Assembly (NCBI RefSeq): GCF_001938945.1
Contig: NZ_MKIO01000024.1
Span: 186,001-250,000 of the forward strand
Direction of reading: 5' to 3'
Source of the DNA: Xaviernesmea rhizosphaerae
GTDB taxonomy: Bacteria > Pseudomonadota > Alphaproteobacteria > Rhizobiales > Rhizobiaceae
DNA length: 64,000 bases
Part shown: positions 1 to 64,000 of the stretch, in pieces
How positions within the stretch are numbered: position 1 is the first letter of the stretch
Layout of the letters: the number at the start of each line of letters is the position of its first letter
Position numbers and translations under genes: made by a program
Notes under the pieces: generated by a model
Databases searched by the model: none
The model's input: the letters and a program-made list of their open reading frames with translations, nothing else
Told to the model about the DNA's origin: nothing

Positions 1-1286
1 CATCCTACCCCACCGCCGCGGAGTTCTCCGTGACGGTGGGCGCCACCGAGCAGGAACGGTGGCTGCGGCGGGTCGATGGCGACCGGCCGGTCTCGGTCTA
101 TCTGCACGTGCCCTATTGCCGTGACCTCTGCCACTATTGCGGCTGCCACGCCAAGGCCTATCGCCGCGACAGCGTGATCGACAGCTACCGCGCCGCCTTA
201 GAGGCCGAGATCGGCACCGTGGCGGCTTCCGCCCGCCGCAGGCTCAAGGTCGGCCGCATCCACTGGGGCGGCGGCACGCCCTCCAGCCTCGGCGCGGAGG
301 GGCTGGCCTCGGTCATGGCGGTTCTTGCGCGCTATTTCGAGATCTTGCCCGATGCCGAGCACGCGATCGAGCTCGATCCCCGGCTGGTGGATGCACCGCT
401 TGCCGCAGCCCTGGCTGCGCTCGGGGTCAACCGCGTCAGCCTCGGCGTGCAGGACACCGATCCCCTGGTGCAGGCGGCCATCGGCCGGATCCAGCCGGAG
501 GAGCAGGTGGTGGCCGCCTTCGCCGCCCTAAGGCAGGCCGGCATCGACGCGATCAATGTCGATCTGATCTATGGACTGCCGCTGCAGACGGTAAAGTCCT
601 TGCGGCGGACCTGCGCCAAGGTCGCAGCGCTCCGCCCGGCCCGCGTGGCCTGCTATGGCTATGCGCATATGCCGCACCGGCGCGCCAACCAGAAGCGGAT
701 CAGCGCCGTCAGCCTGCCAGGACCTGACGACCGTGTCGAACAGGCCGCGACGGTGGCCGAGGCGCTGATGCAATCAGGCTATGCCCCTGTCGGCATCGAT
801 CACTATGCGCTGCCGGGCGATGCGCTGCTGGCCGCCCAGGCCACCGGGCGGCTTCACCGCAATTTCCAGGGCTATACCGATGATGACTGCGCGGTGCTGA
901 TCGGCTTCGGCGCGTCGGCCATCTCCCATCTGCCCGATGGCTTCGTGCAGAACGAGCCCGACACCACGCGCTATGTTCGCATCGCGCAGGAAGGGCTTCT
1001 CGCGGGCATTCGCGGCTGCCGGGTGAGCGAGGAGGATCGGTTGCGCGGGCGGATCATCGAGGCGTTGATGTGCCAGTTCGCCGTCGATCTCGATCTGATC
1101 GCCCCGCAGAAGGACTTCAGCGACGAGCTCGCCCTGATCCGGCCAATGGTGCGTGACGGGCTGGTGACGGTCGAGGGCCGCCGCCTGTGGATAACGGAGA
1201 CGGGAAAGCCGCTGGTCAGGGTGGTCGCAACCCTGTTCGACAGCTTTCGCCGTCAGACGAGCGGTCGCTTCAGCCTTGCGGTTTGA
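1..1286 (+). CDS. hemN: Oxygen-independent coproporphyrinogen III oxidase (5'-truncated by window edge)
   Basis: Radical-SAM enzyme that decarboxylates coproporphyrinogen III to protoporphyrinogen IX without oxygen in heme synthesis. The reading frame is open from base 3, and the first residues (SYPTAAEFS) match the conserved start region of bacterial HemN, so roughly 50 residues lie outside the window. The GTG at base 30 is therefore not a true start. The CxxxCxxC [4Fe-4S] motif (CRDLCHYC, near base 120) is followed by GCH, and the glycine-rich HWGGGTPSS, the NVDLIYGLP segment and the HRNFQGYT motif are all intact. The C-terminus ends normally near base 1283. A microaerobic (FNR/FixK-type) promoter would be expected upstream but cannot be seen. 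Confidence 0.95.
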   Translation, partial: SYPTAAEFSVTVGATEQERWLRRVDGDRPVSVYLHVPYCRDLCHYCGCHAKAYRRDSVIDSYRAALEAEIGTVAASARRRLKVGRIHWGGGTPSSLGAEGLASVMAVLARYFEILPDAEHAIELDPRLVDAPLAAALAALGVNRVSLGVQDTDPLVQAAIGRIQPEEQVVAAFAALRQAGIDAINVDLIYGLPLQTVKSLRRTCAKVAALRPARVACYGYAHMPHRRANQKRISAVSLPGPDDRVEQAATVAEALMQSGYAPVGIDHYALPGDALLAAQATGRLHRNFQGYTDDDCAVLIGFGASAISHLPDGFVQNEPDTTRYVRIAQEGLLAGIRGCRVSEEDRLRGRIIEALMCQFAVDLDLIAPQKDFSDELALIRPMVRDGLVTVEGRRLWITETGKPLVRVVATLFDSFRRQTSGRFSLAV

Positions 1287-1303
1287 GGACAGCGGCAGAC
1301 GAA

Positions 1304-1401
1304 GAGCATCGGACTGAACATCATCCGCAGTCTGATGCTTTAGCTCTTTGTTTTTTCAACAAATTTCGCCGAGACCGGTTCCCATTTTCGGTCCGATGCT
1401 C
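1304..1401 (+). repeat. RIME-like intergenic repeat, copy 1 (degenerate)
   Basis: First of six related copies in the window. It has a left palindrome beginning GAGCATCGGACTG and a right palindrome built around ACCGGTTCCCATTTTCGG, ending CCGATGCTCT. The left half of the right palindrome is eroded (CAACAAATTTCGCCGAG in place of the usual form). It lies in the convergent gap downstream of hemN. Two-palindrome elements of about 100 bp resemble the Rhizobium-specific intergenic mosaic element (RIME1); that family name is from memory of the class. Confidence 0.8.
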
Positions 1402-1773
1402 TGGCTTGGCGGCGTGTCTCGTCGGCCCGCCCACGCGCCTCGGCCCGGGCGAGGAAGACAGGGGCTGCGCATGGTCATGCACCCTTGTGGTCAAGCTGAG
1501 GGGCTTTCCCGGCATCGGCAATCGTCGGTACAAGCGGTATAGCAAGGCAACAATCCGCCTATTGACGAACAGAATCTCCCGCGTGATCTTTTTCTCCTTG
1601 TCCGCGCAAAAGTTGTGGAGAAAGCTTTCTGGTGGAGGAGGGGGGATTACTATGGATGTTCATGAATATTTCGGGGGGAGGATTGGAGATCCCTGGTGCT
1701 GTATGGAACAGGAGGCGCTGCTTGCTTGTTCAGCACCTGACGATTTCGACGATCTCTCGATGGGGACCGAACC
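1402..1773. other. Intergenic stretch without a convincing gene
   Basis: No reading frame with plausible codon use was found. The stretch holds a near-palindromic ATGTTCATGAATAT at 1656-1669, which recurs with one change at 11856-11869, and a candidate EcfG-type promoter at 1705-1730 just before the small gene at 1774. Confidence 0.6.
1705..1730 (+). promoter_or_regulatory. Candidate EcfG (RpoE2)-type promoter for the small gene at 1774
   Basis: GGAAC at 1705-1709, 17 bases, then TGTT at 1727-1730. The general-stress sigma consensus is GGAAC-N16/17-CGTT, so one -10 base differs. The -10 lies about 44 bases before the ATG at 1774, a sensible distance. A match this short can arise by chance. 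Confidence 0.35.
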
Positions 1774-1977
1774 ATGCCGTGGCGTAACGAGCCGATGCTT
1801 CCGGAACATGTGGATTTGTGCCAGCGCGTCTATGACAATGCACGAGCGGCCCGAGGCCTTGAAAGCGATGCCATGAACCCGGTGGCCGCGCTGGTGCTGA
1901 CGCTTTATCGCCATGGCGTGCACGAGGAAAGCGAGCTTCTGCGCCGCACCCTGATGGCGCTGGACGAGAGTTCCTGA
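1774..1977 (+). CDS. Small hypothetical protein (67 aa)
   Basis: I do not recognise this family. The 67-residue product is soluble-looking, rich in Glu, Arg and Leu, with helical stretches (VDLCQRVYDNARAARG, ELLRRTLMAL) and no signal peptide or membrane segment. The high-GC third-position pattern fits the genome, which supports coding. GGGGA about 8 bases upstream of the ATG could be the ribosome binding site. It ends 6 bases before the 3' end of the convergent pbpC gene. A candidate stress-sigma promoter lies just upstream at 1705-1730. It could also be a spurious frame. Confidence 0.5.
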   Translation: MPWRNEPMLPEHVDLCQRVYDNARAARGLESDAMNPVAALVLTLYRHGVHEESELLRRTLMALDESS

Positions 1978-1983
1978 TCGCGC

Positions 1984-4236
1984 TCACGGCCCTGATCGCG
2001 CTTGCGGCCCTGATCCCGCTTGCGGCAAAGCCTGATCCATATCGCCCTTCTGCAGGAAGACCCGCACGCTGGCCGCGCGGCCGGCGGCGTCGATGACGGT
2101 CAGCGTCGAAAAGCCAAGCCCGTCCGGCTGCCATTGGCTCACGCGCCGCAGGCTCGGCTCGGCCATCGGCCGGCCATTGGCGAGCCAGCGGAACGGCGCC
2201 CGCCCGCCCTGCAGCTTCAGCGTCAACGGCTCGAGACCGCCTTCGGCGGCGGTTTCGCTTTCGATTTCGCCCCCGTCTTCACCACTGCCGAGATCCACGC
2301 GCGCGCCATCGGGCGGATAGACGATGCGCGGGGCTGGGTCTGCCGGCCGGCGTGACAGCGCGGCCAGGCCCTGCTGATCGGCCGTGAAGCGGCGCAGCGC
2401 CGCCGGCAGGTCGGCGGGCGCAAGCCGCCGGGCGCCGGTGGGCGGCCGGGGCAGGGGAACGCTGGCCAGCCCCGAACGGGCGAAGGCCTCGAACAGGATC
2501 GGCGCGGCGGTGGCATAGCCGCTGATGGCGGGCACGGCGCCATTGTCGGCGCGGCCCACCCAGACCCCCAGCACATAGCGTCCGTCAAAGCCCACCGACC
2601 AGGCATCGCGGTAACCGTAGCTGGTGCCGGTCTTGTAGGCGAGCACGCGCCGGGCGCTGCCCTGCGGCGGCAGCACGCCGGAGAGAATATCGGCCACCTG
2701 CCAGCTGGCGGCCGGATCGAGCAGCGGCGCGGCCTCTTCCTGCGCGGGCTGCCGGTCCACGCCGTTTCCGAGCGTCACCGGCGCGCCGCGCCGCGCGAGC
2801 GCGGCATAGAGCTGGACCAGATCGCGCAGGCTGATGCCGAGGCCGCCAAGGCCGATCGCCAGCCCCGGCGGCGCGCCCTTCGGCAGCTCCACCGTCACGC
2901 CGGCCCGGCGAAACCGCACGATCAGCCGGCTCGGGCCGACCGCATCCAGGAGACGTACGGCCGGCACGTTCAGGGACAGTTGCAGCGCTTGGCGGATCGT
3001 CACGTCGCCCTGATAGCTCATGTCGAAATTGCGGGGCCGGTAGCCGAAGAAATCGGCCGGCCGGTCCTCGATCAGCGTCTCCTGCGCGATCAGCCCCTCC
3101 TCAAAGGCGAGGCCATAGATGAAGGGCTTGAGCGTAGAGCCGGGCGAGCGCGGCACGCGCGTCATGTCGACGAAGCCGCGTCGCGCCCGGTCGGTGAAAT
3201 CGGCTGAGCCGACCTCGGCCAGGATGGCGCCGGTCTGCGCATCCGCCAGCATCAGGGCCAGCGAGACCTGCGGATCGAGCCGTGCGGCGGCCGTGCGCGC
3301 CACCTCTTCCAGCGCGCTCTGGCGGTCGCGGTCGAGCGTGGTCGGCGTGCGCTCGGCAAGCGGCCCCTTGCGCCGCGCGGCTTCGGCCACATGCGGGGCC
3401 AGCGCCGGCAGGTCCGTGCGTCTGACTGGCACCGGCTCCAGCCCGGCGCGCTCGGCCTCGCCCGCGCCGATCAGCCGGCCGACGGCGAGGCGCGCGAGCA
3501 CGCGGGCGCGCGCGGCCTCGGCGGCCTGGGGGTGGCGGTCCGGCCGGCGGTGCTCCGGCAATTGCGGCAGGGCGACCAGCAACGCAGCCTGCGCCGTCGT
3601 CAGCCGGCGCGGCTCCTTGCCGAAATAGGCGAGGCTCGCCGCCCGCACGCCTTCGAGATTGCCGCCATAGGGCGCATGGGTAAGGTAGAGATCGAGGATC
3701 TCGGCCTTTGTCAGCCGGCGCTCGATCTGAAAGGCACGCGCGATCTGGCGCAGCTTGGCCGTCAGAGAGCGGTTCTCGCGCGGCTCGATCAGCCGGGCGA
3801 GCTGCATTGAGAGGGTGGATGCGCCCGAGACGATGCGGCCATGCATGAGAAACTGGCCCGCCGCGCGGGCGAGCGCCACCGGATCGATGCCGGGATGGTG
3901 GAGGAAGCGCTGGTCCTCATAGGCGATCAGCATGCGGGTGAATTGCGGATCGACATCTCCCGCGGCGGTTTTGAGCCGCATATGCCCCTCCGGCGTGGCG
4001 AAGGCGCGCAGCAGCCGGCCGTCCCGGTCGAGGATCTCTGCCGAGACGGTCATGGCGCCAGCCAAAGGCGGCGGAAAGGCACGGTCAGCGGCATCGAGCC
4101 CGATGGCGAGCAAAGCCAGCCCGGCGACAAGGCCGCAGCCCACCCAGCCCAGCCGCCTGAGCCGGCGCCTGGCGGGAGGCCGGGCCTCCTGCTCCCGGGC
4201 TTCTTGCTCCTCGGGCGGATGCACTGATACGTTCAC
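1984..4236 (-). CDS. pbpC: Penicillin-binding protein 1C (bifunctional transglycosylase/transpeptidase)
   Basis: Inner-membrane peptidoglycan synthase of 750 residues. A basic N-terminus precedes one membrane anchor at about residues 31-48. The family 51 glycosyltransferase domain carries EDQRF with catalytic Glu107, then GASTLSMQLAR and the KAEILDLYL segment. The transpeptidase domain has the SxxK motif STLK at Ser367, an SLN motif further on, and KTG at Lys535. The C-terminal region looks like the PBP1C-specific domain (BiPBP_C). The start overlaps the stop of the upstream macroglobulin gene by 4 bases (ATGA), so the two are translationally coupled. This pairing is conserved in many Gram-negatives (pbpC-yfhM in E. 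coli) and suggests periplasmic defence plus wall repair. Confidence 0.95.
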   Translation of the reverse strand: MNVSVHPPEEQEAREQEARPPARRRLRRLGWVGCGLVAGLALLAIGLDAADRAFPPPLAGAMTVSAEILDRDGRLLRAFATPEGHMRLKTAAGDVDPQFTRMLIAYEDQRFLHHPGIDPVALARAAGQFLMHGRIVSGASTLSMQLARLIEPRENRSLTAKLRQIARAFQIERRLTKAEILDLYLTHAPYGGNLEGVRAASLAYFGKEPRRLTTAQAALLVALPQLPEHRRPDRHPQAAEAARARVLARLAVGRLIGAGEAERAGLEPVPVRRTDLPALAPHVAEAARRKGPLAERTPTTLDRDRQSALEEVARTAAARLDPQVSLALMLADAQTGAILAEVGSADFTDRARRGFVDMTRVPRSPGSTLKPFIYGLAFEEGLIAQETLIEDRPADFFGYRPRNFDMSYQGDVTIRQALQLSLNVPAVRLLDAVGPSRLIVRFRRAGVTVELPKGAPPGLAIGLGGLGISLRDLVQLYAALARRGAPVTLGNGVDRQPAQEEAAPLLDPAASWQVADILSGVLPPQGSARRVLAYKTGTSYGYRDAWSVGFDGRYVLGVWVGRADNGAVPAISGYATAAPILFEAFARSGLASVPLPRPPTGARRLAPADLPAALRRFTADQQGLAALSRRPADPAPRIVYPPDGARVDLGSGEDGGEIESETAAEGGLEPLTLKLQGGRAPFRWLANGRPMAEPSLRRVSQWQPDGLGFSTLTVIDAAGRAASVRVFLQKGDMDQALPQAGSGPQARSGP

Positions 4237-7200
4237 GGCGCGGAGGAGACCGTCATCCGGCCGCCGGCGGTGCGGGCCGAAAATTGCGGCCGGTACATGT
4301 CTTCCACCTGAGCGGCCGGCTGTTCATAGGTGCCCGGCGTAACCGCGCGCACGACATAGGCCACCGAATAGCTGCCCGCCTCGCCCTGCTGCCGGTCGAA
4401 GGCGGCGACGAAGCGGTCGTTGCGGAATTCGGCATGAGCGGGCTCCACCGCGTCGATCCAGTCGAAATTCGCCAGCCTGGCGCTATCCACCAGGCTTGGA
4501 TTGTCGATCTCGAAGCCGCCGGGCAGGAGATCGGTCAGGATCACCCGGGCCGGCCAGGGATTGTCCTGCTGCACCGTCAGCACCACGACGAAGCGCTCGT
4601 TCTGCCTAGCATCGGAGATGTTCGCCTCGGTGCCGTCGAGCCGGTAATAGGCGCGGCTGAGCGCGAAGCCATTGCCGCCGGCGGGCAGCGGAAAGGCCGG
4701 GGCGGCCAGCGTGGTGACCGTCGCGGTCACCGGATCGCTGCCCCTATTGGCAATCGTTACCGGTGCGGCCAGGATCTCCTCGCCGCTCCTGCGGGTGGAG
4801 AAGGGTCCCTGCCGGGCGGCACCATCCACTGTCAGACGAATGCCGCTGTCGCCCTTGTCAATGGCGCGGGCGGCGAGCAGCAGCCACATCTGCTCCTGGG
4901 TGCTGGTGAGCGTCTTCGCCGCCGCCTGCCGTTCCACCTCGTGCGCCATCACAGGCAGGATCTTCGCCACAGGACGGCTTTCCGCCGCCAGCGTCAGCAC
5001 GGCGGCATCGTCTCGCAGGGCCGAGCCGTAATCGCCCCGGTCGAGATCGGCGACGTCAGGCGCGGTCGCAGCTGCTTGCGCATCCAGAAACAGGCTGTCG
5101 GCCCTGGCCTGATCGCCATAGAGCGACAGGGCGGCCGCCAGATGCGCCTTGGCGAGCGGCGTCTTGAAATCGGCGAGCTTCGTATCGGCATAATAGCGCA
5201 GATCGGAGATCGAGGCCTTGCGGTTGCGCGCCAGCACATAGAGCGCATAGGCCACCTCGTTGCCGCGCGTGCCGATCTCGCTGTCATAGGCCAGCGCGTT
5301 CTGGAGATTGTCCAGCGCCAGACGCATGGCGGTATCGGGCACGGCCAGATCCTTCTCCCGCGCCCGCGTCAGGAAATCGCTGACATAGGCGTCGAGCCAG
5401 AGATCGCCGGAGCCGGGGCTCCACAGGCCGAAGCTGCCGGCCGAGGACTGATAGGAGAGAACCCGCTCGATCGCGCCTTTCACCCGCGCGGAGGCATCGG
5501 GATCCGCCGGCAGGCCGGCCCGGCCGGTCAGCTCGCTTAGATAGAGCAGCGGCAGCGCCCGGCTGGTGGTCTGTTCGGCGCATCCATAGGGGTAGCGGTC
5601 GAGCATCATCAGCAGAGCGGGAATGTCGAGGGCGGCGCTGCGGGCGACGCTCAGGCTGACAGCGGCGCCATCCAGCCGGCTTTCTGCCAGAAGACCGGAA
5701 TCGACGGTCAGGCTCTCGCCGGGCTTCAGCTCCACCGGCAAATGGGTGGTGACCGGCATGGCCGCGCCGCGCACGGGCAGGGTCACGAGCTGGTCGAGCC
5801 GGGTGCCGTCGGCAAGTTCCGCGGCAATGGTAATCCGGCCTTCGCCAATGGCAGCGCCCGACAGCGGCAGGTTGACGCTGATGCGGCCGTTCTGTGGGAT
5901 CGGCAGAGGGGCGGCCAGCCGGTCGGTGCCGACCTTCACCGCGTCGTTGGTGGTGATGGCGAGCCGCACCTGTGTCGCCGCCGCATCGGTGTTGGCGAGA
6001 TCCAGCCGCAATTGCGACTGGTCTCCGGGCGCCAGAACGCGCGGGCTGCTGGCGGTGACGACGAGGGGATCGCGGATCACCACGTCCCTCTCGGCATGGC
6101 CGACGCCTTGCCTGGTCCAGGCCACCGCCATGATCCGCGCGGTGCCGTTGAACTGCGGAATGTCGAAGCTGACCGTGGCGCGGCCCGCATCGTCCAGCCG
6201 CACGGGGCCGGAGAAGAAGGCGACGAGTTTTTCCGTCGGCGGATTGCCCTGGAGCGCCACTTGTCCGCCATCGCCGCCGGTGCGCAGGCGCCCCAGCGCA
6301 CCGAGCGAGCCATCGATCAGCTTGCCATAGAGATCGCGCAGCTCCAGGCCCAGCCGGCGCTGGCCGAAATACCAGCCGTCGGGATCAGGTGTGGGATAGC
6401 GCGTGAGATTGAGAATGCCGACATCGACGGCGGCGACCATGACATAGGCCTCCTCGCCGGCGGCAAGGCCGGACAGCGCGACCGGAATGGCGAGCGGCTG
6501 GCGCGGCCGCGTCTTTTCCGGCAGGTCGAGCGTCAGCGCGAGCTTGCGCGCTTCAGGATCGACGCCGGCCCAGGCGATGCCGATGGCACGCATCGGCATG
6601 CGGCTTTCCTGCGCCTCGCCGGGGCGAAACAGCGTGGCGGTGACATAGGCGCCGGCGCCGAAGGCTTGTGTCACGGGAATGTCCACCACCGTGCCGCCGG
6701 CGGGAACATCGGCCTCGTAAGTTGCAACAAGGCTTTCCGAGCCAATGGTGACCAGCGCCTTGCCGGCAAAGCGCGGGGAGATCTTGAGCTTCGCCGTTTC
6801 GCCCAGCCGGTAGAGCGGCTTGTCGAGCGCGATTTCCAGCGCATCCGGCGTCTCTGTCGAGCTCGCGGCGACATAGAAGCCGGCATCGAATTCGACGCTG
6901 GAGGCGGTGCCGCCGACCTTGTCCTCCACCTCGAGCCTGTAACGGCCCCAGCCGACGGGCGCCGTAATGCGCCCACCTTCGGGCGTCACGTCCAGCCGGC
7001 CATCGGCGACCTGGCGCGTGGAGATCACGGGCTCATAGCCCCAGGAATCCCCCTGGCGATACCATTGATAGCGCCGCTCGACCGCGATCAGCTTCCAGGA
7101 AAGGCCCGCCTTCGCCGCTGCCTTGCCGTTCTCATCCAGCGCCAGAACCTGGAAGCCGGCCGTGCCGCCTTCCCTGACATCGCCGGTGAACTCCGGCTTG

Positions 7201-9701
7201 ATGCCGATGGCGGCGCGTTGATCTGATATCGGCAGGGTCAGCGTGCGCTCCACCGCCCGGCCGCCGCTTTCCTGCAGGCGCACGGCCAGATGTGCCTCCA
7301 GCCGGCGCGTGGTCGAGGGCATATCGCCCAGCGTCACGGCAAAGCGCGCCTTGCCGTCGGCATCGAGCGGCGGCAGGTTTTCCAGCGGGATGCGCAGGTC
7401 CTCGCCGGCTTCCTCATCCGCCAGGCCGAACTGGTAGCCGGGATGGGCGGGATCGCTGCGCACCGGCTTGACCAGAACCTCGCCTTCCAGCGCCAGGCCG
7501 GCGGCCGGGGCGCCATAGAGGAAGCGGCCGTTAACGTCGATCTCGGCCGGCGTTCCCGGAACGAGCCGGTCCGCGGCACTGGTCATGTCGAAGGTGATGC
7601 GGTCGGGGACGAAATCATCGACCAGGAAGCTCTGTTCGCTAAGCGGCTTGCCCTTGGGGTCGGTGAAGATCTGCAGGGTCCAGCGCCCGCGCATGGCATT
7701 GTCCTGCAGCGCCAGATCCACGGCATAGCCGCCGAGCTTCGGCGCGGTGGCGACCATGCGCTGATCCTCCACGCCATCCGGGCGCAGGAAGACGAAGGTC
7801 AGCGGCAGCCCATCGAGTGCCTCGGCCCGCTCGTTGCGGGCAAGCGCTGCGGCATGCACCGTCTCGCCTGTGCGGTAGATGCCACGCTCGGTATAGGCGA
7901 AGAGGTCGATGGCGCCCGGCGCAGGCCGGCCGGTCACGCCCCGGTCCGACAGGTCGAAGCCGGCGCGGGTCATGTCGAGGAAGACGTAATCGCCCGAATC
8001 CGTCGCAGCCGTGATCACTGCCGGGGCGAGCCCCGCCATGCCGCGCGAAAGCCCGGCATCGAACCGCGCCCGGCCCGTCGCATCCGTCCTGGCTGTCGCC
8101 AGAACCTCATTGTTGCGGGCGAGCAGCTGCAGGCTCACGCCCTCCATCGGCGTTGCAGTGGAGAGCGCCCGGGCGAAAACGGTGAGGCCATCCGTGCCGG
8201 TGAAGGTCGACAGGCCGATATCGGAAATGACGAACCATTGGGTGGCGCGGCTGTCCCATTCGTTGGCCACGCCGAGGGTGGAGGCCGCCGTCATCACATA
8301 GACGCCCGGCTGACGCTTCGGCAGCGCCTCGTCGATCGGGATGCTGGTGATCACCTCCTTGTTGAGGTCGCTGGCGATCTCCACCGTGCCCTGCCAGACA
8401 AGCGCGCCGCTCTCCTCCGAGATCCGGTCGGCGGTATAGCCGCTGAGTTGGGTCAGGAACTGCGAATTGGCCATCAGCCCGGCAATGTTGCGCTCGCCGA
8501 TGCGATAGAGCTTCAGGGACGCGCTCGGGGTGTTGACCGAGACGAGCGGCAGGCCGCGGCGCATGGTCGAGGGCAGGACGAAGTTCTCGCCGGTGAAGCG
8601 CACCTGGGCGGTGCGGTCGCGAATATAGAGATCGAGATTGACGTCGGCGGCAAGGGGCTCATCGACGGAAGAGGGCAGGCCCTTGCGCAAGGTCAGGGCA
8701 TAGCGCTCGCCATGAACGAGGCCTTCCACGCAGATCTGCTGATCCTTCGCCTCCATGGCCTGCGGCGTCTGGCCGTTCAGCAACACATAGGGCTGGTAGT
8801 CGAAGGCCTTGACCAGGGGCTCGGAGACCTGGACGCAGGCTCGGGGTGTGGCGCTGTCGGAATCGATCGTATGTTCCACCACGCGGAAGCCATCCGTGGC
8901 GCGCAGGGCGTCATAGGCGCTGCGCACCGCCTTGCTGTCGGCGAGCGCAAGGCTCGCCTTATAGGCGTTCAGCGCCGGTCGCGGGCTGCCGGTGGCCTTC
9001 AGGCTTTCGGCCAGGCCCGCCAATGCGGCCGCGCGGGTGCGGCTGGTGCGCGAAAGCTCATAGGCATTGATGGCCGAAAGCAGGCCCTGGCGCTGCAGCT
9101 CGGCATTGTCGGTGATGCGCAGGGCGTAGCGTGCGGCCTGCAGCCAGAGCGCGCCATCCTCCGGCTGGATGCCGACCGCGCCGGCTGCCAGCCGCAGCGC
9201 TTCCGCCGCATTGCCTGCATCCGCCTGCCTGCGCGCGGCGGCGACCAGCGCGTTCAGCCCCTCGCCCTTCAGCTCCTCCGGCAGGGCGGCGGCCCGCTTC
9301 AGCCGGCGCGCTTCGGCCAGCGTCGCCGCGTCGAGGAAGGGCAGGGCCGCCGGCGCGCCGAGATCGATCTCCTTCTGCCGCTTGTCCACCATGCGGCCGG
9401 CCACGGCGCCGGGAAAGTCGTTGAGCGTGTCATAGTCCGACTTGAGGAAGCACCATTTCGCCTTGGGATTATAGGTAAAGGCCCGGCAGGCCTTGTCGCC
9501 GGCGCAGATTTCGCCGCAGGCCTTCAAGGTGACGTTCTGTTCGGTGCGCAGGTCGAAGCCGAAATAATCGGCGTTTTCGGTCAGTACTGGCTGACGGTCG
9601 GGCTCGGCGGCGCGGGCCGGCACCAGGGCTGCGGTCATCAGCAGGCAGACCATCAGCAGCGGCAGGCAGAGGCGGTTCCACAGGGAGCGGAGGATGGGCA
9701 T
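4233..9701 (-). CDS. Alpha-2-macroglobulin family protein with N-terminal PAN/Apple-like domain
   Basis: Large periplasmic protease trap of about 1822 residues. I chose the ATG at 9701 because it puts a clean signal peptide at the N-terminus (basic MPILRSLWNR, hydrophobic core, cleavage near ARA-AEP); an in-frame ATG at 9773 adds 24 residues before it. After the signal comes a cysteine-rich PAN/Apple-like segment (cysteines in KACGEICAGDKACRAF and KWCFL), then the macroglobulin domains. The thioester motif CAEQ lies near bases 5572-5581, within YPYGCAEQTTSR, so covalent trapping should be possible. No lipobox is seen, unlike E. coli YfhM, which is a lipoprotein. It is upstream of and coupled to pbpC. 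Confidence 0.93.
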   Translation of the reverse strand: MPILRSLWNRLCLPLLMVCLLMTAALVPARAAEPDRQPVLTENADYFGFDLRTEQNVTLKACGEICAGDKACRAFTYNPKAKWCFLKSDYDTLNDFPGAVAGRMVDKRQKEIDLGAPAALPFLDAATLAEARRLKRAAALPEELKGEGLNALVAAARRQADAGNAAEALRLAAGAVGIQPEDGALWLQAARYALRITDNAELQRQGLLSAINAYELSRTSRTRAAALAGLAESLKATGSPRPALNAYKASLALADSKAVRSAYDALRATDGFRVVEHTIDSDSATPRACVQVSEPLVKAFDYQPYVLLNGQTPQAMEAKDQQICVEGLVHGERYALTLRKGLPSSVDEPLAADVNLDLYIRDRTAQVRFTGENFVLPSTMRRGLPLVSVNTPSASLKLYRIGERNIAGLMANSQFLTQLSGYTADRISEESGALVWQGTVEIASDLNKEVITSIPIDEALPKRQPGVYVMTAASTLGVANEWDSRATQWFVISDIGLSTFTGTDGLTVFARALSTATPMEGVSLQLLARNNEVLATARTDATGRARFDAGLSRGMAGLAPAVITAATDSGDYVFLDMTRAGFDLSDRGVTGRPAPGAIDLFAYTERGIYRTGETVHAAALARNERAEALDGLPLTFVFLRPDGVEDQRMVATAPKLGGYAVDLALQDNAMRGRWTLQIFTDPKGKPLSEQSFLVDDFVPDRITFDMTSAADRLVPGTPAEIDVNGRFLYGAPAAGLALEGEVLVKPVRSDPAHPGYQFGLADEEAGEDLRIPLENLPPLDADGKARFAVTLGDMPSTTRRLEAHLAVRLQESGGRAVERTLTLPISDQRAAIGIKPEFTGDVREGGTAGFQVLALDENGKAAAKAGLSWKLIAVERRYQWYRQGDSWGYEPVISTRQVADGRLDVTPEGGRITAPVGWGRYRLEVEDKVGGTASSVEFDAGFYVAASSTETPDALEIALDKPLYRLGETAKLKISPRFAGKALVTIGSESLVATYEADVPAGGTVVDIPVTQAFGAGAYVTATLFRPGEAQESRMPMRAIGIAWAGVDPEARKLALTLDLPEKTRPRQPLAIPVALSGLAAGEEAYVMVAAVDVGILNLTRYPTPDPDGWYFGQRRLGLELRDLYGKLIDGSLGALGRLRTGGDGGQVALQGNPPTEKLVAFFSGPVRLDDAGRATVSFDIPQFNGTARIMAVAWTRQGVGHAERDVVIRDPLVVTASSPRVLAPGDQSQLRLDLANTDAAATQVRLAITTNDAVKVGTDRLAAPLPIPQNGRISVNLPLSGAAIGEGRITIAAELADGTRLDQLVTLPVRGAAMPVTTHLPVELKPGESLTVDSGLLAESRLDGAAVSLSVARSAALDIPALLMMLDRYPYGCAEQTTSRALPLLYLSELTGRAGLPADPDASARVKGAIERVLSYQSSAGSFGLWSPGSGDLWLDAYVSDFLTRAREKDLAVPDTAMRLALDNLQNALAYDSEIGTRGNEVAYALYVLARNRKASISDLRYYADTKLADFKTPLAKAHLAAALSLYGDQARADSLFLDAQAAATAPDVADLDRGDYGSALRDDAAVLTLAAESRPVAKILPVMAHEVERQAAAKTLTSTQEQMWLLLAARAIDKGDSGIRLTVDGAARQGPFSTRRSGEEILAAPVTIANRGSDPVTATVTTLAAPAFPLPAGGNGFALSRAYYRLDGTEANISDARQNERFVVVLTVQQDNPWPARVILTDLLPGGFEIDNPSLVDSARLANFDWIDAVEPAHAEFRNDRFVAAFDRQQGEAGSYSVAYVVRAVTPGTYEQPAAQVEDMYRPQFSARTAGGRMTVSSAP

Positions 9702-9800
9702 GCGTCTTGTGTAAAGCCGCCGGCCGGCCAAGGTTTCGGCGCGCGCAATGGCAGCGGTGATGCTGGACGGCATGGCGGTGGTCCTCTCCCGACCCTTTGA

Positions 9801-9953
9801 AGCATCTGGCTGAGATTGTGTCAGTCCTGCGCTTCCCGTTTTTGCTTTTGCATCGGCTCGAGAAGCGCGTCGCGCTTCCCGTCCGATGCTCTAGAATTTT
9901 GTTTTCGCATCCTATTTTGCCGGAAACCGGTTTCCGCTCTGCGGTCCGATGCT
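9801..9953 (+). repeat. RIME-like repeat, copy 2 (composite, with duplicated right half)
   Basis: Degenerate copy in the same orientation as the others. It starts AGCATCTGGCTGA, and it has two versions of the right palindrome: one ending GTCCGATGCTCTAG at 9881-9894 and a second ending GGTCCGATGCT at 9943-9953 with the CGGAAACCGGTTTCCG core. The arrangement looks like a copy with an extra or rearranged right arm. It lies upstream of the macroglobulin gene. Confidence 0.7.
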
Positions 9954-10413
9954 TTCGGTCTGGCCTCACGCGCCCGTGGCGGGTTCGCACATCCATGACC
10001 TCGACCGGCGGGCGCGCGGATGCCTGCAATTCTCCCTGATTCTCTTGAGGGATCCTCTTCATCTTGGCGCCGGCCGCGGATCTGCCCCGTCGTCATCCCA
10101 CACCGGGTCCTCAACCCAGCGCCTTGTTCGCGCAGCAGTTTTGGCGCGCTCGCCATTCTTGTCAATGGCGCAGGCGCTTGTGCAGCCAGGATGCGGGTTC
10201 AATCGGGCAGGGGCGCTGCCTGCGCCCTGTGGCGGCGGCGCAGAAGGATCGGGGAGAGCGGACGGAATCTCAGAGACCCGCTGGCGCGAGGTCACGCGCG
10301 TGGCGCAAAGCCGGGCCGATGTCCGATCGACCGTCAGGCCGTGCTTATGCATCCAAGCGGTGGCCCGGATGCCGCGTTGAGGCCGCCCGCGGGCCGGAAG
10401 ACCGCGGCGCGGC
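9954..10413. other. Intergenic stretch, no gene seen
   Basis: Several open frames cross this region on both strands, but none has a family-like product, a good ribosome binding site or typical codon use. I see no tRNA or clear terminator. It separates the macroglobulin/pbpC unit from the FAD-protein gene. Confidence 0.6.
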
Positions 10414-11805
10414 TCAGCCGGCGCGGCGCTGGGGCCGGGTGCGGTGTTCCAGACGTTCGGCGGCGGCATAGGTCTGGTTGACGATCTCGGGCACGAGATC
10501 GATATCCGGCAGCGAGCCGAGGCCTAGCGGGCCGATGGCGAACAGGCCTTGTACGCGGCCTTGATCGTCGAGCAGCTCGCCTGCCGGATTGACAGAGAGG
10601 CCGAGCGCGAGCTCGTCCGGCACGGCCAGTCCCGAGGCGAGCAGGCGCTTCATCAGCGGGCTGTCGAGATTGGGCGCGAGGCAGCGGCAGTCGATCACCT
10701 CGTCTGCGGCGAAGACTTCCGGCGCGCTCGTGCCGGCGCGACGAAGCTGCAGGCCGCCCGGCACGCGCATGATTGCGGTGGCTTTCAGAAGCCGGGTATT
10801 GCCGCCCGACAGTTCCCGCTCGAGACGGGCATGGACATCGGCGGGAAGCCGGTTGCGGTGGGCATCGTAGATGGCGCGCAGATGCCGGTTGAACTGGCGC
10901 TTCTCGCTGGGCGGCAGGGAGGACCAGAGCGCGCGGGCGCGCTTGCGCAGCCCGTTCATGGCCGCCTGCCAGCTCCAGCCGTTCTCCTCCGCTTCCGCGC
11001 AGGCCTGCCGGACATAGCGCAGGATCTCGCGCAGCGAGGAGGGCATAGGCTGTGTGGGGAAGGTGGCATCGGCGGGAAGGCGCGTATGCGGCTGGGGCAG
11101 AAAACCCCGGCGCGACAAAAGCGTGATGTGCCCGGCAAAGCCGCCGTCGCGCAACTGCATGACTTGGTCGACGGCGCGCAGACCGCTGCCCATCACCACG
11201 ATATGCTGACAGCTCTCGGAGGGCAGTGCGGGCAGCCGGTTTTCGAAACCGCCAGGATTGTTCGGCCCGGAAATGCCGTAGCCGGTGGCCAGGATCACCT
11301 CGTCGAAATGCTCCGTCCCACCCTCCTCTGAGCGCAGGAGGAAGCCGCTGTCCAGCCGCTCCAGCCCGGTCACATCGTCGTTCGACATGCGCACCGCGAC
11401 ATCGGTGCGCTGCGCCAGTGCCTCGGAAAAACGCTGATAGACATAGTCGCTGAAGGTGGATTTCGGCACGAAAATCTGGCCGAAGCCGGGAATGGCGGCG
11501 GAAACCGCATCGCGGAAGGCGGCATTGGCCTGGAGCCAGCGGGTGAAGTCCTTGGGATCGCCGATCGAGACCGAGAGGTCGCGCGCGCGGCTGTTGAGGA
11601 TCTCCGTGGATCGCTTCGTCGCCAGCGCCTGACCGCCGCTGACCGTCGGCTTGGGATCGAACAGGCAGAGCTGGAAGGGCTGGGACAGCGTGCGCAACAG
11701 CGCGATCGCCATCATCATGCCCGAGAAACCCCGCCCGATGACAGCCAGTTTCAACCTGCTGTCACGGCCCTTCTCCAGCGGCAGGGACAAGCCATGAACC
11801 GTCAT
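10414..11805 (-). CDS. FAD/NAD(P)-binding protein (NAD_binding_9-like oxidoreductase)
   Basis: A 463-residue flavoprotein of unknown substrate. The N-terminal dinucleotide fold is KLAVIGRGFSGMM, a GxGxxG variant, followed by an acidic strand end (LFDPKP). A conserved ILATGYG motif sits mid-protein, a second nucleotide-binding segment VVMGSGLRAVDQ follows, and a C-terminal LFAIGPLGLG closes the FAD fold. This architecture matches the family of FAD-NAD(P)-binding proteins that resemble L-ornithine and lysine monooxygenase folds. A perfect Shine-Dalgarno (GGAGGTG) lies 5 bases before the ATG, which fixes the start. It appears monocistronic. The function cannot be assigned more exactly. Confidence 0.85.
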   Translation of the reverse strand: MTVHGLSLPLEKGRDSRLKLAVIGRGFSGMMMAIALLRTLSQPFQLCLFDPKPTVSGGQALATKRSTEILNSRARDLSVSIGDPKDFTRWLQANAAFRDAVSAAIPGFGQIFVPKSTFSDYVYQRFSEALAQRTDVAVRMSNDDVTGLERLDSGFLLRSEEGGTEHFDEVILATGYGISGPNNPGGFENRLPALPSESCQHIVVMGSGLRAVDQVMQLRDGGFAGHITLLSRRGFLPQPHTRLPADATFPTQPMPSSLREILRYVRQACAEAEENGWSWQAAMNGLRKRARALWSSLPPSEKRQFNRHLRAIYDAHRNRLPADVHARLERELSGGNTRLLKATAIMRVPGGLQLRRAGTSAPEVFAADEVIDCRCLAPNLDSPLMKRLLASGLAVPDELALGLSVNPAGELLDDQGRVQGLFAIGPLGLGSLPDIDLVPEIVNQTYAAAERLEHRTRPQRRAG

Positions 11806-12070
11806 ATTTCACCTCCACGCCAATCGGCTGCCCTGCGGCATGCCGTCTTCAAGGAATGTTCACGAATATGCGGTACGCTATGAGATTGCGGATTAGACCA
11901 CGAGCGCGGCCCGGCGACAAGGTTTTTCAAGGGGCCCTGCCGATAGTCCGACGGCGCAGCCGATACATTTACGGTGCCGCGTCTCGAAGTCTGGCCTAAC
12001 GCAAAGAAGGGCCGCCAAAGCGACCCCTCTCATCAAATCGGATGTTTCGCCGCCCTTCCAGGCTGGCTTT

Positions 12071-12937
12071 TTACATCGAGGTCAGTGCCGTCATCGGTGC
12101 CTGGGCAACCAGCGCTGCCTTGAGCTTCTCCATGGCGCGGGTCTCGATCTGACGGACGCGCTCCTTGGAAATACCGAGATCCACGCCGAGCTCTTCCAGC
12201 GTCGCGCTCTCGTCCGTCAGGCGGCGCGCACGGATGATCTTCATCTCGCGCTCGTTCAGCTGCTTCAGCGCATGGCCGAGCCAGGTCCGGCGGCGTTCCT
12301 GGTCGATCATGTCGGAGACCTGCTCGTCGGGGAGCGGTGCGGCGCAGGCGAGGAGGTCGAGGCGCTCGCCACCATCCGCGTCGCCGGCGGAAATCGGCGC
12401 CTGCAGCGAGGTGTCGCTGCTGGACAGGCGGGCATCCATGGTCTGGACGTCGGCCAGGCTGACGCCGAGTGCCGCGGCGATTTCCTCATGCACGGCGCGG
12501 GCCGTCAGCTGCCGGTCGCCCTGAGCAAGCTTGGCGCGCAGCCGGCGCAGATTGAAGAACAGCGCCTTCTGCGCCGAGCTGGTGCCGCCACGCACGATGG
12601 ACCAGTTGCGCAGGACGTAATCCTGCATCGAGGCGCGGATCCACCAGGTGGCGTAGGTGGAGAAGCGCACGTCGCGGCTCGGCTCGAAGCGGGCGGCGGC
12701 TTCGAGAAGGCCAATATGCCCTTCCTGGACCAGGTCGCTCATCGGCAGGCCGAAATGACGGAACTTCGCAGCCATGGAAATCACCAGGCGCATATGCGCC
12801 ATGGCGATCTTGTTGCGGGCGTTCTGGTCGTTATTGTCCTTCCACGCTTGCGCCAGTTCCTGCTCCTCCTGACGTTCCAGATAGGGGGCCGCCATGGCGA
12901 TCTTGATCATGCGACGATCTGCAGAAAGGGTCTTCAT
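12071..12937 (-). CDS. rpoH2: RNA polymerase sigma-32 factor, RpoH2 type
   Basis: Alternative sigma factor of 288 residues. Region 2 is intact (RLVISMAAKFR, DLVQEGHIGLLEAA, FSTYATWWIRASMQDYVLRNW), and the sigma-32-specific RpoH box is QKALFFNLR at residues 123-131. Region 4.2 has the helix-turn-helix LEELGVDLGISKERVRQIE near the C-terminus. Rhizobia carry two or more rpoH genes; this one resembles RpoH2, which acts in general and oxidative stress rather than classical heat shock. An exact EcfG-type promoter lies upstream at 13156-13180, consistent with known RpoE2 control of rpoH2 in Sinorhizobium meliloti. The call of RpoH2 rather than RpoH1 is from sequence feel plus the promoter. Confidence 0.9.
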   Translation of the reverse strand: MKTLSADRRMIKIAMAAPYLERQEEQELAQAWKDNNDQNARNKIAMAHMRLVISMAAKFRHFGLPMSDLVQEGHIGLLEAAARFEPSRDVRFSTYATWWIRASMQDYVLRNWSIVRGGTSSAQKALFFNLRRLRAKLAQGDRQLTARAVHEEIAAALGVSLADVQTMDARLSSSDTSLQAPISAGDADGGERLDLLACAAPLPDEQVSDMIDQERRRTWLGHALKQLNEREMKIIRARRLTDESATLEELGVDLGISKERVRQIETRAMEKLKAALVAQAPMTALTSM

Positions 12938-13155
12938 GTGGCTTGCTCCATGACCGGACCCGCTGAAATGAGCGTCCTGTCTTTGGTTTCAGGAGATCCG
13001 GCGGCGCATCTGACGGCGTTTCCGGGTCCAGTGAAGTGGATCTTGACCTGCCTGCACGCCGCCCTAACTTCTCATCGAACAGGGATCGAAACGATCACCG
13101 GGTTCTGACATCAGCAGGCAATGGACGGTGTGCGCCGCACGTCTCACAGGGGGCA

Positions 13156-13180
13156 AACGCGCAAGTCCGGATTTTGTTCC
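13156..13180 (-). promoter_or_regulatory. EcfG/RpoE2-type promoter of rpoH2
   Basis: On the minus strand GGAAC (13180-13176), a 16-base spacer and CGTT (13159-13156) match the general-stress-response consensus GGAAC-N16/17-CGTT exactly. The next minus-strand gene is rpoH2, whose ATG is at 12937, implying a leader of about 210 bases. RpoE2 control of rpoH2 is established in S. meliloti. Confidence 0.75.
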
Positions 13181-13337
13181 GGCCCATGGCCACATTCTGT
13201 GGGAGGAGACGCGGTCAGGCGATCGCTTCCCATCGCTTTCAGGCGCCCATTCAGATTAGGGGAGCGGCCGGCCCCTTCTTCCTATCTGTGCTTTGGATGA
13301 GCTGTTTTCTCCCGACTTTTGCCGCTTGCCGGGCTGG

Positions 13338-13352
13338 TTAACTTTGCGTTAA
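13338..13352 (+). promoter_or_regulatory. CtrA-type box upstream of the GNAT gene
   Basis: TTAA-N7-TTAA (TTAACTTTGCGTTAA), the full consensus for the alphaproteobacterial cell-cycle regulator CtrA. It is also a perfect dyad, GGTTAAC-N5-GTTAACC. It lies about 72 bases before the ATG at 13424. A different dyad-binding factor is possible. Confidence 0.5.
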
Positions 13353-13423
13353 CCTCATGGCGTGCGCCGGCCATGATGTGCCGGCTGGCTCAATCCGTGT
13401 CCGAAAGCGGTGAGTACGGCGTC

Positions 13424-13930
13424 ATGAAGACACTTTCGATCGAGGTGCGGCCGGCAGAGCCGCAGGACGCTTCGGCGATTGCCGAGGTTCACCGCAGTGC
13501 CTGGATGCAGGCCTATGGCGGGCTCATTCCGCATATCCCGTTGATCCGCATGGTCGACCGCCGCAATGAAAGCTGGTGGCGCAAGGCGACGCGCGGACCG
13601 GCGACGCTCCTGGTGGTCGAGGTGGCCGGCGTGATTGCCGGCTATGCCACCATGGGCTTGAACCGGGCGCGCGCGCTTCCCCAGGAGGGGGAGGTCTACG
13701 AGATTTACTTCCGTCCCGAATATCAAGGTCTCGGCCTCGGCCGCATTCTCTTCGGCGAGGCGCGCAATCTGCTGCGCTCGCTCGGCTGCTCGGGCCTGGT
13801 GGTCTGGTGCCTGGAGGAATGCGACATCGCCACAAGCTTCTTCCGCAATGCCGGCGGGCAGGATGTCTGCGAAGGCATGGAGGATTTCGGCGACAAGCAT
13901 CTGAAGAAGATCGGCTACGTCTGGGCCTGA
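13424..13930 (+). CDS. GNAT family N-acetyltransferase
   Basis: A 168-residue acetyltransferase. I chose the ATG at 13424 because the homologous domain begins right after it (IEVRPAEPQDASAIAEVH); an in-frame start at 13319 adds 35 residues with no domain content. The acetyl-CoA-binding motif A is PEYQGLGLGRILFGEA, with the Q-x-x-G-x-G/A pyrophosphate loop. The sequence W(M)QAYGGLIP near the N-terminus is typical of GNATs annotated as acting on small molecules or protein N-termini. The acceptor is unknown. It is divergent from rpoH2 with a CtrA-type box at 13338-13352 in the shared region. Confidence 0.88.
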   Translation: MKTLSIEVRPAEPQDASAIAEVHRSAWMQAYGGLIPHIPLIRMVDRRNESWWRKATRGPATLLVVEVAGVIAGYATMGLNRARALPQEGEVYEIYFRPEYQGLGLGRILFGEARNLLRSLGCSGLVVWCLEECDIATSFFRNAGGQDVCEGMEDFGDKHLKKIGYVWA

Positions 13931-14243
13931 GCCCCTGCCTTCAGGTTCTCTTTCTCCCCTCCCGCCACCATCAGGCTTCACCGGCGCGGCAGTTCATCCG
14001 TTCAGTCTGGCGGCTTCCGCAGGAGAATTGTCGGTGGCTGACCGCGCCGTGCTTTGTAAGGCCTGGTCTTGCAGGCCTTCATCAGGCTGGCCGGAAAATG
14101 AAACCCCGCAAGCACATTGTGCGATTCATCTTAACGCGCTGTTTTTTCCTTGATCCATGCTTGCGGCAGGCTACCCCATATTGCGCCGCACCGACTTTCG
14201 CTCTATCCAACCGGCAGTCAACCTGTCACCTTGAGGGGGCCTT
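13931..14243. other. Intergenic region upstream of ppa
   Basis: About 310 bases. It includes a pyrimidine-rich stretch after the GNAT stop and presumably the ppa promoter. I found no well-spaced sigma-70 pair to name. The GAGGGGG at 14232-14238 is the ribosome binding site of ppa. Confidence 0.6.
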
Positions 14244-14780
14244 ATGCGCATCGACGCCATTCAGATCGGGAAAAACCCGCCGGACGATATCAACGTGATC
14301 GTTGAGGTCCCGGTTGGCGGTCATCCGATCAAGTACGAAATGGACAAGGAAGCCGGCACGCTGATCGTCGACCGTTTCCTCTACACGCCGATGACCTATC
14401 CCGGCAATTACGGCTTTGTGCCGCATACGCTTTCGGAAGATGGTGATCCGATCGACGTCCTGATCGCTTCGACCCGTCCGCTGGTTCCGGGCTGCGTCAT
14501 CAATGTCCGCCCGATCGGCGTGATGATGATGGAAGACAATTCCGGCAAGGACGAGAAGATCGTCGCCGTGCCGAACTATCACCTGACCAAGCGTTACGAC
14601 AAGGTTCGCGAATATACCGACCTGCCGGAAATCACGCTGCAGCAGATCGAGCATTTCTTCGAGCACTACAAGGATCTGGAACCCGGCAAGTGGGTGAAGA
14701 TCTATGGCTGGAAGGATGCCGAGTTCGCCCGCAAGCAGATCGTCGAGGCGATCGAGCGGGCCAAGAAGGCCGAAGCCTGA
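14244..14780 (+). CDS. ppa: Inorganic pyrophosphatase (family I)
   Basis: Soluble cytoplasmic enzyme of 178 residues that hydrolyses pyrophosphate to phosphate and drives biosynthetic reactions forward. The metal-binding signature DGDPIDVLI is present, together with the [11 protein letters not shown] segment and the C-terminal [14 protein letters not shown]. Length is normal for bacterial family I enzymes. The strong ribosome binding site GAGGGGG sits 6 bases before the ATG. A rho-independent terminator follows directly, so the gene is monocistronic. Confidence 0.97.
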
Positions 14781-14799
14781 GCCTATTTCCCTTCTCCTG

Positions 14800-14835
14800 A
14801 AAACGCCGTGCGCCCCAAAGCGCGCGGCGTTTTCG
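14800..14835 (+). terminator. Rho-independent terminator of ppa
   Basis: Stem AAACGCCG-TGCGC pairing with GCGCG-CGGCGTTT around a short CCCAAA loop, ending in a TTTT run at 14830-14833. It lies about 20 bases after the ppa stop codon. Confidence 0.8.
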
Positions 14836-14876
14836 TTTCCAGGCCATGCTTTGCGAATAATGCGCGGTTACACCTC

Positions 14877-14977
14877 GAGCATCGGACTGAAAACAGTCCT
14901 CAGTGCGATGCTCCAGATTTCTGTTTTTGCATCGGATTTTTCCGAAAACCGGTTCCCACTTTTCGGTCCGATGCTCT
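14877..14977 (+). repeat. RIME-like repeat, copy 3
   Basis: Well-preserved copy: left palindrome GAGCATCGGACTGAAAA to GTGCGATGCTC, spacer TTTCTGTTTTT, right palindrome GCATCGGATTTTTCCG to CTTTTCGGTCCGATGC. It is in the convergent space between the ppa terminator and the Lrp gene. Confidence 0.88.
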
Positions 14978-14988
14978 CGCGCGCGAGA

Positions 14989-15423
14989 TCAACGGGCGAT
15001 GCGGGTGGAAAGGATGATCGAGGACAGGGTCTTCTCCACCCCGTCCAGCGCGCCGATCCGGTCGATCACCAGGTCCAGAGCCCCGATCGACGGCGCGGCC
15101 AGAAGCGCGATCAGATCGAAGCTGCCGCTGACGGAGTGCAGCGTTTCCACTTCCTCCATGCCGGCCAGAGCCTGCGTCACCTTCGGCAGTGCCTTGGCTG
15201 TCAGCGTGATCAGCACATGGGCGCGCACCAGCCCGCGCTGATAATCCTCCGACAGACGCACACCATAGCCGGCAATGACGCCCGCACGCTCCAGCCGCTC
15301 GATGCGCGCCTGCACGGTGGTGCGCGAGAGGCCGAGCCTTTTGGCGATGGCCGCCGTCGGCAGGCGGGCGTTTTCGCTGAGCACGGCGATCAGCTCGCGG
15401 TCCTTGGCGGTGATCTCCGTCAT
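14989..15423 (-). CDS. Lrp/AsnC family transcriptional regulator
   Basis: A 144-residue regulator when started at the ATG at 15423, the family's normal length; the frame stays open further upstream, but those residues do not look homologous. The N-terminal winged helix (DRELIAVLSENARLPTAAIAKRLGLSRTTVQARIERLERAGVIAGY) is followed by the RAM ligand-binding domain (VLITLTAKALPKV, VETLHSVSGSFDLIALL). It is divergent from the saccharopine/lysine dehydrogenase gene, 142 bases apart, so it most likely senses an amino acid such as lysine and controls that gene. That link is inferred from context. Confidence 0.9.
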   Translation of the reverse strand: MTEITAKDRELIAVLSENARLPTAAIAKRLGLSRTTVQARIERLERAGVIAGYGVRLSEDYQRGLVRAHVLITLTAKALPKVTQALAGMEEVETLHSVSGSFDLIALLAAPSIGALDLVIDRIGALDGVEKTLSSIILSTRIAR

Positions 15424-15565
15424 ATCGCGCAGAATCTCCTGCATTTCGCCGAAAGTGGGCCGGCAGATTGATCGTTTCAGCCCTTCAGCTCGACAGCTTC
15501 CTGCCGCATTGTCAAGGCCGGAAAGGAGGGGTGCACCCTCCGGCAATCGATAGAAGGGGAATGAG

Positions 15566-16669
15566 ATGAAGCAGGTCGTCATCATCGGCGCGGGCAAGAT
15601 CGGGGCAACGATTGCCCATCTTCTGGCGGACAGCGGCTCCTATCAGGTGGTGGTGGCGGACCATTCGGCGGAGCAGCTGGCGCGGCTGGAGCGTCATCCG
15701 GCCATCGAGACCGCCGAGATCGACATTGCCGATGCCGATGCGCTCGACCGGCTGCTGACCGGCCGCTTCGCGGTCTTAAGCGCCGCGCCCTTCCATCTGA
15801 CCGTGGCCATCGCCGAGGCTGCGGCCCGCACGGGCCTGCATTATCTCGACCTCACCGAGGATGTGCGCTCCACCCAGCGGGTCACCGAGATCGCCGCCAC
15901 GGCGAAGAGCGCCTTCATTCCGCAATGCGGCCTGGCGCCGGGCTTCATCTCCATCGTCGCCCAGGATCTTGCCCGCCGCTTCGACCGTCTCGATGCCGTG
16001 CGCATGCGCGTCGGCGCGCTGCCGCAATATCCGTCCAATGCGCTGAACTACAATCTGACCTGGAGCACGGATGGCGTCATCAACGAATATATCGAGCCCT
16101 GCGAGGCGATCGTCGAGGGGCGCACCACACTGGTGCCGGCGCTTGAGGAGCGCGAGGAATTCTCGCTCGACGGCGTGACCTATGAGGCGTTCAACACTTC
16201 GGGCGGCCTGGGCACCTTGTGCGAGACGCTGGCGGGTAAGGTGCGCACGCTGAACTACCGCACCATCCGCTATCCCGGCCATGCCGCGATCATGAAGGCG
16301 CTGCTCAACGATCTCGGGTTGAAGCACCGTCGCGAGGTTCTCAAGGACATTCTCGAACACGCGCTGCCGACGACGGTGCAGGATGTGGTCATCGTATTCG
16401 TCACCGTCTCCGGCTGGCAGGGCGGGCGTCTGGTGCAGGAAACCTATGCCAACAAGATCTATGCCGGCGTCGTTGCCGGGCTGCGCATGAGCGCGATCCA
16501 GATCACGACGGCCGGCAGCATCTGCGCCGTGCTCGACCTTCTGGCGACGGGCAAGCTCCCGCAGTCCGGCTTCATCCGCCAGGAGGAGATCGGGCTTGAA
16601 GACTTCCTCGCCAACCGCTTCGGCGCGCTATATGCGCCGCCGGCCGAAATGACACGCCGGGCCTCGTAA
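15566..16669 (+). CDS. Saccharopine dehydrogenase family protein, possible lysine 6-dehydrogenase
   Basis: NAD(P)-dependent oxidoreductase of 367 residues. The N-terminal Rossmann fold reads VVIIGAGKIGATIAHLL, with an acidic VVADHS strand end. Conserved segments HYLDLTEDV and CGLAPGFISI are typical of this family. Length and the neighbouring divergent Lrp regulator resemble L-lysine 6-dehydrogenase, an activity known from Agrobacterium, which oxidatively deaminates lysine. A role in saccharopine metabolism or another amino-acid dehydrogenase reaction is equally compatible. GAAGGGGAATGAG just before the ATG contains the ribosome binding site. It appears to be a single-gene unit. Confidence 0.8.
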   Translation: MKQVVIIGAGKIGATIAHLLADSGSYQVVVADHSAEQLARLERHPAIETAEIDIADADALDRLLTGRFAVLSAAPFHLTVAIAEAAARTGLHYLDLTEDVRSTQRVTEIAATAKSAFIPQCGLAPGFISIVAQDLARRFDRLDAVRMRVGALPQYPSNALNYNLTWSTDGVINEYIEPCEAIVEGRTTLVPALEEREEFSLDGVTYEAFNTSGGLGTLCETLAGKVRTLNYRTIRYPGHAAIMKALLNDLGLKHRREVLKDILEHALPTTVQDVVIVFVTVSGWQGGRLVQETYANKIYAGVVAGLRMSAIQITTAGSICAVLDLLATGKLPQSGFIRQEEIGLEDFLANRFGALYAPPAEMTRRAS

Positions 16670-16711
16670 CCCGCGGTCCTTGCAAACGAACCCGTTCTTC
16701 GGCCGCGCCCC

Positions 16712-18142
16712 TCAGGTGCGGCCGAATTCGTCCTGCAGGCGGATCGTGTCGTCGTCCTTCAGATAGGAGCCGGTCTGGACCTCGATCAGCTCCAGCGGAA
16801 TCTTGCCCGGATTCTCCAGCCGGTGCAGCACGCCGAGCGGGACATAGATCGACTCGTTTTCATGCAGGAGCCGGGTTTCTTCCCCGATCGTCACTTCCGC
16901 CGTGCCGCGCACGACGATCCAGTGCTCGGACCGGTGATGATGCTTCTGCAGCGAGATTTTGCGGCCGGGCTGCACCACCAGCCGCTTGACCTCGAAGCGA
17001 TCGCCCGAAAGAACCGAGGCGACCGAGCCCCAGGGCTTGTAGGAGGTCGGATGCGCTTCCGTCAGCGGCCGGGTGGCGGGCGAGGCGGCGAGCGTTTTGA
17101 CGATCTGGCCCACCTGCTGGCTGTCGGCCAGGCGGCCGACATAGACCGCATCCTCACTGGCGATAACGGCAATGTCCTCCATGCCGTGGATGGCCAGATG
17201 GATATCCCGCGACAGAACCAGGGAATTGCGCGTGGCGCTGACGGTCGCCTTCTGGCCGAGAACGTTGCCGTTCTCGTCCTTGTCGCCCGTCGCCCAGACC
17301 GAATCCCAGCTGCCGAGATCTGACCAGGCGAAGGCGGAGGGCACGACGGCTGCGTGTGCGGTGCGCTCGAACACGGCATAGTCCACGGAAATATCCGGGG
17401 CGCGGGCAAAGCTCGCCTCATCCAGCCGGTCGAAATCGAGATCGCGCCGCGCGCTGGCAAGGGCGGCCTCGGCCGCTGCGTGAACGGCCGGCTCGAAGCG
17501 CTGGATCTCCTCCAGGAACAGGCCGACCGGCAGCATGAACATGCCGGAGTTCCACAGATAGCGGCCGCTGGCCAGCAGCTCCTCCGCGCGGGCGCGGTTC
17601 GGCTTCTCGACAAAGCGCGCGACCGTGCAGGCGCCGCCGGGCAGTGCGTCGCCGGTCTCGATATAGCCGTAGCCGGTGGCAGGCTCGGTCGGCTGGATGC
17701 CGAAGGTCACGAGCTTTCCGGCCTGCGCGGTGTCGCGCGCGAGGCGGATACAGTCGAAATAGACGGCGCCGGCGTCGATCTCGTGATCGGAGGCGAGAAC
17801 CTGCATCAGGGCATCGGGGCCGAAATCCCGCGCGATCGCCAGGGCGGCCACGGCAAGCGCGGGGGCGGTGTTGCGGGCAACCGGCTCCAGCAAGATCGCC
17901 GAGAGCGGCGCGCCGACCGTTTGCGCCTGCTCGGCCACCAGGAAGCGGAACTCGGTGTTCGTGACGATCAGCGCCGGCGCGTAAAGATCGGAATTGCCGA
18001 CGCGCTGCAGCGTTTTCTGGAACAGCGAGTGCTCGCCGAGAAACTGGAGAAACTGCTTGGGTGCGCCGGCACGCGACAGCGGCCACAGGCGCGTGCCCTT
18101 GCCGCCCGCCATGATCACCGGAACAATCTTCTGCGCGCTCAT
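16712..18142 (-). CDS. manC: Mannose-1-phosphate guanylyltransferase / mannose-6-phosphate isomerase
   Basis: Makes GDP-mannose for surface polysaccharides. The 476-residue protein has the nucleotidyltransferase signature GGKGTRLWPLSR at residues 13-24 and the FVEKPNR motif. A C-terminal cupin domain from about residue 360 carries the phosphomannose isomerase-type motif QKHHHRSEHW, so the enzyme is probably bifunctional (type II PMI/GMP; also named noeJ, xanB or algA in other species). The gene is monocistronic here and not inside a polysaccharide cluster. A TATAAT box on the same strand lies about 195 bases upstream. Confidence 0.93.
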   Translation of the reverse strand: MSAQKIVPVIMAGGKGTRLWPLSRAGAPKQFLQFLGEHSLFQKTLQRVGNSDLYAPALIVTNTEFRFLVAEQAQTVGAPLSAILLEPVARNTAPALAVAALAIARDFGPDALMQVLASDHEIDAGAVYFDCIRLARDTAQAGKLVTFGIQPTEPATGYGYIETGDALPGGACTVARFVEKPNRARAEELLASGRYLWNSGMFMLPVGLFLEEIQRFEPAVHAAAEAALASARRDLDFDRLDEASFARAPDISVDYAVFERTAHAAVVPSAFAWSDLGSWDSVWATGDKDENGNVLGQKATVSATRNSLVLSRDIHLAIHGMEDIAVIASEDAVYVGRLADSQQVGQIVKTLAASPATRPLTEAHPTSYKPWGSVASVLSGDRFEVKRLVVQPGRKISLQKHHHRSEHWIVVRGTAEVTIGEETRLLHENESIYVPLGVLHRLENPGKIPLELIEVQTGSYLKDDDTIRLQDEFGRT

Positions 18143-18336
18143 TCCCTCTCCTTAGATGTTCTCGTCTGCTGAGGCAGGACGGCGGCTTTGCCGCGCCGTG
18201 CCCTCCCCGTGCCCCCGGGGCGGTGGATCTGCGCCCTTTGCCGGTGGACCGAGAGCCGCGCCAGCATTCAGGTTTGCCGCGTCCACCTCTTGTTAATCAG
18301 CGGCAGGCTGCGGCACAAGTCGTCCCTTGCCTTGCA

Positions 18337-18359
18337 ATTATAGCGCCCGGGCCCGGGCG
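18337..18359 (-). promoter_or_regulatory. TATAAT box abutting a perfect 16-bp GC palindrome
   Basis: On the minus strand TATAAT (18342-18337) follows one base after a perfect palindrome CGCCCGGGCCCGGGCG (18344-18359). The palindrome fills what would be the -35/-10 spacer, and there is no good -35. If used, the promoter would serve manC. The rest of 18143-18442 shows no gene. Confidence 0.35.
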
Positions 18360-18442
18360 ATGCGGCTGGAGAAGGGACTGAAGGGCGCCTGATCTCGAGG
18401 GCGATGCAAGAGGTTCGGCGGCGGCTTCAAGAAGGCGGATAG

Positions 18443-18468
18443 CAAAAAGGCGCCACAGGGGCGCCTTC
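18443..18468 (-). terminator. Rho-independent terminator of the atp operon
   Basis: On the minus strand AAGGCGCC, loop CCTGT, GGCGCCTT, followed by TTTGCT. It lies about 25 bases after the atpC stop. Confidence 0.85.
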
Positions 18469-18490
18469 GTCATGGGGCTGGCGGCGCGCC

Positions 18491-18895
18491 TTAGGCGGCG
18501 ACCAGGACACCGTTGAGATGGGTGAGTTCGCTCAGAAACTGTTCAAGGCGCGTCTTGTGCTCGTCGGCATGGTCGCCATTGGCGAGATGGCTGCGGGCTT
18601 CCTCGATGCGGCGCTCGATCATCGTGCGGTCGAACTCCTCGACCGGAACGGCCGATTCGGCAAGCAGGGTGCAGCCGCTCGGCAGGATGTCGGCGAAACC
18701 GCCGAAAACCACGTAGCGCGTCGTCTTGCCAGCGGCCTTCACCGTGACGATGCCGGGGCGGATCGTGGTCATGGTCGGCGCATGGTTGGCCATGACGGTC
18801 ATTTCACCGTCGGTCGCCGGCAGCACGACTTCGCTCACCGTTTCGGAAACGAGGAGACGTTCGGGGGATACGAGCTCGAAGTTGAAATCAGCCAT
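18491..18895 (-). CDS. atpC: F1 ATP synthase epsilon subunit
   Basis: Central-stalk regulatory subunit of 134 residues. The N-terminal beta-sandwich is clear (FELVSPERLLVSETVSEVVLPATDGEMTVMANHAPTM, conserved GEMTVMANHAP), and a C-terminal helical hairpin follows (DRTMIERRIEEARSHL). It is the last gene of atpHAGDC and is separated from atpD by 137 bases that contain a perfect 10-bp hairpin, so its expression may be set apart from the rest. The operon terminator follows. Confidence 0.96.
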   Translation of the reverse strand: MADFNFELVSPERLLVSETVSEVVLPATDGEMTVMANHAPTMTTIRPGIVTVKAAGKTTRYVVFGGFADILPSGCTLLAESAVPVEEFDRTMIERRIEEARSHLANGDHADEHKTRLEQFLSELTHLNGVLVAA

Positions 18896-18994
18896 GATCG
18901 TCCGCTTGGGGTTTGGGCGTCGGCCGCGGGCTTACAACACGCACGCAGCAGGGCCTGTCTGTCTCGGGCGGCCCGATCGCCGCGCGAAGGGGAA

Positions 18995-19019
18995 GGATGG
19001 CGCGGCATGCGCGCCATCC
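18995..19019 (-). other. Intercistronic hairpin between atpD and atpC
   Basis: Perfect 10-bp inverted repeat GGATGGCGCG / CGCGCCATCC with a 5-base loop, just after the atpD stop. There is no T run, so it is more likely an RNA processing or stability element or weak attenuator than a full terminator. Confidence 0.6.
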
Positions 19020-19032
19020 TCTCGACGTCTTT

Positions 19033-21451
<2,419 letters not shown>

Positions 21452-21584
21452 CCGGTGTTCGTCCTAGCCTGGCGCTGGTGTCACGATCGGGCAGCGCCCG
21501 TTCCGTAAAACGCTTGTCGTTCGAAGACGCCGCGCTGGATCAGCGGTAAAGCCGAGCCGGCGCGGCGCGAAGGCGTCTTGCCGA

Positions 21585-23117
21585 TCAGGCGGCGAAAGAC
21601 TTGGAGAAGCTGTCGAGTGCGGCCTTCAGCTTGCCCTTGGTGTCGTCGGAGATCTGCTTCTCCGTGCGGATGGCGTCGAGGACGCCCTTGCCTTCGGAGC
21701 GCAGGTAGGACAGCAGGCCCTGCTCGAACGGACCGACCTTGGCGACCGGCAGCTTGTCGAGATAGCCGTTGACGCCGGCGAAGATCACCGCGACCTGCTC
21801 TTCCGTCTTCAGCGGCGAGAACTGCGGCTGCTTCAGGAGTTCGGTCAGGCGGGCGCCGCGGTTCAGCAGGCGCTGCGTCGAGGCGTCGAGGTCCGAGCCG
21901 AACTGGGCGAAGGCGGCCATTTCGCGATACTGGGCGAGCTCGCCCTTGATCGAGCCGGCAACCTGCTTCATCGCCTTGATCTGGGCCGAGGAGCCGACGC
22001 GCGAAACCGAGAGACCGACGTTCACGGCCGGGCGGATACCTTGGTAGAACAGGTCGGTTTCCAGGAAGATCTGGCCGTCGGTGATCGAGATCACGTTGGT
22101 CGGGATGAAGGCCGAAACGTCGTTGCCCTGGGTTTCGATGACGGGCAGAGCCGTGAGCGAGCCGGCGCCGCGTGCGTCGGAGAGCTTGGCGGCGCGCTCG
22201 AGCAGGCGCGAATGCAGGTAGAAGACGTCGCCCGGATAGGCTTCGCGGCCCGGCGGACGGCGCAGCAGCAGCGACATCTGGCGGTAGGCGACAGCCTGCT
22301 TGGACAGGTCGTCATAGGCGATCAGGGCGTGCTGGCCGTTGTCGCGGAAATATTCGCCCATGGCGCAGCCGGCAAAGGGTGCCAGATACTGCATCGGCGC
22401 CGGGTCGGATGCCGTGGCGGCGATGACGATCGAGTACTGCAGCGCGCCGCGCTCTTCGAGTACCTTGACGAACTGGGCAACGGTCGAACGCTTCTGGCCG
22501 ATGGCGACGTAGACGCAGAACAGCTTGTCGTTCTCGGGACCATTGTCGTGGATCGGCTTCTGGTTGAGGAAGGCGTCCAGGATGATGGCGGTCTTGCCGG
22601 TCTGACGGTCGCCGATGACCAGCTCGCGCTGGCCGCGGCCGACGGGGATCAGCGCGTCGATGGCCTTGATGCCGGTCGACATCGGCTCGTGAACCGACTT
22701 GCGCGGGATGATGCCCGGAGCCTTGACGTCGACGCGGGCGCGACGGGTGGCGTTGATCGGGCCCTTGCCGTCGATCGGGTTGCCGAGCGCGTCGACGACG
22801 CGGCCGAGCAGTTCCGGACCGACCGGAACGTCGACGATGGCGCCGGTGCGCTTGACCGTGTCGCCTTCCTTGATGGCGCGGTCCGAACCGAAGATGACGA
22901 CGCCGACATTGTCGGCTTCGAGGTTCAGCGCCATGCCGCGGATGCCGCCCGGGAACTCGACCATCTCACCGGCCTGGACATTGTCGAGACCGTAGACGCG
23001 GGCAATGCCGTCGCCGACGGACAGGACCTGGCCAACCTCGGAAACTTCCGCTTCCTGGCCGAAATTTTTGATCTGATCTTTGAGAATTGCGGAAATTTCC
23101 GCGGCGCGGATATCCAT
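21585..23117 (-). CDS. atpA: F1 ATP synthase alpha subunit
   Basis: Non-catalytic nucleotide-binding subunit of F1, 510 residues. The P-loop GDRQTGKT is at residues 169-176 and the alpha-specific [23 protein letters not shown] is intact. Its start codon overlaps the stop of atpH by one base (TGATG), giving translational coupling. The N-terminal [16 protein letters not shown] segment that contacts the delta subunit is typical. Confidence 0.98.
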
Positions 23118-23677
23118 CAGCCGACCTCTTTCAGTGCAAGCTTAAGGCTCGAGAGCTTTGTGCGAAGGGAAGTGTCAATCTGGCGGGACCCGACCTTGAC
23201 GATCAAACCACCGAGAATGGACGGATCGACAGTGACGTTCACCGCCACGTCTTTGCCGGTGACGCTCTTGAGCGCCGCCTTCAATTCGTCGAGCTGCGCG
23301 TCGTTGAGCGCATGGGCGGTGGTGACCTGCGCAGCGATTTCGCCGCGATGGCGCGCCGCGGTCTCGCGATACGACCGGACAATGCCCGGGACAGCGAAGA
23401 GGCGGCGGTTCTTGGCGACCACCTTGAGAAAATTTGCGACTAGGCCGGTGATGCCGGCCTTTTCGACGATCGCGGAGATCGCCTTGAACTGGTCTTCGGA
23501 GGTGAAGACGGGGCTGACGATCAGGCGCTTGAGATCAGCGCTTTCATCGATCAAGGCCTGGAAACGGTCGAGGTCGGCTCCCACAGCCTCTACCGAGCCG
23601 GCTTCAAGCGCCAGATCGAAAAGAGACGAGGCGTACCGTTCTGCAACACCGGAAATGAGCTCGGATGTTTCTGCCAC
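23117..23677 (-). CDS. atpH: F1 ATP synthase delta subunit
   Basis: Peripheral-stalk connector between F1 and the b subunits, 186 residues. The N-terminal helical domain ([17 protein letters not shown]) and the C-terminal signature ([32 protein letters not shown]) are both present. It is the first gene of atpHAGDC. The Fo genes (a, c, b, b') are not in this window, as expected for rhizobia, where Fo and F1 are in separate operons. A purine-rich site upstream is weak. Confidence 0.95.
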
Positions 23678-24011
23678 GGGCGCGTGTTTCTCGCTGTTGA
23701 ATTCAAAGCCTCGGGCCGCGGCGAAAGCCGTAAGCTGAAAACTTTGAATTTGTTGCTGTATTCCTCAGGACGTCCAGGCCCTTGCCGGCCTGCTTCCCCT
23801 ATAAGTCGGGGTCCGTCTAGCATAGGATATCAGGACTCGCAACACGAACAGGGCGGGCTTTTCCCGCTTCAAGGCCCCCCGGTCTAATTTTTGACACGGT
23901 TTGGGTCGTGCATGCAGGGTTCTGGCGCCCTGTGGCTCTCAAAGCGCCGCGCGATCGCTTGGGATTCGATCGCCGCGCTTTCACCTCTTGTCTTATTTCA
24001 TGTGTCTTATC
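23678..24011. other. Intergenic region upstream of atpH
   Basis: Presumably holds the atp operon promoter on the minus strand, but no clear -35/-10 pair could be named. No gene is seen. Confidence 0.5.
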
Positions 24012-24054
24012 GCATGTCGTGGTCGCGAAACCGCTGAGCGCTTTTGCGCGACAC
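24012..24054. repeat. Short palindromic repeat of a second rhizobial type
   Basis: An imperfect palindrome: GCATGTCGTGGTCGCGAAA, then CCGCTGAGCG, then CTTTTGCGCGACAC. It resembles the short intergenic palindromes with a GCATGTCG...AAACCGCTG...TTTTG...CGACA core that are common between genes in Rhizobiaceae. It differs from the RIME-like family in this window. The family resemblance is from memory. Confidence 0.5.
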
Positions 24055-24064
24055 TGGTCGTGCT

Positions 24065-24451
24065 TTATAGAAAGCCGAAGACATAGGCCAGCGGCGCCAA
24101 TGCAAGGCCGAGCTGCAGGATAAACAGTAGCCAGTTGGCCAGCGTTCCGGCATCATCGGACAGAATCGCCAGAAGACGGCCGAAGGCCGCCAGCGCATAG
24201 GCCGCGCCCAGCGCCAGATAGACCATCGGCTGCGCCAGCAGCACCGCGGCAAGGCCGAGCCCCAGCGGAAAGCCGCCCAGCGTCGAGCGCGCTTCGGCAT
24301 AGGTCCCGCGCCGTCCCTCCCGCGGCATCAGTCCCAGAAGCTTCAGGCTGAACCCCGGCGCGAAGAGGAAGGGGAGCGACAGGACCATGGTGATCAGCGC
24401 GGCGCAGAAGGCGATGAATTCGCCGGTGTCGTGCGGAATGTAGAAGTCCAT
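24065..24451 (-). CDS. DUF4345-like integral membrane protein
   Basis: A 128-residue membrane protein with four predicted hydrophobic helices (about residues 12-32, 60-76, 78-94 and 105-125). The first loop carries ARSTLGGFPLGLG, typical of the DUF4345 family of small four-helix proteins. The function is unknown. It lies between priA and the atp operon on the same strand, 243 bases after priA, and is probably its own unit. Confidence 0.7.
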   Translation of the reverse strand: MDFYIPHDTGEFIAFCAALITMVLSLPFLFAPGFSLKLLGLMPREGRRGTYAEARSTLGGFPLGLGLAAVLLAQPMVYLALGAAYALAAFGRLLAILSDDAGTLANWLLFILQLGLALAPLAYVFGFL

Positions 24452-24694
24452 GGGCCTGCCATCGTCAATCGGAACCGGCGCGCCGGCCTCCGCTCATGTC
24501 CCTGTGCCGGACGTGCGATCTCTGTTCGCCGCGCAGCACAATTATCCTGCCGGACAGGACGATGCCACCGGCGGCAAGTCAAGCCGGAAACCCGCCCACG
24601 CGGCGCTTTCTGCGCGAGGCATGCGATCCTGCAACGATGAACCGCCTTTAACCACGTCGACAGAATCAGGCCGGTGGCGCTGGTGCTTCCGCGC

Positions 24695-26908
24695 TTACAG
24701 GAAGCTCTGAGGGTCGATATCCACCTGCACGGCGAGCGTGCCGCGCGGTTTCGGGCCGGCGGCGATCATGGCCCGCATGAAGGCCTGCATGTCGCTGGAG
24801 CGCTTGCCATGAACCAGCAGGCGGAAACGGTGGCGGCCGCGAATCATGGCGAGCGGCGCTTCCGCCGGGCCGAGAATGCGGATATCGGCCGCCGCGGGCG
24901 CCGCCTGGCGCAGGCCGCGGGCATGGGCCTCGGCCTCGCCGCGCGTATCGGCCGAGACGATGACGGCGGCGAGCCGGCCGAAAGGCGGAAGCAGCGCCCG
25001 CTCGCGCTCCACCGTCTCGCGCTGGTAGAAGGCCTCGCGGTCGCCCGAGACGATGGCCTGCATCACCGGATGCGTGGGCTGATAGGTCTGGATCAGGCCC
25101 TGGCTCTTGCGGCCGGTGCGGCCCGCACGGCCCGTGACTTGGCTCAGGAGCTGGAAGGTACGTTCGGCCGCGCGCGGATCGCCGTTGGACAGGCCGAGAT
25201 CGGCATCCACGACGCCCACCAGGGTCATCAGCGGGAAATTGTGGCCCTTGGCCACCAGCTGGGTGCCGACGACGATATCGGCCTCGCCCTTGGCGATGGC
25301 CTCCAGCTCCAGCCGGAGACGCTTGACCCCCATCAGATCGGAGGAGAGCACGATTGTTCGCGCCTCGGGAAAATGCCCGTCGATCTCCTCGGCGATGCGC
25401 TCCACGCCCGGGCCGCAGGCGGCCAGATGGTCGAACGTGCCGCATTCCGGGCAGACCTCCGGCGTGCGCTCGGCATAGCCGCAATGGTGGCACTGGATCT
25501 GCCCGCGAAACCGGTGCTCCACCAGCCAGCTCGAACATTGCGGGCACTGGAAGCGATGGCCGCAGACCCGGCAGAGCGTCAGCGGCGCATAGCCGCGCCG
25601 GTTGAGGAAGAGCAGGGCCTGTTCGCCCCGCTCGACCGTCTTGCCGATGGCGTTGACGAGCACGGGTGAGAGAAAGCCGCCGCGCGCGGGCGGATGGCGG
25701 CGCATGTCGATCAGGCCGAGATCCGGCAGCGCGGCTTCAGCAAAGCGGGTGGGCAGGTGGACCGGGCTGTAGCGTCCGGTCTCGCCGTTGACCCGGCTTT
25801 CGAGCGAGGGCGTGGCCGAAACCAGCACCAGCGGAAAATCGCCGAGCCGGGCGCGCACCACCGCCATGTCGCGCGCATTGTAGAAGACGCGATCCTCCTG
25901 CTTGTAGGCGGGATCGTGCTCCTCGTCGACGATGATCAGGCCGAGATCGGCAAAGGGCAGGAACAGCGCCGAGCGGGCGCCGGCGACCACGCGCACGCCG
26001 CCTTCGGTCACCTGACGCCACACCTTCTCACGCGTGCGGGGCGCGAGTTCGGAATGCCATTCGGCCGGCTTGGCGCCGAAGCGCGCCTCGAAACGCTGCA
26101 GGAAGGCGGCGGTGAGCGCGATTTCCGGCAGGAGGATCAGCACCTGCCGTCCGCGCCGGAGCGTTTCGGCGATCGCCTCGAAATAGACCTCGGTCTTGCC
26201 GGATCCGGTGACGCCGTCGATCAGGGCCACCTCGAAGCTGCCCTTCTGCGCCGCTGCGCAGACGACACGGGCGGCGCGCGCCTGGCCCGGATCGAGGCTC
26301 ACCGGCCGGTAATCGGGATCGGGTGGCGCGACGACCGGCGGCGGCGGCATGAAGGCGGTTTCGAACACGCCTTGGGCGGTCAGCCCATCGATGACGCTGG
26401 ACGAGACATTGGCCGCATGGGCAAGCCCCGAGCGGGTCCAGAACAGGCCATTGCCGGCGGCTTCGATCACGCGGGCGCGGGCCGGCGTCAGCCGGTCCGG
26501 CCGGGTGTCGGTCAGCCGCAGCCCCTCGACCATCGGCTCGGGATCGAGCGCTGCCGGCGCGCGCATCACCATGCGCGCCACCAGGCCGGGCGGCGACAGC
26601 GTGTAGCCGGCGACCCAGTCGAGAAAGCCGCGCATGTCGGGCTTGAGCGGCGGGCAGTCGAACACATGGGTGATGCTCTTGAGCTTCTTCGGATCGACAT
26701 CCGGCCGGTCCTCCCCATCCCAGACCACGCCCATAACCTGGCGCGGTCCGAGCGGCACCTGGACGATGGAGCCGGGCTCCACATGCATATGCGCGGGCAC
26801 GAGATAGGAATAGGGCTTCGGCGCCGGCATCGGCACGAGCACCGGCACGGTGCGCTGCGCGGGCGCATCGAAGAGCTGATCGAGAAGGGTGGGCGAATCT
26901 GTTCCCAT
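24695..26908 (-). CDS. priA: Primosomal protein N' (replication restart helicase)
   Basis: 3'-5' helicase that reloads the replisome at stalled forks. I chose the ATG at 26908 (737 residues), since PriA homologues begin close to the VPVLVPMPAPKPYSY segment; an ATG at 26965 adds 19 unlike residues. The P-loop GVTGSGKTE is at about residues 232-240, the DEEH box follows, and the zinc-binding region has paired cysteines (CRVCGHRFQCPQC, CHHCGYAERTPEVCPEC). The C-terminal helicase motifs (VGTQLVAKGHNFPLMT, QVTGRAGR) are intact. It is downstream of an SMC-like ATPase gene on the same strand. Confidence 0.95.
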   Translation of the reverse strand: MGTDSPTLLDQLFDAPAQRTVPVLVPMPAPKPYSYLVPAHMHVEPGSIVQVPLGPRQVMGVVWDGEDRPDVDPKKLKSITHVFDCPPLKPDMRGFLDWVAGYTLSPPGLVARMVMRAPAALDPEPMVEGLRLTDTRPDRLTPARARVIEAAGNGLFWTRSGLAHAANVSSSVIDGLTAQGVFETAFMPPPPVVAPPDPDYRPVSLDPGQARAARVVCAAAQKGSFEVALIDGVTGSGKTEVYFEAIAETLRRGRQVLILLPEIALTAAFLQRFEARFGAKPAEWHSELAPRTREKVWRQVTEGGVRVVAGARSALFLPFADLGLIIVDEEHDPAYKQEDRVFYNARDMAVVRARLGDFPLVLVSATPSLESRVNGETGRYSPVHLPTRFAEAALPDLGLIDMRRHPPARGGFLSPVLVNAIGKTVERGEQALLFLNRRGYAPLTLCRVCGHRFQCPQCSSWLVEHRFRGQIQCHHCGYAERTPEVCPECGTFDHLAACGPGVERIAEEIDGHFPEARTIVLSSDLMGVKRLRLELEAIAKGEADIVVGTQLVAKGHNFPLMTLVGVVDADLGLSNGDPRAAERTFQLLSQVTGRAGRTGRKSQGLIQTYQPTHPVMQAIVSGDREAFYQRETVERERALLPPFGRLAAVIVSADTRGEAEAHARGLRQAAPAAADIRILGPAEAPLAMIRGRHRFRLLVHGKRSSDMQAFMRAMIAAGPKPRGTLAVQVDIDPQSFL

Positions 26909-27017
26909 TGCGGCCGGACCATGCATGGATGCGGAACAAATGGGAACCGGAAAACGCAGAACCAAGATGGGCCATGTTTACCCGCTTTGATCACGGACCC
27001 CTGTGGCAGTCCGCTTT

Positions 27018-28124
27018 TCAGTGCGCGGGAACCACCCGCGTCGCGCCATCCTCGCGCAGCACGCGCCAGGACTGGGCGTATGTGCGGGCGGCAATCTCGG
27101 TGGCAAGCCTCTGCGAATGGGTGACGACCCAGATCTGGCTTTCGCGCGCGGCCTCGGCAATCAGGCTGGCCAAGGGCGCCAGCATGTCGGGATGCAGGCT
27201 CGCCTCCGGCTCGTTCAGCGCGATCAGCGGCGGCCGGCGATAAGAAAGCAGCGCGCCGGCAAGGGCGAGAAAGCGCAGCTGCCCATCCGAAAGCTCCCGT
27301 GGCTCGAAGGTGCGGCGGGGAAACTCCGGCAGCATCAGCCCGAACGCGGCGCTTTCCAGCGGTTCGGGAATGACGAGGCGAGCGCCCTTCAGCGCGGCGG
27401 CAATCGCCGCATCGAGCTCCGTCGTATCCTCGCGCGTGACCGAGAGCGTGGCAAAGACGGCCGCGAGATTGGCGCCGTCCTCGGCCAGAAGCGGCGCGGT
27501 GACGGCAAGGCAAGGGCGGCGCAGCGGTGAATCGCGGTCGGTGCGAAAGCCGTGAAAGAAGCGCCAGCGCTCCAGCAGCCGGCGCACCGTGCCGACCTCG
27601 GGATAATGGCCGGCATCGCCCAGCAGGGCAAGCGCGGTCTCGGAGGTGAGCGCGGCCTGCGGATAGTCGCCCATGCGGCCCGCCTCGTCGCGCACGAAGA
27701 CACCGGGGCCCTTGCGCCGCATCATGGTCACGGGGCGGCGCCCGGTCTTCACGCTCAGCTCCTCCTCCTTGATCTGCGGCTCGAGCGCGAAGCCGGCGGC
27801 CGCCTGGGGCGGGCGCAGGCCGGCCTCGACGCGGTAGCGGAAGGTCACGGCGCTCTGCTCATCCAGCAGTTCGGCCGAGAGCGCGATCCGGGCGGCTTCG
27901 GTCTTGCGGTGCGGGCCGGCCCAGAGCGCCGAGCCCATGCCGCCCTCGGCCGCGATCTCCTCCGCCAGCCGGCCGGTGGCGGCGGCCTGCATCAGCTGCA
28001 GCGCGCGGTAAAGGTTGGATTTACCGACGCCGTTCTCGCCCACGAAGAGATTGACCTCCGCGAGGTCCAGATCGATGTCGCGCAGCGAGCGGTAGCCGGA
28101 GGCCTGAAGAGAGCGCAGTTTCAT
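27018..28124 (-). CDS. AAA family ATPase, SMC/RecF-like
   Basis: ATPase of 368 residues when started at the ATG at 28124 (KLRSLQASGYRSLRDIDLDL), which is the usual start of this fold. Walker A is GENGVGKSN, the ABC-type signature is ELSDGQLRFLAL, and Walker B is PPLIALNEPEASLHP, followed by a WVVTHSQRL switch. There is no long coiled coil, so it is a compact RecF/OLD-like head rather than an SMC arm protein. Such proteins are predicted to act in DNA repair or defence, but the role is unknown. It is 109 bases upstream of priA on the same strand. Confidence 0.85.
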   Translation of the reverse strand: MKLRSLQASGYRSLRDIDLDLAEVNLFVGENGVGKSNLYRALQLMQAAATGRLAEEIAAEGGMGSALWAGPHRKTEAARIALSAELLDEQSAVTFRYRVEAGLRPPQAAAGFALEPQIKEEELSVKTGRRPVTMMRRKGPGVFVRDEAGRMGDYPQAALTSETALALLGDAGHYPEVGTVRRLLERWRFFHGFRTDRDSPLRRPCLAVTAPLLAEDGANLAAVFATLSVTREDTTELDAAIAAALKGARLVIPEPLESAAFGLMLPEFPRRTFEPRELSDGQLRFLALAGALLSYRRPPLIALNEPEASLHPDMLAPLASLIAEAARESQIWVVTHSQRLATEIAARTYAQSWRVLREDGATRVVPAH

Positions 28125-28277
28125 GCCGGACAATATAGGGCTTTTCGATAGGCGAGGAAAAGCTGCGTGCGGTTCAGCGCCGCGCCCTCTGCCTTCCGAT
28201 CTCGGGCACCGCACCCTGACGGGTAGGCGCTCTCTCCGGCATCTGCGATCTCGAGGAGGGCAGAGGCCGGCCGGGTC

Positions 28278-29183
28278 TCAGCCTCTGGCGTTGAAGATGG
28301 CGTCGCCACTGCGCGCCAAGTCGTGCACCGTGTGCCGCTCCAGCGCGCGGGTCACCTCCACCGGATCGCCCTCCAGCGCGTCGGGCTGGATCATCTGGCC
28401 GATGGTGAACTGGAAGCTGTTGCCCTTCTTGTTCAGCAGTTCATGGAATACGGTCATGTCCCGAAGCTCGGTCGACCATTTGGCGAACCAGTAGAACAGA
28501 CCGGAATTGCGCGCCGAGAGATGGACGGGCAGGATCGGCAGATCGTATTTGCGCGCGAAACTGACCGCAGACGTCTTCCACGGCCGCTCGTTCAGCCGGC
28601 CATCGGCCCAATAGGCGATCCGCCCGGAGGGGAAGAGGATCGTTGCCTTCTGCTCGGCGATGGCATGGTTGGTGATCTTCAGCGTCTCGCGCGATTTCAG
28701 CTTGCTCTTGTGCTCCTCGCGCCATTCCACCGGAATGATCATCTCGACGAAGCGCGGATTGACCCTGATCGCATCGCGGTTGGCGAAGAACATCATGTCC
28801 GGTCGGCGATGCTTCAAAAGGTCGAAGACGGCGATGCCGTCGGCAATGCCGGTCGGATGGTTGCTGACCATCAGGAAGCCGCCGCGCTCGGGAATGCGGT
28901 CCGGCCGGTCCACCAGGATGTCGAGCGAGAGAAGCTGGCTCAGGAATTCAAAAGCTTGGAAGCCCGGCAGGTTTGCGACACCCTCGGCAAAGCCGATCGC
29001 CTGGCGATAATGCAGGAGCGAATAGAGAAAGGGACGCATGACCGGCCAGAAGGGGCTGGAGATGATCCGCCCGCCGCGCTCGGCGATCAGCGTGTCGACG
29101 ATATGTCCAGGCTGCCCCTGCGAGACGAGCGCGATGCGCTCGGCCAGCTGCGAGAAGCTCGTGGTCGCGGGTCTGGTCAACAT
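28278..29183 (-). CDS. PlsC-like lysophospholipid acyltransferase family protein
   Basis: A 301-residue membrane-associated acyltransferase. I chose the ATG at 29183, which has GAGGGGAAGG just upstream. The catalytic motif is NHPTGIAD (the NHx4D box of PlsC enzymes), and a second block is ILFPSGRIAY, equivalent to the FPEGTR block. Hydrophobic stretches flank residues 55-65. It could acylate a lysophospholipid or a related lipid; the acceptor is not evident. It is divergent from xerC. Confidence 0.82.
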   Translation of the reverse strand: MLTRPATTSFSQLAERIALVSQGQPGHIVDTLIAERGGRIISSPFWPVMRPFLYSLLHYRQAIGFAEGVANLPGFQAFEFLSQLLSLDILVDRPDRIPERGGFLMVSNHPTGIADGIAVFDLLKHRRPDMMFFANRDAIRVNPRFVEMIIPVEWREEHKSKLKSRETLKITNHAIAEQKATILFPSGRIAYWADGRLNERPWKTSAVSFARKYDLPILPVHLSARNSGLFYWFAKWSTELRDMTVFHELLNKKGNSFQFTIGQMIQPDALEGDPVEVTRALERHTVHDLARSGDAIFNARG

Positions 29184-29440
29184 CCTGCCTTCCCCTCTTG
29201 CCGTGTCGGTGAGCCATGAGGGCACCGGGCCGAAAAGCCGACCGCCTCCTTACGCTCCCCGGATTGTCCCCGCGCCGCGCTTGCGTCGGCGCAACACCAG
29301 TCTTTGCAAGGGAATATGATCGACGCATGACGAAATCCAAGTGGGCGTTAGGAAATCAGCAAGGAAATGCTTGCCAGGCTTCTTTCTTGAGAATTTGCCG
29401 GCTTGACTGCGGCGCGCGTCCTTGAAGAGAGACGATCGAG

Positions 29441-30376
29441 ATGAACGAGATCCTGGTGATCGGCACGCCGGAGCTGATGGCCGCGCGCAGCGCCTGGCTC
29501 TCCGCGCTGATGTCCGAGCGGCGCCTGTCCGACGAGACGGTGGAAGCCTATGAGCGCGACACGCGCCAGTTCCTGACCTTTCTGACCGGCCATGTCGGCG
29601 GACCGGCGGGGCTCGAGGATCTGCGCGCGCTGCGTCCGGCCGATTTCCGCGGTTTCCTGGCTGCCCGCCGCCGCGACGGCGCGGGCGCGCGCACGCTTGG
29701 CCGCGGGCTGGCCGGTATCCGCTCCTTCCTGCGCCATCTGGAACGCCTCGGGGAGGTGAATGCCGCCGGTGCGCGGGCCGTGCGCGCGCCGCGCCAGCCG
29801 CGCTCCCTGCCCAAGCCGCTTTCAACGGGCGATGCGCTGGCCGTCGTCTCGCAGGAGGGGCAGATTGCCGAGGAGCCCTGGATCGCCGCGCGCAATGCCG
29901 CGATCCTGACGCTGCTCTATGGTTGCGGCTTGCGCATTTCCGAGGCGCTGGGCCTGACGGCGGAGGATTTCGCCGGCGAACCGACGGCGCTCCGCATCCA
30001 TGGCAAGGGCGGCAAGACGCGGATCGTGCCGCTCCTGCCGGCCGCGCGCGCGGCGGTGGCGACCTATCGCCAGCTCTGCCCTTATCAGCCGGCTGCGCCG
30101 GCCGCGCTGTTTCGCGGCGCCAAGGGCGGCGCATTGCAGCCGGCGATCATCCAGCGGGAAATGCAGAAGCTGCGTGGCGCGCTCGGCCTGCCCGACAGCG
30201 CCACGCCGCATGCCCTGCGCCATTCCTTCGCCACCCATCTCCTGGCCGGCGGCGGCGATCTACGCTCCATCCAGGAGCTGCTCGGCCATGCCAGCCTGTC
30301 CACGACCCAGGTCTATACCGGCGTCGATGCCGCCCGGCTGCTCGATGTCTATGACCGTGCCCATCCGCGCGCCTGA
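29441..30376 (+). CDS. xerC: Tyrosine recombinase XerC
   Basis: Site-specific recombinase that resolves chromosome dimers at dif with XerD. The 311-residue protein has the SAM-like core-binding domain (about 15-110) and a full catalytic set: Arg165 in GCGLRISEA, Lys189 in HGKGGK, His257 and Arg260 in HALRHSF, His283 in LLGHAS and nucleophile Tyr292 in QVYTGVD. GAGAGACGATCGAG just before the ATG contains the ribosome binding site. It is chromosomal housekeeping rather than a phage integrase: there is no att duplication or phage gene near. XerD is the main alternative, but the sequence reads as XerC. Confidence 0.9.
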   Translation: MNEILVIGTPELMAARSAWLSALMSERRLSDETVEAYERDTRQFLTFLTGHVGGPAGLEDLRALRPADFRGFLAARRRDGAGARTLGRGLAGIRSFLRHLERLGEVNAAGARAVRAPRQPRSLPKPLSTGDALAVVSQEGQIAEEPWIAARNAAILTLLYGCGLRISEALGLTAEDFAGEPTALRIHGKGGKTRIVPLLPAARAAVATYRQLCPYQPAAPAALFRGAKGGALQPAIIQREMQKLRGALGLPDSATPHALRHSFATHLLAGGGDLRSIQELLGHASLSTTQVYTGVDAARLLDVYDRAHPRA

Positions 30377-30392
30377 TCGGGGCGGATGCCGT

Positions 30393-30420
30393 TAACGCGC
30401 GGGTGAGACCCGGCGCGTTA
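30393..30420 (+). terminator. Strong hairpin downstream of xerC
   Basis: TAACGCGCGGGT pairs with ACCCGGCGCGTTA around a GAG loop, with one bulged base. It lies 16 bases after the xerC stop. There is no immediate T run (T6 appears only at 30440), so it may be a weak terminator or 3' stabiliser. Confidence 0.5.
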
Positions 30421-30573
30421 GACAGAGCGGAGAACGGCATTTTTTCCCCCTGCGGATTCTGTCCGGCCAGCCGGCGGCCGGTGGGCCTCAGGGCCTAAAG
30501 GGCGCGGGACGCGCGCCTCTCTGGCTGACAGGGCCGGAGAAGGGAGAGCAGGCGAACGAGAAGGAACCGGAGC

Positions 30574-31713
30574 ATGATCGGCACCCTCAATCGACGGCAG
30601 AGCCGCGGCCTTGCGCGCAGGCTGACCCCGCCCGAGGCCGAGCGCGTGGCGGCAGGAGCCGCCGACGCGGTGGATGCCTGGCTGCTCCTCCTCGCCCGTC
30701 TGGCGGCGCTCGGGCCTCTGGTGCTTCTGGGCATGCTGGTCTTCGTGCTCGCCATTGCCGGAGCGGCCCGGGCCGGTGATTGCGGCGGCGCCGATCTGAT
30801 GGAGCGCTGGCAGGCCACGGCTCCGGACAGGATCGCGGCCATAAAGGCCGAAGCCGCGCGCGTGCCTAACAGCCACGGCACCTTCTGGAAGATCACCAGG
30901 GACGGGGCGGCACCCTCCTATCTGCTCGGCACCATGCACGTCTCCGATCCGCGCGTGCTGGCCATGCCCAAGGGCGCGGCGGAGGCCTTTCAGCAGGCCA
31001 AGACGGTGGTGGTCGAATCCGATGAGATCGCCGATGACCGCAAGGCCGCGGTGGCGCTGATGGCCCGTCCGGAGCTGACCATGCTCGATGACGGCAAGAC
31101 CATCAACGACTATCTGATGCCGCAGGATCAGGCTCGGCTGCGCGATGGGCTGGCCGCGCGCGGCCTCTCGCTCGATCTCGTGTCGCGGATGCGGCCCTGG
31201 ATGCTGGCGAGCTTCGTGGCACTTCCGCCTTGTGAATTGCAGCGCAAGGCGGCGGGGGAGGCCTTTCTCGACAAACAACTGGCCGACCGCGCCTTGGCGG
31301 AGGGCAAGGCGCTGAAGGGGCTGGAAACCCTGGCCGAGCAGGTCGAGGCCATGAACAGCCTGCCGGTCGCCTTTCACCTCAAGGCACTGCTGGAAACCCT
31401 CGCCATGGGCGATAAGGCCCAGGATGTGCTGCGCACCACCACGGATCTCTATCTCTCGGGCGCCATCGGCATGATCCTGCCGATGATGGAGGCGGCGGGC
31501 GCTGACGCCGGACAGGCCGATGACAAAGGGGCCAGCGCCGACTTCGAGAAACGAATCATCCTCGACCGCAATCAGGTGATGGCGACCCGGGCCGCGCCGA
31601 TGCTGGCGGATGGCGGCGTGTTCATGGCGGTGGGCGCCCTGCATCTGCCGGGGGAGGGCGGCGTGATCGCGCTTTTGCGGCAGAAGGGCTTCGAGATCAC
31701 CCCCGTGGAGTGA
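30574..31713 (+). CDS. TraB/GumN family protein
   Basis: A 379-residue protein with an N-terminal membrane segment at about residues 40-65 (LLLLARLAALGPLVLLGMLVF), so anchored or exported. Family motifs are SYLLGTMHVSD near the start of the domain and a GALHLPGEGG block near the end; these carry conserved His and Glu residues seen in TraB/PrgY/GumN (Tiki-like) proteins, thought to be metal-dependent proteases. Its substrate is unknown. The first 40 residues are polar and vary in homologues. It is in the same direction as xerC, 197 bases apart. Confidence 0.85.
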   Translation: MIGTLNRRQSRGLARRLTPPEAERVAAGAADAVDAWLLLLARLAALGPLVLLGMLVFVLAIAGAARAGDCGGADLMERWQATAPDRIAAIKAEAARVPNSHGTFWKITRDGAAPSYLLGTMHVSDPRVLAMPKGAAEAFQQAKTVVVESDEIADDRKAAVALMARPELTMLDDGKTINDYLMPQDQARLRDGLAARGLSLDLVSRMRPWMLASFVALPPCELQRKAAGEAFLDKQLADRALAEGKALKGLETLAEQVEAMNSLPVAFHLKALLETLAMGDKAQDVLRTTTDLYLSGAIGMILPMMEAAGADAGQADDKGASADFEKRIILDRNQVMATRAAPMLADGGVFMAVGALHLPGEGGVIALLRQKGFEITPVE

Positions 31714-31725
31714 CCAGGACTTCCT

Positions 31726-32235
31726 TCAACGCTTGCCTTCCGAGCCTGCCGCACGATAGGGACGGGCGCCCTGCGGCTGCAGCTGCCGCAGGCTTGCCGG
31801 GACGATCAACCGGTGAAAGGGGCCGACGGCGGCCAGATAGGCCCGGCCGAACAGGTTGTGACGCTTGACCAGCGTGGTCACGCCCAGAAGCGTGCCGGTC
31901 CCGCTTTGCCTTATGTCCACGACGATGCGGAAATCGAGATGCCGGTCGTTGAAACCGAGCACGCAGCGCTCCGGCCTCTCTTCCAGGATGGGAAAGCCGC
32001 CCGCCTCGTCCCCCGCCTTCATTGCCACGCCGCGAAGACCCGCCAGCCGCACGAGCCCGTTGCGCAGCTGCATCAGCCACCCGGCCCAGGCGGGCGGATT
32101 GGCCAGGATGAGGCGCGCGGCCTCGCCTGCGCTCAGGCCGCCATCCTCGAGCCGCATCTCGTAGCGGTCGAACCAGTCGGCATCGGGCAGAGGGTTCAGT
32201 GCCGCGGCAGGGGCAGCGGCAGAGACAAGATCCAT
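31726..32235 (-). CDS. DUF2867-like protein
   Basis: A 169-residue soluble protein of unknown function, with no signal peptide or membrane helix. The LPDADWFDRYEM start, the GFPILEERPERCVLGFNDRHLDFR middle, and the VVDIRQSGTGTLLGVTTLVKRHNLFGRAYLAAVGPFHRLIVPASLRQL end resemble DUF2867 proteins. It converges on the TraB-family gene with a 12-base gap. Its upstream region contains RIME-like copy 4, so any promoter must lie in the 78 bases between them or inside the repeat. Confidence 0.7.
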   Translation of the reverse strand: MDLVSAAAPAAALNPLPDADWFDRYEMRLEDGGLSAGEAARLILANPPAWAGWLMQLRNGLVRLAGLRGVAMKAGDEAGGFPILEERPERCVLGFNDRHLDFRIVVDIRQSGTGTLLGVTTLVKRHNLFGRAYLAAVGPFHRLIVPASLRQLQPQGARPYRAAGSEGKR

Positions 32236-32313
32236 GGACGGCGCTCCAGCTTTCGTGCGCGCATCCTTCCCCTATTTCAGCACGGCCGGAAGCAGGCGAA
32301 ATGTCGCGCCCCA

Positions 32314-32414
32314 GAGCATCGGACTGAAAATTGTACGCAGTTCGCTGCTCTAGGCTTTTGTTTCTGCATCGGATTTATCCGAAAACCGGTTTCCACTTTT
32401 CGGACCGATGCTCT
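32314..32414 (+). repeat. RIME-like repeat, copy 4
   Basis: Copy with GAGCATCGGACTGAAAA at the left and TTTCGGACCGATGCTCT at the right. Its left palindrome has changes (GCAGTTCGCTGCTCT). Its right end overlaps the stop codon of the cytochrome b561 gene. Confidence 0.85.
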
Positions 32415-32904
32415 AACCGCGCGTCATGCGCGCCAGAACATTGCTCTTCCAGAGGAACTGATGGGCCAGCGCGCCGGCGATGTGGGCGGCGATCAGCGCC
32501 CAGAGAGCCAGCTTCATCGGCCCGCCATGCAGGAAGCCGGCAGCCTCAACGCCGAAATAATAGCGGGCTATGCCTGACAGCGGCATGGCGAAGAACAGGA
32601 AGTAGAGCAGGCCATGCGTCGCCTTCGCCACCAGGCGCAGGATCGGGGGCTCGTCGGCCGGCGGCTGCGGCGCGCCCTGCACGAGGCGCAGCGCGAGCCG
32701 ACACAGGGCGAGCACCAGGATGGCAATGCCGACATAAGCGTGGATATTAGCCGAGCCGACATCATCAGGCGTCACCGGCTGGCCATGGCGCATGAGGCGC
32801 GCCCAATGCTCCATGCCGTCGGAAAAAATCAGGTTGAAGAAGATCAGCAGCGCCATGAGCCAGTGAAGGACGCGCTGGGGCAGGGAATAGGCGGTCGGGT
32901 GCAT
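32413..32904 (-). CDS. Cytochrome b561 family membrane protein
   Basis: Di-heme inner-membrane cytochrome of 163 residues, started at the ATG at 32904. An ATG at 32928 adds 8 residues and is a possible alternative. It has four hydrophobic helices with His residues at the expected heme positions (QRVLHWLMALLIF, NIHAYVGIAILVL, KATHGLLYFLF and HIAGALAHQF). It probably shuttles electrons between quinone and a periplasmic partner. The TAG stop codon reads into the edge of the RIME-like repeat: the T and A come from the repeat's TAGAGCATCGG terminus. Confidence 0.85.
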   Translation of the reverse strand: MHPTAYSLPQRVLHWLMALLIFFNLIFSDGMEHWARLMRHGQPVTPDDVGSANIHAYVGIAILVLALCRLALRLVQGAPQPPADEPPILRLVAKATHGLLYFLFFAMPLSGIARYYFGVEAAGFLHGGPMKLALWALIAAHIAGALAHQFLWKSNVLARMTRG

Positions 32905-33076
32905 GATGCGGATCCTCGTCTGACGCATCGGGCCGATGGCGGACGCCGGCGCGGATGCTTTGCGGTCCCGCCTAAAAGAGAGCGCCCCGCCTGCAATCGC
33001 AAGCGGGGCGCGTGGAGACATCGGATTTTCATCGCCCGGGCTGACAGGCGGCGGACAGCCGCCGGTCAGGGATTTG

Positions 33077-34480
33077 TCACATATGGATCGGCTTGAAGAA
33101 GGTGGCGAGCGCGGCTTCCTTCACGGCTTCCGACATGGTCGGATGCGCATGGCAGGTGCGGCCGAGATCTTCCGACGAGCCGCCGAATTCCATCACGGTG
33201 GCGATCTCGTGGATCATCTCGCCGGCGCCGAAGCCGATGATATGGCCGCCGAGAATCCGGTCGGTCTCGGCATCGGCCAGGATCTTGACGAAGCCGTCCG
33301 TGGCCAGCATGGCGCGGGCGCGGCCATTGGCGGAGAAGGGGAACTTGCCGGCCTTGTAGGCGATGCCCTGGGCCTTCAGCTCCTCCTCGGTCTTGCCGAC
33401 GGAGGCGACTTCCGGCTGGGTGTAGACCACGCCGGGGATGACGTCATAATTTACATGGCCGTGCTGGCCGGAAAGGATTTCGGCGAGCGCAACGCCTTCG
33501 TCCTCGGCCTTGTGCGCCAGCATCGGGCCCTTGACCACGTCGCCAATGGCGAAGATGCCGGGGACATTGGTCTGGAAGTGCTTGTCGATCTCGATGCGGC
33601 CGCGATTGTCCAGCGCCACGCCGGCTTCCTCCAGGCCGAGGCCGGCCGTGTAGGGCTTGCGGCCGGTGGCGACCAGCACGACATCGGCAGCGATCGTCTG
33701 GGCTTCGCCGCCCTTGACCGGCTCGAAGGTGACGTTGGCGCCGGTTTCGGTGCGCGTGACGCCGGTGACCTTGGCGCCGAGATTGAAGGTCAGGCCCTGC
33801 TTGGCCAGCAGGCGCTGGAACTGCTTGGAGACCTCGCCGTCCATGCCGCCGAGGATCGAATCGAGATATTCGACCACGGTGACCTGCGCGCCGAGACGGG
33901 CCCAGACCGAGCCGAGTTCCAGGCCGATGACGCCACCGCCGACGACGACCATGTGGCCGGGCACCTGCTTCAGCGCAATGCCGCCGGTGGAGGAAACGAT
34001 CACCTCTTCGTCGATCTCGACGGCGACGCCGGGAATGCCGGCGACATCCGAGCCGGTGGCGATGACGATCGCCTTGGCTTCGAGCTCCTGCGTCGCGCCG
34101 TCATCGGCGGTCACGGAAACCTTGCCGGCCGAGACCACGCGGCCGGTGCCCTGGAAGGCGTCGATCTTGTTCTTCTTGAAGAGATAGGCGACGCCGTCGA
34201 CATTCGACTTCACCGTCGCATCCTTGTGCGCCATCATCTTGTCGAGGTTCAGCCTGGCCTCGCCAATCTCGATGCCAAGCCCGTCGAGGTGATGGGCGGC
34301 ATGGTACATTTCCGAGGCGTGCAGCAGCGCCTTGGACGGGATGCAGCCGACATTGAGGCAGGTGCCGCCATAGGTGGTGCGCTTTTCGACGACCGCGACC
34401 TTGAGCCCAAGCTGTGCCGCCTTGACGGCGCAGACATAGCCGCCGGGGCCGGTGCCGATCACGATGATATCGTAAGCCAT
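33077..34480 (-). CDS. lpdA: Dihydrolipoyl dehydrogenase (E3 of 2-oxoglutarate dehydrogenase)
   Basis: FAD enzyme of 467 residues that reoxidises dihydrolipoyl groups with NAD+. The FAD loop GTGPGG is at residues 9-14, the redox disulfide CLNVGC at Cys41 and Cys46, and the NAD-binding [16 protein letters not shown] is mid-chain. The C-terminal catalytic [14 protein letters not shown] supplies His and Glu to the active site. It lies downstream of the sucA/sucB block, with MAPEG, LysE and SDR genes between, as in S. meliloti. Rhizobia carry several lpd genes; this is the one for the 2-oxoglutarate complex by position. Confidence 0.96.
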
Positions 34481-34508
34481 TGTTGAAACTTCCCTTGCTT
34501 GGGGCGGC

Positions 34509-35264
34509 CTAGCGGCCGCCGCTGACGTTCATGATGGTGCCCGTGACATAGGAGGCCTCGGGCGAAAGCAGGTAGAGCACGGCGCCGGCCACTTCCTCCG
34601 CCGTTCCCGGGCGCTGCATCGGCACGGTGGGCGCGAGGTCGCGCGCGCGGTCCGGCAGGCCGCCGGAGGCGTGAATGTCGGTATCGATAATGCCCGGACG
34701 AACGCCGTTGACGCGAATGCCTTCCGCCGCGACCTCGCGAGCGAGGCCGATGGTAAACGTGTCGACGGCGCCCTTGGCGGCGGCATAGTCGACATATTGG
34801 CCCGCGCTGCCGAGCACGGCCGCCATGGAGGAAATATTGACGATGGCACCGCCGCGCCCGCCGTGACGGATCGACATGCGCCGGACCGCCTCGGAGGCGC
34901 AGCGGATCTTGCCGATCACATTGATGGCGAACATCCGCTCCAACCGGTCGCGCGACATGTCTTCCACACGGGATGTGCTGTCGACGACGCCGGCATTGTT
35001 GACCAGGCCGTCCAGCCGGCCGAACTGTCGGTCCACGCCCGCAAAGATCGCGGCGATACCCTCTTCCGTGCCGGTATCGCCCTGAACAAGCGCGGCCTTT
35101 CCCCCAGTGGCGGCAATGCTTTGAACGACAGCCTCGGCGGCAGCCACATTGGAGAGGTAGTTCACCATGACCTGCCAGCCACGCGCGGCAGCGCTGCGCG
35201 CGACGGCCGCGCCGATGCCACGGCTGGCGCCGGTGACCAGAAGAACCGGATGATCGTCCGCCAT
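34509..35264 (-). CDS. SDR family NAD(P)-dependent oxidoreductase
   Basis: Classical short-chain dehydrogenase of 251 residues. The cofactor motif TGASRGIG is at residues 11-18, NNAG follows mid-chain, and the catalytic YxxxK is YAAAK in [13 protein letters not shown], with the serine in NISSMAAV. The C-terminus (MNVSGGR) is normal. It resembles glucose/ribitol-type SDRs; the substrate is unknown. It sits 28 bases upstream of lpdA in the same direction, probably cotranscribed. Confidence 0.9.
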
Positions 35265-35302
35265 CGTGTCTCTCCCTCAGCCTCGCCTATCGAGCCGACA
35301 CA

Positions 35303-35941
35303 TCAATGGGCCTTTTCCATCGCCAGCTTCAGGCCCAAAGCGATGAAGACGGCGCCGCTGGCGCGGTCGATCCAGTGGCTGATGCCGGTGAAGGCGGCGC
35401 GCATGCGCGGCGTGGTCATGAACAGGCTGACGCTGACGAACCAGGCGATCAGCGCCGTGGCCATGATCAGCCCGTAGACGAACTTCACCTCCATCGGTGT
35501 CTGCACGCTGACGACGGTGGAGAAGATCGACAGGAAGAAGAAGACCGGCTTCGGATTGAGCGCATTGGCGGCAAAGCCGAGCAGAAAAGCCTTGGGCGCG
35601 GACTGCGCCCGGGACGGCGCGGCGTGGGCGGCCGGGTCTTCGGCCACGGCCTTCTTCGCCTTCAGCGCCTTGATGCCAATATAGACGAGATAGGCGACGC
35701 CGCACCATTTGACGATGTTGAACAGCGTGATCGACTGGGAAATGATCAGGCCGAGGCCCAGGATCGTATAGCTCACATGGAACATCAGCGCGGTGCCGAT
35801 GCCGAAGCTGGTGATGACGGCCTGGCGGCGCCCATGCAGGATAGCCTGGCGCATGACCATGGCGAGATCGGCGCCCGGCGAGACGATCGCGAAGGAAAAG
35901 ACGGCCATCAGCGAGGCGAATTCGAGAAGGTAGGATGTCAT
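35303..35941 (-). CDS. LysE/RhtB family amino-acid exporter
   Basis: Inner-membrane efflux protein of 212 residues with about six hydrophobic helices. The family signature lies near the N-terminus (SPGADLAMVMRQAILHGRRQAV, close to the G-P-x-x motif of LysE) and a conserved Asn-Pro occurs in NALNPKPVFFF. Such proteins export lysine, homoserine, threonine or related metabolites. It lies 38 bases upstream of the SDR gene. The exported substrate is not known. Confidence 0.9.
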   Translation of the reverse strand: MTSYLLEFASLMAVFSFAIVSPGADLAMVMRQAILHGRRQAVITSFGIGTALMFHVSYTILGLGLIISQSITLFNIVKWCGVAYLVYIGIKALKAKKAVAEDPAAHAAPSRAQSAPKAFLLGFAANALNPKPVFFFLSIFSTVVSVQTPMEVKFVYGLIMATALIAWFVSVSLFMTTPRMRAAFTGISHWIDRASGAVFIALGLKLAMEKAH

Positions 35942-35975
35942 CGATTCCAGGGTCCTGAAGCGCGGCGCCGCCCGA

Positions 35976-36389
35976 TCAGAAGATCAGATGGAAGGCCATG
36001 ATCACCAGGCCCAGCACCGAGCCGAGCCAAGCGAGAGAGCGGATATAGGGGATGCCGAAAAGATAGAGCGGCACATAGGCGATGCGCATCACCAGCCAGA
36101 AGCAACCGCCGTAAAAGCCCCAGTCGGTCGGGTCGCCGGTGAACATCTGCGCCACTGCCAGCGCCACAAAGGCGGGATAGGTCTCGCGGAAGTTCAGTGA
36201 GGCGCGCTCCGCCCGGCCGGCCAGCTTGCCTTCAGGCTTGCGGCCATCGTCACGCGGGCCCGCGTTCCAGGTCGAGCCGAGCTCCCGCGTGGCCAGCATC
36301 GCCTGCAGGCTGATGTGGACGAAGAGCAGCACCACGCTCCAGGCCAGAAGCGCCGGAAAGGGCGAGGCGTCGAACATCATCGGATCCAT
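35976..36389 (-). CDS. MAPEG family membrane protein
   Basis: A 137-residue membrane protein with four helices. It carries AERASLNFRETYPAFVALAVA, the E-R-x-x-x-N-x-x-E pattern of MAPEG proteins (membrane-associated proteins in eicosanoid and glutathione metabolism). Bacterial members are mostly uncharacterised; some bind glutathione. It lies between sucB and the LysE gene on the same strand. A RIME-like repeat sits 20 bases before its start, so its promoter or readthrough must cross that element. Confidence 0.85.
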   Translation of the reverse strand: MDPMMFDASPFPALLAWSVVLLFVHISLQAMLATRELGSTWNAGPRDDGRKPEGKLAGRAERASLNFRETYPAFVALAVAQMFTGDPTDWGFYGGCFWLVMRIAYVPLYLFGIPYIRSLAWLGSVLGLVIMAFHLIF

Positions 36390-36408
36390 GGGTCACTCTC
36401 TCGCCCTA

Positions 36409-36510
36409 GAGCATCAGACTGAAAATCGCATGCAGTCCGATGCTCTAATTTTTTGTTTTTGCATCGGATTTTTCCGAAAACCGGTTCCCACTTTTCGGTC
36501 CGATGCTCTA
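36409..36510 (+). repeat. RIME-like repeat, copy 5
   Basis: Nearly intact copy in the same orientation. It has the left palindrome GAGCATCAGACTG to CAGTCCGATGCTC, the spacer TAATTTTTTGTTTTT, and the right palindrome GCATCGGATTTTTCCG to CTTTTCGGTCCGATGC. It lies between the sucB 3' hairpin and the MAPEG gene. Confidence 0.9.
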
Positions 36511-36568
36511 GAAGGCGGCTCACTTGCGGCGCGGGTGCGCGACAGGCTTTCCAGCGGCAGTCATGCGG

Positions 36569-36598
36569 GGCAGGCCGCAACCGGGGTTGCGGCCTGCC
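36569..36598 (-). terminator. Perfect 13-bp hairpin after sucB
   Basis: GGCAGGCCGCAAC / GTTGCGGCCTGCC with a 4-base loop, 15 bases after the sucB stop. There is no T run on the minus strand, so it is either an inefficient terminator or a 3' stabiliser that separates sucB from the MAPEG gene. Confidence 0.6.
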
Positions 36599-36613
36599 GA
36601 AGAGCGGGATGCC

Positions 36614-37849
36614 TTAGAGATCGAGAACCAGACGCTCCGGATCTTCCAGGCTTTCCTTGACACGGACCAGGAAGGTGACGGCTTCCTTGCCGTCGACGAT
36701 CCGGTGGTCATAGGACAGAGCGAGATACATCATCGGACGGATGACGATCTGGCCGCCGACGACCACGGGGCGATCCTGGATCTTGTGCATGCCGAGAATG
36801 CCCGACTGCGGCGCATTGAGGATCGGCGAGGACATCAGCGAGCCGTAGACGCCGCCATTGGTGATGGTGAAGGTGCCGCCCTGCATGTCGGCCATGGAGA
36901 GCGAGCCGTCGCGGGCCGCCTTGGCGAGACGGCCGAGTTCCTTCTCGACGCCGGCGATCGACAGCTGGTCGGCGTCGCGGATGACCGGTACGACCAGGCC
37001 CTTGTCCGTGCCGACGGCCATGCCGACATGGCAGAAGTTCTTGTAGATGATGTCGGTACCGTCGATCTCGGCGTTGACGGCCGGCAGTTCCTTCAGCGCA
37101 TGGGTGACGGCCTTGGTGAAGAAGCCCATGAAGCCGAGCTTCACGCCATGCTTCTTCTCGAACACGTCCTTGTACTTGGTGCGCAGGTCCATCACGGCCT
37201 TCATGTCCACCTCGTTATAGGTGGTGAGCATGGCGGCGGTGTTCTGGGCGTCCTTGAGACGCTTGGCGATGGTCTGGCGCAGGCGCGTCATCTTTACGCG
37301 CTCTTCGCGCGGCGCATCCTCGGCGGCCGAGGGCGCGCGCGGGGCAGCTTTCGGGGCTTCGGCCGCGGCCGGTGCCGGCTGGCCGATCGTCTTGACGGCG
37401 GCGAGCACGTCGCCCTTCAGCACCTGGCCGCGCTTGCCGGAGCCATCGACATCCGAGGCGGCAAGGTTGTTGTCGGCCAGAAGCTTGGCGGCGGCCGGAG
37501 CCGGCGGCATGGACGAGGCGGCAGGCGCCGGTGCTGCGGCGGGGGCGGCCGGAGCAGGTGCTGCAGGGGCGGCAGCCGGCGCCGGTGCGGCGGCCGGTGC
37601 GCCGGCGGAAGCGCCTTCGGCGATCTGGCCGAGCAGGGCGCCGAGACCGACAGTCTCACCGGCCTGGGCGACGATTTCGGACAAAGTGCCGGAGGCGGGC
37701 GCCGGCACTTCGACGGTCACCTTGTCGGTTTCGAGTTCGAGCAGCGGCTCGTCGGCCTTGACGGTGTCGCCGACCTTCTTGAACCAGGTGCCGACCGTCG
37801 CTTCGCTAACGGATTCGCCAAGGGTAGGGACGCGGATTTCTGTGGCCAT
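36614..37849 (-). CDS. sucB: Dihydrolipoyllysine succinyltransferase (E2 of 2-oxoglutarate dehydrogenase)
   Basis: Core of the 2-oxoglutarate dehydrogenase complex, 411 residues. One lipoyl domain (residues 1-75) has the lipoylated Lys43 in ETDKVTVE. An Ala/Pro-rich linker follows, then an E3-binding domain ([30 protein letters not shown]) and the catalytic domain with the DHRIVDG active-site motif near the C-terminus. The Ala/Pro-rich linker is longer than in E. coli, a normal variation. It follows sucA by 184 bases. Confidence 0.97.
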
Positions 37850-38033
37850 GATGTGAAGTCCTGATGTTGTTCGTGTCTTGCGTGTCGATCGGCACCCTTT
37901 GCGGCGCCGTGTCTCAGGATGAGCAATGCATGCGGCGGATCGCCGCTTCGGCCTTCCTTGCCCTCCGATCCCGCGGCCTCAAAGGCTGGCGGAGAAGGGA
38001 GGGGCAGGAGGCCGAAGCGGCGCCGCGAAAGCG

Positions 38034-41030
38034 TCAGCCGCCGAGCGCGTCTTCCAGGAAGGCGGCGAGCTGTGCCAAGTGCTTGGACATCAGGCCCGTG
38101 GCCGGAGAGGCGGCAGCCGGACGGCCGGTATAGCGCACGCGCTGATACTTGGCGTCGATATGGGCCAGCACCCATTCCAGATAAGGGTCGATGAAGGCCC
38201 AGGCACCCATGTTCTTGGGCTCTTCCTGGCACCAGACCATCTCGGCATTGCGGAACCGCGACAGCTCGTTGATCAGCGCCTTGGCCGGGAACGGATAGAG
38301 CTGTTCCAGGCGCAGCAGGTAGACGTCGTCGATCCCGCGCTTTTCCCGCTCTTCCAGAAGGTCGTAATAGACCTTGCCGGTGCACATGACCACGCGGCGG
38401 ATCTTGTTGTCCTTCTGCAGCTTGATCGGGCCGTCCTTGATGACTTCGGCATCGTCCCACAGCAGGCGGTGGAACGAGCTGTCGCCCGCCATTTCCGACA
38501 GCGAGGACACCGCGCGCTTGTGGCGCAGCAGCGACTTCGGCGTCATCAGGATCAGGGGCTTGCGGAAGTCGCGCTTGATCTGCCGGCGCAGCACGTGGAA
38601 GTAGTTTGCCGGCGTCGTGCAGTTGGCGACCTGCATGTTGTCTTCCGCGCAGAGCTGGAGGTAGCGCTCCAGGCGGGCGGAGGAATGTTCAGGGCCCTGG
38701 CCTTCATAGCCGTGCGGCAGAAGGCAGACGAGGCCGGACATGCGCAGCCACTTGCGTTCGCCCGAGGAGACGAACTGGTCGAACACGACCTGCGCGCCGT
38801 TGGCGAAGTCGCCGAACTGGGCTTCCCACAGCGTCAGCGCGCCGGGCCGGGCGAGCGAATAGCCATATTCGAAGCCGAGCACGGCCTCTTCCGACAGCAT
38901 CGAATTGATGACTTCGTAGCGGCCCTGGTTGGGTGCGAGATTGGCAAGCGGGATGTAGCGGTCTTCGGTCTCCTGATCGTAGAGAACCGAGTGACGCTGC
39001 GAGAAGGTGCCGCGTTCGCAATCCTGGCCCGAGAGGCGGATCTTCGTGCCTTCGACGCAGAGCGTGCCGAAAGCGAGCGCTTCCGCCATAGCCCAGTCGA
39101 TGCCTTCGCCCGTCTCGACCATCTGCGCACGGTTGTCCATGAAGCGCTGGATGGTGCGGTGAACACGGAAGTCCTTGGGAACTTCCGAGAGCTTGCGGCC
39201 GATGTCCTTGAGCGTCTTCATCGGCACGCCGGTCTTGCCGCGGCGCTGCTCGTCGGCATTGTCGGCCGTGCGCAGGCCCGACCACACGCCATCCAGCCAG
39301 TCGGCCTTGTTCGGCTTGTAGGACTGGCCGGCCTCGAATTCCTGCTCGAGATGGGCGCGCCAGTCGGCCTTCATCTTCTCCAGTTCGCCTTCGGTGATCA
39401 GGCCCTCAGCGATCAGGCGCTCGGCATAGAGCTGAACGACCGGCTTGTGAGCGCGGATGACCTTGTACATCTTCGGCTGGGTGAACGCCGGCTCGTCGCC
39501 TTCGTTATGGCCGTAGCGGCGGTAGCAGAACATGTCGACCACGACCGGCTTGTGGAACTTCATCCGGAATTCGGTGGCGATCTTGGCGGCGTAGGTCACG
39601 GCTTCCGGATCGTCGCCATTGACGTGGAAGATCGGTGCTTCGATCATCTTGGCCACGTCGGACGGATAGGGCGAGGAGCGGGAGAAGGCCGGATTGGTGG
39701 TGAAGCCGATCTGGTTGTTGATGATGAAATGCAGCGTGCCGCCGACGCGGTGGCCGCGCAGGCCCGACAGGCCGAGGATTTCCGCAGTCACGCCCTGGCC
39801 GGCAAAAGCGGCGTCGCCATGCAGCAGCAGCGGCATGACCTTGGCGCGTTCCTTCAGCGGGATCACGTCGCCGTCCCAGGTGGTGGCGATCTGGTCCTGC
39901 TTGGCGCGGGCCTTGCCCATGACCACGGGGTTGACGATTTCCAGATGCGACGGGTTGGCCGTCAGCGACAGATGCACGCGGTTGCCGTCGAATTCGCGGT
40001 CGGAGGAGGCGCCGAGGTGGTACTTGACGTCGCCCGAGCCTTCGACGTCGTCAGGCGCGTAGGAGCCGCCCTTGAATTCGTGGAAGACGGCGCGGTGCGG
40101 CTTGCCCATCACATTGGTCAGCACGTTCAGGCGGCCGCGATGGGCCATGCCGAGAACGATTTCCTTCAGGCCTTCCTGGCCGCCGCGCTTGATGATCTGC
40201 TCCAGCGCCGGGATCAGCGATTCGCCGCCATCGAGGCCGAAGCGCTTGGTGCCCTTGTACTTGACGTCGATGAACTGCTCGAAGCCTTCGGCCTCGATCA
40301 GCTTCTGCAGGATCGCCTTCTTGCCCTCGGGCGTGAAGTCGACGCCCTTGTCGGGGCCTTCGATGCGCTCCTGGATCCAGCCCTTGAGCTCGGGATCGGA
40401 GATGTGCATGAATTCGACGCCGAGCGTCGAGCAATAGGTGCGCTCCAGGATCTCGACGATCTCGCGCATGGTGGCGTATTCCAGCCCCAGCATGTTGTCG
40501 ATGAAGATCTTGCGGTCGAGGTCCTGCTCCTCGAAGCCGTAGCTCTTGGGCGAGAGCTCGTTATAGTCCTCGACCGGAGCGGCCAGCCCCAGCGGGTCGA
40601 GCTTGGCATGAAGGTGGCCGCGGGCGCGATAAGCGCGGATCAGCATGATGGCGCGCACGGAATCGCGCGTCGACTGATGCACGTCGACGGGATTGACCGG
40701 CTCGCCGGAGGCTGCGGCCTTTTCCTCGGCCTTGGCCTTCACCTTCTTTTCGATGACCTTCTCGACCACGCCCCAATTGCCGTCGAGCGCGGAGACCAGG
40801 TCGCCGCCTTCGGGAATCGGCCAGTGGGCCTTCTTCCAGGACGCGCCCTTGGCCGCGCGCACGACATCGTCGGGATTGTCGGCCAGCGCCTTGAAGAAGG
40901 ACTGCCATTCGGCCGAAACGGAGGCGGGGTCGGTCTCGTAGCGCGCGTAAAGCTGTTCGATATAGCTCGCATTCGCGCCGTCGAGAAACGAGGTGAGCTG
41001 GAATTGCTCGTTGGCTTCTTGCCTTGCCAT
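38034..41030 (-). CDS. sucA: 2-oxoglutarate dehydrogenase E1 component
   Basis: Thiamine-diphosphate enzyme of 998 residues that decarboxylates 2-oxoglutarate. The N-terminal E2-docking segment starts SFLDGANASYIEQLYARY. Downstream are MAHRGRLNVLTNV, the TPP/metal motif GDAAFAGQGVTAE, and YGHNEGDEPAFTQP. The C-terminal transketolase-type domain has LLPHGYEGQGPEHSSARLER and MTPKSLLRHK. Length is in the normal range. Its TCA partners sucD/sucC lie upstream and sucB downstream. Confidence 0.98.
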   Translation of the reverse strand: MARQEANEQFQLTSFLDGANASYIEQLYARYETDPASVSAEWQSFFKALADNPDDVVRAAKGASWKKAHWPIPEGGDLVSALDGNWGVVEKVIEKKVKAKAEEKAAASGEPVNPVDVHQSTRDSVRAIMLIRAYRARGHLHAKLDPLGLAAPVEDYNELSPKSYGFEEQDLDRKIFIDNMLGLEYATMREIVEILERTYCSTLGVEFMHISDPELKGWIQERIEGPDKGVDFTPEGKKAILQKLIEAEGFEQFIDVKYKGTKRFGLDGGESLIPALEQIIKRGGQEGLKEIVLGMAHRGRLNVLTNVMGKPHRAVFHEFKGGSYAPDDVEGSGDVKYHLGASSDREFDGNRVHLSLTANPSHLEIVNPVVMGKARAKQDQIATTWDGDVIPLKERAKVMPLLLHGDAAFAGQGVTAEILGLSGLRGHRVGGTLHFIINNQIGFTTNPAFSRSSPYPSDVAKMIEAPIFHVNGDDPEAVTYAAKIATEFRMKFHKPVVVDMFCYRRYGHNEGDEPAFTQPKMYKVIRAHKPVVQLYAERLIAEGLITEGELEKMKADWRAHLEQEFEAGQSYKPNKADWLDGVWSGLRTADNADEQRRGKTGVPMKTLKDIGRKLSEVPKDFRVHRTIQRFMDNRAQMVETGEGIDWAMAEALAFGTLCVEGTKIRLSGQDCERGTFSQRHSVLYDQETEDRYIPLANLAPNQGRYEVINSMLSEEAVLGFEYGYSLARPGALTLWEAQFGDFANGAQVVFDQFVSSGERKWLRMSGLVCLLPHGYEGQGPEHSSARLERYLQLCAEDNMQVANCTTPANYFHVLRRQIKRDFRKPLILMTPKSLLRHKRAVSSLSEMAGDSSFHRLLWDDAEVIKDGPIKLQKDNKIRRVVMCTGKVYYDLLEEREKRGIDDVYLLRLEQLYPFPAKALINELSRFRNAEMVWCQEEPKNMGAWAFIDPYLEWVLAHIDAKYQRVRYTGRPAAASPATGLMSKHLAQLAAFLEDALGG

Positions 41031-41182
41031 GATGTGATCCGCGGACCTGTCCGTCCGCCTCCTCGGGTGTTGGATGGACGGCTTTCGTGCCGTCGTCGCA
41101 TGCCATCCCCTCGCTGGGACGGGTGCATGCCCGTTTTTCTTATCGTGCCGCCAGTGTCAGCATCGGCCTACACATGGTGCAG

Positions 41183-41212
41183 GACCGGCCGGACCCCAAG
41201 GCCCGGCCGGTC
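41183..41212. other. Hairpin between sucD and sucA
   Basis: Perfect 10-bp arms GACCGGCCGG / CCGGCCGGTC around a 10-base loop, about 15 bases after the sucD stop. On the minus strand it has no T run; on the plus strand it is followed by GCTTTT. It is probably an attenuator or processing site between sucCD and sucAB. Confidence 0.55.
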
Positions 41213-41226
41213 GCTTTTGAAAGGGA

Positions 41227-42129
41227 TCAGCCCTTGAGAACTTCGACCAGCGTCTTGCCGAGACGGGCCGGGGAGGGCGAAACCTTGATGCCGGCCGCTT
41301 CCATGGCGGCGATCTTCGATTCCGCATCGCCCTTGCCGCCGGAAACAACCGCGCCGGCGTGACCCATGGTGCGGCCCTTCGGCGCCGTCCGACCGGCGAT
41401 GAAGCCGGCCATCGGCTTCTTGCGGCCCTTCTTGGCTTCGTCGATCAGGAACTGCGCGGCGTCTTCTTCCGCAGAGCCGCCGATTTCGCCGATCATGATG
41501 ATCGAGGTCGTGGCGTCGTCGGCCAGGAACATCTCCAGCACGTCGATGAACTCGGTGCCCTTGACCGGGTCGCCGCCGATGCCGACAGCCGTGGTCTGGC
41601 CGAGGCCTTCGTTCGAGGTCTGGAACACGGCTTCATAGGTCAGCGTGCCCGAACGCGAGACGATGCCGACCGAACCCTTGCGGAAGATCGAGCCCGGCAT
41701 GATGCCGATCTTGCATTCTTCCGGGGTCAGGATGCCGGGGCAGTTGGGGCCGAGCAGGCGCGACTTGGACTTGTCGAGCTTGGCCTTGACCCGCACCATG
41801 TCCATGACCGGGATACCCTCGGTGATGCAGGTGATGAACGGGATCTCGGCGTCGATCGCTTCGATGATCGCATCCGCGGCGCCTGCCGGCGGAACGTAGA
41901 TCACGGAGGCGTCGGCACCGGTCTTTTCCTTGCCCTCGGCAACGGAAGCGAAGATCGGCAGGGTTTCGCCCTTGGAGCCGGTCCAGTTGGTGCCGCCCTT
42001 GGAGGGGTGGATACCGCCGACCATCTGCGTGCCGTAGTAAGCGAGCGCCTGTTCGGTGTGGAAGGAGCCGGTCTTGCCGGTCAGGCCCTGAACGAGGACC
42101 TTGGTGTCTTTGTTGACGATAATCGACAT
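41227..42129 (-). CDS. sucD: Succinyl-CoA synthetase alpha subunit
   Basis: ADP/GDP-forming succinate-CoA ligase subunit of 300 residues that carries the phosphohistidine. The true start is the ATG at 42129 ([20 protein letters not shown]); the frame also stays open upstream through sucC, but that is not part of the gene. The CoA-binding GxTGKxG segment and the active-site [12 protein letters not shown], with the phosphorylated His, are intact. It follows sucC by 17 bases. Confidence 0.98.
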
Positions 42130-42146
42130 GAGTTCAGGTCCTTCAA

Positions 42147-43340
<1,194 letters not shown>

Positions 43341-43411
43341 GGAAAATGTCCTGTCTGGGCTTGACGGTTCGCCGCCTCCGGCCGTCCTTCCGGCCGCGTC
43401 AAGGCGCCGTG

Positions 43412-43450
43412 AAAAGCGGCGCGGGCGGGCCCCTCCAGGCCCGCCCGCGC
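43412..43450 (-). terminator. Rho-independent terminator/attenuator after mdh
   Basis: On the minus strand a perfect 13-bp stem (GCGCGGGCGGGCC / GGCCCGCCCGCGC) is followed by CGCTTTT. It lies 7 bases after the mdh stop and upstream of sucC, so it would limit transcription from mdh into sucCDAB. Confidence 0.75.
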
Positions 43451-43457
43451 CCGCCGA

Positions 43458-44522
<1,065 letters not shown>

Positions 44523-44581
44523 CTAAAAGATCAATGAATAGTTTTCGGGTTAACAAATTCAAACGGTTAGATATAAATTTT

Positions 44582-44597
44582 CTTACGTAAACGTAAG
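44582..44597. promoter_or_regulatory. Perfect dyad CTTACGT-AA-ACGTAAG upstream of mdh
   Basis: A 7-bp perfect inverted repeat with a 2-base centre, in a notably AT-rich 80-base stretch between zapE and mdh. It is about 160 bases before the mdh ATG and 12 bases past the zapE stop. It could be an operator for the mdh-suc block. A transcription end for zapE is less likely because the arms are short and not GC-rich. Confidence 0.45.
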
Positions 44598-44608
44598 ATT
44601 TTCCGTCG

Positions 44609-45769
44609 TCATTTCGTCATGATCTGGGCGCGCTGCAGATGTGCTTCGCGATATTCGACGCTTTGCATTTCCGTCAGGCGGGAAATGGTGCGGTCGAACT
44701 CGAAGCCTTCCGTTCCCCGCCGTTCTAGCAGCAGCGTATCGGGATTGCTCGCGGCGGTGGCAACGATCAGGCCGCCCTTGTCGTAAACTGTATCAACAAG
44801 CAAAATCAGGCGCTTGACCTCGTTGCGCCGATCGGCCGTCAGCTGCGGAATGTTCTCGACGAACAGCGTGTCGTAACGGGCGAGCAGAGCGAGATAGTCG
44901 CTGGCGCCGAGCGGCTTCTGGCACAGATCGACGAAATCGAATCGCGCCGCGCGCCCGGCCGAAAGCGGCACGGCGATCTCGCGTCCCTTCATCGGCACGG
45001 TTGCGGGGGCGGGCGAAGCGCCATCGATCATCTGGCGCCAGGCCGATTCGAAAGCCGCGTGCGTGGCGTCATTCAGCGGGGCGTTCCACACGCGAATGCC
45101 CTCTGTCTTCTCCATACGGTAATCGGTGTCGCTGTCGAGGCAGATGACCTCTGCATGGGTCTTCAGCAGGCCGATGAAGGGCAGGAAAAGGCCGCGATTG
45201 AGGCCGTCTCGGTAGAGATCGTCCGGCGCGACATTCGAGGTGGCGACCAGGACGCAGCCACGGGCGAACAGCTCCGTGAACAGCCGTGAGAGGATCATTG
45301 CGTCGGCAATGTCGGTGACGGTGAATTCGTCGAAGCAGAGCAGGCGCGATTCGCCATAGATCTGCGCCGCGACCGGCGGCATCGGATCGACCTCGCGCGT
45401 TTCCCCGGCCTTCAGCTTCTGCCGGTGCCGGAAAATGCGCTCCTGCACATCGGCCATGAAGGCATGGAAATGCGCCCGCCGTTTGCGCTCGATCGGCACT
45501 GTTTCAAAGAACAGGTCCATCAGCATGGTCTTGCCGCGGCCGACGCCGCCATGGAGATAAAGCCCCTGCACCGGCGGCTGCGCCTGGCGACGCGCCGCAA
45601 AGAGCCAGCCGAGCGCATTGGTTTTGCGCTGGGCGCGGCTGGTGGTGAGATCGGCGGCCACGCGGTCGAGCCGGGCAGCAATCAGCATCTGGCGCGGGTC
45701 TGGCTGAAGCCGCCCCTCGGCGATCAGGGCTTCGAGACGTTTGGAAATGCTGTTTCCGGCACTGGGCAA
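44609..45769 (-). CDS. zapE: Cell division protein ZapE (AFG1-like ATPase)
   Basis: AAA-type ATPase of 386 residues. The P-loop GGVGRGKT is at residues 74-81, Walker B is LLCFDEFTVTDIADA, and the RVWNAPLN and RAARFDFVDLC segments are conserved in the AFG1/ZapE family. In E. coli ZapE associates with FtsZ; mitochondrial AFG1 acts in quality control of respiratory proteins. It lies directly upstream of mdh on the same strand, an arrangement common in rhizobia. I see no strong ribosome binding site before the ATG. Confidence 0.92.
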   Translation of the reverse strand: MPSAGNSISKRLEALIAEGRLQPDPRQMLIAARLDRVAADLTTSRAQRKTNALGWLFAARRQAQPPVQGLYLHGGVGRGKTMLMDLFFETVPIERKRRAHFHAFMADVQERIFRHRQKLKAGETREVDPMPPVAAQIYGESRLLCFDEFTVTDIADAMILSRLFTELFARGCVLVATSNVAPDDLYRDGLNRGLFLPFIGLLKTHAEVICLDSDTDYRMEKTEGIRVWNAPLNDATHAAFESAWRQMIDGASPAPATVPMKGREIAVPLSAGRAARFDFVDLCQKPLGASDYLALLARYDTLFVENIPQLTADRRNEVKRLILLVDTVYDKGGLIVATAASNPDTLLLERRGTEGFEFDRTISRLTEMQSVEYREAHLQRAQIMTK

Positions 45770-45999
45770 GGGCGGGTCCGCATGTCTGCGGCCTGACCGC
45801 CGGGAAAGACAGGCGGGCGGCCTTTAAAAAAAGGAGGTGCGGCGACCAGCGCCCGGTCGCCGGGCTGGCGCTGCCTTGGCCGGATCAGCCCTGCCGATCC
45901 GACGCCTATCGGCTGAGGCGACCGGCGAGGCGGGGCCGCCTTGCCGGGATCTCGATCACGCCGCCTCTACAAGCATTGCGTAGGCCGGCGGCGCGCGCA
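45770..45999. other. Intergenic stretch, no gene seen
   Basis: About 230 bases between zapE and the lipoprotein gene. A run of A's (TTTAAAAAAAGGAGG) near 45825-45838 is the only notable feature. Confidence 0.55.
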
Positions 46000-46542
46000 T
46001 CAGCGGCTCAGGCTGAGGGCCTGGCCGGAATTGGTGGTGCCGTCGAAGCGGCTGTCTGCGCTCTTGTAGAGCCGGGCGATCGGGTCACCGCTGCGGTTCT
46101 TCAGGATGACCTGCTTGCCGGCCACTTCCCAAGAGCCCATCTGCGTGAGCTCGCCGGCGCAGCCGCGCGTGCCGCCGCGAGAGCCCGAGCCGAGATTGGT
46201 CAGCGTCAGGAACATGTCACAGGAGCTGGGACCCGCCGAAACGCGCCAGTTGCCGACCATGGATTCCTTCGTCACGTCGAGCGAAGCGGCGGGCGGCGCG
46301 GCGTTGGCGGCCGGAGACGGGTTGGCGGCGGCGGTGTTGACCGGGGCAGCCGGAAACTGCGAGGCATTGCCGGCAGCGCCCGGCGGCGGCAATTGGGTGG
46401 CGGAGACGCTGGGAACCGGCTGGGCCTGCAGCGGCGCCGGTGCGGCCGGCGCCGTGCTGAATTCCGACATCGATGTTCTCTGGCAGCCAGCCATGGCCAG
46501 GATTGCCACCAGTCCGGCCGCAAGGGGAAGGGTCCGCATCAT
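46000..46542 (-). CDS. AprI/Inh family lipoprotein, Omp19-like
   Basis: Outer-membrane lipoprotein of 180 residues. The lipobox LAMAGC puts the lipidated cysteine at residue 20. A long Pro/Ala-rich linker (residues 30-105) is followed by an AprI/Inh protease-inhibitor fold: [34 protein letters not shown] and [16 protein letters not shown], with two conserved cysteines. This order and the C-terminal block match Omp19 of Brucella, which inhibits host proteases. A CtrA-type box lies 59 bases upstream at 46601-46615. The gene is convergent with nothing and appears monocistronic. Confidence 0.88.
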
Positions 46543-46600
46543 TCACTCCCGATTGATGTCGCGTCGCATATCATCAGTCCAGATAGTGGAGGACCGAAAG

Positions 46601-46615
46601 TTAATCGAGCCTTAA
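46601..46615 (-). promoter_or_regulatory. CtrA-type box upstream of the Omp19-like gene
   Basis: TTAATCGAGCCTTAA fits TTAA-N7-TTAA exactly, 59 bases before the ATG at 46542. In Brucella, CtrA is known to control outer-membrane composition. Confidence 0.5.
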
Positions 46616-46713
46616 TCTGGACGCTCGCAAAGTTTGACGACGCTGTTGCACCTGGGCGACGCCGGTCCGGGCCGCCGACCTCACGGCGCGGCGGCCTTCG
46701 TGGAGCTCTGGCG

Positions 46714-47493
46714 TCAGACGCGGCGTTCGACCATCATCTTCTTGATCTCGGCAATGGCCTTTGCCGGGTTCAGGCCCTTCGGACAGGTCTGCGCGCAGTT
46801 CATGATCGTGTGGCAGCGATAGAGCCGGAAGGGATCTTCCAGATTGTCGAGCCGCTCACCCTTGGCCTCGTCGCGGCTGTCGATCAGCCAGCGATAGGCC
46901 TGCAGCAGAACCGCCGGGCCGAGATAGCGATCACCGTTCCACCAGTAGCTGGGGCAGGAGGTCGAGCAGCAGGCGCAGAGAATGCACTCATAGAGACCGT
47001 CGAGCTTCAGCCTGTCCTCATGGCTCTGCTGCCATTCCTTCGCTGGCGTCGGCGAGACCGTTTTCAGCCAGGGCTCGATCGAGCGGTGCTGGGCGTAGAA
47101 GTTGGTCAGGTCCGGCACCAGATCCTTGACGACGGGCATGTGCGGCAGCGGGTAGATCTTGATCGTGCCGTTCACCTCGTCCATGCCCTTGGTGCAGGCC
47201 AGCGTGTTGGTGCCGTCGATGTTCATCGCGCAGGAGCCGCAGATCCCCTCGCGACAGCTCCGGCGCAGGGTGAGCGTCGGGTCGATCTTGTTCTTGATGT
47301 AGAGCAGCGCGTCGAGCACCATCGGCCCGCAATCGTCGACATCGACATAGAAGGTGTCGATCGAGGGGTTGCGGCCGTCATCGGGGCTCCAGCGATAGAC
47401 GCGGAATTCCCTGACAGTCTTGGCCCCTGCCGGCTTCGGCCAGGTCTTGCCCTCGGTCATCTGCGAATTCTTGGGAAGTGCGAGTTCAACCAT
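46714..47493 (-). CDS. sdhB: Succinate dehydrogenase iron-sulfur subunit
   Basis: Electron-transfer subunit of 259 residues. The [2Fe-2S] cluster ligands are in [15 protein letters not shown] and a following Cys; the [4Fe-4S] and [3Fe-4S] clusters use [12 protein letters not shown] and [17 protein letters not shown]. It should be the fourth gene of sdhCDAB. Here its start lies only 2 bases after the stop of a vapC gene, and its ribosome binding site (GGACAGGAA) lies inside the last codons of vapC. Confidence 0.98.
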
Positions 47494-47495
47494 CG

Positions 47496-47945
47496 TCAGT
47501 GTTCCTGTCCCGCCGCGATACCGGCTACGGCGTCCGATAATGTGATAATCTTATGCCCATGTCCTGCAGACACGGCTTTCGCAACAAACTTGTCGTCGGC
47601 CGTTACCAGAATCCGATCTTCGGCTTGATCCGCACAGGCCAGGTAAAGGCAATCATAAACCGAGTGATCAAGCATGGCCGACAGCTCGAAAGCACGCTGA
47701 AGGAGATCGCTCGACCGGACGGCAGCTGAAAAGGTCGTTTGCATCGTCTCCAGCGCCTCTCTCGCCTGATCTTCCGTCACCAGTCCTCCACGCACCTTCC
47801 TGCGAAGCACATTGGCAAGCTCGGCGAAGATGAGATCCGGCGCTGTCAACGCGACATCAATGGCCACGAGCGCTTGCGCCATCTTATGGTCACCTTCGAA
47901 AACAAACCACTTCACCGCGACGGAGGCATCGACGACGTAGATCAT
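47496..47945 (-). CDS. vapC: VapC-type PIN-domain toxin, located inside the sdh operon
   Basis: PIN-fold ribonuclease toxin of 149 residues. The acidic metal-binding set is complete: Asp6 ([10 protein letters not shown]), Glu42 (IFAELANVL), Asp98 ([12 protein letters not shown]) and Asp117 (LVTADDKF), so it should be active. It overlaps vapB by 4 bases (ATGA). Three 60-base lines I counted have 50-57% GC, against about 63% for a line of sdhB, which suggests later acquisition. It sits between sdhA and sdhB on the same strand. RNA target unknown. Confidence 0.93.
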
Positions 47946-48190
47946 CGATTCCGGTCTTCACGCAGCAGATCGACACTGTCCGTTTGAATCACATCGCGCG
48001 GCGTCATTGCTGCAATGCGACGCGATGCCTCGTAAAGGCTCTCCTTTGACGCAGTCGGACCAACTTTACCTTCAACGGCGGTCAACAGAAGGTCCTCAAC
48101 CTCCTGGTCAAGGGAACGTCGATGGTTGCGTGCCAGTGACTCGATCCTCGTGAGAAGCTTCTCATCGATCCTGACTGTCATCTCGCCCAT
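47942..48190 (-). CDS. vapB: VapB-type antitoxin
   Basis: An 82-residue antitoxin. The N-terminus (MTVRIDEKLLTRIESLARNHRRSLDQEVEDLL) is a ribbon-helix-helix DNA-binding domain; the acidic and polar C-terminus would bind and neutralise VapC. Overlap with vapC is 4 bases. A good ribosome binding site (GGGAG) sits 10 bases upstream. Such antitoxins usually repress their own operon; whether a separate promoter exists in the 68 bases after sdhA is not clear. Confidence 0.88.
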   Translation of the reverse strand: MGEMTVRIDEKLLTRIESLARNHRRSLDQEVEDLLLTAVEGKVGPTASKESLYEASRRIAAMTPRDVIQTDSVDLLREDRNR

Positions 48191-48258
48191 CGCAATGGCT
48201 CCCTTTCAGGCCGTCGACGGGCGGGCCGCAACAAAGGCTGCAGCCCGTCCCGGTATTC

Positions 48259-50100
48259 TCAATAAACGCGTGCCTTCGGTTCGATCTTCTTCGGGTCGAT
48301 GCCGTCTGCGATCAGCTCCGTATGCACGGGGCGGTAATCGAGCGTCACGTCGCCTGCGTCATTGACCCAGGCCAGCGTGTGCTTGCGCCAGTTGACATCG
48401 TCGCGACCGCCGAACGGGCCATCGGTGAAGTCTTCGCGCGCGTGCGAGCCGCGGCTCTCCTTGCGGGCTTCGGCGCCGTAGACCGTGGTGATGGCGTTGG
48501 CCATCAGATTGTGCAGCTCGAGCGTCTCCACAAGGTCCGAGTTCCAGATCAGCGAGCGATCGGTGACCTTGATGTCGGGCATTTCCTTCCAGATCGCCGA
48601 GAGGCGCTGGCAGCCGGAGGCGAGCGATTCCTGCGTGCGGAAGACGGCCGCGTCTTCCTGCATGGCGCGCTGCATCTTCTCGCGCAGCACGGCGGTCGGG
48701 GTCGAGCCCTTGGCGTGGCGCAGGCCGTCGAACCGCGCCATGATCCGGTCGCAGGCCGCCGTGTTCAGCGTCGGGATCGCCTCGTTGCGGTCGATGACCT
48801 GGCCGGCGCGGATGGCGGCGGCGCGGCCGAAGACCACGAGGTCGATCAGCGAGTTGGAGCCGAGGCGGTTGGCGCCGTGCACCGAGGCGCAGCCGGCTTC
48901 ACCCACGGCCATCAGGCCGGGCGCCAGACGTTCGGGGTTCTCCGAATTGGCGTTCAGCACCTCGCCCCAGAAATTGGTGGGGATGCCGCCCATGTTGTAG
49001 TGCACGGTCGGCAGCACCGGGATCGGTTCGCGCGTCACGTCGACGCCGGCGAAGATCCGGGCCGATTCCGAGATGCCGGGCAGGCGCTCGTGCAGGACTG
49101 CCGGATCCAGATGGTCGAGATGCAGGAAGATGTGGTCCTTGCCCTTGCCGACGCCGCGGCCCTCGCGGATTTCCAGCGTCATGCAGCGCGAGACGACGTC
49201 GCGCGAGGCCAAGTCCTTGGCCGACGGCGCGTAGCGCTCCATGAAGCGCTCGCCCTCGGAATTGACGAGGTAGCCGCCTTCGCCGCGCGCGCCCTCGGTG
49301 ATGAGGCAGCCGGCGCCATAGATGCCGGTGGGATGGAACTGCACGAATTCCATGTCCTGCAGCGGCAGGCCGGCACGCGCGATCATGCCGCCGCCGTCGC
49401 CCGTGCAGGTGTGGGCCGAGGTGGCCGAGAAATAGGCGCGGCCATAGCCGCCGGTCGCCAGAACGACCATCTTGGCCGAGAAGCGGTGGATCGTGCCGTC
49501 ATCCAGGCACCAGGCGATGACGCCGGTGCAGCGGCCGTCATCCGACATGATCAGGTCGAGCGCGAAATATTCGATGAAGAACTGGGCGTTGTTGCGCAGC
49601 GACTGGCCATAGAGCGTGTGCAGGATGGCGTGGCCGGTGCGGTCGGCGGCCGCGCAGGTGCGCTGTACCGGCGGTCCCTCGCCGTAGTTCTGCATATGGC
49701 CGCCGAAGGGGCGCTGATAGATCTTGCCTTCCTCGTTGCGCGAGAAGGGCACGCCGTAATGCTCCAGCTCATAGACCGCCTTGGGCGCTTCCATGGCGAG
49801 ATACTGCATGGCGTCGACATCGCCGAGCCAGTCGGAGCCCTTGACGGTGTCGTAGAGGTGCCACTGCCAGCAGTCCGGCGTCATGTTGGTGAGCGAGGCG
49901 GCGATGCCGCCCTGCGCCGCGACCGTATGCGAGCGGGTGGGGAAGACCTTGGTGATGCAGGCGGTGCGCAGACCCTGTTCGGCCATGCCGAGCGTTGCGC
50001 GCAGACCGGCGCCGCCGGCACCCACGACGACGACGTCGTAGGCATGGTCGACATAGCGATAGGCCGGGCTTGCGCCGGCGGAAGACGATACGGAAGCCAT
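48259..50100 (-). CDS. sdhA: Succinate dehydrogenase flavoprotein subunit
   Basis: Catalytic subunit of 613 residues with covalent FAD. The dinucleotide loop VVGAGGAGL is at residues 25-33, His58 in [11 protein letters not shown] is the FAD-linked residue, and the active-site region [12 protein letters not shown] and [11 protein letters not shown] are intact. It lies 7 bases after sdhD. In most related bacteria sdhB follows directly; here vapB-vapC intervene. Confidence 0.98.
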
Positions 50101-50107
50101 GTTCGAA

Positions 50108-50488
50108 TTATCCCGCGAAAGCGATCTTCAGCGCGGCGAAAAGACAGAGCCCGCCGATGAAGAGCGAAAAGAAGGCGTTGAGCAGCAGAAGAGCGACCTT
50201 GAGGCCTTCGGAATGGATGTAGTCCTGGATGATCTCTTCCATGCCGAGCTGCATGTGGACGATCGAGGCGACGATTGTCAGGGCCGTGATCACGCAGACG
50301 AAGGGATTGACCAGCGCGGCGACGACAACCTCATAGGGCGCGCCGGCATGGGCGATCAGGAAGACGATGTAGAACAGCGTCAGCGGCACGAGCACGACGG
50401 CCGTCGTGCGTACGCGCCAGAAATGTTCGGTGCCGGATTTGGCGGAGCCGAGGCCGCGGACCTTGGCGAGGGGGGTGCGCATATCCAT
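50108..50488 (-). CDS. sdhD: Succinate dehydrogenase membrane anchor subunit
   Basis: A 126-residue inner-membrane anchor with three hydrophobic helices. The conserved [18 protein letters not shown] start and the [17 protein letters not shown] motif, with the heme/quinone-site residues, are typical of alphaproteobacterial SdhD. It lies 23 bases after sdhC and 7 before sdhA. Confidence 0.95.
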
Positions 50489-50511
50489 GTCGTTTGTCCT
50501 TGGGGCCGGGG

Positions 50512-50904
50512 TCAGCGCACGATGAGGATCGCGATCCAGACGAGGACCGTGAGTGCGGCGGAGCTGATGACGCTCAGGCGTGCCAGCTTGTTGGCGAAGT
50601 GCTTCTCGAAGCCGTAGCCCAGATCCCAGGCGATATGGCGCAGGCCGCCAAGCAGGTGGTGGATCATGGCCCAGGTATAGCCGAACAGCACGAGTTGGCC
50701 GAGGAAGGAGCCATAGATCGCATTGACCCAGTCGAAGCTCTCCTTGCCGGAGGCGGCGGCAACCAGCCAGGCGGCCACGAGGATCGTGCCGAAATAGAGC
50801 GCGCCGCCGGTGATGCGATGCACGATCGACATCGCCATGGTGGGCACGAATTTATAGATCTGAAGATGCGGCGAAAGCGGCCGGCCGTTTGTGACGTTCG
50901 ACAT
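50512..50904 (-). CDS. sdhC: Succinate dehydrogenase cytochrome b556 subunit
   Basis: A 130-residue membrane subunit. The RPLSPHLQIYKF N-terminus, SIVHRITG motif and the heme-ligand region HHLLGGLRHIAWD are the family signatures, and three transmembrane helices are seen. It is the first gene of the sdh operon. Confidence 0.96.
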   Translation of the reverse strand: MSNVTNGRPLSPHLQIYKFVPTMAMSIVHRITGGALYFGTILVAAWLVAAASGKESFDWVNAIYGSFLGQLVLFGYTWAMIHHLLGGLRHIAWDLGYGFEKHFANKLARLSVISSAALTVLVWIAILIVR

Positions 50905-51220
50905 CGGGACCTCACGGGGAAGCGCCGAGCCGCGCCTCCGCCCCCCAGGACGAAGACGGAATGAAGAAGGACGGACCGGCGGGCACTGTTGTGCACAACT
51001 TGCTCACGCCGAGCTTTAATCATCCCGCGCGGCATCGACAAGCCCGTTTGCGTCGCAGCAGGAATTTAATCGATTAGGCGATCTGCGCTCTTTGTCGCAG
51101 TCGCCGGGCGCAGCCGGGAGGTGTTAACCGTTTGGCAATGTTTTGGCTTTTGCCGCGTGACTTTCAGCTGCGAGCGCCCGATCTTCACCCTCATGTTTCC
51201 TTGTCGCCGGGAGGTCTTTC
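50905..51220. other. Divergent region between sdhC and the secreted unknown gene
   Basis: No gene. It contains a perfect 12-bp palindrome GTTGTGCACAAC (50988-50999) and an AT-rich TTTAATCGATTA (51065-51076). Promoters of both flanking genes should lie here, but none could be named with confidence. Confidence 0.5.
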
Positions 51221-51682
51221 ATGGCGTTTGTTGCTCGTCTTCGCCTTGCGGCGCTGCTTTTTCTTGGCGCCTCCAGCGCGCTGTCCGGCCAGCCGGTATG
51301 GGCGATGGACAGCGCCACGCCCGGCATCTCATCCTCCGAACGGCCGATCATCGGCCGACCGGCGCGTCATTCGCAAGGCAGCTGGAGCGGGCGTGCGCCC
51401 CGGCGCTCGACGGTTACGGTCGAGCGCAGCTGGAGCCCCGGCTTTCGCGATCCGCTCTGGCGCGAGGGGGGACGCCGCCGCGCCGATCCGCTCGGCGGCA
51501 CCTATGTCGGCCTCGATGTCTGGCGTGATCGCGGCAATGGCGTCTTTGTCCGGGGCGGCGCCCATTATGGCGGCGATGCGGGCGGGTGGTCACCGCTGGT
51601 GCAGCCGCGCATCATCCGCGTGACGCCTTCGACGCATTCCTGCTCGATGGAAGCCGGCGTCTGCGTGGTTCGTGGGCAGTGA
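51221..51682 (+). CDS. Secreted hypothetical protein (153 aa)
   Basis: I do not recognise the family. A signal peptide is clear: MAFVARLRLAALLFLGASSA with cleavage near VWA-MD. The mature part is rich in Arg, Gly and Ser (GGTYVGLDVWRDRGNG, GGAHYGGDAGG) with two cysteines near the C-terminus (CSMEAGVCVV) that could form a disulfide. There is no lipobox or membrane helix. The ribosome binding site GGGAGG lies about 8 bases before the ATG. It is convergent with the methyltransferase gene and flanked by RIME-like copy 6. Confidence 0.75.
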   Translation: MAFVARLRLAALLFLGASSALSGQPVWAMDSATPGISSSERPIIGRPARHSQGSWSGRAPRRSTVTVERSWSPGFRDPLWREGGRRRADPLGGTYVGLDVWRDRGNGVFVRGGAHYGGDAGGWSPLVQPRIIRVTPSTHSCSMEAGVCVVRGQ

Positions 51683-51736
51683 TGGGTCAGGCGGATCGGC
51701 TGCTACGGTGATTCACGTGAGACACGGTGCCTGCTA

Positions 51737-51836
51737 GAGCATCGGACTAAAAATCATACGCAGTCTGATGCTCGAGGATTTTGTTTTTGCATCGGATTTT
51801 CCGAAAACCGGTTCCCACTTTTCGGTCCGATGCTCT
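51737..51836 (+). repeat. RIME-like repeat, copy 6
   Basis: Well-preserved copy in the same orientation: GAGCATCGGACTAAAAATC to GTCTGATGCTCGA, then TTTTGTTTTTGCATCGG to CACTTTTCGGTCCGATGCTCT. It lies in a convergent gap. Confidence 0.9.
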
Positions 51837-51856
51837 AAACACGGTGCCGGGCGCCG

Positions 51857-52525
51857 TCAGCCCGGTCGCGCGGGTGCTTTGCCGGCAAACTGCCAGACCG
51901 TCGTGCGCTTCACCTCGCTGTCCTCAAGCGCGCGGGTGACGGGCACCTGATAGGTGGCGCGCTCTACCAGGCGGTCGCGCGGGCAATAGGCCCGGCCGGG
52001 ATCGCCCACCAGCACCAGGATGCCGCTTCCGGCAAGCTGTTCGAGCCAGGGCAGCAGGCGGTCGGCGAAGCCCTTGTCGTAGAACACGTCGCCGGCCAGT
52101 AGCACCTCGGCATCAAGGGGTTGGCCGATCAGGTCCCGACCGGTGAAATCGACCGCCACGCCGTTCAGCCCGGCATTGAGCCGGATGGCGGTTTCGGTCC
52201 AGGGATCGATGTCGGCGGCCGTAACGCTCCTCGCGCCGGCCATGGCCGCCGCGATCGCCACCAGGCCGGAGCCACTGGCAAAATCGACCACCCGCCGGCC
52301 GGCCACCAGCGCGGGATGATCGAGCAGATGGCGCGCCAGCCCCTGGCCGCCCGCCCAGGCAAAGGCCCAGAAGGGCGGCGGCAGGCCGATCGCCTCGAGC
52401 TCCTCCTCGGTTTTCAGCCAGAGCTCATGCGCCTCGTCGGCCAGATGCAGCCGGATCTCCGGCACATGCGGCGGGCAGGCAATGCCTGTATTGGCGCGGA
52501 TGAAGTGTTCGGGATCGGTCTTCAC
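51857..52525 (-). CDS. Class I SAM-dependent methyltransferase (Nnt1/PrmA-like)
   Basis: Methyltransferase of about 222 residues. I favour a GTG start at 52525 (KTDPEHFIRANTG), because homologues begin there; an ATG at 52654 adds 43 residues encoded by a repeat element and is probably wrong. The SAM-binding motif I is VVDFASGSGLVAIAAA, followed by VTAADIDPW. Substrate unknown: it resembles proteins annotated as protein or nicotinamide N-methyltransferase-like. Confidence 0.83.
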   Translation of the reverse strand: MKTDPEHFIRANTGIACPPHVPEIRLHLADEAHELWLKTEEELEAIGLPPPFWAFAWAGGQGLARHLLDHPALVAGRRVVDFASGSGLVAIAAAMAGARSVTAADIDPWTETAIRLNAGLNGVAVDFTGRDLIGQPLDAEVLLAGDVFYDKGFADRLLPWLEQLAGSGILVLVGDPGRAYCPRDRLVERATYQVPVTRALEDSEVKRTTVWQFAGKAPARPG

Positions 52526-52546
52526 GGGGCAGGGCTTGGCCGTTTC

Positions 52547-52667
52547 ATACGGTTTCCGGCTGATCGCTTCGCGAACCGGAAACAAGAACCAACGAAAATC
52601 TCTGGCCGGAAGGCCAGATGTTCGATGGACGGAATAGGGTTCCGGTCTGATCAACCGGAAACCGTAT
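52547..52667. repeat. 121-bp element with perfect 13-bp terminal inverted repeats
   Basis: ATACGGTTTCCGG (52547-52559) and CCGGAAACCGTAT (52655-52667) are exact inverted repeats. Each end also contains an internal palindrome with a TGATC core: GTTTCCGG...CCGGAAAC on the left and GGTTCCGG...CCGGAAACC on the right. It abuts the stop codon of the EVE gene and the start of the methyltransferase. It looks like a small mobile or folded intergenic element of a different family from the RIME-like repeats. Confidence 0.7.
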
Positions 52668-53104
52668 CAGGCCGAACGCGGCGGCGGTTCGAGCCCGCCC
52701 ATGCGGCAGACCTCGTCCCATTCCGCCTCGGTCACCGGCTGCACCGAAAGCCGCATGGAGGTGACCAGCGACATGGAGGCGAGCGCCGGATTGGCCTTGA
52801 TCGCCTTGAGGCTGACGGGCTTCGGCATGTCGCAGACGGCGCGGATGTCGACGCAGTCCCAGCGGGCATCGCCATCCGCGGTGGAATCCGGGTGGGAGAG
52901 CGCGCAGACCTCGGTGATGCCGACGATCTCCAGCCCCTCGTTGGAATGGTAGAAAAAGCCCTTGTCGCCGAGCTTCATCGCCCGCATGTGGTTGCGGGCG
53001 AGATAGTTGCGCACACCGGTCCATTCGGTGCCGGCCGCGCCGGCCTCCTTCTGCATGGCCCAGGACCATTTGAACGGCTCGGACTTGTAGAGCCAATAGG
53101 CCAT
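52667..53104 (-). CDS. EVE domain protein (thymocyte nuclear protein 1 family)
   Basis: A 145-residue EVE-domain protein. It starts AYWLYKSEPFKWSWAMQKE and has GVRNYLARNHMRAMKLGDKGFFYHSN, the conserved core of the family, then the IVGITEVCALSHPDST segment. EVE domains are PUA-like and bind modified bases in DNA or RNA. No neighbouring restriction or modification enzyme is present here, so it is probably housekeeping. It overlaps the edge of the inverted-repeat element by its stop codon and is 3 bases from the YciI gene. Confidence 0.93.
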   Translation of the reverse strand: MAYWLYKSEPFKWSWAMQKEAGAAGTEWTGVRNYLARNHMRAMKLGDKGFFYHSNEGLEIVGITEVCALSHPDSTADGDARWDCVDIRAVCDMPKPVSLKAIKANPALASMSLVTSMRLSVQPVTEAEWDEVCRMGGLEPPPRSA

Positions 53105-53107
53105 CGA

Positions 53108-53401
53108 TCAGGCTCCCGGCTTGTTGAAGACCCAGTTGAACGGCTTGATCTCGACGGCGGCGAACAGGCCGGCCTTGGCATAGGGGTCGCCATCGGCCAG
53201 CGCCCGCGCGGCTTCGGCATCGGCCGCCTCGACGATGACGAGGCTGCCCACCGGCGCGCCGTCGGGCGAGAGGAAGGGGCCGGCCATCTTGAGAATGCCC
53301 TTGGCGTTCAGCCCGTCGAGATAGGCGACATGTTCCGGCCGGGTGTCCATCCGCAGCTGCAGGGCGTCCGGCTTGTCGGTGCAGAGAAAGGCAAAGAGCA
53401 T
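53108..53401 (-). CDS. YciI family protein
   Basis: A 97-residue protein with the YciI (DGPF-like) fold. Conserved segments are MLFAFLCTDKPDALQLR, DTRPEHVAYLD, GPFLSPDGAPVGSLVIVEAADAEAARALADGDPYAKAGL. Family members are small dimeric alpha-beta proteins, some with predicted hydrolase or dehydratase roles. It lies 3 bases upstream of the EVE gene and 48 bases after gpsA, so gpsA-yciI-EVE may form one unit. Confidence 0.92.
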   Translation of the reverse strand: MLFAFLCTDKPDALQLRMDTRPEHVAYLDGLNAKGILKMAGPFLSPDGAPVGSLVIVEAADAEAARALADGDPYAKAGLFAAVEIKPFNWVFNKPGA

Positions 53402-53449
53402 GGCAGCAGTCCTTGTCGGGGGTTGAGAGTGTCGCCGGCTTGCGGCCGG

Positions 53450-54478
53450 CTATTCCTGGGTGATCGGCCGGCTCATCAGCGCGTCCACGGCGGCGCGGAT
53501 GTCGAAGCCGCCGTCGATGATGGCGGCGACGGCCTGGGTGATGGGCATCTCGACGCCACGCGCGGCGGCATCCTGGGCTGCGACGCTCGCGGCCAGTGCG
53601 CCTTCCACCAGCTCTCGGCCCGCCGCTTCGCGGGCCGCGCCGCCGCGGCCGAGCGCGATGCCGTAGCGCAGATTGCGCGACTGGTGGCTGGTGCCGGTCA
53701 GAACGAGATCGCCGAGGCCGGATAGGCCGCGCACGGTATCGGCGACGCCGCCGCGCGCCGTGACCAGGCGCGACATTTCCGCAAGCCCCCGGGAAATCAT
53801 CGCCGCGCGGGCGGATTCGCCGAGGCCGGCGCCCTCGATGATGCCGCAGGCGATCGCCAGAACATTCTTCAGCGCCCCGCCGAGCTGGACGCCGACGCGG
53901 TCGGTGGAGGCGTAGAGGCGGAAGGTCGGGCCGCTCAGCCGCGTGGCGATCGCATGCGCCTGCTCCGCGCTGGCTGCGGCGAGCGTCATCGCCGTCGGCA
54001 GGCCCCGGGCGATGTCGGCGGCAAAGCCGGGTCCGGAGAGCACGGCGATGTCGTCGCGATGCAGCTGCTCGCCGACGACCTCCGTCAGCAGACGGCCGGT
54101 CTCGCGCTCCAGCCCCTTGGCGCAGACGACGACATCCGCCCGGCGCGCGATCACGGGCAGCAGCGCGCGGGCCATATCCCCTTGCGCCTGCGAGGGCACG
54201 GCCAGAAGCACGGTGCCGGCCTGCTCGATGGCATCGGGTTCGGCGGTGACGATCAGGCCTTCCGGCAGGGCGATGCCGGGCAGGGCGTCTTCGTTGCGGC
54301 CGCTCGCCTTGAAATCCTCCACCTGGCTTTCGCGCCGGCTGAGCAGGATCACCCGGCGCGGGGTGGGGCCGCCGGCCTGCAGGGCCGCCACGGCCAGCGC
54401 CGTGCCGAAGGCGCCCGCGCCGATCACGGCAACGCTGTTGGCATCCAGGGGGCGCTCGCTCAGGGTCTCCATGCGCAT
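53450..54478 (-). CDS. gpsA: Glycerol-3-phosphate dehydrogenase (NAD(P)+)
   Basis: Makes sn-glycerol 3-phosphate for phospholipids. The 342-residue protein has [10 protein letters not shown] as the dinucleotide loop, the catalytic Lys in [25 protein letters not shown] and the C-terminal substrate domain ([21 protein letters not shown]). A start at Met3 is equally plausible. It lies downstream of tsaD on the same strand, a common arrangement in alphaproteobacteria. Confidence 0.95.
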
Positions 54479-54545
54479 CTCCAGGTTCGACGGAGGAGGG
54501 CCGGCCGGCCGTGCCTCGCTGGCAGGTATCGGGGGATCAGGCGGC

Positions 54546-55640
54546 TCACGCCTTGGCGCCGCGCTTGCCGTAACCGATCAGCGCTTCGGCCTTGGCATCG
54601 AGCGGCCAGCGCGAGCGGGGCGAAGCCGAAAGGGGATCGGGCGCAAGGTCGAACGCCAGGCGTTCCGCGCCGGCCCAGGCGATCATCGCCGCATTGTCGG
54701 TGCACAGCGACATCGGCGGCGCGACAAAGCGCACGCCGTGCTCAGTGCAGAGCCCCTGCAGCATCTGGCGGATCGCCTTGTTGGCGGCCACGCCGCCGGC
54801 CACCACCAGCGCCGGCGCGCCTTGCGGAAGCTGGCGGTAGCGGGCAAGGCCGCGGCCGATCCGGTCCTTCAGCGTGCGGGTGATCGCCTTCTGGAAGGAG
54901 GCGCAGATATCGGCCACGTCCTGATCGCTTAACGGCGCAATCGCCTGCGCGGCCTGGCGCACGGCCGTCTTCAGGCCGGAAAAGGAAAAGTCGAGCCGCG
55001 CCTCGCCCACCAGCGGCCGGGGAAAGGCGAAGCGGTCGGCATCGCCCGTGAGTGCGGCCGCCTCCACCGCCGGCCCGCCGGGATAGGGCAGGCCGAGCAG
55101 CTTGGCGGTCTTGTCGAAGGCCTCGCCCAGCGCGTCGTCGATGGTGGTGCCCCAGCGCTCATAATCACCGATGCCCTTGACCAGAACCAGCTGCGTATGC
55201 CCGCCCGAGACGAGCAGCATCAGATAGGGAAAGGCCAGCCCATCGGTCAGCCGCGCCGTCAGCGCATGGCCTTCCAGATGGTTGATGGCATAGAGCGGCT
55301 TGCCGGCGGCGCGCGCGATGGCCTTGCCGGTCATCAGCCCGACCAGAAGGCCGCCGATCAGCCCGGGACCAGCGGTCGCGGCCACCGCATCCACATCCCC
55401 CAGCGTGACGCCCGCTTGCGCCAGAGCCGCCTTGACCAGTCCGTCCAACGCATCGACATGGGCGCGCGCGGCGATTTCCGGCACCACGCCGCCATAGGCG
55501 CTGTGCTCGGCGATCTGGCTCAGCACGACATCGGAGACGATGCGGCCGGTTCCATCCGGCGCGCGGGCGACCACGGCGGCGGCGGTCTCGTCGCAGCTCG
55601 TCTCGATGCCGAGGATGAGGCTGTCGCGCATCTCAGTCAT
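54546..55640 (-). CDS. tsaD: tRNA threonylcarbamoyladenosine synthase subunit TsaD
   Basis: Transfers threonylcarbamoyl to A37 of ANN-decoding tRNAs with TsaB and TsaE. The 364-residue ASKHA-fold protein has [16 protein letters not shown] at the start, the metal ligands HLEGH in [13 protein letters not shown], and [13 protein letters not shown]. The C-terminal [13 protein letters not shown] is the nucleotide site. It is divergent from hemC with a 153-base gap, a typical rhizobial arrangement. The first four residues (MTEM) make a start at Met4 possible. Confidence 0.96.
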
Positions 55641-55793
55641 GGCAGGCAGGTCTGGAAGAGCAGGTCTGGCATCGCAGGTCTTGCGCGAACGACAGGGGCG
55701 CGCGCGTCCTCAAAAGGTTGAACCGGGGCAGAAAGGTTGCGGGGGCGGGCAAAGCTCGGTACATCGGCTTCCGGTAACAACGGATCGCATGGG

Positions 55794-56723
55794 ATGCAAA
55801 CGAAACCTTTCCGCATCGGCACGCGCGGCAGCCCGCTGGCGCTCGCCCAGGCTTTCGAGACCCGCGACCGGCTGATGGCCGCCCATGGTCTCGACGACCA
55901 TATGTTCGAGATCGTGGTGATGTCGACGGCGGGCGACCGCATCACCGATCGCGCGCTGGCCGACATCGGCGGCAAGGGGCTCTTCACCCAGGAGCTCGAG
56001 GACAAGCTCCTGTCGGGCGATCTCGATTTCGCCGTGCACTCCTCCAAGGACATGCCGACCCATCTGCCGGATGGCCTGTTCCTCTCCGCCTTTCTGCCGC
56101 GCGAGGATGCCCGTGACGCCTTCATCGGCCGGGCAGGGCCGAAGCTTCTCGAACTGCCCGAAGGGTCGGTGATCGGCTCGGCCTCGCTGCGCCGCCAGGC
56201 GCTGATCCGCCGGCTGCGGCCGGACCTGTCCGTGGTGGTCTATCGCGGCGCGGTGGAGACCCGGCTGCGCAAGCTGGACGAGGGGCAGGTGGACGGCACG
56301 CTGCTGGCGCTGGCGGGGCTTAAGCGCATCGGCCGCACCGATGTCGTCACCGAGATCCTCGATCCGCATGAATTTCCCCCTGCGCCGGCGCAAGGCGCGA
56401 TCTGCATCGAGAGCCGCAAGGGCGATGCCCGCGTCGGCGCGCTGATCGAGCCGATCAACGACATCGCCACTTTCGAAGCGGTCACCTGCGAGCGGGCGTT
56501 TCTCGCCGCGCTCGACGGCTCCTGCCGCACGCCGATCGCCGGCTTCGCCAGCTCCGACGGCACAACCATCCGCTTTTCCGGCATGATCCTGACGCCCGAC
56601 GGCAGCCGCCATCACCGCGTCGAGCGGGAGGGGCGGGCCTCCGATCCCGAAGCGATCGGCCGGGCGGCGGGCGAGGCGGTGAAGGCCGAGGCGGGGCCGG
56701 ATTTCTTCGCCAGCTGGAGCTGA
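55794..56723 (+). CDS. hemC: Porphobilinogen deaminase
   Basis: Polymerises four porphobilinogens to hydroxymethylbilane. I chose the ATG at 55794 ([20 protein letters not shown]), giving 309 residues; an in-frame start at 55737 adds 19 unlike residues. The dipyrromethane cofactor attaches to Cys244 in [21 protein letters not shown] and the [12 protein letters not shown] motif are intact. It lies 4 bases upstream of hemD. Confidence 0.96.
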
Positions 56724-56727
56724 GCCG

Positions 56728-57471
56728 ATGCGGGTGCTGGTCACCCGGCCGGCGCCCGCTTGCGCGCGCACGGCGGCAAGGCTCGCCGAACGCGGCCATC
56801 ACCCCATCCTCCTGCCGCTGACCGAGGCGCGGCATGATGCCGCAGCGGTGCAATCCGCGCTGTCGCAGCCGTTCCCGGCCCTGGCGCTCACCAGCGGCGA
56901 GGCCGTAGCGGCGCTGTCGATCCTGCCCGATGCCGCTTCCAGGATCGGCGCCCGGCCTGTCTTCTGCGTGGGGGCTGCGACGGCGCGGGCCGCGCGCACG
57001 CTCGGCCTCTCCCAGGTGATCACCGGTCCGGGCGATGGCGAGGGTCTTGCGCACGAAATTCTGGCCCGGGAGACGCTGGCCCGCTCCAGCATTGCAGCGC
57101 GGCATGCGGAGGGCGCGCCGCCGCTCCTCTATCTCGCGGGTCGGCCGAGGGCTCCGGCCTTCGAGGCGGCTCTGGCCGAAGCAGGTCTCGCCGTGGTCAC
57201 GGTCGAGGCCTATGCGATGCAGGCCTGCCCGATCGATGCCGGCCGCCTGCGCGCAGCCGTGGTTGGGCAGGCGCCGCAGGCCGCGCTGTTCTATTCGCGG
57301 GAGGCGCCCCTACGGCTGGCGGCGCTGGCGGTGGAGCAGGCGCTCGTGCCTGCCTTTTGCCGCATTCTTTGCATGAGCCCGCGCGTGGCCGATGCCGTTC
57401 CCGCCGCATGGGGGCCTGTTCTGGTGCCGCCATCGCCTGACGAGGACACTCTTCTTGCCCTTCTGGCCTGA
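56728..57471 (+). CDS. hemD: Uroporphyrinogen-III synthase
   Basis: Cyclises hydroxymethylbilane with inversion of ring D. The 247-residue product belongs to a poorly conserved family; the recognisable parts are MRVLVTRPAPACARTAARLAERGHHPILLPL, LALTSGEAVAAL and FCVGAATARAARTLG, and a YSREAPLRL segment near the C-terminus. Directly after hemC with a 4-base spacer, so it is cotranscribed. The order hemC-hemD supports the call. Confidence 0.92.
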   Translation: MRVLVTRPAPACARTAARLAERGHHPILLPLTEARHDAAAVQSALSQPFPALALTSGEAVAALSILPDAASRIGARPVFCVGAATARAARTLGLSQVITGPGDGEGLAHEILARETLARSSIAARHAEGAPPLLYLAGRPRAPAFEAALAEAGLAVVTVEAYAMQACPIDAGRLRAAVVGQAPQAALFYSREAPLRLAALAVEQALVPAFCRILCMSPRVADAVPAAWGPVLVPPSPDEDTLLALLA

Positions 57472-57721
57472 GATTTCCGGCTTTGCGCAAAGAAGCATGG
57501 GACGTCTTTCACCAAATCGCCGGAAAGGGCTTTTCCTCTTGGGGGCAGGTCTCTACCTTCTGACAGTGGACGATCATGGACGGCACGCGCCCGGCCGGCC
57601 CGAATGGCCGCCGCAAGGCCGCTCCTGATCCCTCGAGCCCCCGCATTCGCGGCGGCCGGTGCGCCGCCCGGCAGGAGAGCCGGCGCGCCCCGCCCGCCGC
57701 ATCTCAAGACGAGAGACGATC
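57472..57721. other. Spacer between hemD and the Mic60-like gene
   Basis: About 250 bases. Frames are open through it on both strands, but no product looks real. The stretch probably carries a promoter or leader for the Mic60-hemY part. The upstream frame of the Mic60 gene starts at 57659, but the better start is 57722. Confidence 0.5.
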
Positions 57722-59134
57722 ATGGAACCGGAAAAGCCGCCACGTCGCCAGACGTCCGACAAGACACCGACGACCATCGACCTGACGGCCGACAGGCTCC
57801 CGTCGCAGAACGGGGCTGCCGAGGATGCCGCTGCGGACACGGCCGCCGCTGCCGGCAAGCCTGAGGCGGACAAGGTTTCCGACATCAAGCCGGCGAATCC
57901 CGCTCCCACCCAGTCCGCATCGACCGTGCTGGCGAGCGATGCGGCCAGCCCGGCAGACAAGACGACCGACAAGGGCGCAGACAAGGTGGCTGCCAAGACT
58001 GCGTCCGATCCGCTCAAGGCCGATCCTCTCAAGGCAGGCCCCTCCAAGGCGGGCGATCCGCTCGCGGCGCCGTCTTCCGGGGCGCAGGCCGCCCCGGTGC
58101 GGGCTTGGGACAGGCCGAGCGATCTTCCGGGCGCCAGCAAGCCGGGCACCTCCGCCAGCACGGCGCAGAAGGATGCTTCAGCCAAGGACGACAAGGCCGC
58201 CCGGACAGGCCCGGCGTCGACGACCGGCTCGGCGTCGACGACTGCCTCGTCCTCCGTTCCGCCGTCGGGCGCTACGGCGACGGGCGCGGGCAGGAGTGGG
58301 GCCGGCGGCTCGAATGGTTCGGGCGCCAAGGGGTTGGCCGCGGGTATTCTCGGCGGATTGATCGTGCTGATTGGCGCAGGTGCGCTGCAATATGGCGGCA
58401 TCTTGCCGTCACTCTCGCCGGATAGCCGGCAGAATTCCGAGGAAATCGAGGCGCTGCGCGGCGAGATCGCCCGGGTGGAGCAGGGCGCCGGCCAGATCAC
58501 GGCGCTCAAGGGAACGGTGGACGCGCTGCAGGCGCAGATCGCCGCCCTGCGCCAGGCGGATGACGCCATGACGGCGCGGGTCGAGGCGGCCGAGCGCAAG
58601 GCCGAGGCCCCGACGAGCGAGGTGCAGCTGGCGCGCGCGGTGGCCGTTGCCGCGCTGAAGACGGCGATCGACCGGGGCGGTCCGTTCCAGTCGGAGCTTG
58701 AGGCCGCAAAAGCGGTCAATCCGGACGAGGCGGCCTTGGGCGAGCTTTCTGCCGATGCCAGCGGCGGCCTGCCGTCGCGGCGCGAGCTGGTCGATAGCTT
58801 CCCCGCCGTGGCGGACCGGATGCTCTCGGCGGTGCGTACTCCGGGCAGCACGGACGGCGGCTTCTTGACGCGGCTGATGGGCAGCGCCGAAAGCCTCGTG
58901 CGGATGCGCCCGGTCGGCGACCCCAAGGGAAACGAGCCCGCCGATATCGTGGCGAGGATCGAGAACCGCCTGTCGAGCGGCGACCTGCGGGGCGCCCAGG
59001 CCGAATGGCAGGGTCTGCCCGAGGCCGCGCAAGCTGCGGGCAAGAGCTTCAAGGACCAGCTCGACCAGCGCCTGCGGGTCGAGGAGATCGTCGGCCGACT
59101 GATGGCTGGCGCCACCGCAGCCAAGCAAGGGTAA
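57722..59134 (+). CDS. Mic60/mitofilin-like membrane protein
   Basis: Alphaproteobacterial homologue of the mitochondrial MICOS subunit Mic60. I chose the ATG at 57722 (MEPEKPPRRQTSDKTP); an upstream start at 57659 adds 21 basic residues. The 470-residue protein has a long disordered Ala/Pro/Lys-rich N-terminus, a transmembrane segment at about residues 205-225 (GLAAGILGGLIVLIGAGAL), a coiled coil (SEEIEALRGEIARVEQG, VDALQAQIAALRQADD), and a C-terminal mitofilin signature region. Its place between hemD and hemY is the known conserved context. It is thought to shape intracytoplasmic or cristae-like membranes. Confidence 0.88.
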   Translation: MEPEKPPRRQTSDKTPTTIDLTADRLPSQNGAAEDAAADTAAAAGKPEADKVSDIKPANPAPTQSASTVLASDAASPADKTTDKGADKVAAKTASDPLKADPLKAGPSKAGDPLAAPSSGAQAAPVRAWDRPSDLPGASKPGTSASTAQKDASAKDDKAARTGPASTTGSASTTASSSVPPSGATATGAGRSGAGGSNGSGAKGLAAGILGGLIVLIGAGALQYGGILPSLSPDSRQNSEEIEALRGEIARVEQGAGQITALKGTVDALQAQIAALRQADDAMTARVEAAERKAEAPTSEVQLARAVAVAALKTAIDRGGPFQSELEAAKAVNPDEAALGELSADASGGLPSRRELVDSFPAVADRMLSAVRTPGSTDGGFLTRLMGSAESLVRMRPVGDPKGNEPADIVARIENRLSSGDLRGAQAEWQGLPEAAQAAGKSFKDQLDQRLRVEEIVGRLMAGATAAKQG

Positions 59135-59147
59135 GGCAAGAGCGATC

Positions 59148-60947
59148 ATGATCAAAATCCTGTTCTACGTCCTGATCGTCCTCGGCCTGGCTGCCGGCTT
59201 TTCCTGGCTGGCCGACCGCCCTGGCGACGTGACGCTGGTCTTCGATGGCCAGCGCATAGAAACCAGCCTGGTGGTGGCGGCCGCCGCGCTCATCCTGCTT
59301 GTGGTTGCGATCATCGTGGCCATCTGGCTCGTGCGCACGCTCATCGGCTCGCCCGGTGCCGTCAGCCGCTTCTGGCGCCGGCGCCGGCGCGATCGCGGCT
59401 ATGAGGCGCTGTCTGCCGGCCTGGTGGCGGCCGGATCCGGCGATGCCGTGCAGGCCCGCAAGATGGGCGCCAAGGCGCGCAGCCTTCTCGGCGCGCGGCG
59501 CGAGCCGCTGGTGCATCTCCTGGAAGCGCAGACGGCGCTGCTCGACGGCCGGCACGACGATGCCCGCCGCGCCTTCGAGGTCATGTCCGAGCAGGACGAG
59601 ACCAAGGCGCTGGGTCTGCGCGGTCTTTATCTCGAAGCCAAGCGGCTGGGGGCCGACGAGGCGGCCCGCCAATATGCCGCAAAGGCAGCCGAAGGCGCGC
59701 CGCAGCTCGGCTGGGCCGTTCTGGCCACGCTGGACGAGCGCGCGCGCGCCGGCGACTGGGACGAGGCGCTGCGCCTTCTCGAAGTCAGCCGTCGCCACCG
59801 CGCGATCGACAAGCGCGAATTCCGCCACAAGCGGGCGACGCTCCTGACCGCGCGGGCCCGCGCCGAAATGGACAATGATCCGCGCACCGCGCGCGACGAT
59901 GCCCTGACCGCGCTGAAACTCGATCCGGGTCTCGTGCCCGCTGCGGTGGTCGCCGCGAGCGTCTTCTACCGGCAGAGCAGCCCGCGCCGCGCCGCGAGCG
60001 TGCTCGAACGATCCTGGCGACACATGCCGCATCCCGATGTGGCAGAGACCTATCTGCGCGCCCGCTCTGGCGAAAGCGCGCTCGACCGGCTGAAGCGCGC
60101 CCGCAAACTGGAGGCGATCCGGCCGGGCAATCCGGTCGCGCTGCTGGCGGTGGCAAAGAGCGCGCTCGAGGCGCGCGACCTCCAGCTGGCGCGCGAAAAG
60201 GCGGAAGCGGCTGCCCGGCTCGAGCCGACGGAATCCGTGTTCCTGCTGCTGGCCGATATCGAGCAGGTGGAAACCAATGATGACGGCCGCATCCGCCACT
60301 GGATGACGCAGGCGCTGAAAAGCCTGCCCGACCCGGTCTGGACGGCCGATGGGCTGACCTCGCAGGAATGGCTGCCGGTTCATCCGGTGACCGGCGCGCT
60401 CGGCGTGTTTGAGTGGAAGCGGCCGACCCGCGCCTTTTCCGGCCGGATCGAGGAAGGACGCGCGCTGTCGGGCGAGGAGGCGATCCGTTCGCTGCCGCCG
60501 CTGACGCCGGCGGCAAAGACGCCTTATGCCGCGCCGCAGCCGGCCGAGACGCGTGCGACCAGTGAGGTGGCGAAGGGCGAGCACGTAGCATCCGCGCCGG
60601 CGCCTGCTGAAAAGGAGCCGGCCGCACCTTCTACCGCACCCAAGCCGCAGGAGCCGGCCGCCAAGCCGGTTGCAGCCGTGCCCGTGCCGAGCGAATCGGT
60701 GATCGTCCCCGAGCCGGCCCCCGCTGCCGAGCCCGTGGGCAAGCCTGCCGTGGATCCTGCTGCCAAGGCCGCTCCTGCGCAGCTGAAGCCGCAGCCGGCG
60801 CAGCCCTATGATGTGCCCTCACGCCGCGATGGGCAGGGCGGATCGAAGAATGGCGCGCCTGTGGAGCCGTTTTTTGGCCGGCCGCCGGATGATCCTGGCG
60901 TTCGGACGGAAAAACCGCTTGAAAATGCATCCATGCGTCTGTTCTGA
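59148..60947 (+). CDS. hemY: HemY protein (heme biosynthesis-associated)
   Basis: Inner-membrane protein of 599 residues of uncertain role in tetrapyrrole handling. The N-terminus has two transmembrane helices at about residues 4-20 (FYVLIVLGLAAGF) and 42-64 (VVAAAALILLVVAIIVAIW), and the HemY_N domain with TPR-like repeats follows (about residues 75-360). The C-terminal 150 residues are rich in Ala, Pro and Lys and are probably disordered. It is 13 bases after the Mic60-like gene. This HemY is not the protoporphyrinogen oxidase that shares its name. Confidence 0.9.
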   Translation: MIKILFYVLIVLGLAAGFSWLADRPGDVTLVFDGQRIETSLVVAAAALILLVVAIIVAIWLVRTLIGSPGAVSRFWRRRRRDRGYEALSAGLVAAGSGDAVQARKMGAKARSLLGARREPLVHLLEAQTALLDGRHDDARRAFEVMSEQDETKALGLRGLYLEAKRLGADEAARQYAAKAAEGAPQLGWAVLATLDERARAGDWDEALRLLEVSRRHRAIDKREFRHKRATLLTARARAEMDNDPRTARDDALTALKLDPGLVPAAVVAASVFYRQSSPRRAASVLERSWRHMPHPDVAETYLRARSGESALDRLKRARKLEAIRPGNPVALLAVAKSALEARDLQLAREKAEAAARLEPTESVFLLLADIEQVETNDDGRIRHWMTQALKSLPDPVWTADGLTSQEWLPVHPVTGALGVFEWKRPTRAFSGRIEEGRALSGEEAIRSLPPLTPAAKTPYAAPQPAETRATSEVAKGEHVASAPAPAEKEPAAPSTAPKPQEPAAKPVAAVPVPSESVIVPEPAPAAEPVGKPAVDPAAKAAPAQLKPQPAQPYDVPSRRDGQGGSKNGAPVEPFFGRPPDDPGVRTEKPLENASMRLF

Positions 60948-61004
60948 TATCGCAACCGCGAAGGGCCCCAGCCAGAGGGGCCGGCGGAACGGTCAGAGGC
61001 ATGA

Positions 61005-61493
61005 ATGTTTGAACGCTTGCGTCACTTTATCGACAGCCTCACGGGTCCGGCAGCGCCGGGCCCGCTTTTGTCCGAGGACTATCGCGTCGCCATCATCGCT
61101 CTCTGCCTCCAGGTGATGGAGGCCGACGGCATCGTCAGCGCGGCGGAGCAGGCGGTGATGCGCCAGAAGGTGATGGAGGCCTACCAGCTCGACGCGCCGA
61201 CCTTCGAGGCGCTGCTGGCCGCCGGCGAGAGCGCCGAAAGCGTGGCGATCGACTATTTCCGCTTCACCTCCGAGATCAAACGGCATCTGGACGAGGACCA
61301 GTGCGTGGCCCTGATCGGCATGCTCTGGGAGATCGTCTATGCCGATGGCAGCCGCAGCGAGATGGAGGATCACGTGATCTGGCGGGTGGCCGATCTCCTT
61401 GGCGTGTCCGGCCGAGACCGGATCATGAAACGGCAGGAGGCCGCCCGCACGCATGAGCATGCCGAGGACGATTCCAGCCTCGTACAACAATAA
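61005..61493 (+). CDS. TerB family protein
   Basis: A 162-residue all-helical protein of the TerB (tellurite resistance B) family, DUF533-like. Two acidic metal-binding repeats are seen: MEADGIVSAAEQAVMRQKVME and YADGSRSEMEDHVIWRVADLLG. No other ter genes are present, so resistance to tellurite is not implied. It lies 57 bases after hemY in the same direction. In related genomes a TerB-like gene often sits here, so it may belong to the heme/membrane unit. Confidence 0.88.
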   Translation: MFERLRHFIDSLTGPAAPGPLLSEDYRVAIIALCLQVMEADGIVSAAEQAVMRQKVMEAYQLDAPTFEALLAAGESAESVAIDYFRFTSEIKRHLDEDQCVALIGMLWEIVYADGSRSEMEDHVIWRVADLLGVSGRDRIMKRQEAARTHEHAEDDSSLVQQ

Positions 61494-61541
61494 AAGGGGC
61501 CGTGCCGGCGCGGGCCGACGGCACGGGCGGAAAGGACCGCC

Positions 61542-62291
61542 ATGACGCGCAAGACCATCGATAGCGGGCAAAGACCGGGCAAGCGGCCTGTTCTTGCCGT
61601 GCTGCATCAGGAGCGCTCCAGCGCCGGCCGTGTCGGCCAGATCCTGGCCGAACGGGGCTTTGCGCTCGACATCCGCCGCCCGGCGCTGGGCGATCCCTTG
61701 CCGCAGACGCTGGCCGGTCATTCAGGCGCGATCGTCTTCGGCGGTCCGATGAGCGCCAATGATCCCGACCCCTTCATCCGCGCGGAAATCGACTTCATCG
61801 GCGTGGCGCTGAAGGAAAATGCGCCGTTTCTCGGCATCTGCCTGGGCGCGCAGATGCTTGTGCGCCAGCTCGGCGGGCTGGTGGCGCCGCATCCCGACGG
61901 GCTGACGGAGATTGGCTGGTATCCGCTGGAGGCCACCGAGCGCGGCCGCCAGATCCTGCCGGCCTGGCCTGCCATGGTCTATCATTTCCATCGCGAGGGT
62001 TTCGCGCTGCCCGAGGGCGCCGAGCGGCTGGCCACGGCCGAGCACTATCCGAACCAAGCCTTCCGCTATGGCGAGAACGCCTGGGGCATCCAGTTTCACG
62101 GCGAGCTGACGCGGGCGATGATGCATCGCTGGGTCGTCTACGGCGCCAGCCGCTTCGAGCTCCCCAATGCCCAGCTCGGCGCACGGCATCTGGAAGGCCG
62201 GTTCGACTACGACGCCCCCCTGCGGCAGTTCATGGAGAGCTTCCTGCAGCTGGTCTTCGAGCGGGCAGAGGCTGGCTGCGCCGCCGCCTGA
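61542..62291 (+). CDS. Class I glutamine amidotransferase-like protein
   Basis: GATase class I domain of 249 residues, without a synthetase domain. The catalytic triad is Cys100 in GICLGAQML, with His186 and Glu188 in IQFHGELT. It resembles the GMP synthase-like and gamma-glutamyl-hydrolase-like single-domain proteins. The first 15 residues are basic and may not all be used. The substrate is unknown. It lies 48 bases after the TerB gene. Confidence 0.88.
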   Translation: MTRKTIDSGQRPGKRPVLAVLHQERSSAGRVGQILAERGFALDIRRPALGDPLPQTLAGHSGAIVFGGPMSANDPDPFIRAEIDFIGVALKENAPFLGICLGAQMLVRQLGGLVAPHPDGLTEIGWYPLEATERGRQILPAWPAMVYHFHREGFALPEGAERLATAEHYPNQAFRYGENAWGIQFHGELTRAMMHRWVVYGASRFELPNAQLGARHLEGRFDYDAPLRQFMESFLQLVFERAEAGCAAA

Positions 62292-62365
62292 CGGAGAGGG
62301 TTGAACATCTGCCGAGCTGGAGGGCCTGTCATGGATTCTTCGCCTCTCCATCGTAAGGCGGGACC

Positions 62366-62848
62366 ATGATCGATCTTTCCCCCGATGCGCAGCTTGCCGA
62401 CACGTTGAGGCAACTGGCGGCCTGCCTCAACCAGACGGGCGCCCCCTGGATGATCTTCGGCGGCGCCGCCATGGTGCTGCACGGGCTGGAGCCTGGCCCG
62501 GTCAAGGATATCGATGTTATCCTCTCTCAGGAAACCGCAGCGGCCCTGGCCGCGCGCCATGGCTGGTCCAATCAGGCCGATGGCACGTCGGCGCTGTTTC
62601 GCTCCGCCGTGCTCTTGAGGCCGGATTTTGGGCCCATTCCCGTCGAGCTGCTCGGCGGCTTTCAAATCCGGACGCAGGATGGATGGACGGCCGTTGAGAG
62701 CGGCGGCAGCCAGCCGATGCGGCTGGGCGGCGAGACGCTGCACGTTGCCGAGGCGCGCAGGCTTTCGGCCCTCTTCAGGCTCTGCGGCCGGCCGAAGGAT
62801 ATCCGGCGCGCCGCCATGCTCGACGCGCGCGCAGAGCGTGCCGACTGA
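62366..62848 (+). CDS. Nucleotidyltransferase-fold hypothetical protein
   Basis: A 160-residue protein with the start of a nucleotidyltransferase fold: WMIFGGAAMVLHG, where GG is the loop, and KDIDVILS with the metal-binding Asp pair DxD. This resembles the minimal nucleotidyltransferase or AbiEii-like families, but no partner gene (HEPN or AbiEi) lies beside it. It could also be a solitary housekeeping enzyme. The gene converges on the MFS transporter, with adjacent stops. Confidence 0.7.
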   Translation: MIDLSPDAQLADTLRQLAACLNQTGAPWMIFGGAAMVLHGLEPGPVKDIDVILSQETAAALAARHGWSNQADGTSALFRSAVLLRPDFGPIPVELLGGFQIRTQDGWTAVESGGSQPMRLGGETLHVAEARRLSALFRLCGRPKDIRRAAMLDARAERAD

Positions 62849-64000
62849 TCAGCCCTTCTGGCCCTCGGGCACGTCGAGTGTCTGGATCTGGCGCAGCTTG
62901 GGGAAGCCGAGCGCCCAGAGCACGGAGACGACCAGCGTGCCGAAGCCGCCGATGACCACGGCCGGCACCGCGCCGAAGGCCGAGGCCATCATGCCCGCGC
63001 GGAATTCGCCGAGCTCGTTGGAGGCGCCGACGAAGACCATGTTGACGGCGTTGACCCGCCCGCGCAGCTCGTCCGGCGTCCAGAGCATGATCAGCGTCTC
63101 GCGCACATAGACCGAGACCATGTCGGCGGCGCCGATCAGGATGAGGGCCGCGATCGACAGCCAGGGCGTGGCCGAGAGGCCGAAGACCACCGTGCCCAGG
63201 CCGAACAGGGCGACGCCGACAAACATCATGAGGCCGGCATGGCTGCGGATCGGATGGGCGGCGAGGAACAGCGCCATGGAAACCGCGCCGATGCCGGGCG
63301 CCGCGCGCAGCAGCCCCAGCCCCCAGGGCCCGAGCGACAGCACGTCGCGGGCGAAGACGGGCATCAGCGCCACCGCGCCGCCGAGCAGCACGGCGAACAG
63401 ATCGAGCGAGATCGCGCCCAGAACGACCTTCTCGCTGACGATATAGCGGAAGCCGGCGGTGATGGTCTGCCAGTTCTGCGCCTTGCCCGCCGAACGCTGC
63501 GCGGGCTTCGGGATGGCGAAGACCATGATGGCCGAGGCGAGGAAGAAGGCGACGGCGACCATATAGGGAATGGCCGGCCCGAGCGCATAGATCAGGCCAC
63601 CGGCCACGGGGCCGACGATCATCGCGGTCTGCCAGGAGGAGGAGTTCCAGGCGATGGCGCTCGGCAGATCCTCCGGCGGCACCAGATTGGGCGCCAGCGA
63701 ATTGGCGGCCGGCCCGAGAAAGGCGCGTTCGATGCCGAAGATCAGGAGCACGGCATAGACCGGCAAAGGCGAAAACAGGCCAGATAGCGTCAAGGCCAGC
63801 AGGGCGCCGGCGCACAGCATGCTGACCACCATGCAGATCCCCATGATGACCCGGCGGTTGAAGCGGTCGGCGGCGCTGCCCGTTACCAGGATCAAGGCGA
63901 GCGAGGGCAGGAACTGCACCAGGCCGATCAGGCCGAGATCGAAGGGATCCTTGGTCAGGTCGTAGATCTGCCAGCCGACGGAGACGCTGACGATCTGCAC
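62849..64000 (-). CDS. MFS transporter, EntS-like (start beyond window)
   Basis: Major facilitator superfamily protein, at least 383 residues; the frame is open through base 64000, so the N-terminus lies outside. Many hydrophobic helices are seen, and the loop GSAADRFNRRVIMG is the motif A-like segment between helices 2 and 3. The C-terminal half contains MSVYVRETLIMLWTPDELRGRVNAVNMV, typical of the DHA3/EntS group of exporters. It is probably a drug or siderophore exporter; the substrate is unknown. Confidence 0.88.
   Translation of the reverse strand: MQIVSVSVGWQIYDLTKDPFDLGLIGLVQFLPSLALILVTGSAADRFNRRVIMGICMVVSMLCAGALLALTLSGLFSPLPVYAVLLIFGIERAFLGPAANSLAPNLVPPEDLPSAIAWNSSSWQTAMIVGPVAGGLIYALGPAIPYMVAVAFFLASAIMVFAIPKPAQRSAGKAQNWQTITAGFRYIVSEKVVLGAISLDLFAVLLGGAVALMPVFARDVLSLGPWGLGLLRAAPGIGAVSMALFLAAHPIRSHAGLMMFVGVALFGLGTVVFGLSATPWLSIAALILIGAADMVSVYVRETLIMLWTPDELRGRVNAVNMVFVGASNELGEFRAGMMASAFGAVPAVVIGGFGTLVVSVLWALGFPKLRQIQTLDVPEGQKG

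Follow-up and report, generated by a model that had tools for sequence, protein, structure and literature searches.

The rpoH2 gene of Xaviernesmea rhizosphaerae raises the question of which sigma factor directs its transcription and whether the long leader in front of it holds further control. In the stretch of DNA analysed here (the window, 64,000 nucleotides or 64 kb), positions 13180..13156 of the minus strand read GGAAC-AAAATCCGGACTTGCG-CGTT, with an N16 spacer, and match GGAAC-N16-CGTT exactly. The site combines the GGAAC -35 box, the CGTT -10 box and the spacer of 16-17 nt by which promoters of the EcfG/RpoE2 (ECF15) type are recognized. Both the exact match and the position of rpoH2 as the next gene on that strand, as claimed in the original prediction, were confirmed from the sequence. 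The motif begins 243 nt upstream of the rpoH2 ATG. Since 218 nt separate the -10 box from the ATG, a start 5-10 nt below the box would give a leader of about 208-213 nt, and the earlier estimate of about 210 was right. The features of the locus are collected in Table 1.

Table 1. Features of the rpoH2 locus, in window coordinates.
Feature	Position	Strand	Evidence or remark
rpoH2, sigma-32 family, 288 aa	12071..12937	(-)	NF005693 481.8 bits, cut-off 315 (NCBIfam)
Shine-Dalgarno-like GGAG, 8 nt before ATG	12946..12949	(-)	invariant in 21-leader alignment
rpoH2 leader, predicted, about 208-213 nt	12938..13150	(-)	no RNA fold conserved among the window-type leaders
Promoter-like element on the opposite strand, CTTGAC-N13-GCCCTAACT, inside the rpoH2 leader	13042..13069	(+)	75/81 loci; 2/2000 shuffles
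Predicted rpoH2 transcription start	13146..13151	(-)	inferred from motif geometry, 5-10 nt downstream of -10
-10 element CGTT, EcfG-type promoter, spacer N16	13156..13159	(-)	CGTT in 68/80, CATT in 9/80 relatives (best 80 of 572)
-35 element GGAAC, EcfG-type promoter	13176..13180	(-)	exact motif; GGAAC in 77/80 relatives (best 80 of 572)
Divergent GNAT acetyltransferase gene	13424..13930	(+)	PF00583 42.7 bits; neighbour, no target of the EcfG site

The gene encodes a sigma-32 factor of the RpoH2 type. Its product exceeds the NF005693 cut-off and differs from the second RpoH that the genome encodes (C39:161661-162440), with which it shares 43% identity; against TIGR02392 (rpoH_proteo) it reaches 278, below the cut-off of 323.1. 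Just upstream of that other rpoH lies an RpoH-type promoter, CTTGAA-N16-CCTATCT (G000:C39:162598-162626), whose sequence suggests autoregulation of RpoH1.

For comparison we used the best 80 of the 572 matches returned by a scan with rpoH2, giving 81 loci with the window. The closest named relative among these 80 is Xaviernesmea oryzae CGMCC 1.7048 (L009), which is placed in the Rhizobiaceae and whose RpoH2 is 98% identical to that of the window. Another locus deposited as X. oryzae (L071) encodes an RpoH2 that is only 80% identical and lies beside a CarD gene, whereas the neighbour in L009 is a GNAT gene; given these differences in identity and neighbourhood, one of the two names may be wrong, and both are used here as deposited. 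Among the 81 loci, the upstream neighbour of rpoH2 is CarD in 60 and a divergent GNAT gene in 21, including the window. Upstream of the divergent GNAT gene, at 13337-13353, the sequence TTAA-N7-TTAAC reads both ways; within 700 nt of rpoH2 it occurs in 21/21 GNAT-type and 0/60 CarD-type loci, and going by the consensus we take it to be a CtrA-type site.

By itself, the motif string is not significant, either in the window or in the genome. Within the 64 kb of the window, GGAAC-N15..18-CGTT occurs twice where 1.24 matches are expected, and at least two arose in 35 of 100 shuffles; the other match (7533-7556, N15) lies within a large ORF (4233-9773). Genome-wide, the bare motif is as frequent as its reversed control (77 versus 79 matches), a lack of enrichment that would suit a coincidental match, with rpoH2 transcribed from another promoter. 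However, the motif keeps its position in front of rpoH2, which lifts the site above chance: GGAAC-N16/17-C[G/A]TT was found in 77 of the 80 relatives (best 80 of 572), at the same spacing and in leaders that are otherwise strongly divergent. The form with CGTT is present in 68 of these 80, while CATT serves as the -10 box in nine (Ensifer, Sinorhizobium and one further isolate). The remaining three have, by eye, a one-mismatch site at the same spot, namely TGAAC...CGTT in L053, GAAAC...CGTT in L054 and GGAAC-N16-CGTA in L057. In the 77 relatives the motif starts 129-451 nt upstream of the ATG. The spacer of the window site opens with AAAA, which it has in common only with L009, as compared to TTTT or CTTT in most relatives. 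A housekeeping-type promoter is also hard to place: a search of the window leader for such sites found no good one on the sense strand, the best scoring 8/12, a value reached in 53% of 200 shuffles. We consider coincidence highly improbable.

When the motif is extended by an AT-rich triplet (GGAAC-N-WWW-N12/13-CGTT), the genome contains 16 matches as compared to six for the reversed control. These include rpoH2 itself (L099) and nepR-ecfG (L111), and several fall within mechanically called ORFs, some of them perhaps spurious. A Pfam scan of one downstream protein at each of ten further sites (L007, L101, L105 and L110 left out) matched a family in eight and none in two. The families were DJ-1/PfpI, DUF3309, CsbD, PLD, Transgly_assoc and a receiver domain, together with DUF1192 and DUF883_C, both below the cut-off.

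The genome also encodes EcfG, NepR and PhyR. One cluster (L096, on C48) comprises phyR, whose product (PhyR_sigma2) joins a sigma-like to a receiver domain, nepR (55.2 bits against a cut-off of 25.7), ecfG and the gene for a histidine kinase of the HWE type; EcfG motifs in both orientations lie between phyR and nepR-ecfG. A second phyR-nepR pair is found at L097, and C30:192387 encodes another protein with 43% identity to EcfG, so that either of the two sigma factors may act at the site.

We interpret 13180..13156 as an EcfG (RpoE2, ECF15-type) promoter of rpoH2, with a probability of about 0.93 on the sequence evidence. In X. rhizosphaerae, EcfG very likely drives transcription from this site, with the predicted start and a partner switch. 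Under stress, phosphorylated PhyR would take NepR off EcfG, as PMC3616915 describes for the homologues of S. meliloti. Polymerase carrying EcfG would then start minus-strand transcription near 13146-13151, and the RpoH2 produced would form the second tier of a two-tier sigma cascade. The idea that EcfG acts through RpoH2 in a cascade, as in S. meliloti, thus finds support in the site, the gene, the conservation within the Rhizobiaceae and the phyR-nepR-ecfG genes of the genome. As RpoE2/EcfG is already known to control rpoH2 in both S. meliloti and R. etli, the link is a new instance of known regulation, and the promoter would extend the two-tier cascade to the Xaviernesmea group. The EcfG promoter might be joined by inputs from other ECF sigma factors, leaving the EcfG cascade as one route only. 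Overexpression of RpoE6 also raised rpoH2 in S. meliloti (PMC6180224, accessible text), and several ECF-like sigma genes are present in this genome, but under physiological conditions the accessible literature shows dependence on EcfG/RpoE2 only, and we regard such additional inputs as unlikely.

How far does the EcfG input extend? From an order-level sample of 120 genomes, including that of the window, we took the region in front of rpoH2 for each of the 56 matches outside the window's own genome (at least 59% identity). Within 600 nt upstream, the exact motif was present in 6/56 orthologues and a one-mismatch version in 11/56, with neither in 39/56. Two of the three same-family loci have the exact motif (L121 and L129) and L124 has one mismatch, while outside the family only 4 of the 53 sampled orthologues carry it exactly. 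A co-directional CarD-family gene lies upstream in 44/56. For the GGAAC/CGTT-type motif scanned, these counts suggest that EcfG control of rpoH2 arose for the most part within the Rhizobiaceae, where it was added to a CarD-rpoH2 arrangement of greater age. A survey of Rhizobiales reported sigma-24-type signals only for 80% of rpoH2 genes, mostly more than 200 nt upstream (PMC4843759, accessible text).

The original prediction further proposed that the leader could hold additional control. This part stood in the form of a conserved promoter-like element on the opposite strand, described below, but not in the form of RNA structure in the window's group. The alignment of the 21 window-type leaders gave no conserved fold (-4.1 kcal/mol, 0 covarying pairs). 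Rfam had no match in the window at gathering scores, none at 12900-13450 up to E = 1, and none near rpoH2 in five relatives, where one weak match (L017) lay elsewhere. An RNA thermometer or riboswitch in the window-group leader is rejected, given the absence of both an Rfam match and a conserved fold. A 15-codon uORF in the window (MSEPGDRFDPCSMRS) was also rejected, being absent from L009 by eye.

Leaders of other groups were analysed in the same way. The Ensifer alignment (21 of 22 leaders; L038 was left out for its long insert) contains one covarying pair of 31. In Rhizobium sensu stricto (28 leaders: L056, L058, L059, L061-L063, L065-L070, L072-L085, L087 and L088), 8 of 44 pairs covary, four of them in one hairpin. 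All 28 leaders have a 23-24-codon ORF behind a strong Shine-Dalgarno sequence, its stop either coinciding among them or shifted one codon downstream, and they show a strongly conserved GATGAGGAGCGGATCATG and, further downstream, a hairpin with compensatory changes. Selection on the encoded peptide is unsupported, because synonymous changes are not in excess and third codon positions vary least: among 26 distinct sequences, 576/2427 single-base codon differences are synonymous in frame 0, as compared to 685/2049 and 1044/2538 in the other two frames. The ORF and GATGAGGAGCGGATCATG are a candidate leader peptide or antisense-RNA seed.

In the middle of the leader, the blocks TAGGGCG and GTCAA are invariant in all 21 window-type loci. 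On the opposite strand, both together read CTTGAC-N13-GCCCTAnnT (the first base is G in L020 and L029). A scan for housekeeping-type promoters found CT[T/G]GA[C/A]-N13-GCCCTAnnT in 75/81 loci, as compared to 78/81 for the EcfG site. Six loci were judged to be without the element and were left out (L027, L052, L053, L054, L057 and L071); L053 scores 9 at a different place and was excluded from the count. Its distance to the ATG is 65-121 nt in these loci apart from L038, where the insert moves the element to 314 nt. In 75/75 loci the second and fourth bases of the -35 box (T and G) and the C, T, A and final T of the -10 box are unchanged, and the three C residues of CCCTA are each present in 72-75 of these loci. 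The scan chose N16 to CTA at every one of these loci, with 16-18 allowed. The fourth position of the presumed -10 box is variable (A22 C20 T18 G15 of 75).

Shuffled versions of the window leader reached the score of the element in 2 of 2000 cases. In a less-similar set of 25 of the 78 leaders, 22 score at least 9 on the opposite strand, although in 7 of the 22 between 4.5% and 11.5% of shuffles do as well, and L069 and L070 reach 9 on the sense strand too. These statistics ignore relatedness, but leaders from the different groups can otherwise hardly be aligned with one another. At the order level, 0/56 loci reach a score of 10. Within the family, L121 has the element with a score of 9, and L124 and L129 score 8. 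Seven other order-level loci score 9. Four of them, L146, L147 and L170 at 117-118 nt and L173 at 83 nt, show the N16 spacing and fall within the distance range of the element; by sequence, these four may equally be chance matches or distant homologues. The conservation of the element is real, and its function is putative.

The rhizobial housekeeping sigma-70 consensus is CTTGAC, N16-18, CTATAT. The window element agrees with it in 10 of 12 positions, with N16, and the conserved GCCC before TA falls outside this consensus. The RpoH consensus is given as CTTGAA or CTTGCC, N15-16, CCTATAT or CCTATCT (PMC4843759, accessible text); read as CTTGAC-N15-CCTAACT, the window element agrees with the RpoH2 form in 11 of 13 positions by eye, the base after CCTA being unconserved across loci. 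The element therefore fits an RpoH promoter about as well as a housekeeping one, and the free fourth position of CTAnnT fits neither.

On this evidence, the element looks like an antisense promoter of the RpoH or housekeeping type. It is possible, if tentative, that it is no promoter, and acts instead as an operator at which a DNA-binding protein controls rpoH2 or its neighbour. The variable fourth -10 position, unlike either consensus, would suit an operator, as would the rarity of the element form in the genome (2 matches versus 3 for the control), whereas TG, TA and the final T are fixed, their spacing is constant and CCC precedes TA, all as in promoters. A role as the sole promoter of the GNAT gene is unlikely, since 54/60 CarD-type loci have the element, with no GNAT gene found upstream, and the GNAT gene has its own TTAA-N7-TTAAC.

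If the element is an antisense promoter, it may serve as a brake on rpoH2 in the Rhizobiaceae: the RpoH-type (or housekeeping) promoter would fire against the direction of rpoH2, through the leader and over the EcfG promoter. We hold this proposal to be doubtful. Speculatively, RpoH1 or RpoH2 activity would give rise to antisense RNA or colliding polymerases, and rpoH2 would be limited in consequence. In 46/60 CarD-type loci a terminator that, by its sequence, reads both ways lies beyond the EcfG site, at most 40 nt away in 33 of the 46. There, element and terminator would delimit an antisense transcript 112-339 nt long (median 213) that spans the EcfG promoter and the first part of the leader. 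In the window's group, the antisense transcript would continue toward the divergent GNAT gene.

Antisense RNAs of the sigma-70 and sigma-H types opposite sigma-E2 genes are a reported class in S. meliloti (PMC3616915, accessible text). In an S. meliloti rpoH1 mutant, RpoH2 protein was higher late in heat shock, and the accessible text leaves the cause open (PMC5745026). An RpoH1-driven antisense brake could explain this increase, which is equally predicted by polymerase competition or greater stress. In the accessible literature we came across no description of such an antisense promoter within an rpoH2 leader. If the brake exists, it bears on how RpoH2 is limited and why RpoH2 rises without RpoH1.

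Three known systems resemble this locus, as described in the accessible text of the papers cited. In Rhodobacter sphaeroides (RpoE-RpoHII-StsR/UdsC), an ECF sigma factor drives a second RpoH and the network is damped by RNA (PMC8307010, PMC9779115), RpoE-RpoHII-StsR forming a negative loop made with an sRNA (PMC8307010). The likeness concerns only the speculative antisense reading of the rpoH2 leader: StsR acts on rpoE mRNA and UdsC binds the rpoHII 5' UTR, whereas a cis-antisense unit is proposed for the window. In R. etli, rpoH2 is driven by EcfG1 (RpoE4) (PMC3892343, PMC4167512), and genes under EcfG1 have GGAAC-N16-CGTT as their motif (PMC3892343), so that the window shares both consensus and target. 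However, in the Rhizobium sensu stricto loci, which do not include R. etli itself, site and ATG are 317-327 nt apart, as compared to 243 nt in the window, and their candidate uORF and hairpin were not found in the window leader.

The third system is S. meliloti, where rpoH2 is RpoE2-dependent, with a start mapped below a sigma-E2 promoter (PMC3616915), and RpoE2 is needed for its activation (PMC6180224). An rpoE2 rpoH1 mutant forms very few nodules, as does an rpoH1 rpoH2 mutant (PMC6180224). Control in S. meliloti is known from expression, and here it is predicted from the sequence; the upstream neighbour is a co-directional CarD-family gene there but a divergent GNAT gene in the window. The motif type and the target gene are shared, and the distance from site to ATG is similar (237 nt in S. 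meliloti 4H41 and 243 nt in the window). The doubled RsiA/RsiB set of S. meliloti (PMC3616915) is likewise resembled here by the two phyR-nepR pairs and the second EcfG-like protein.
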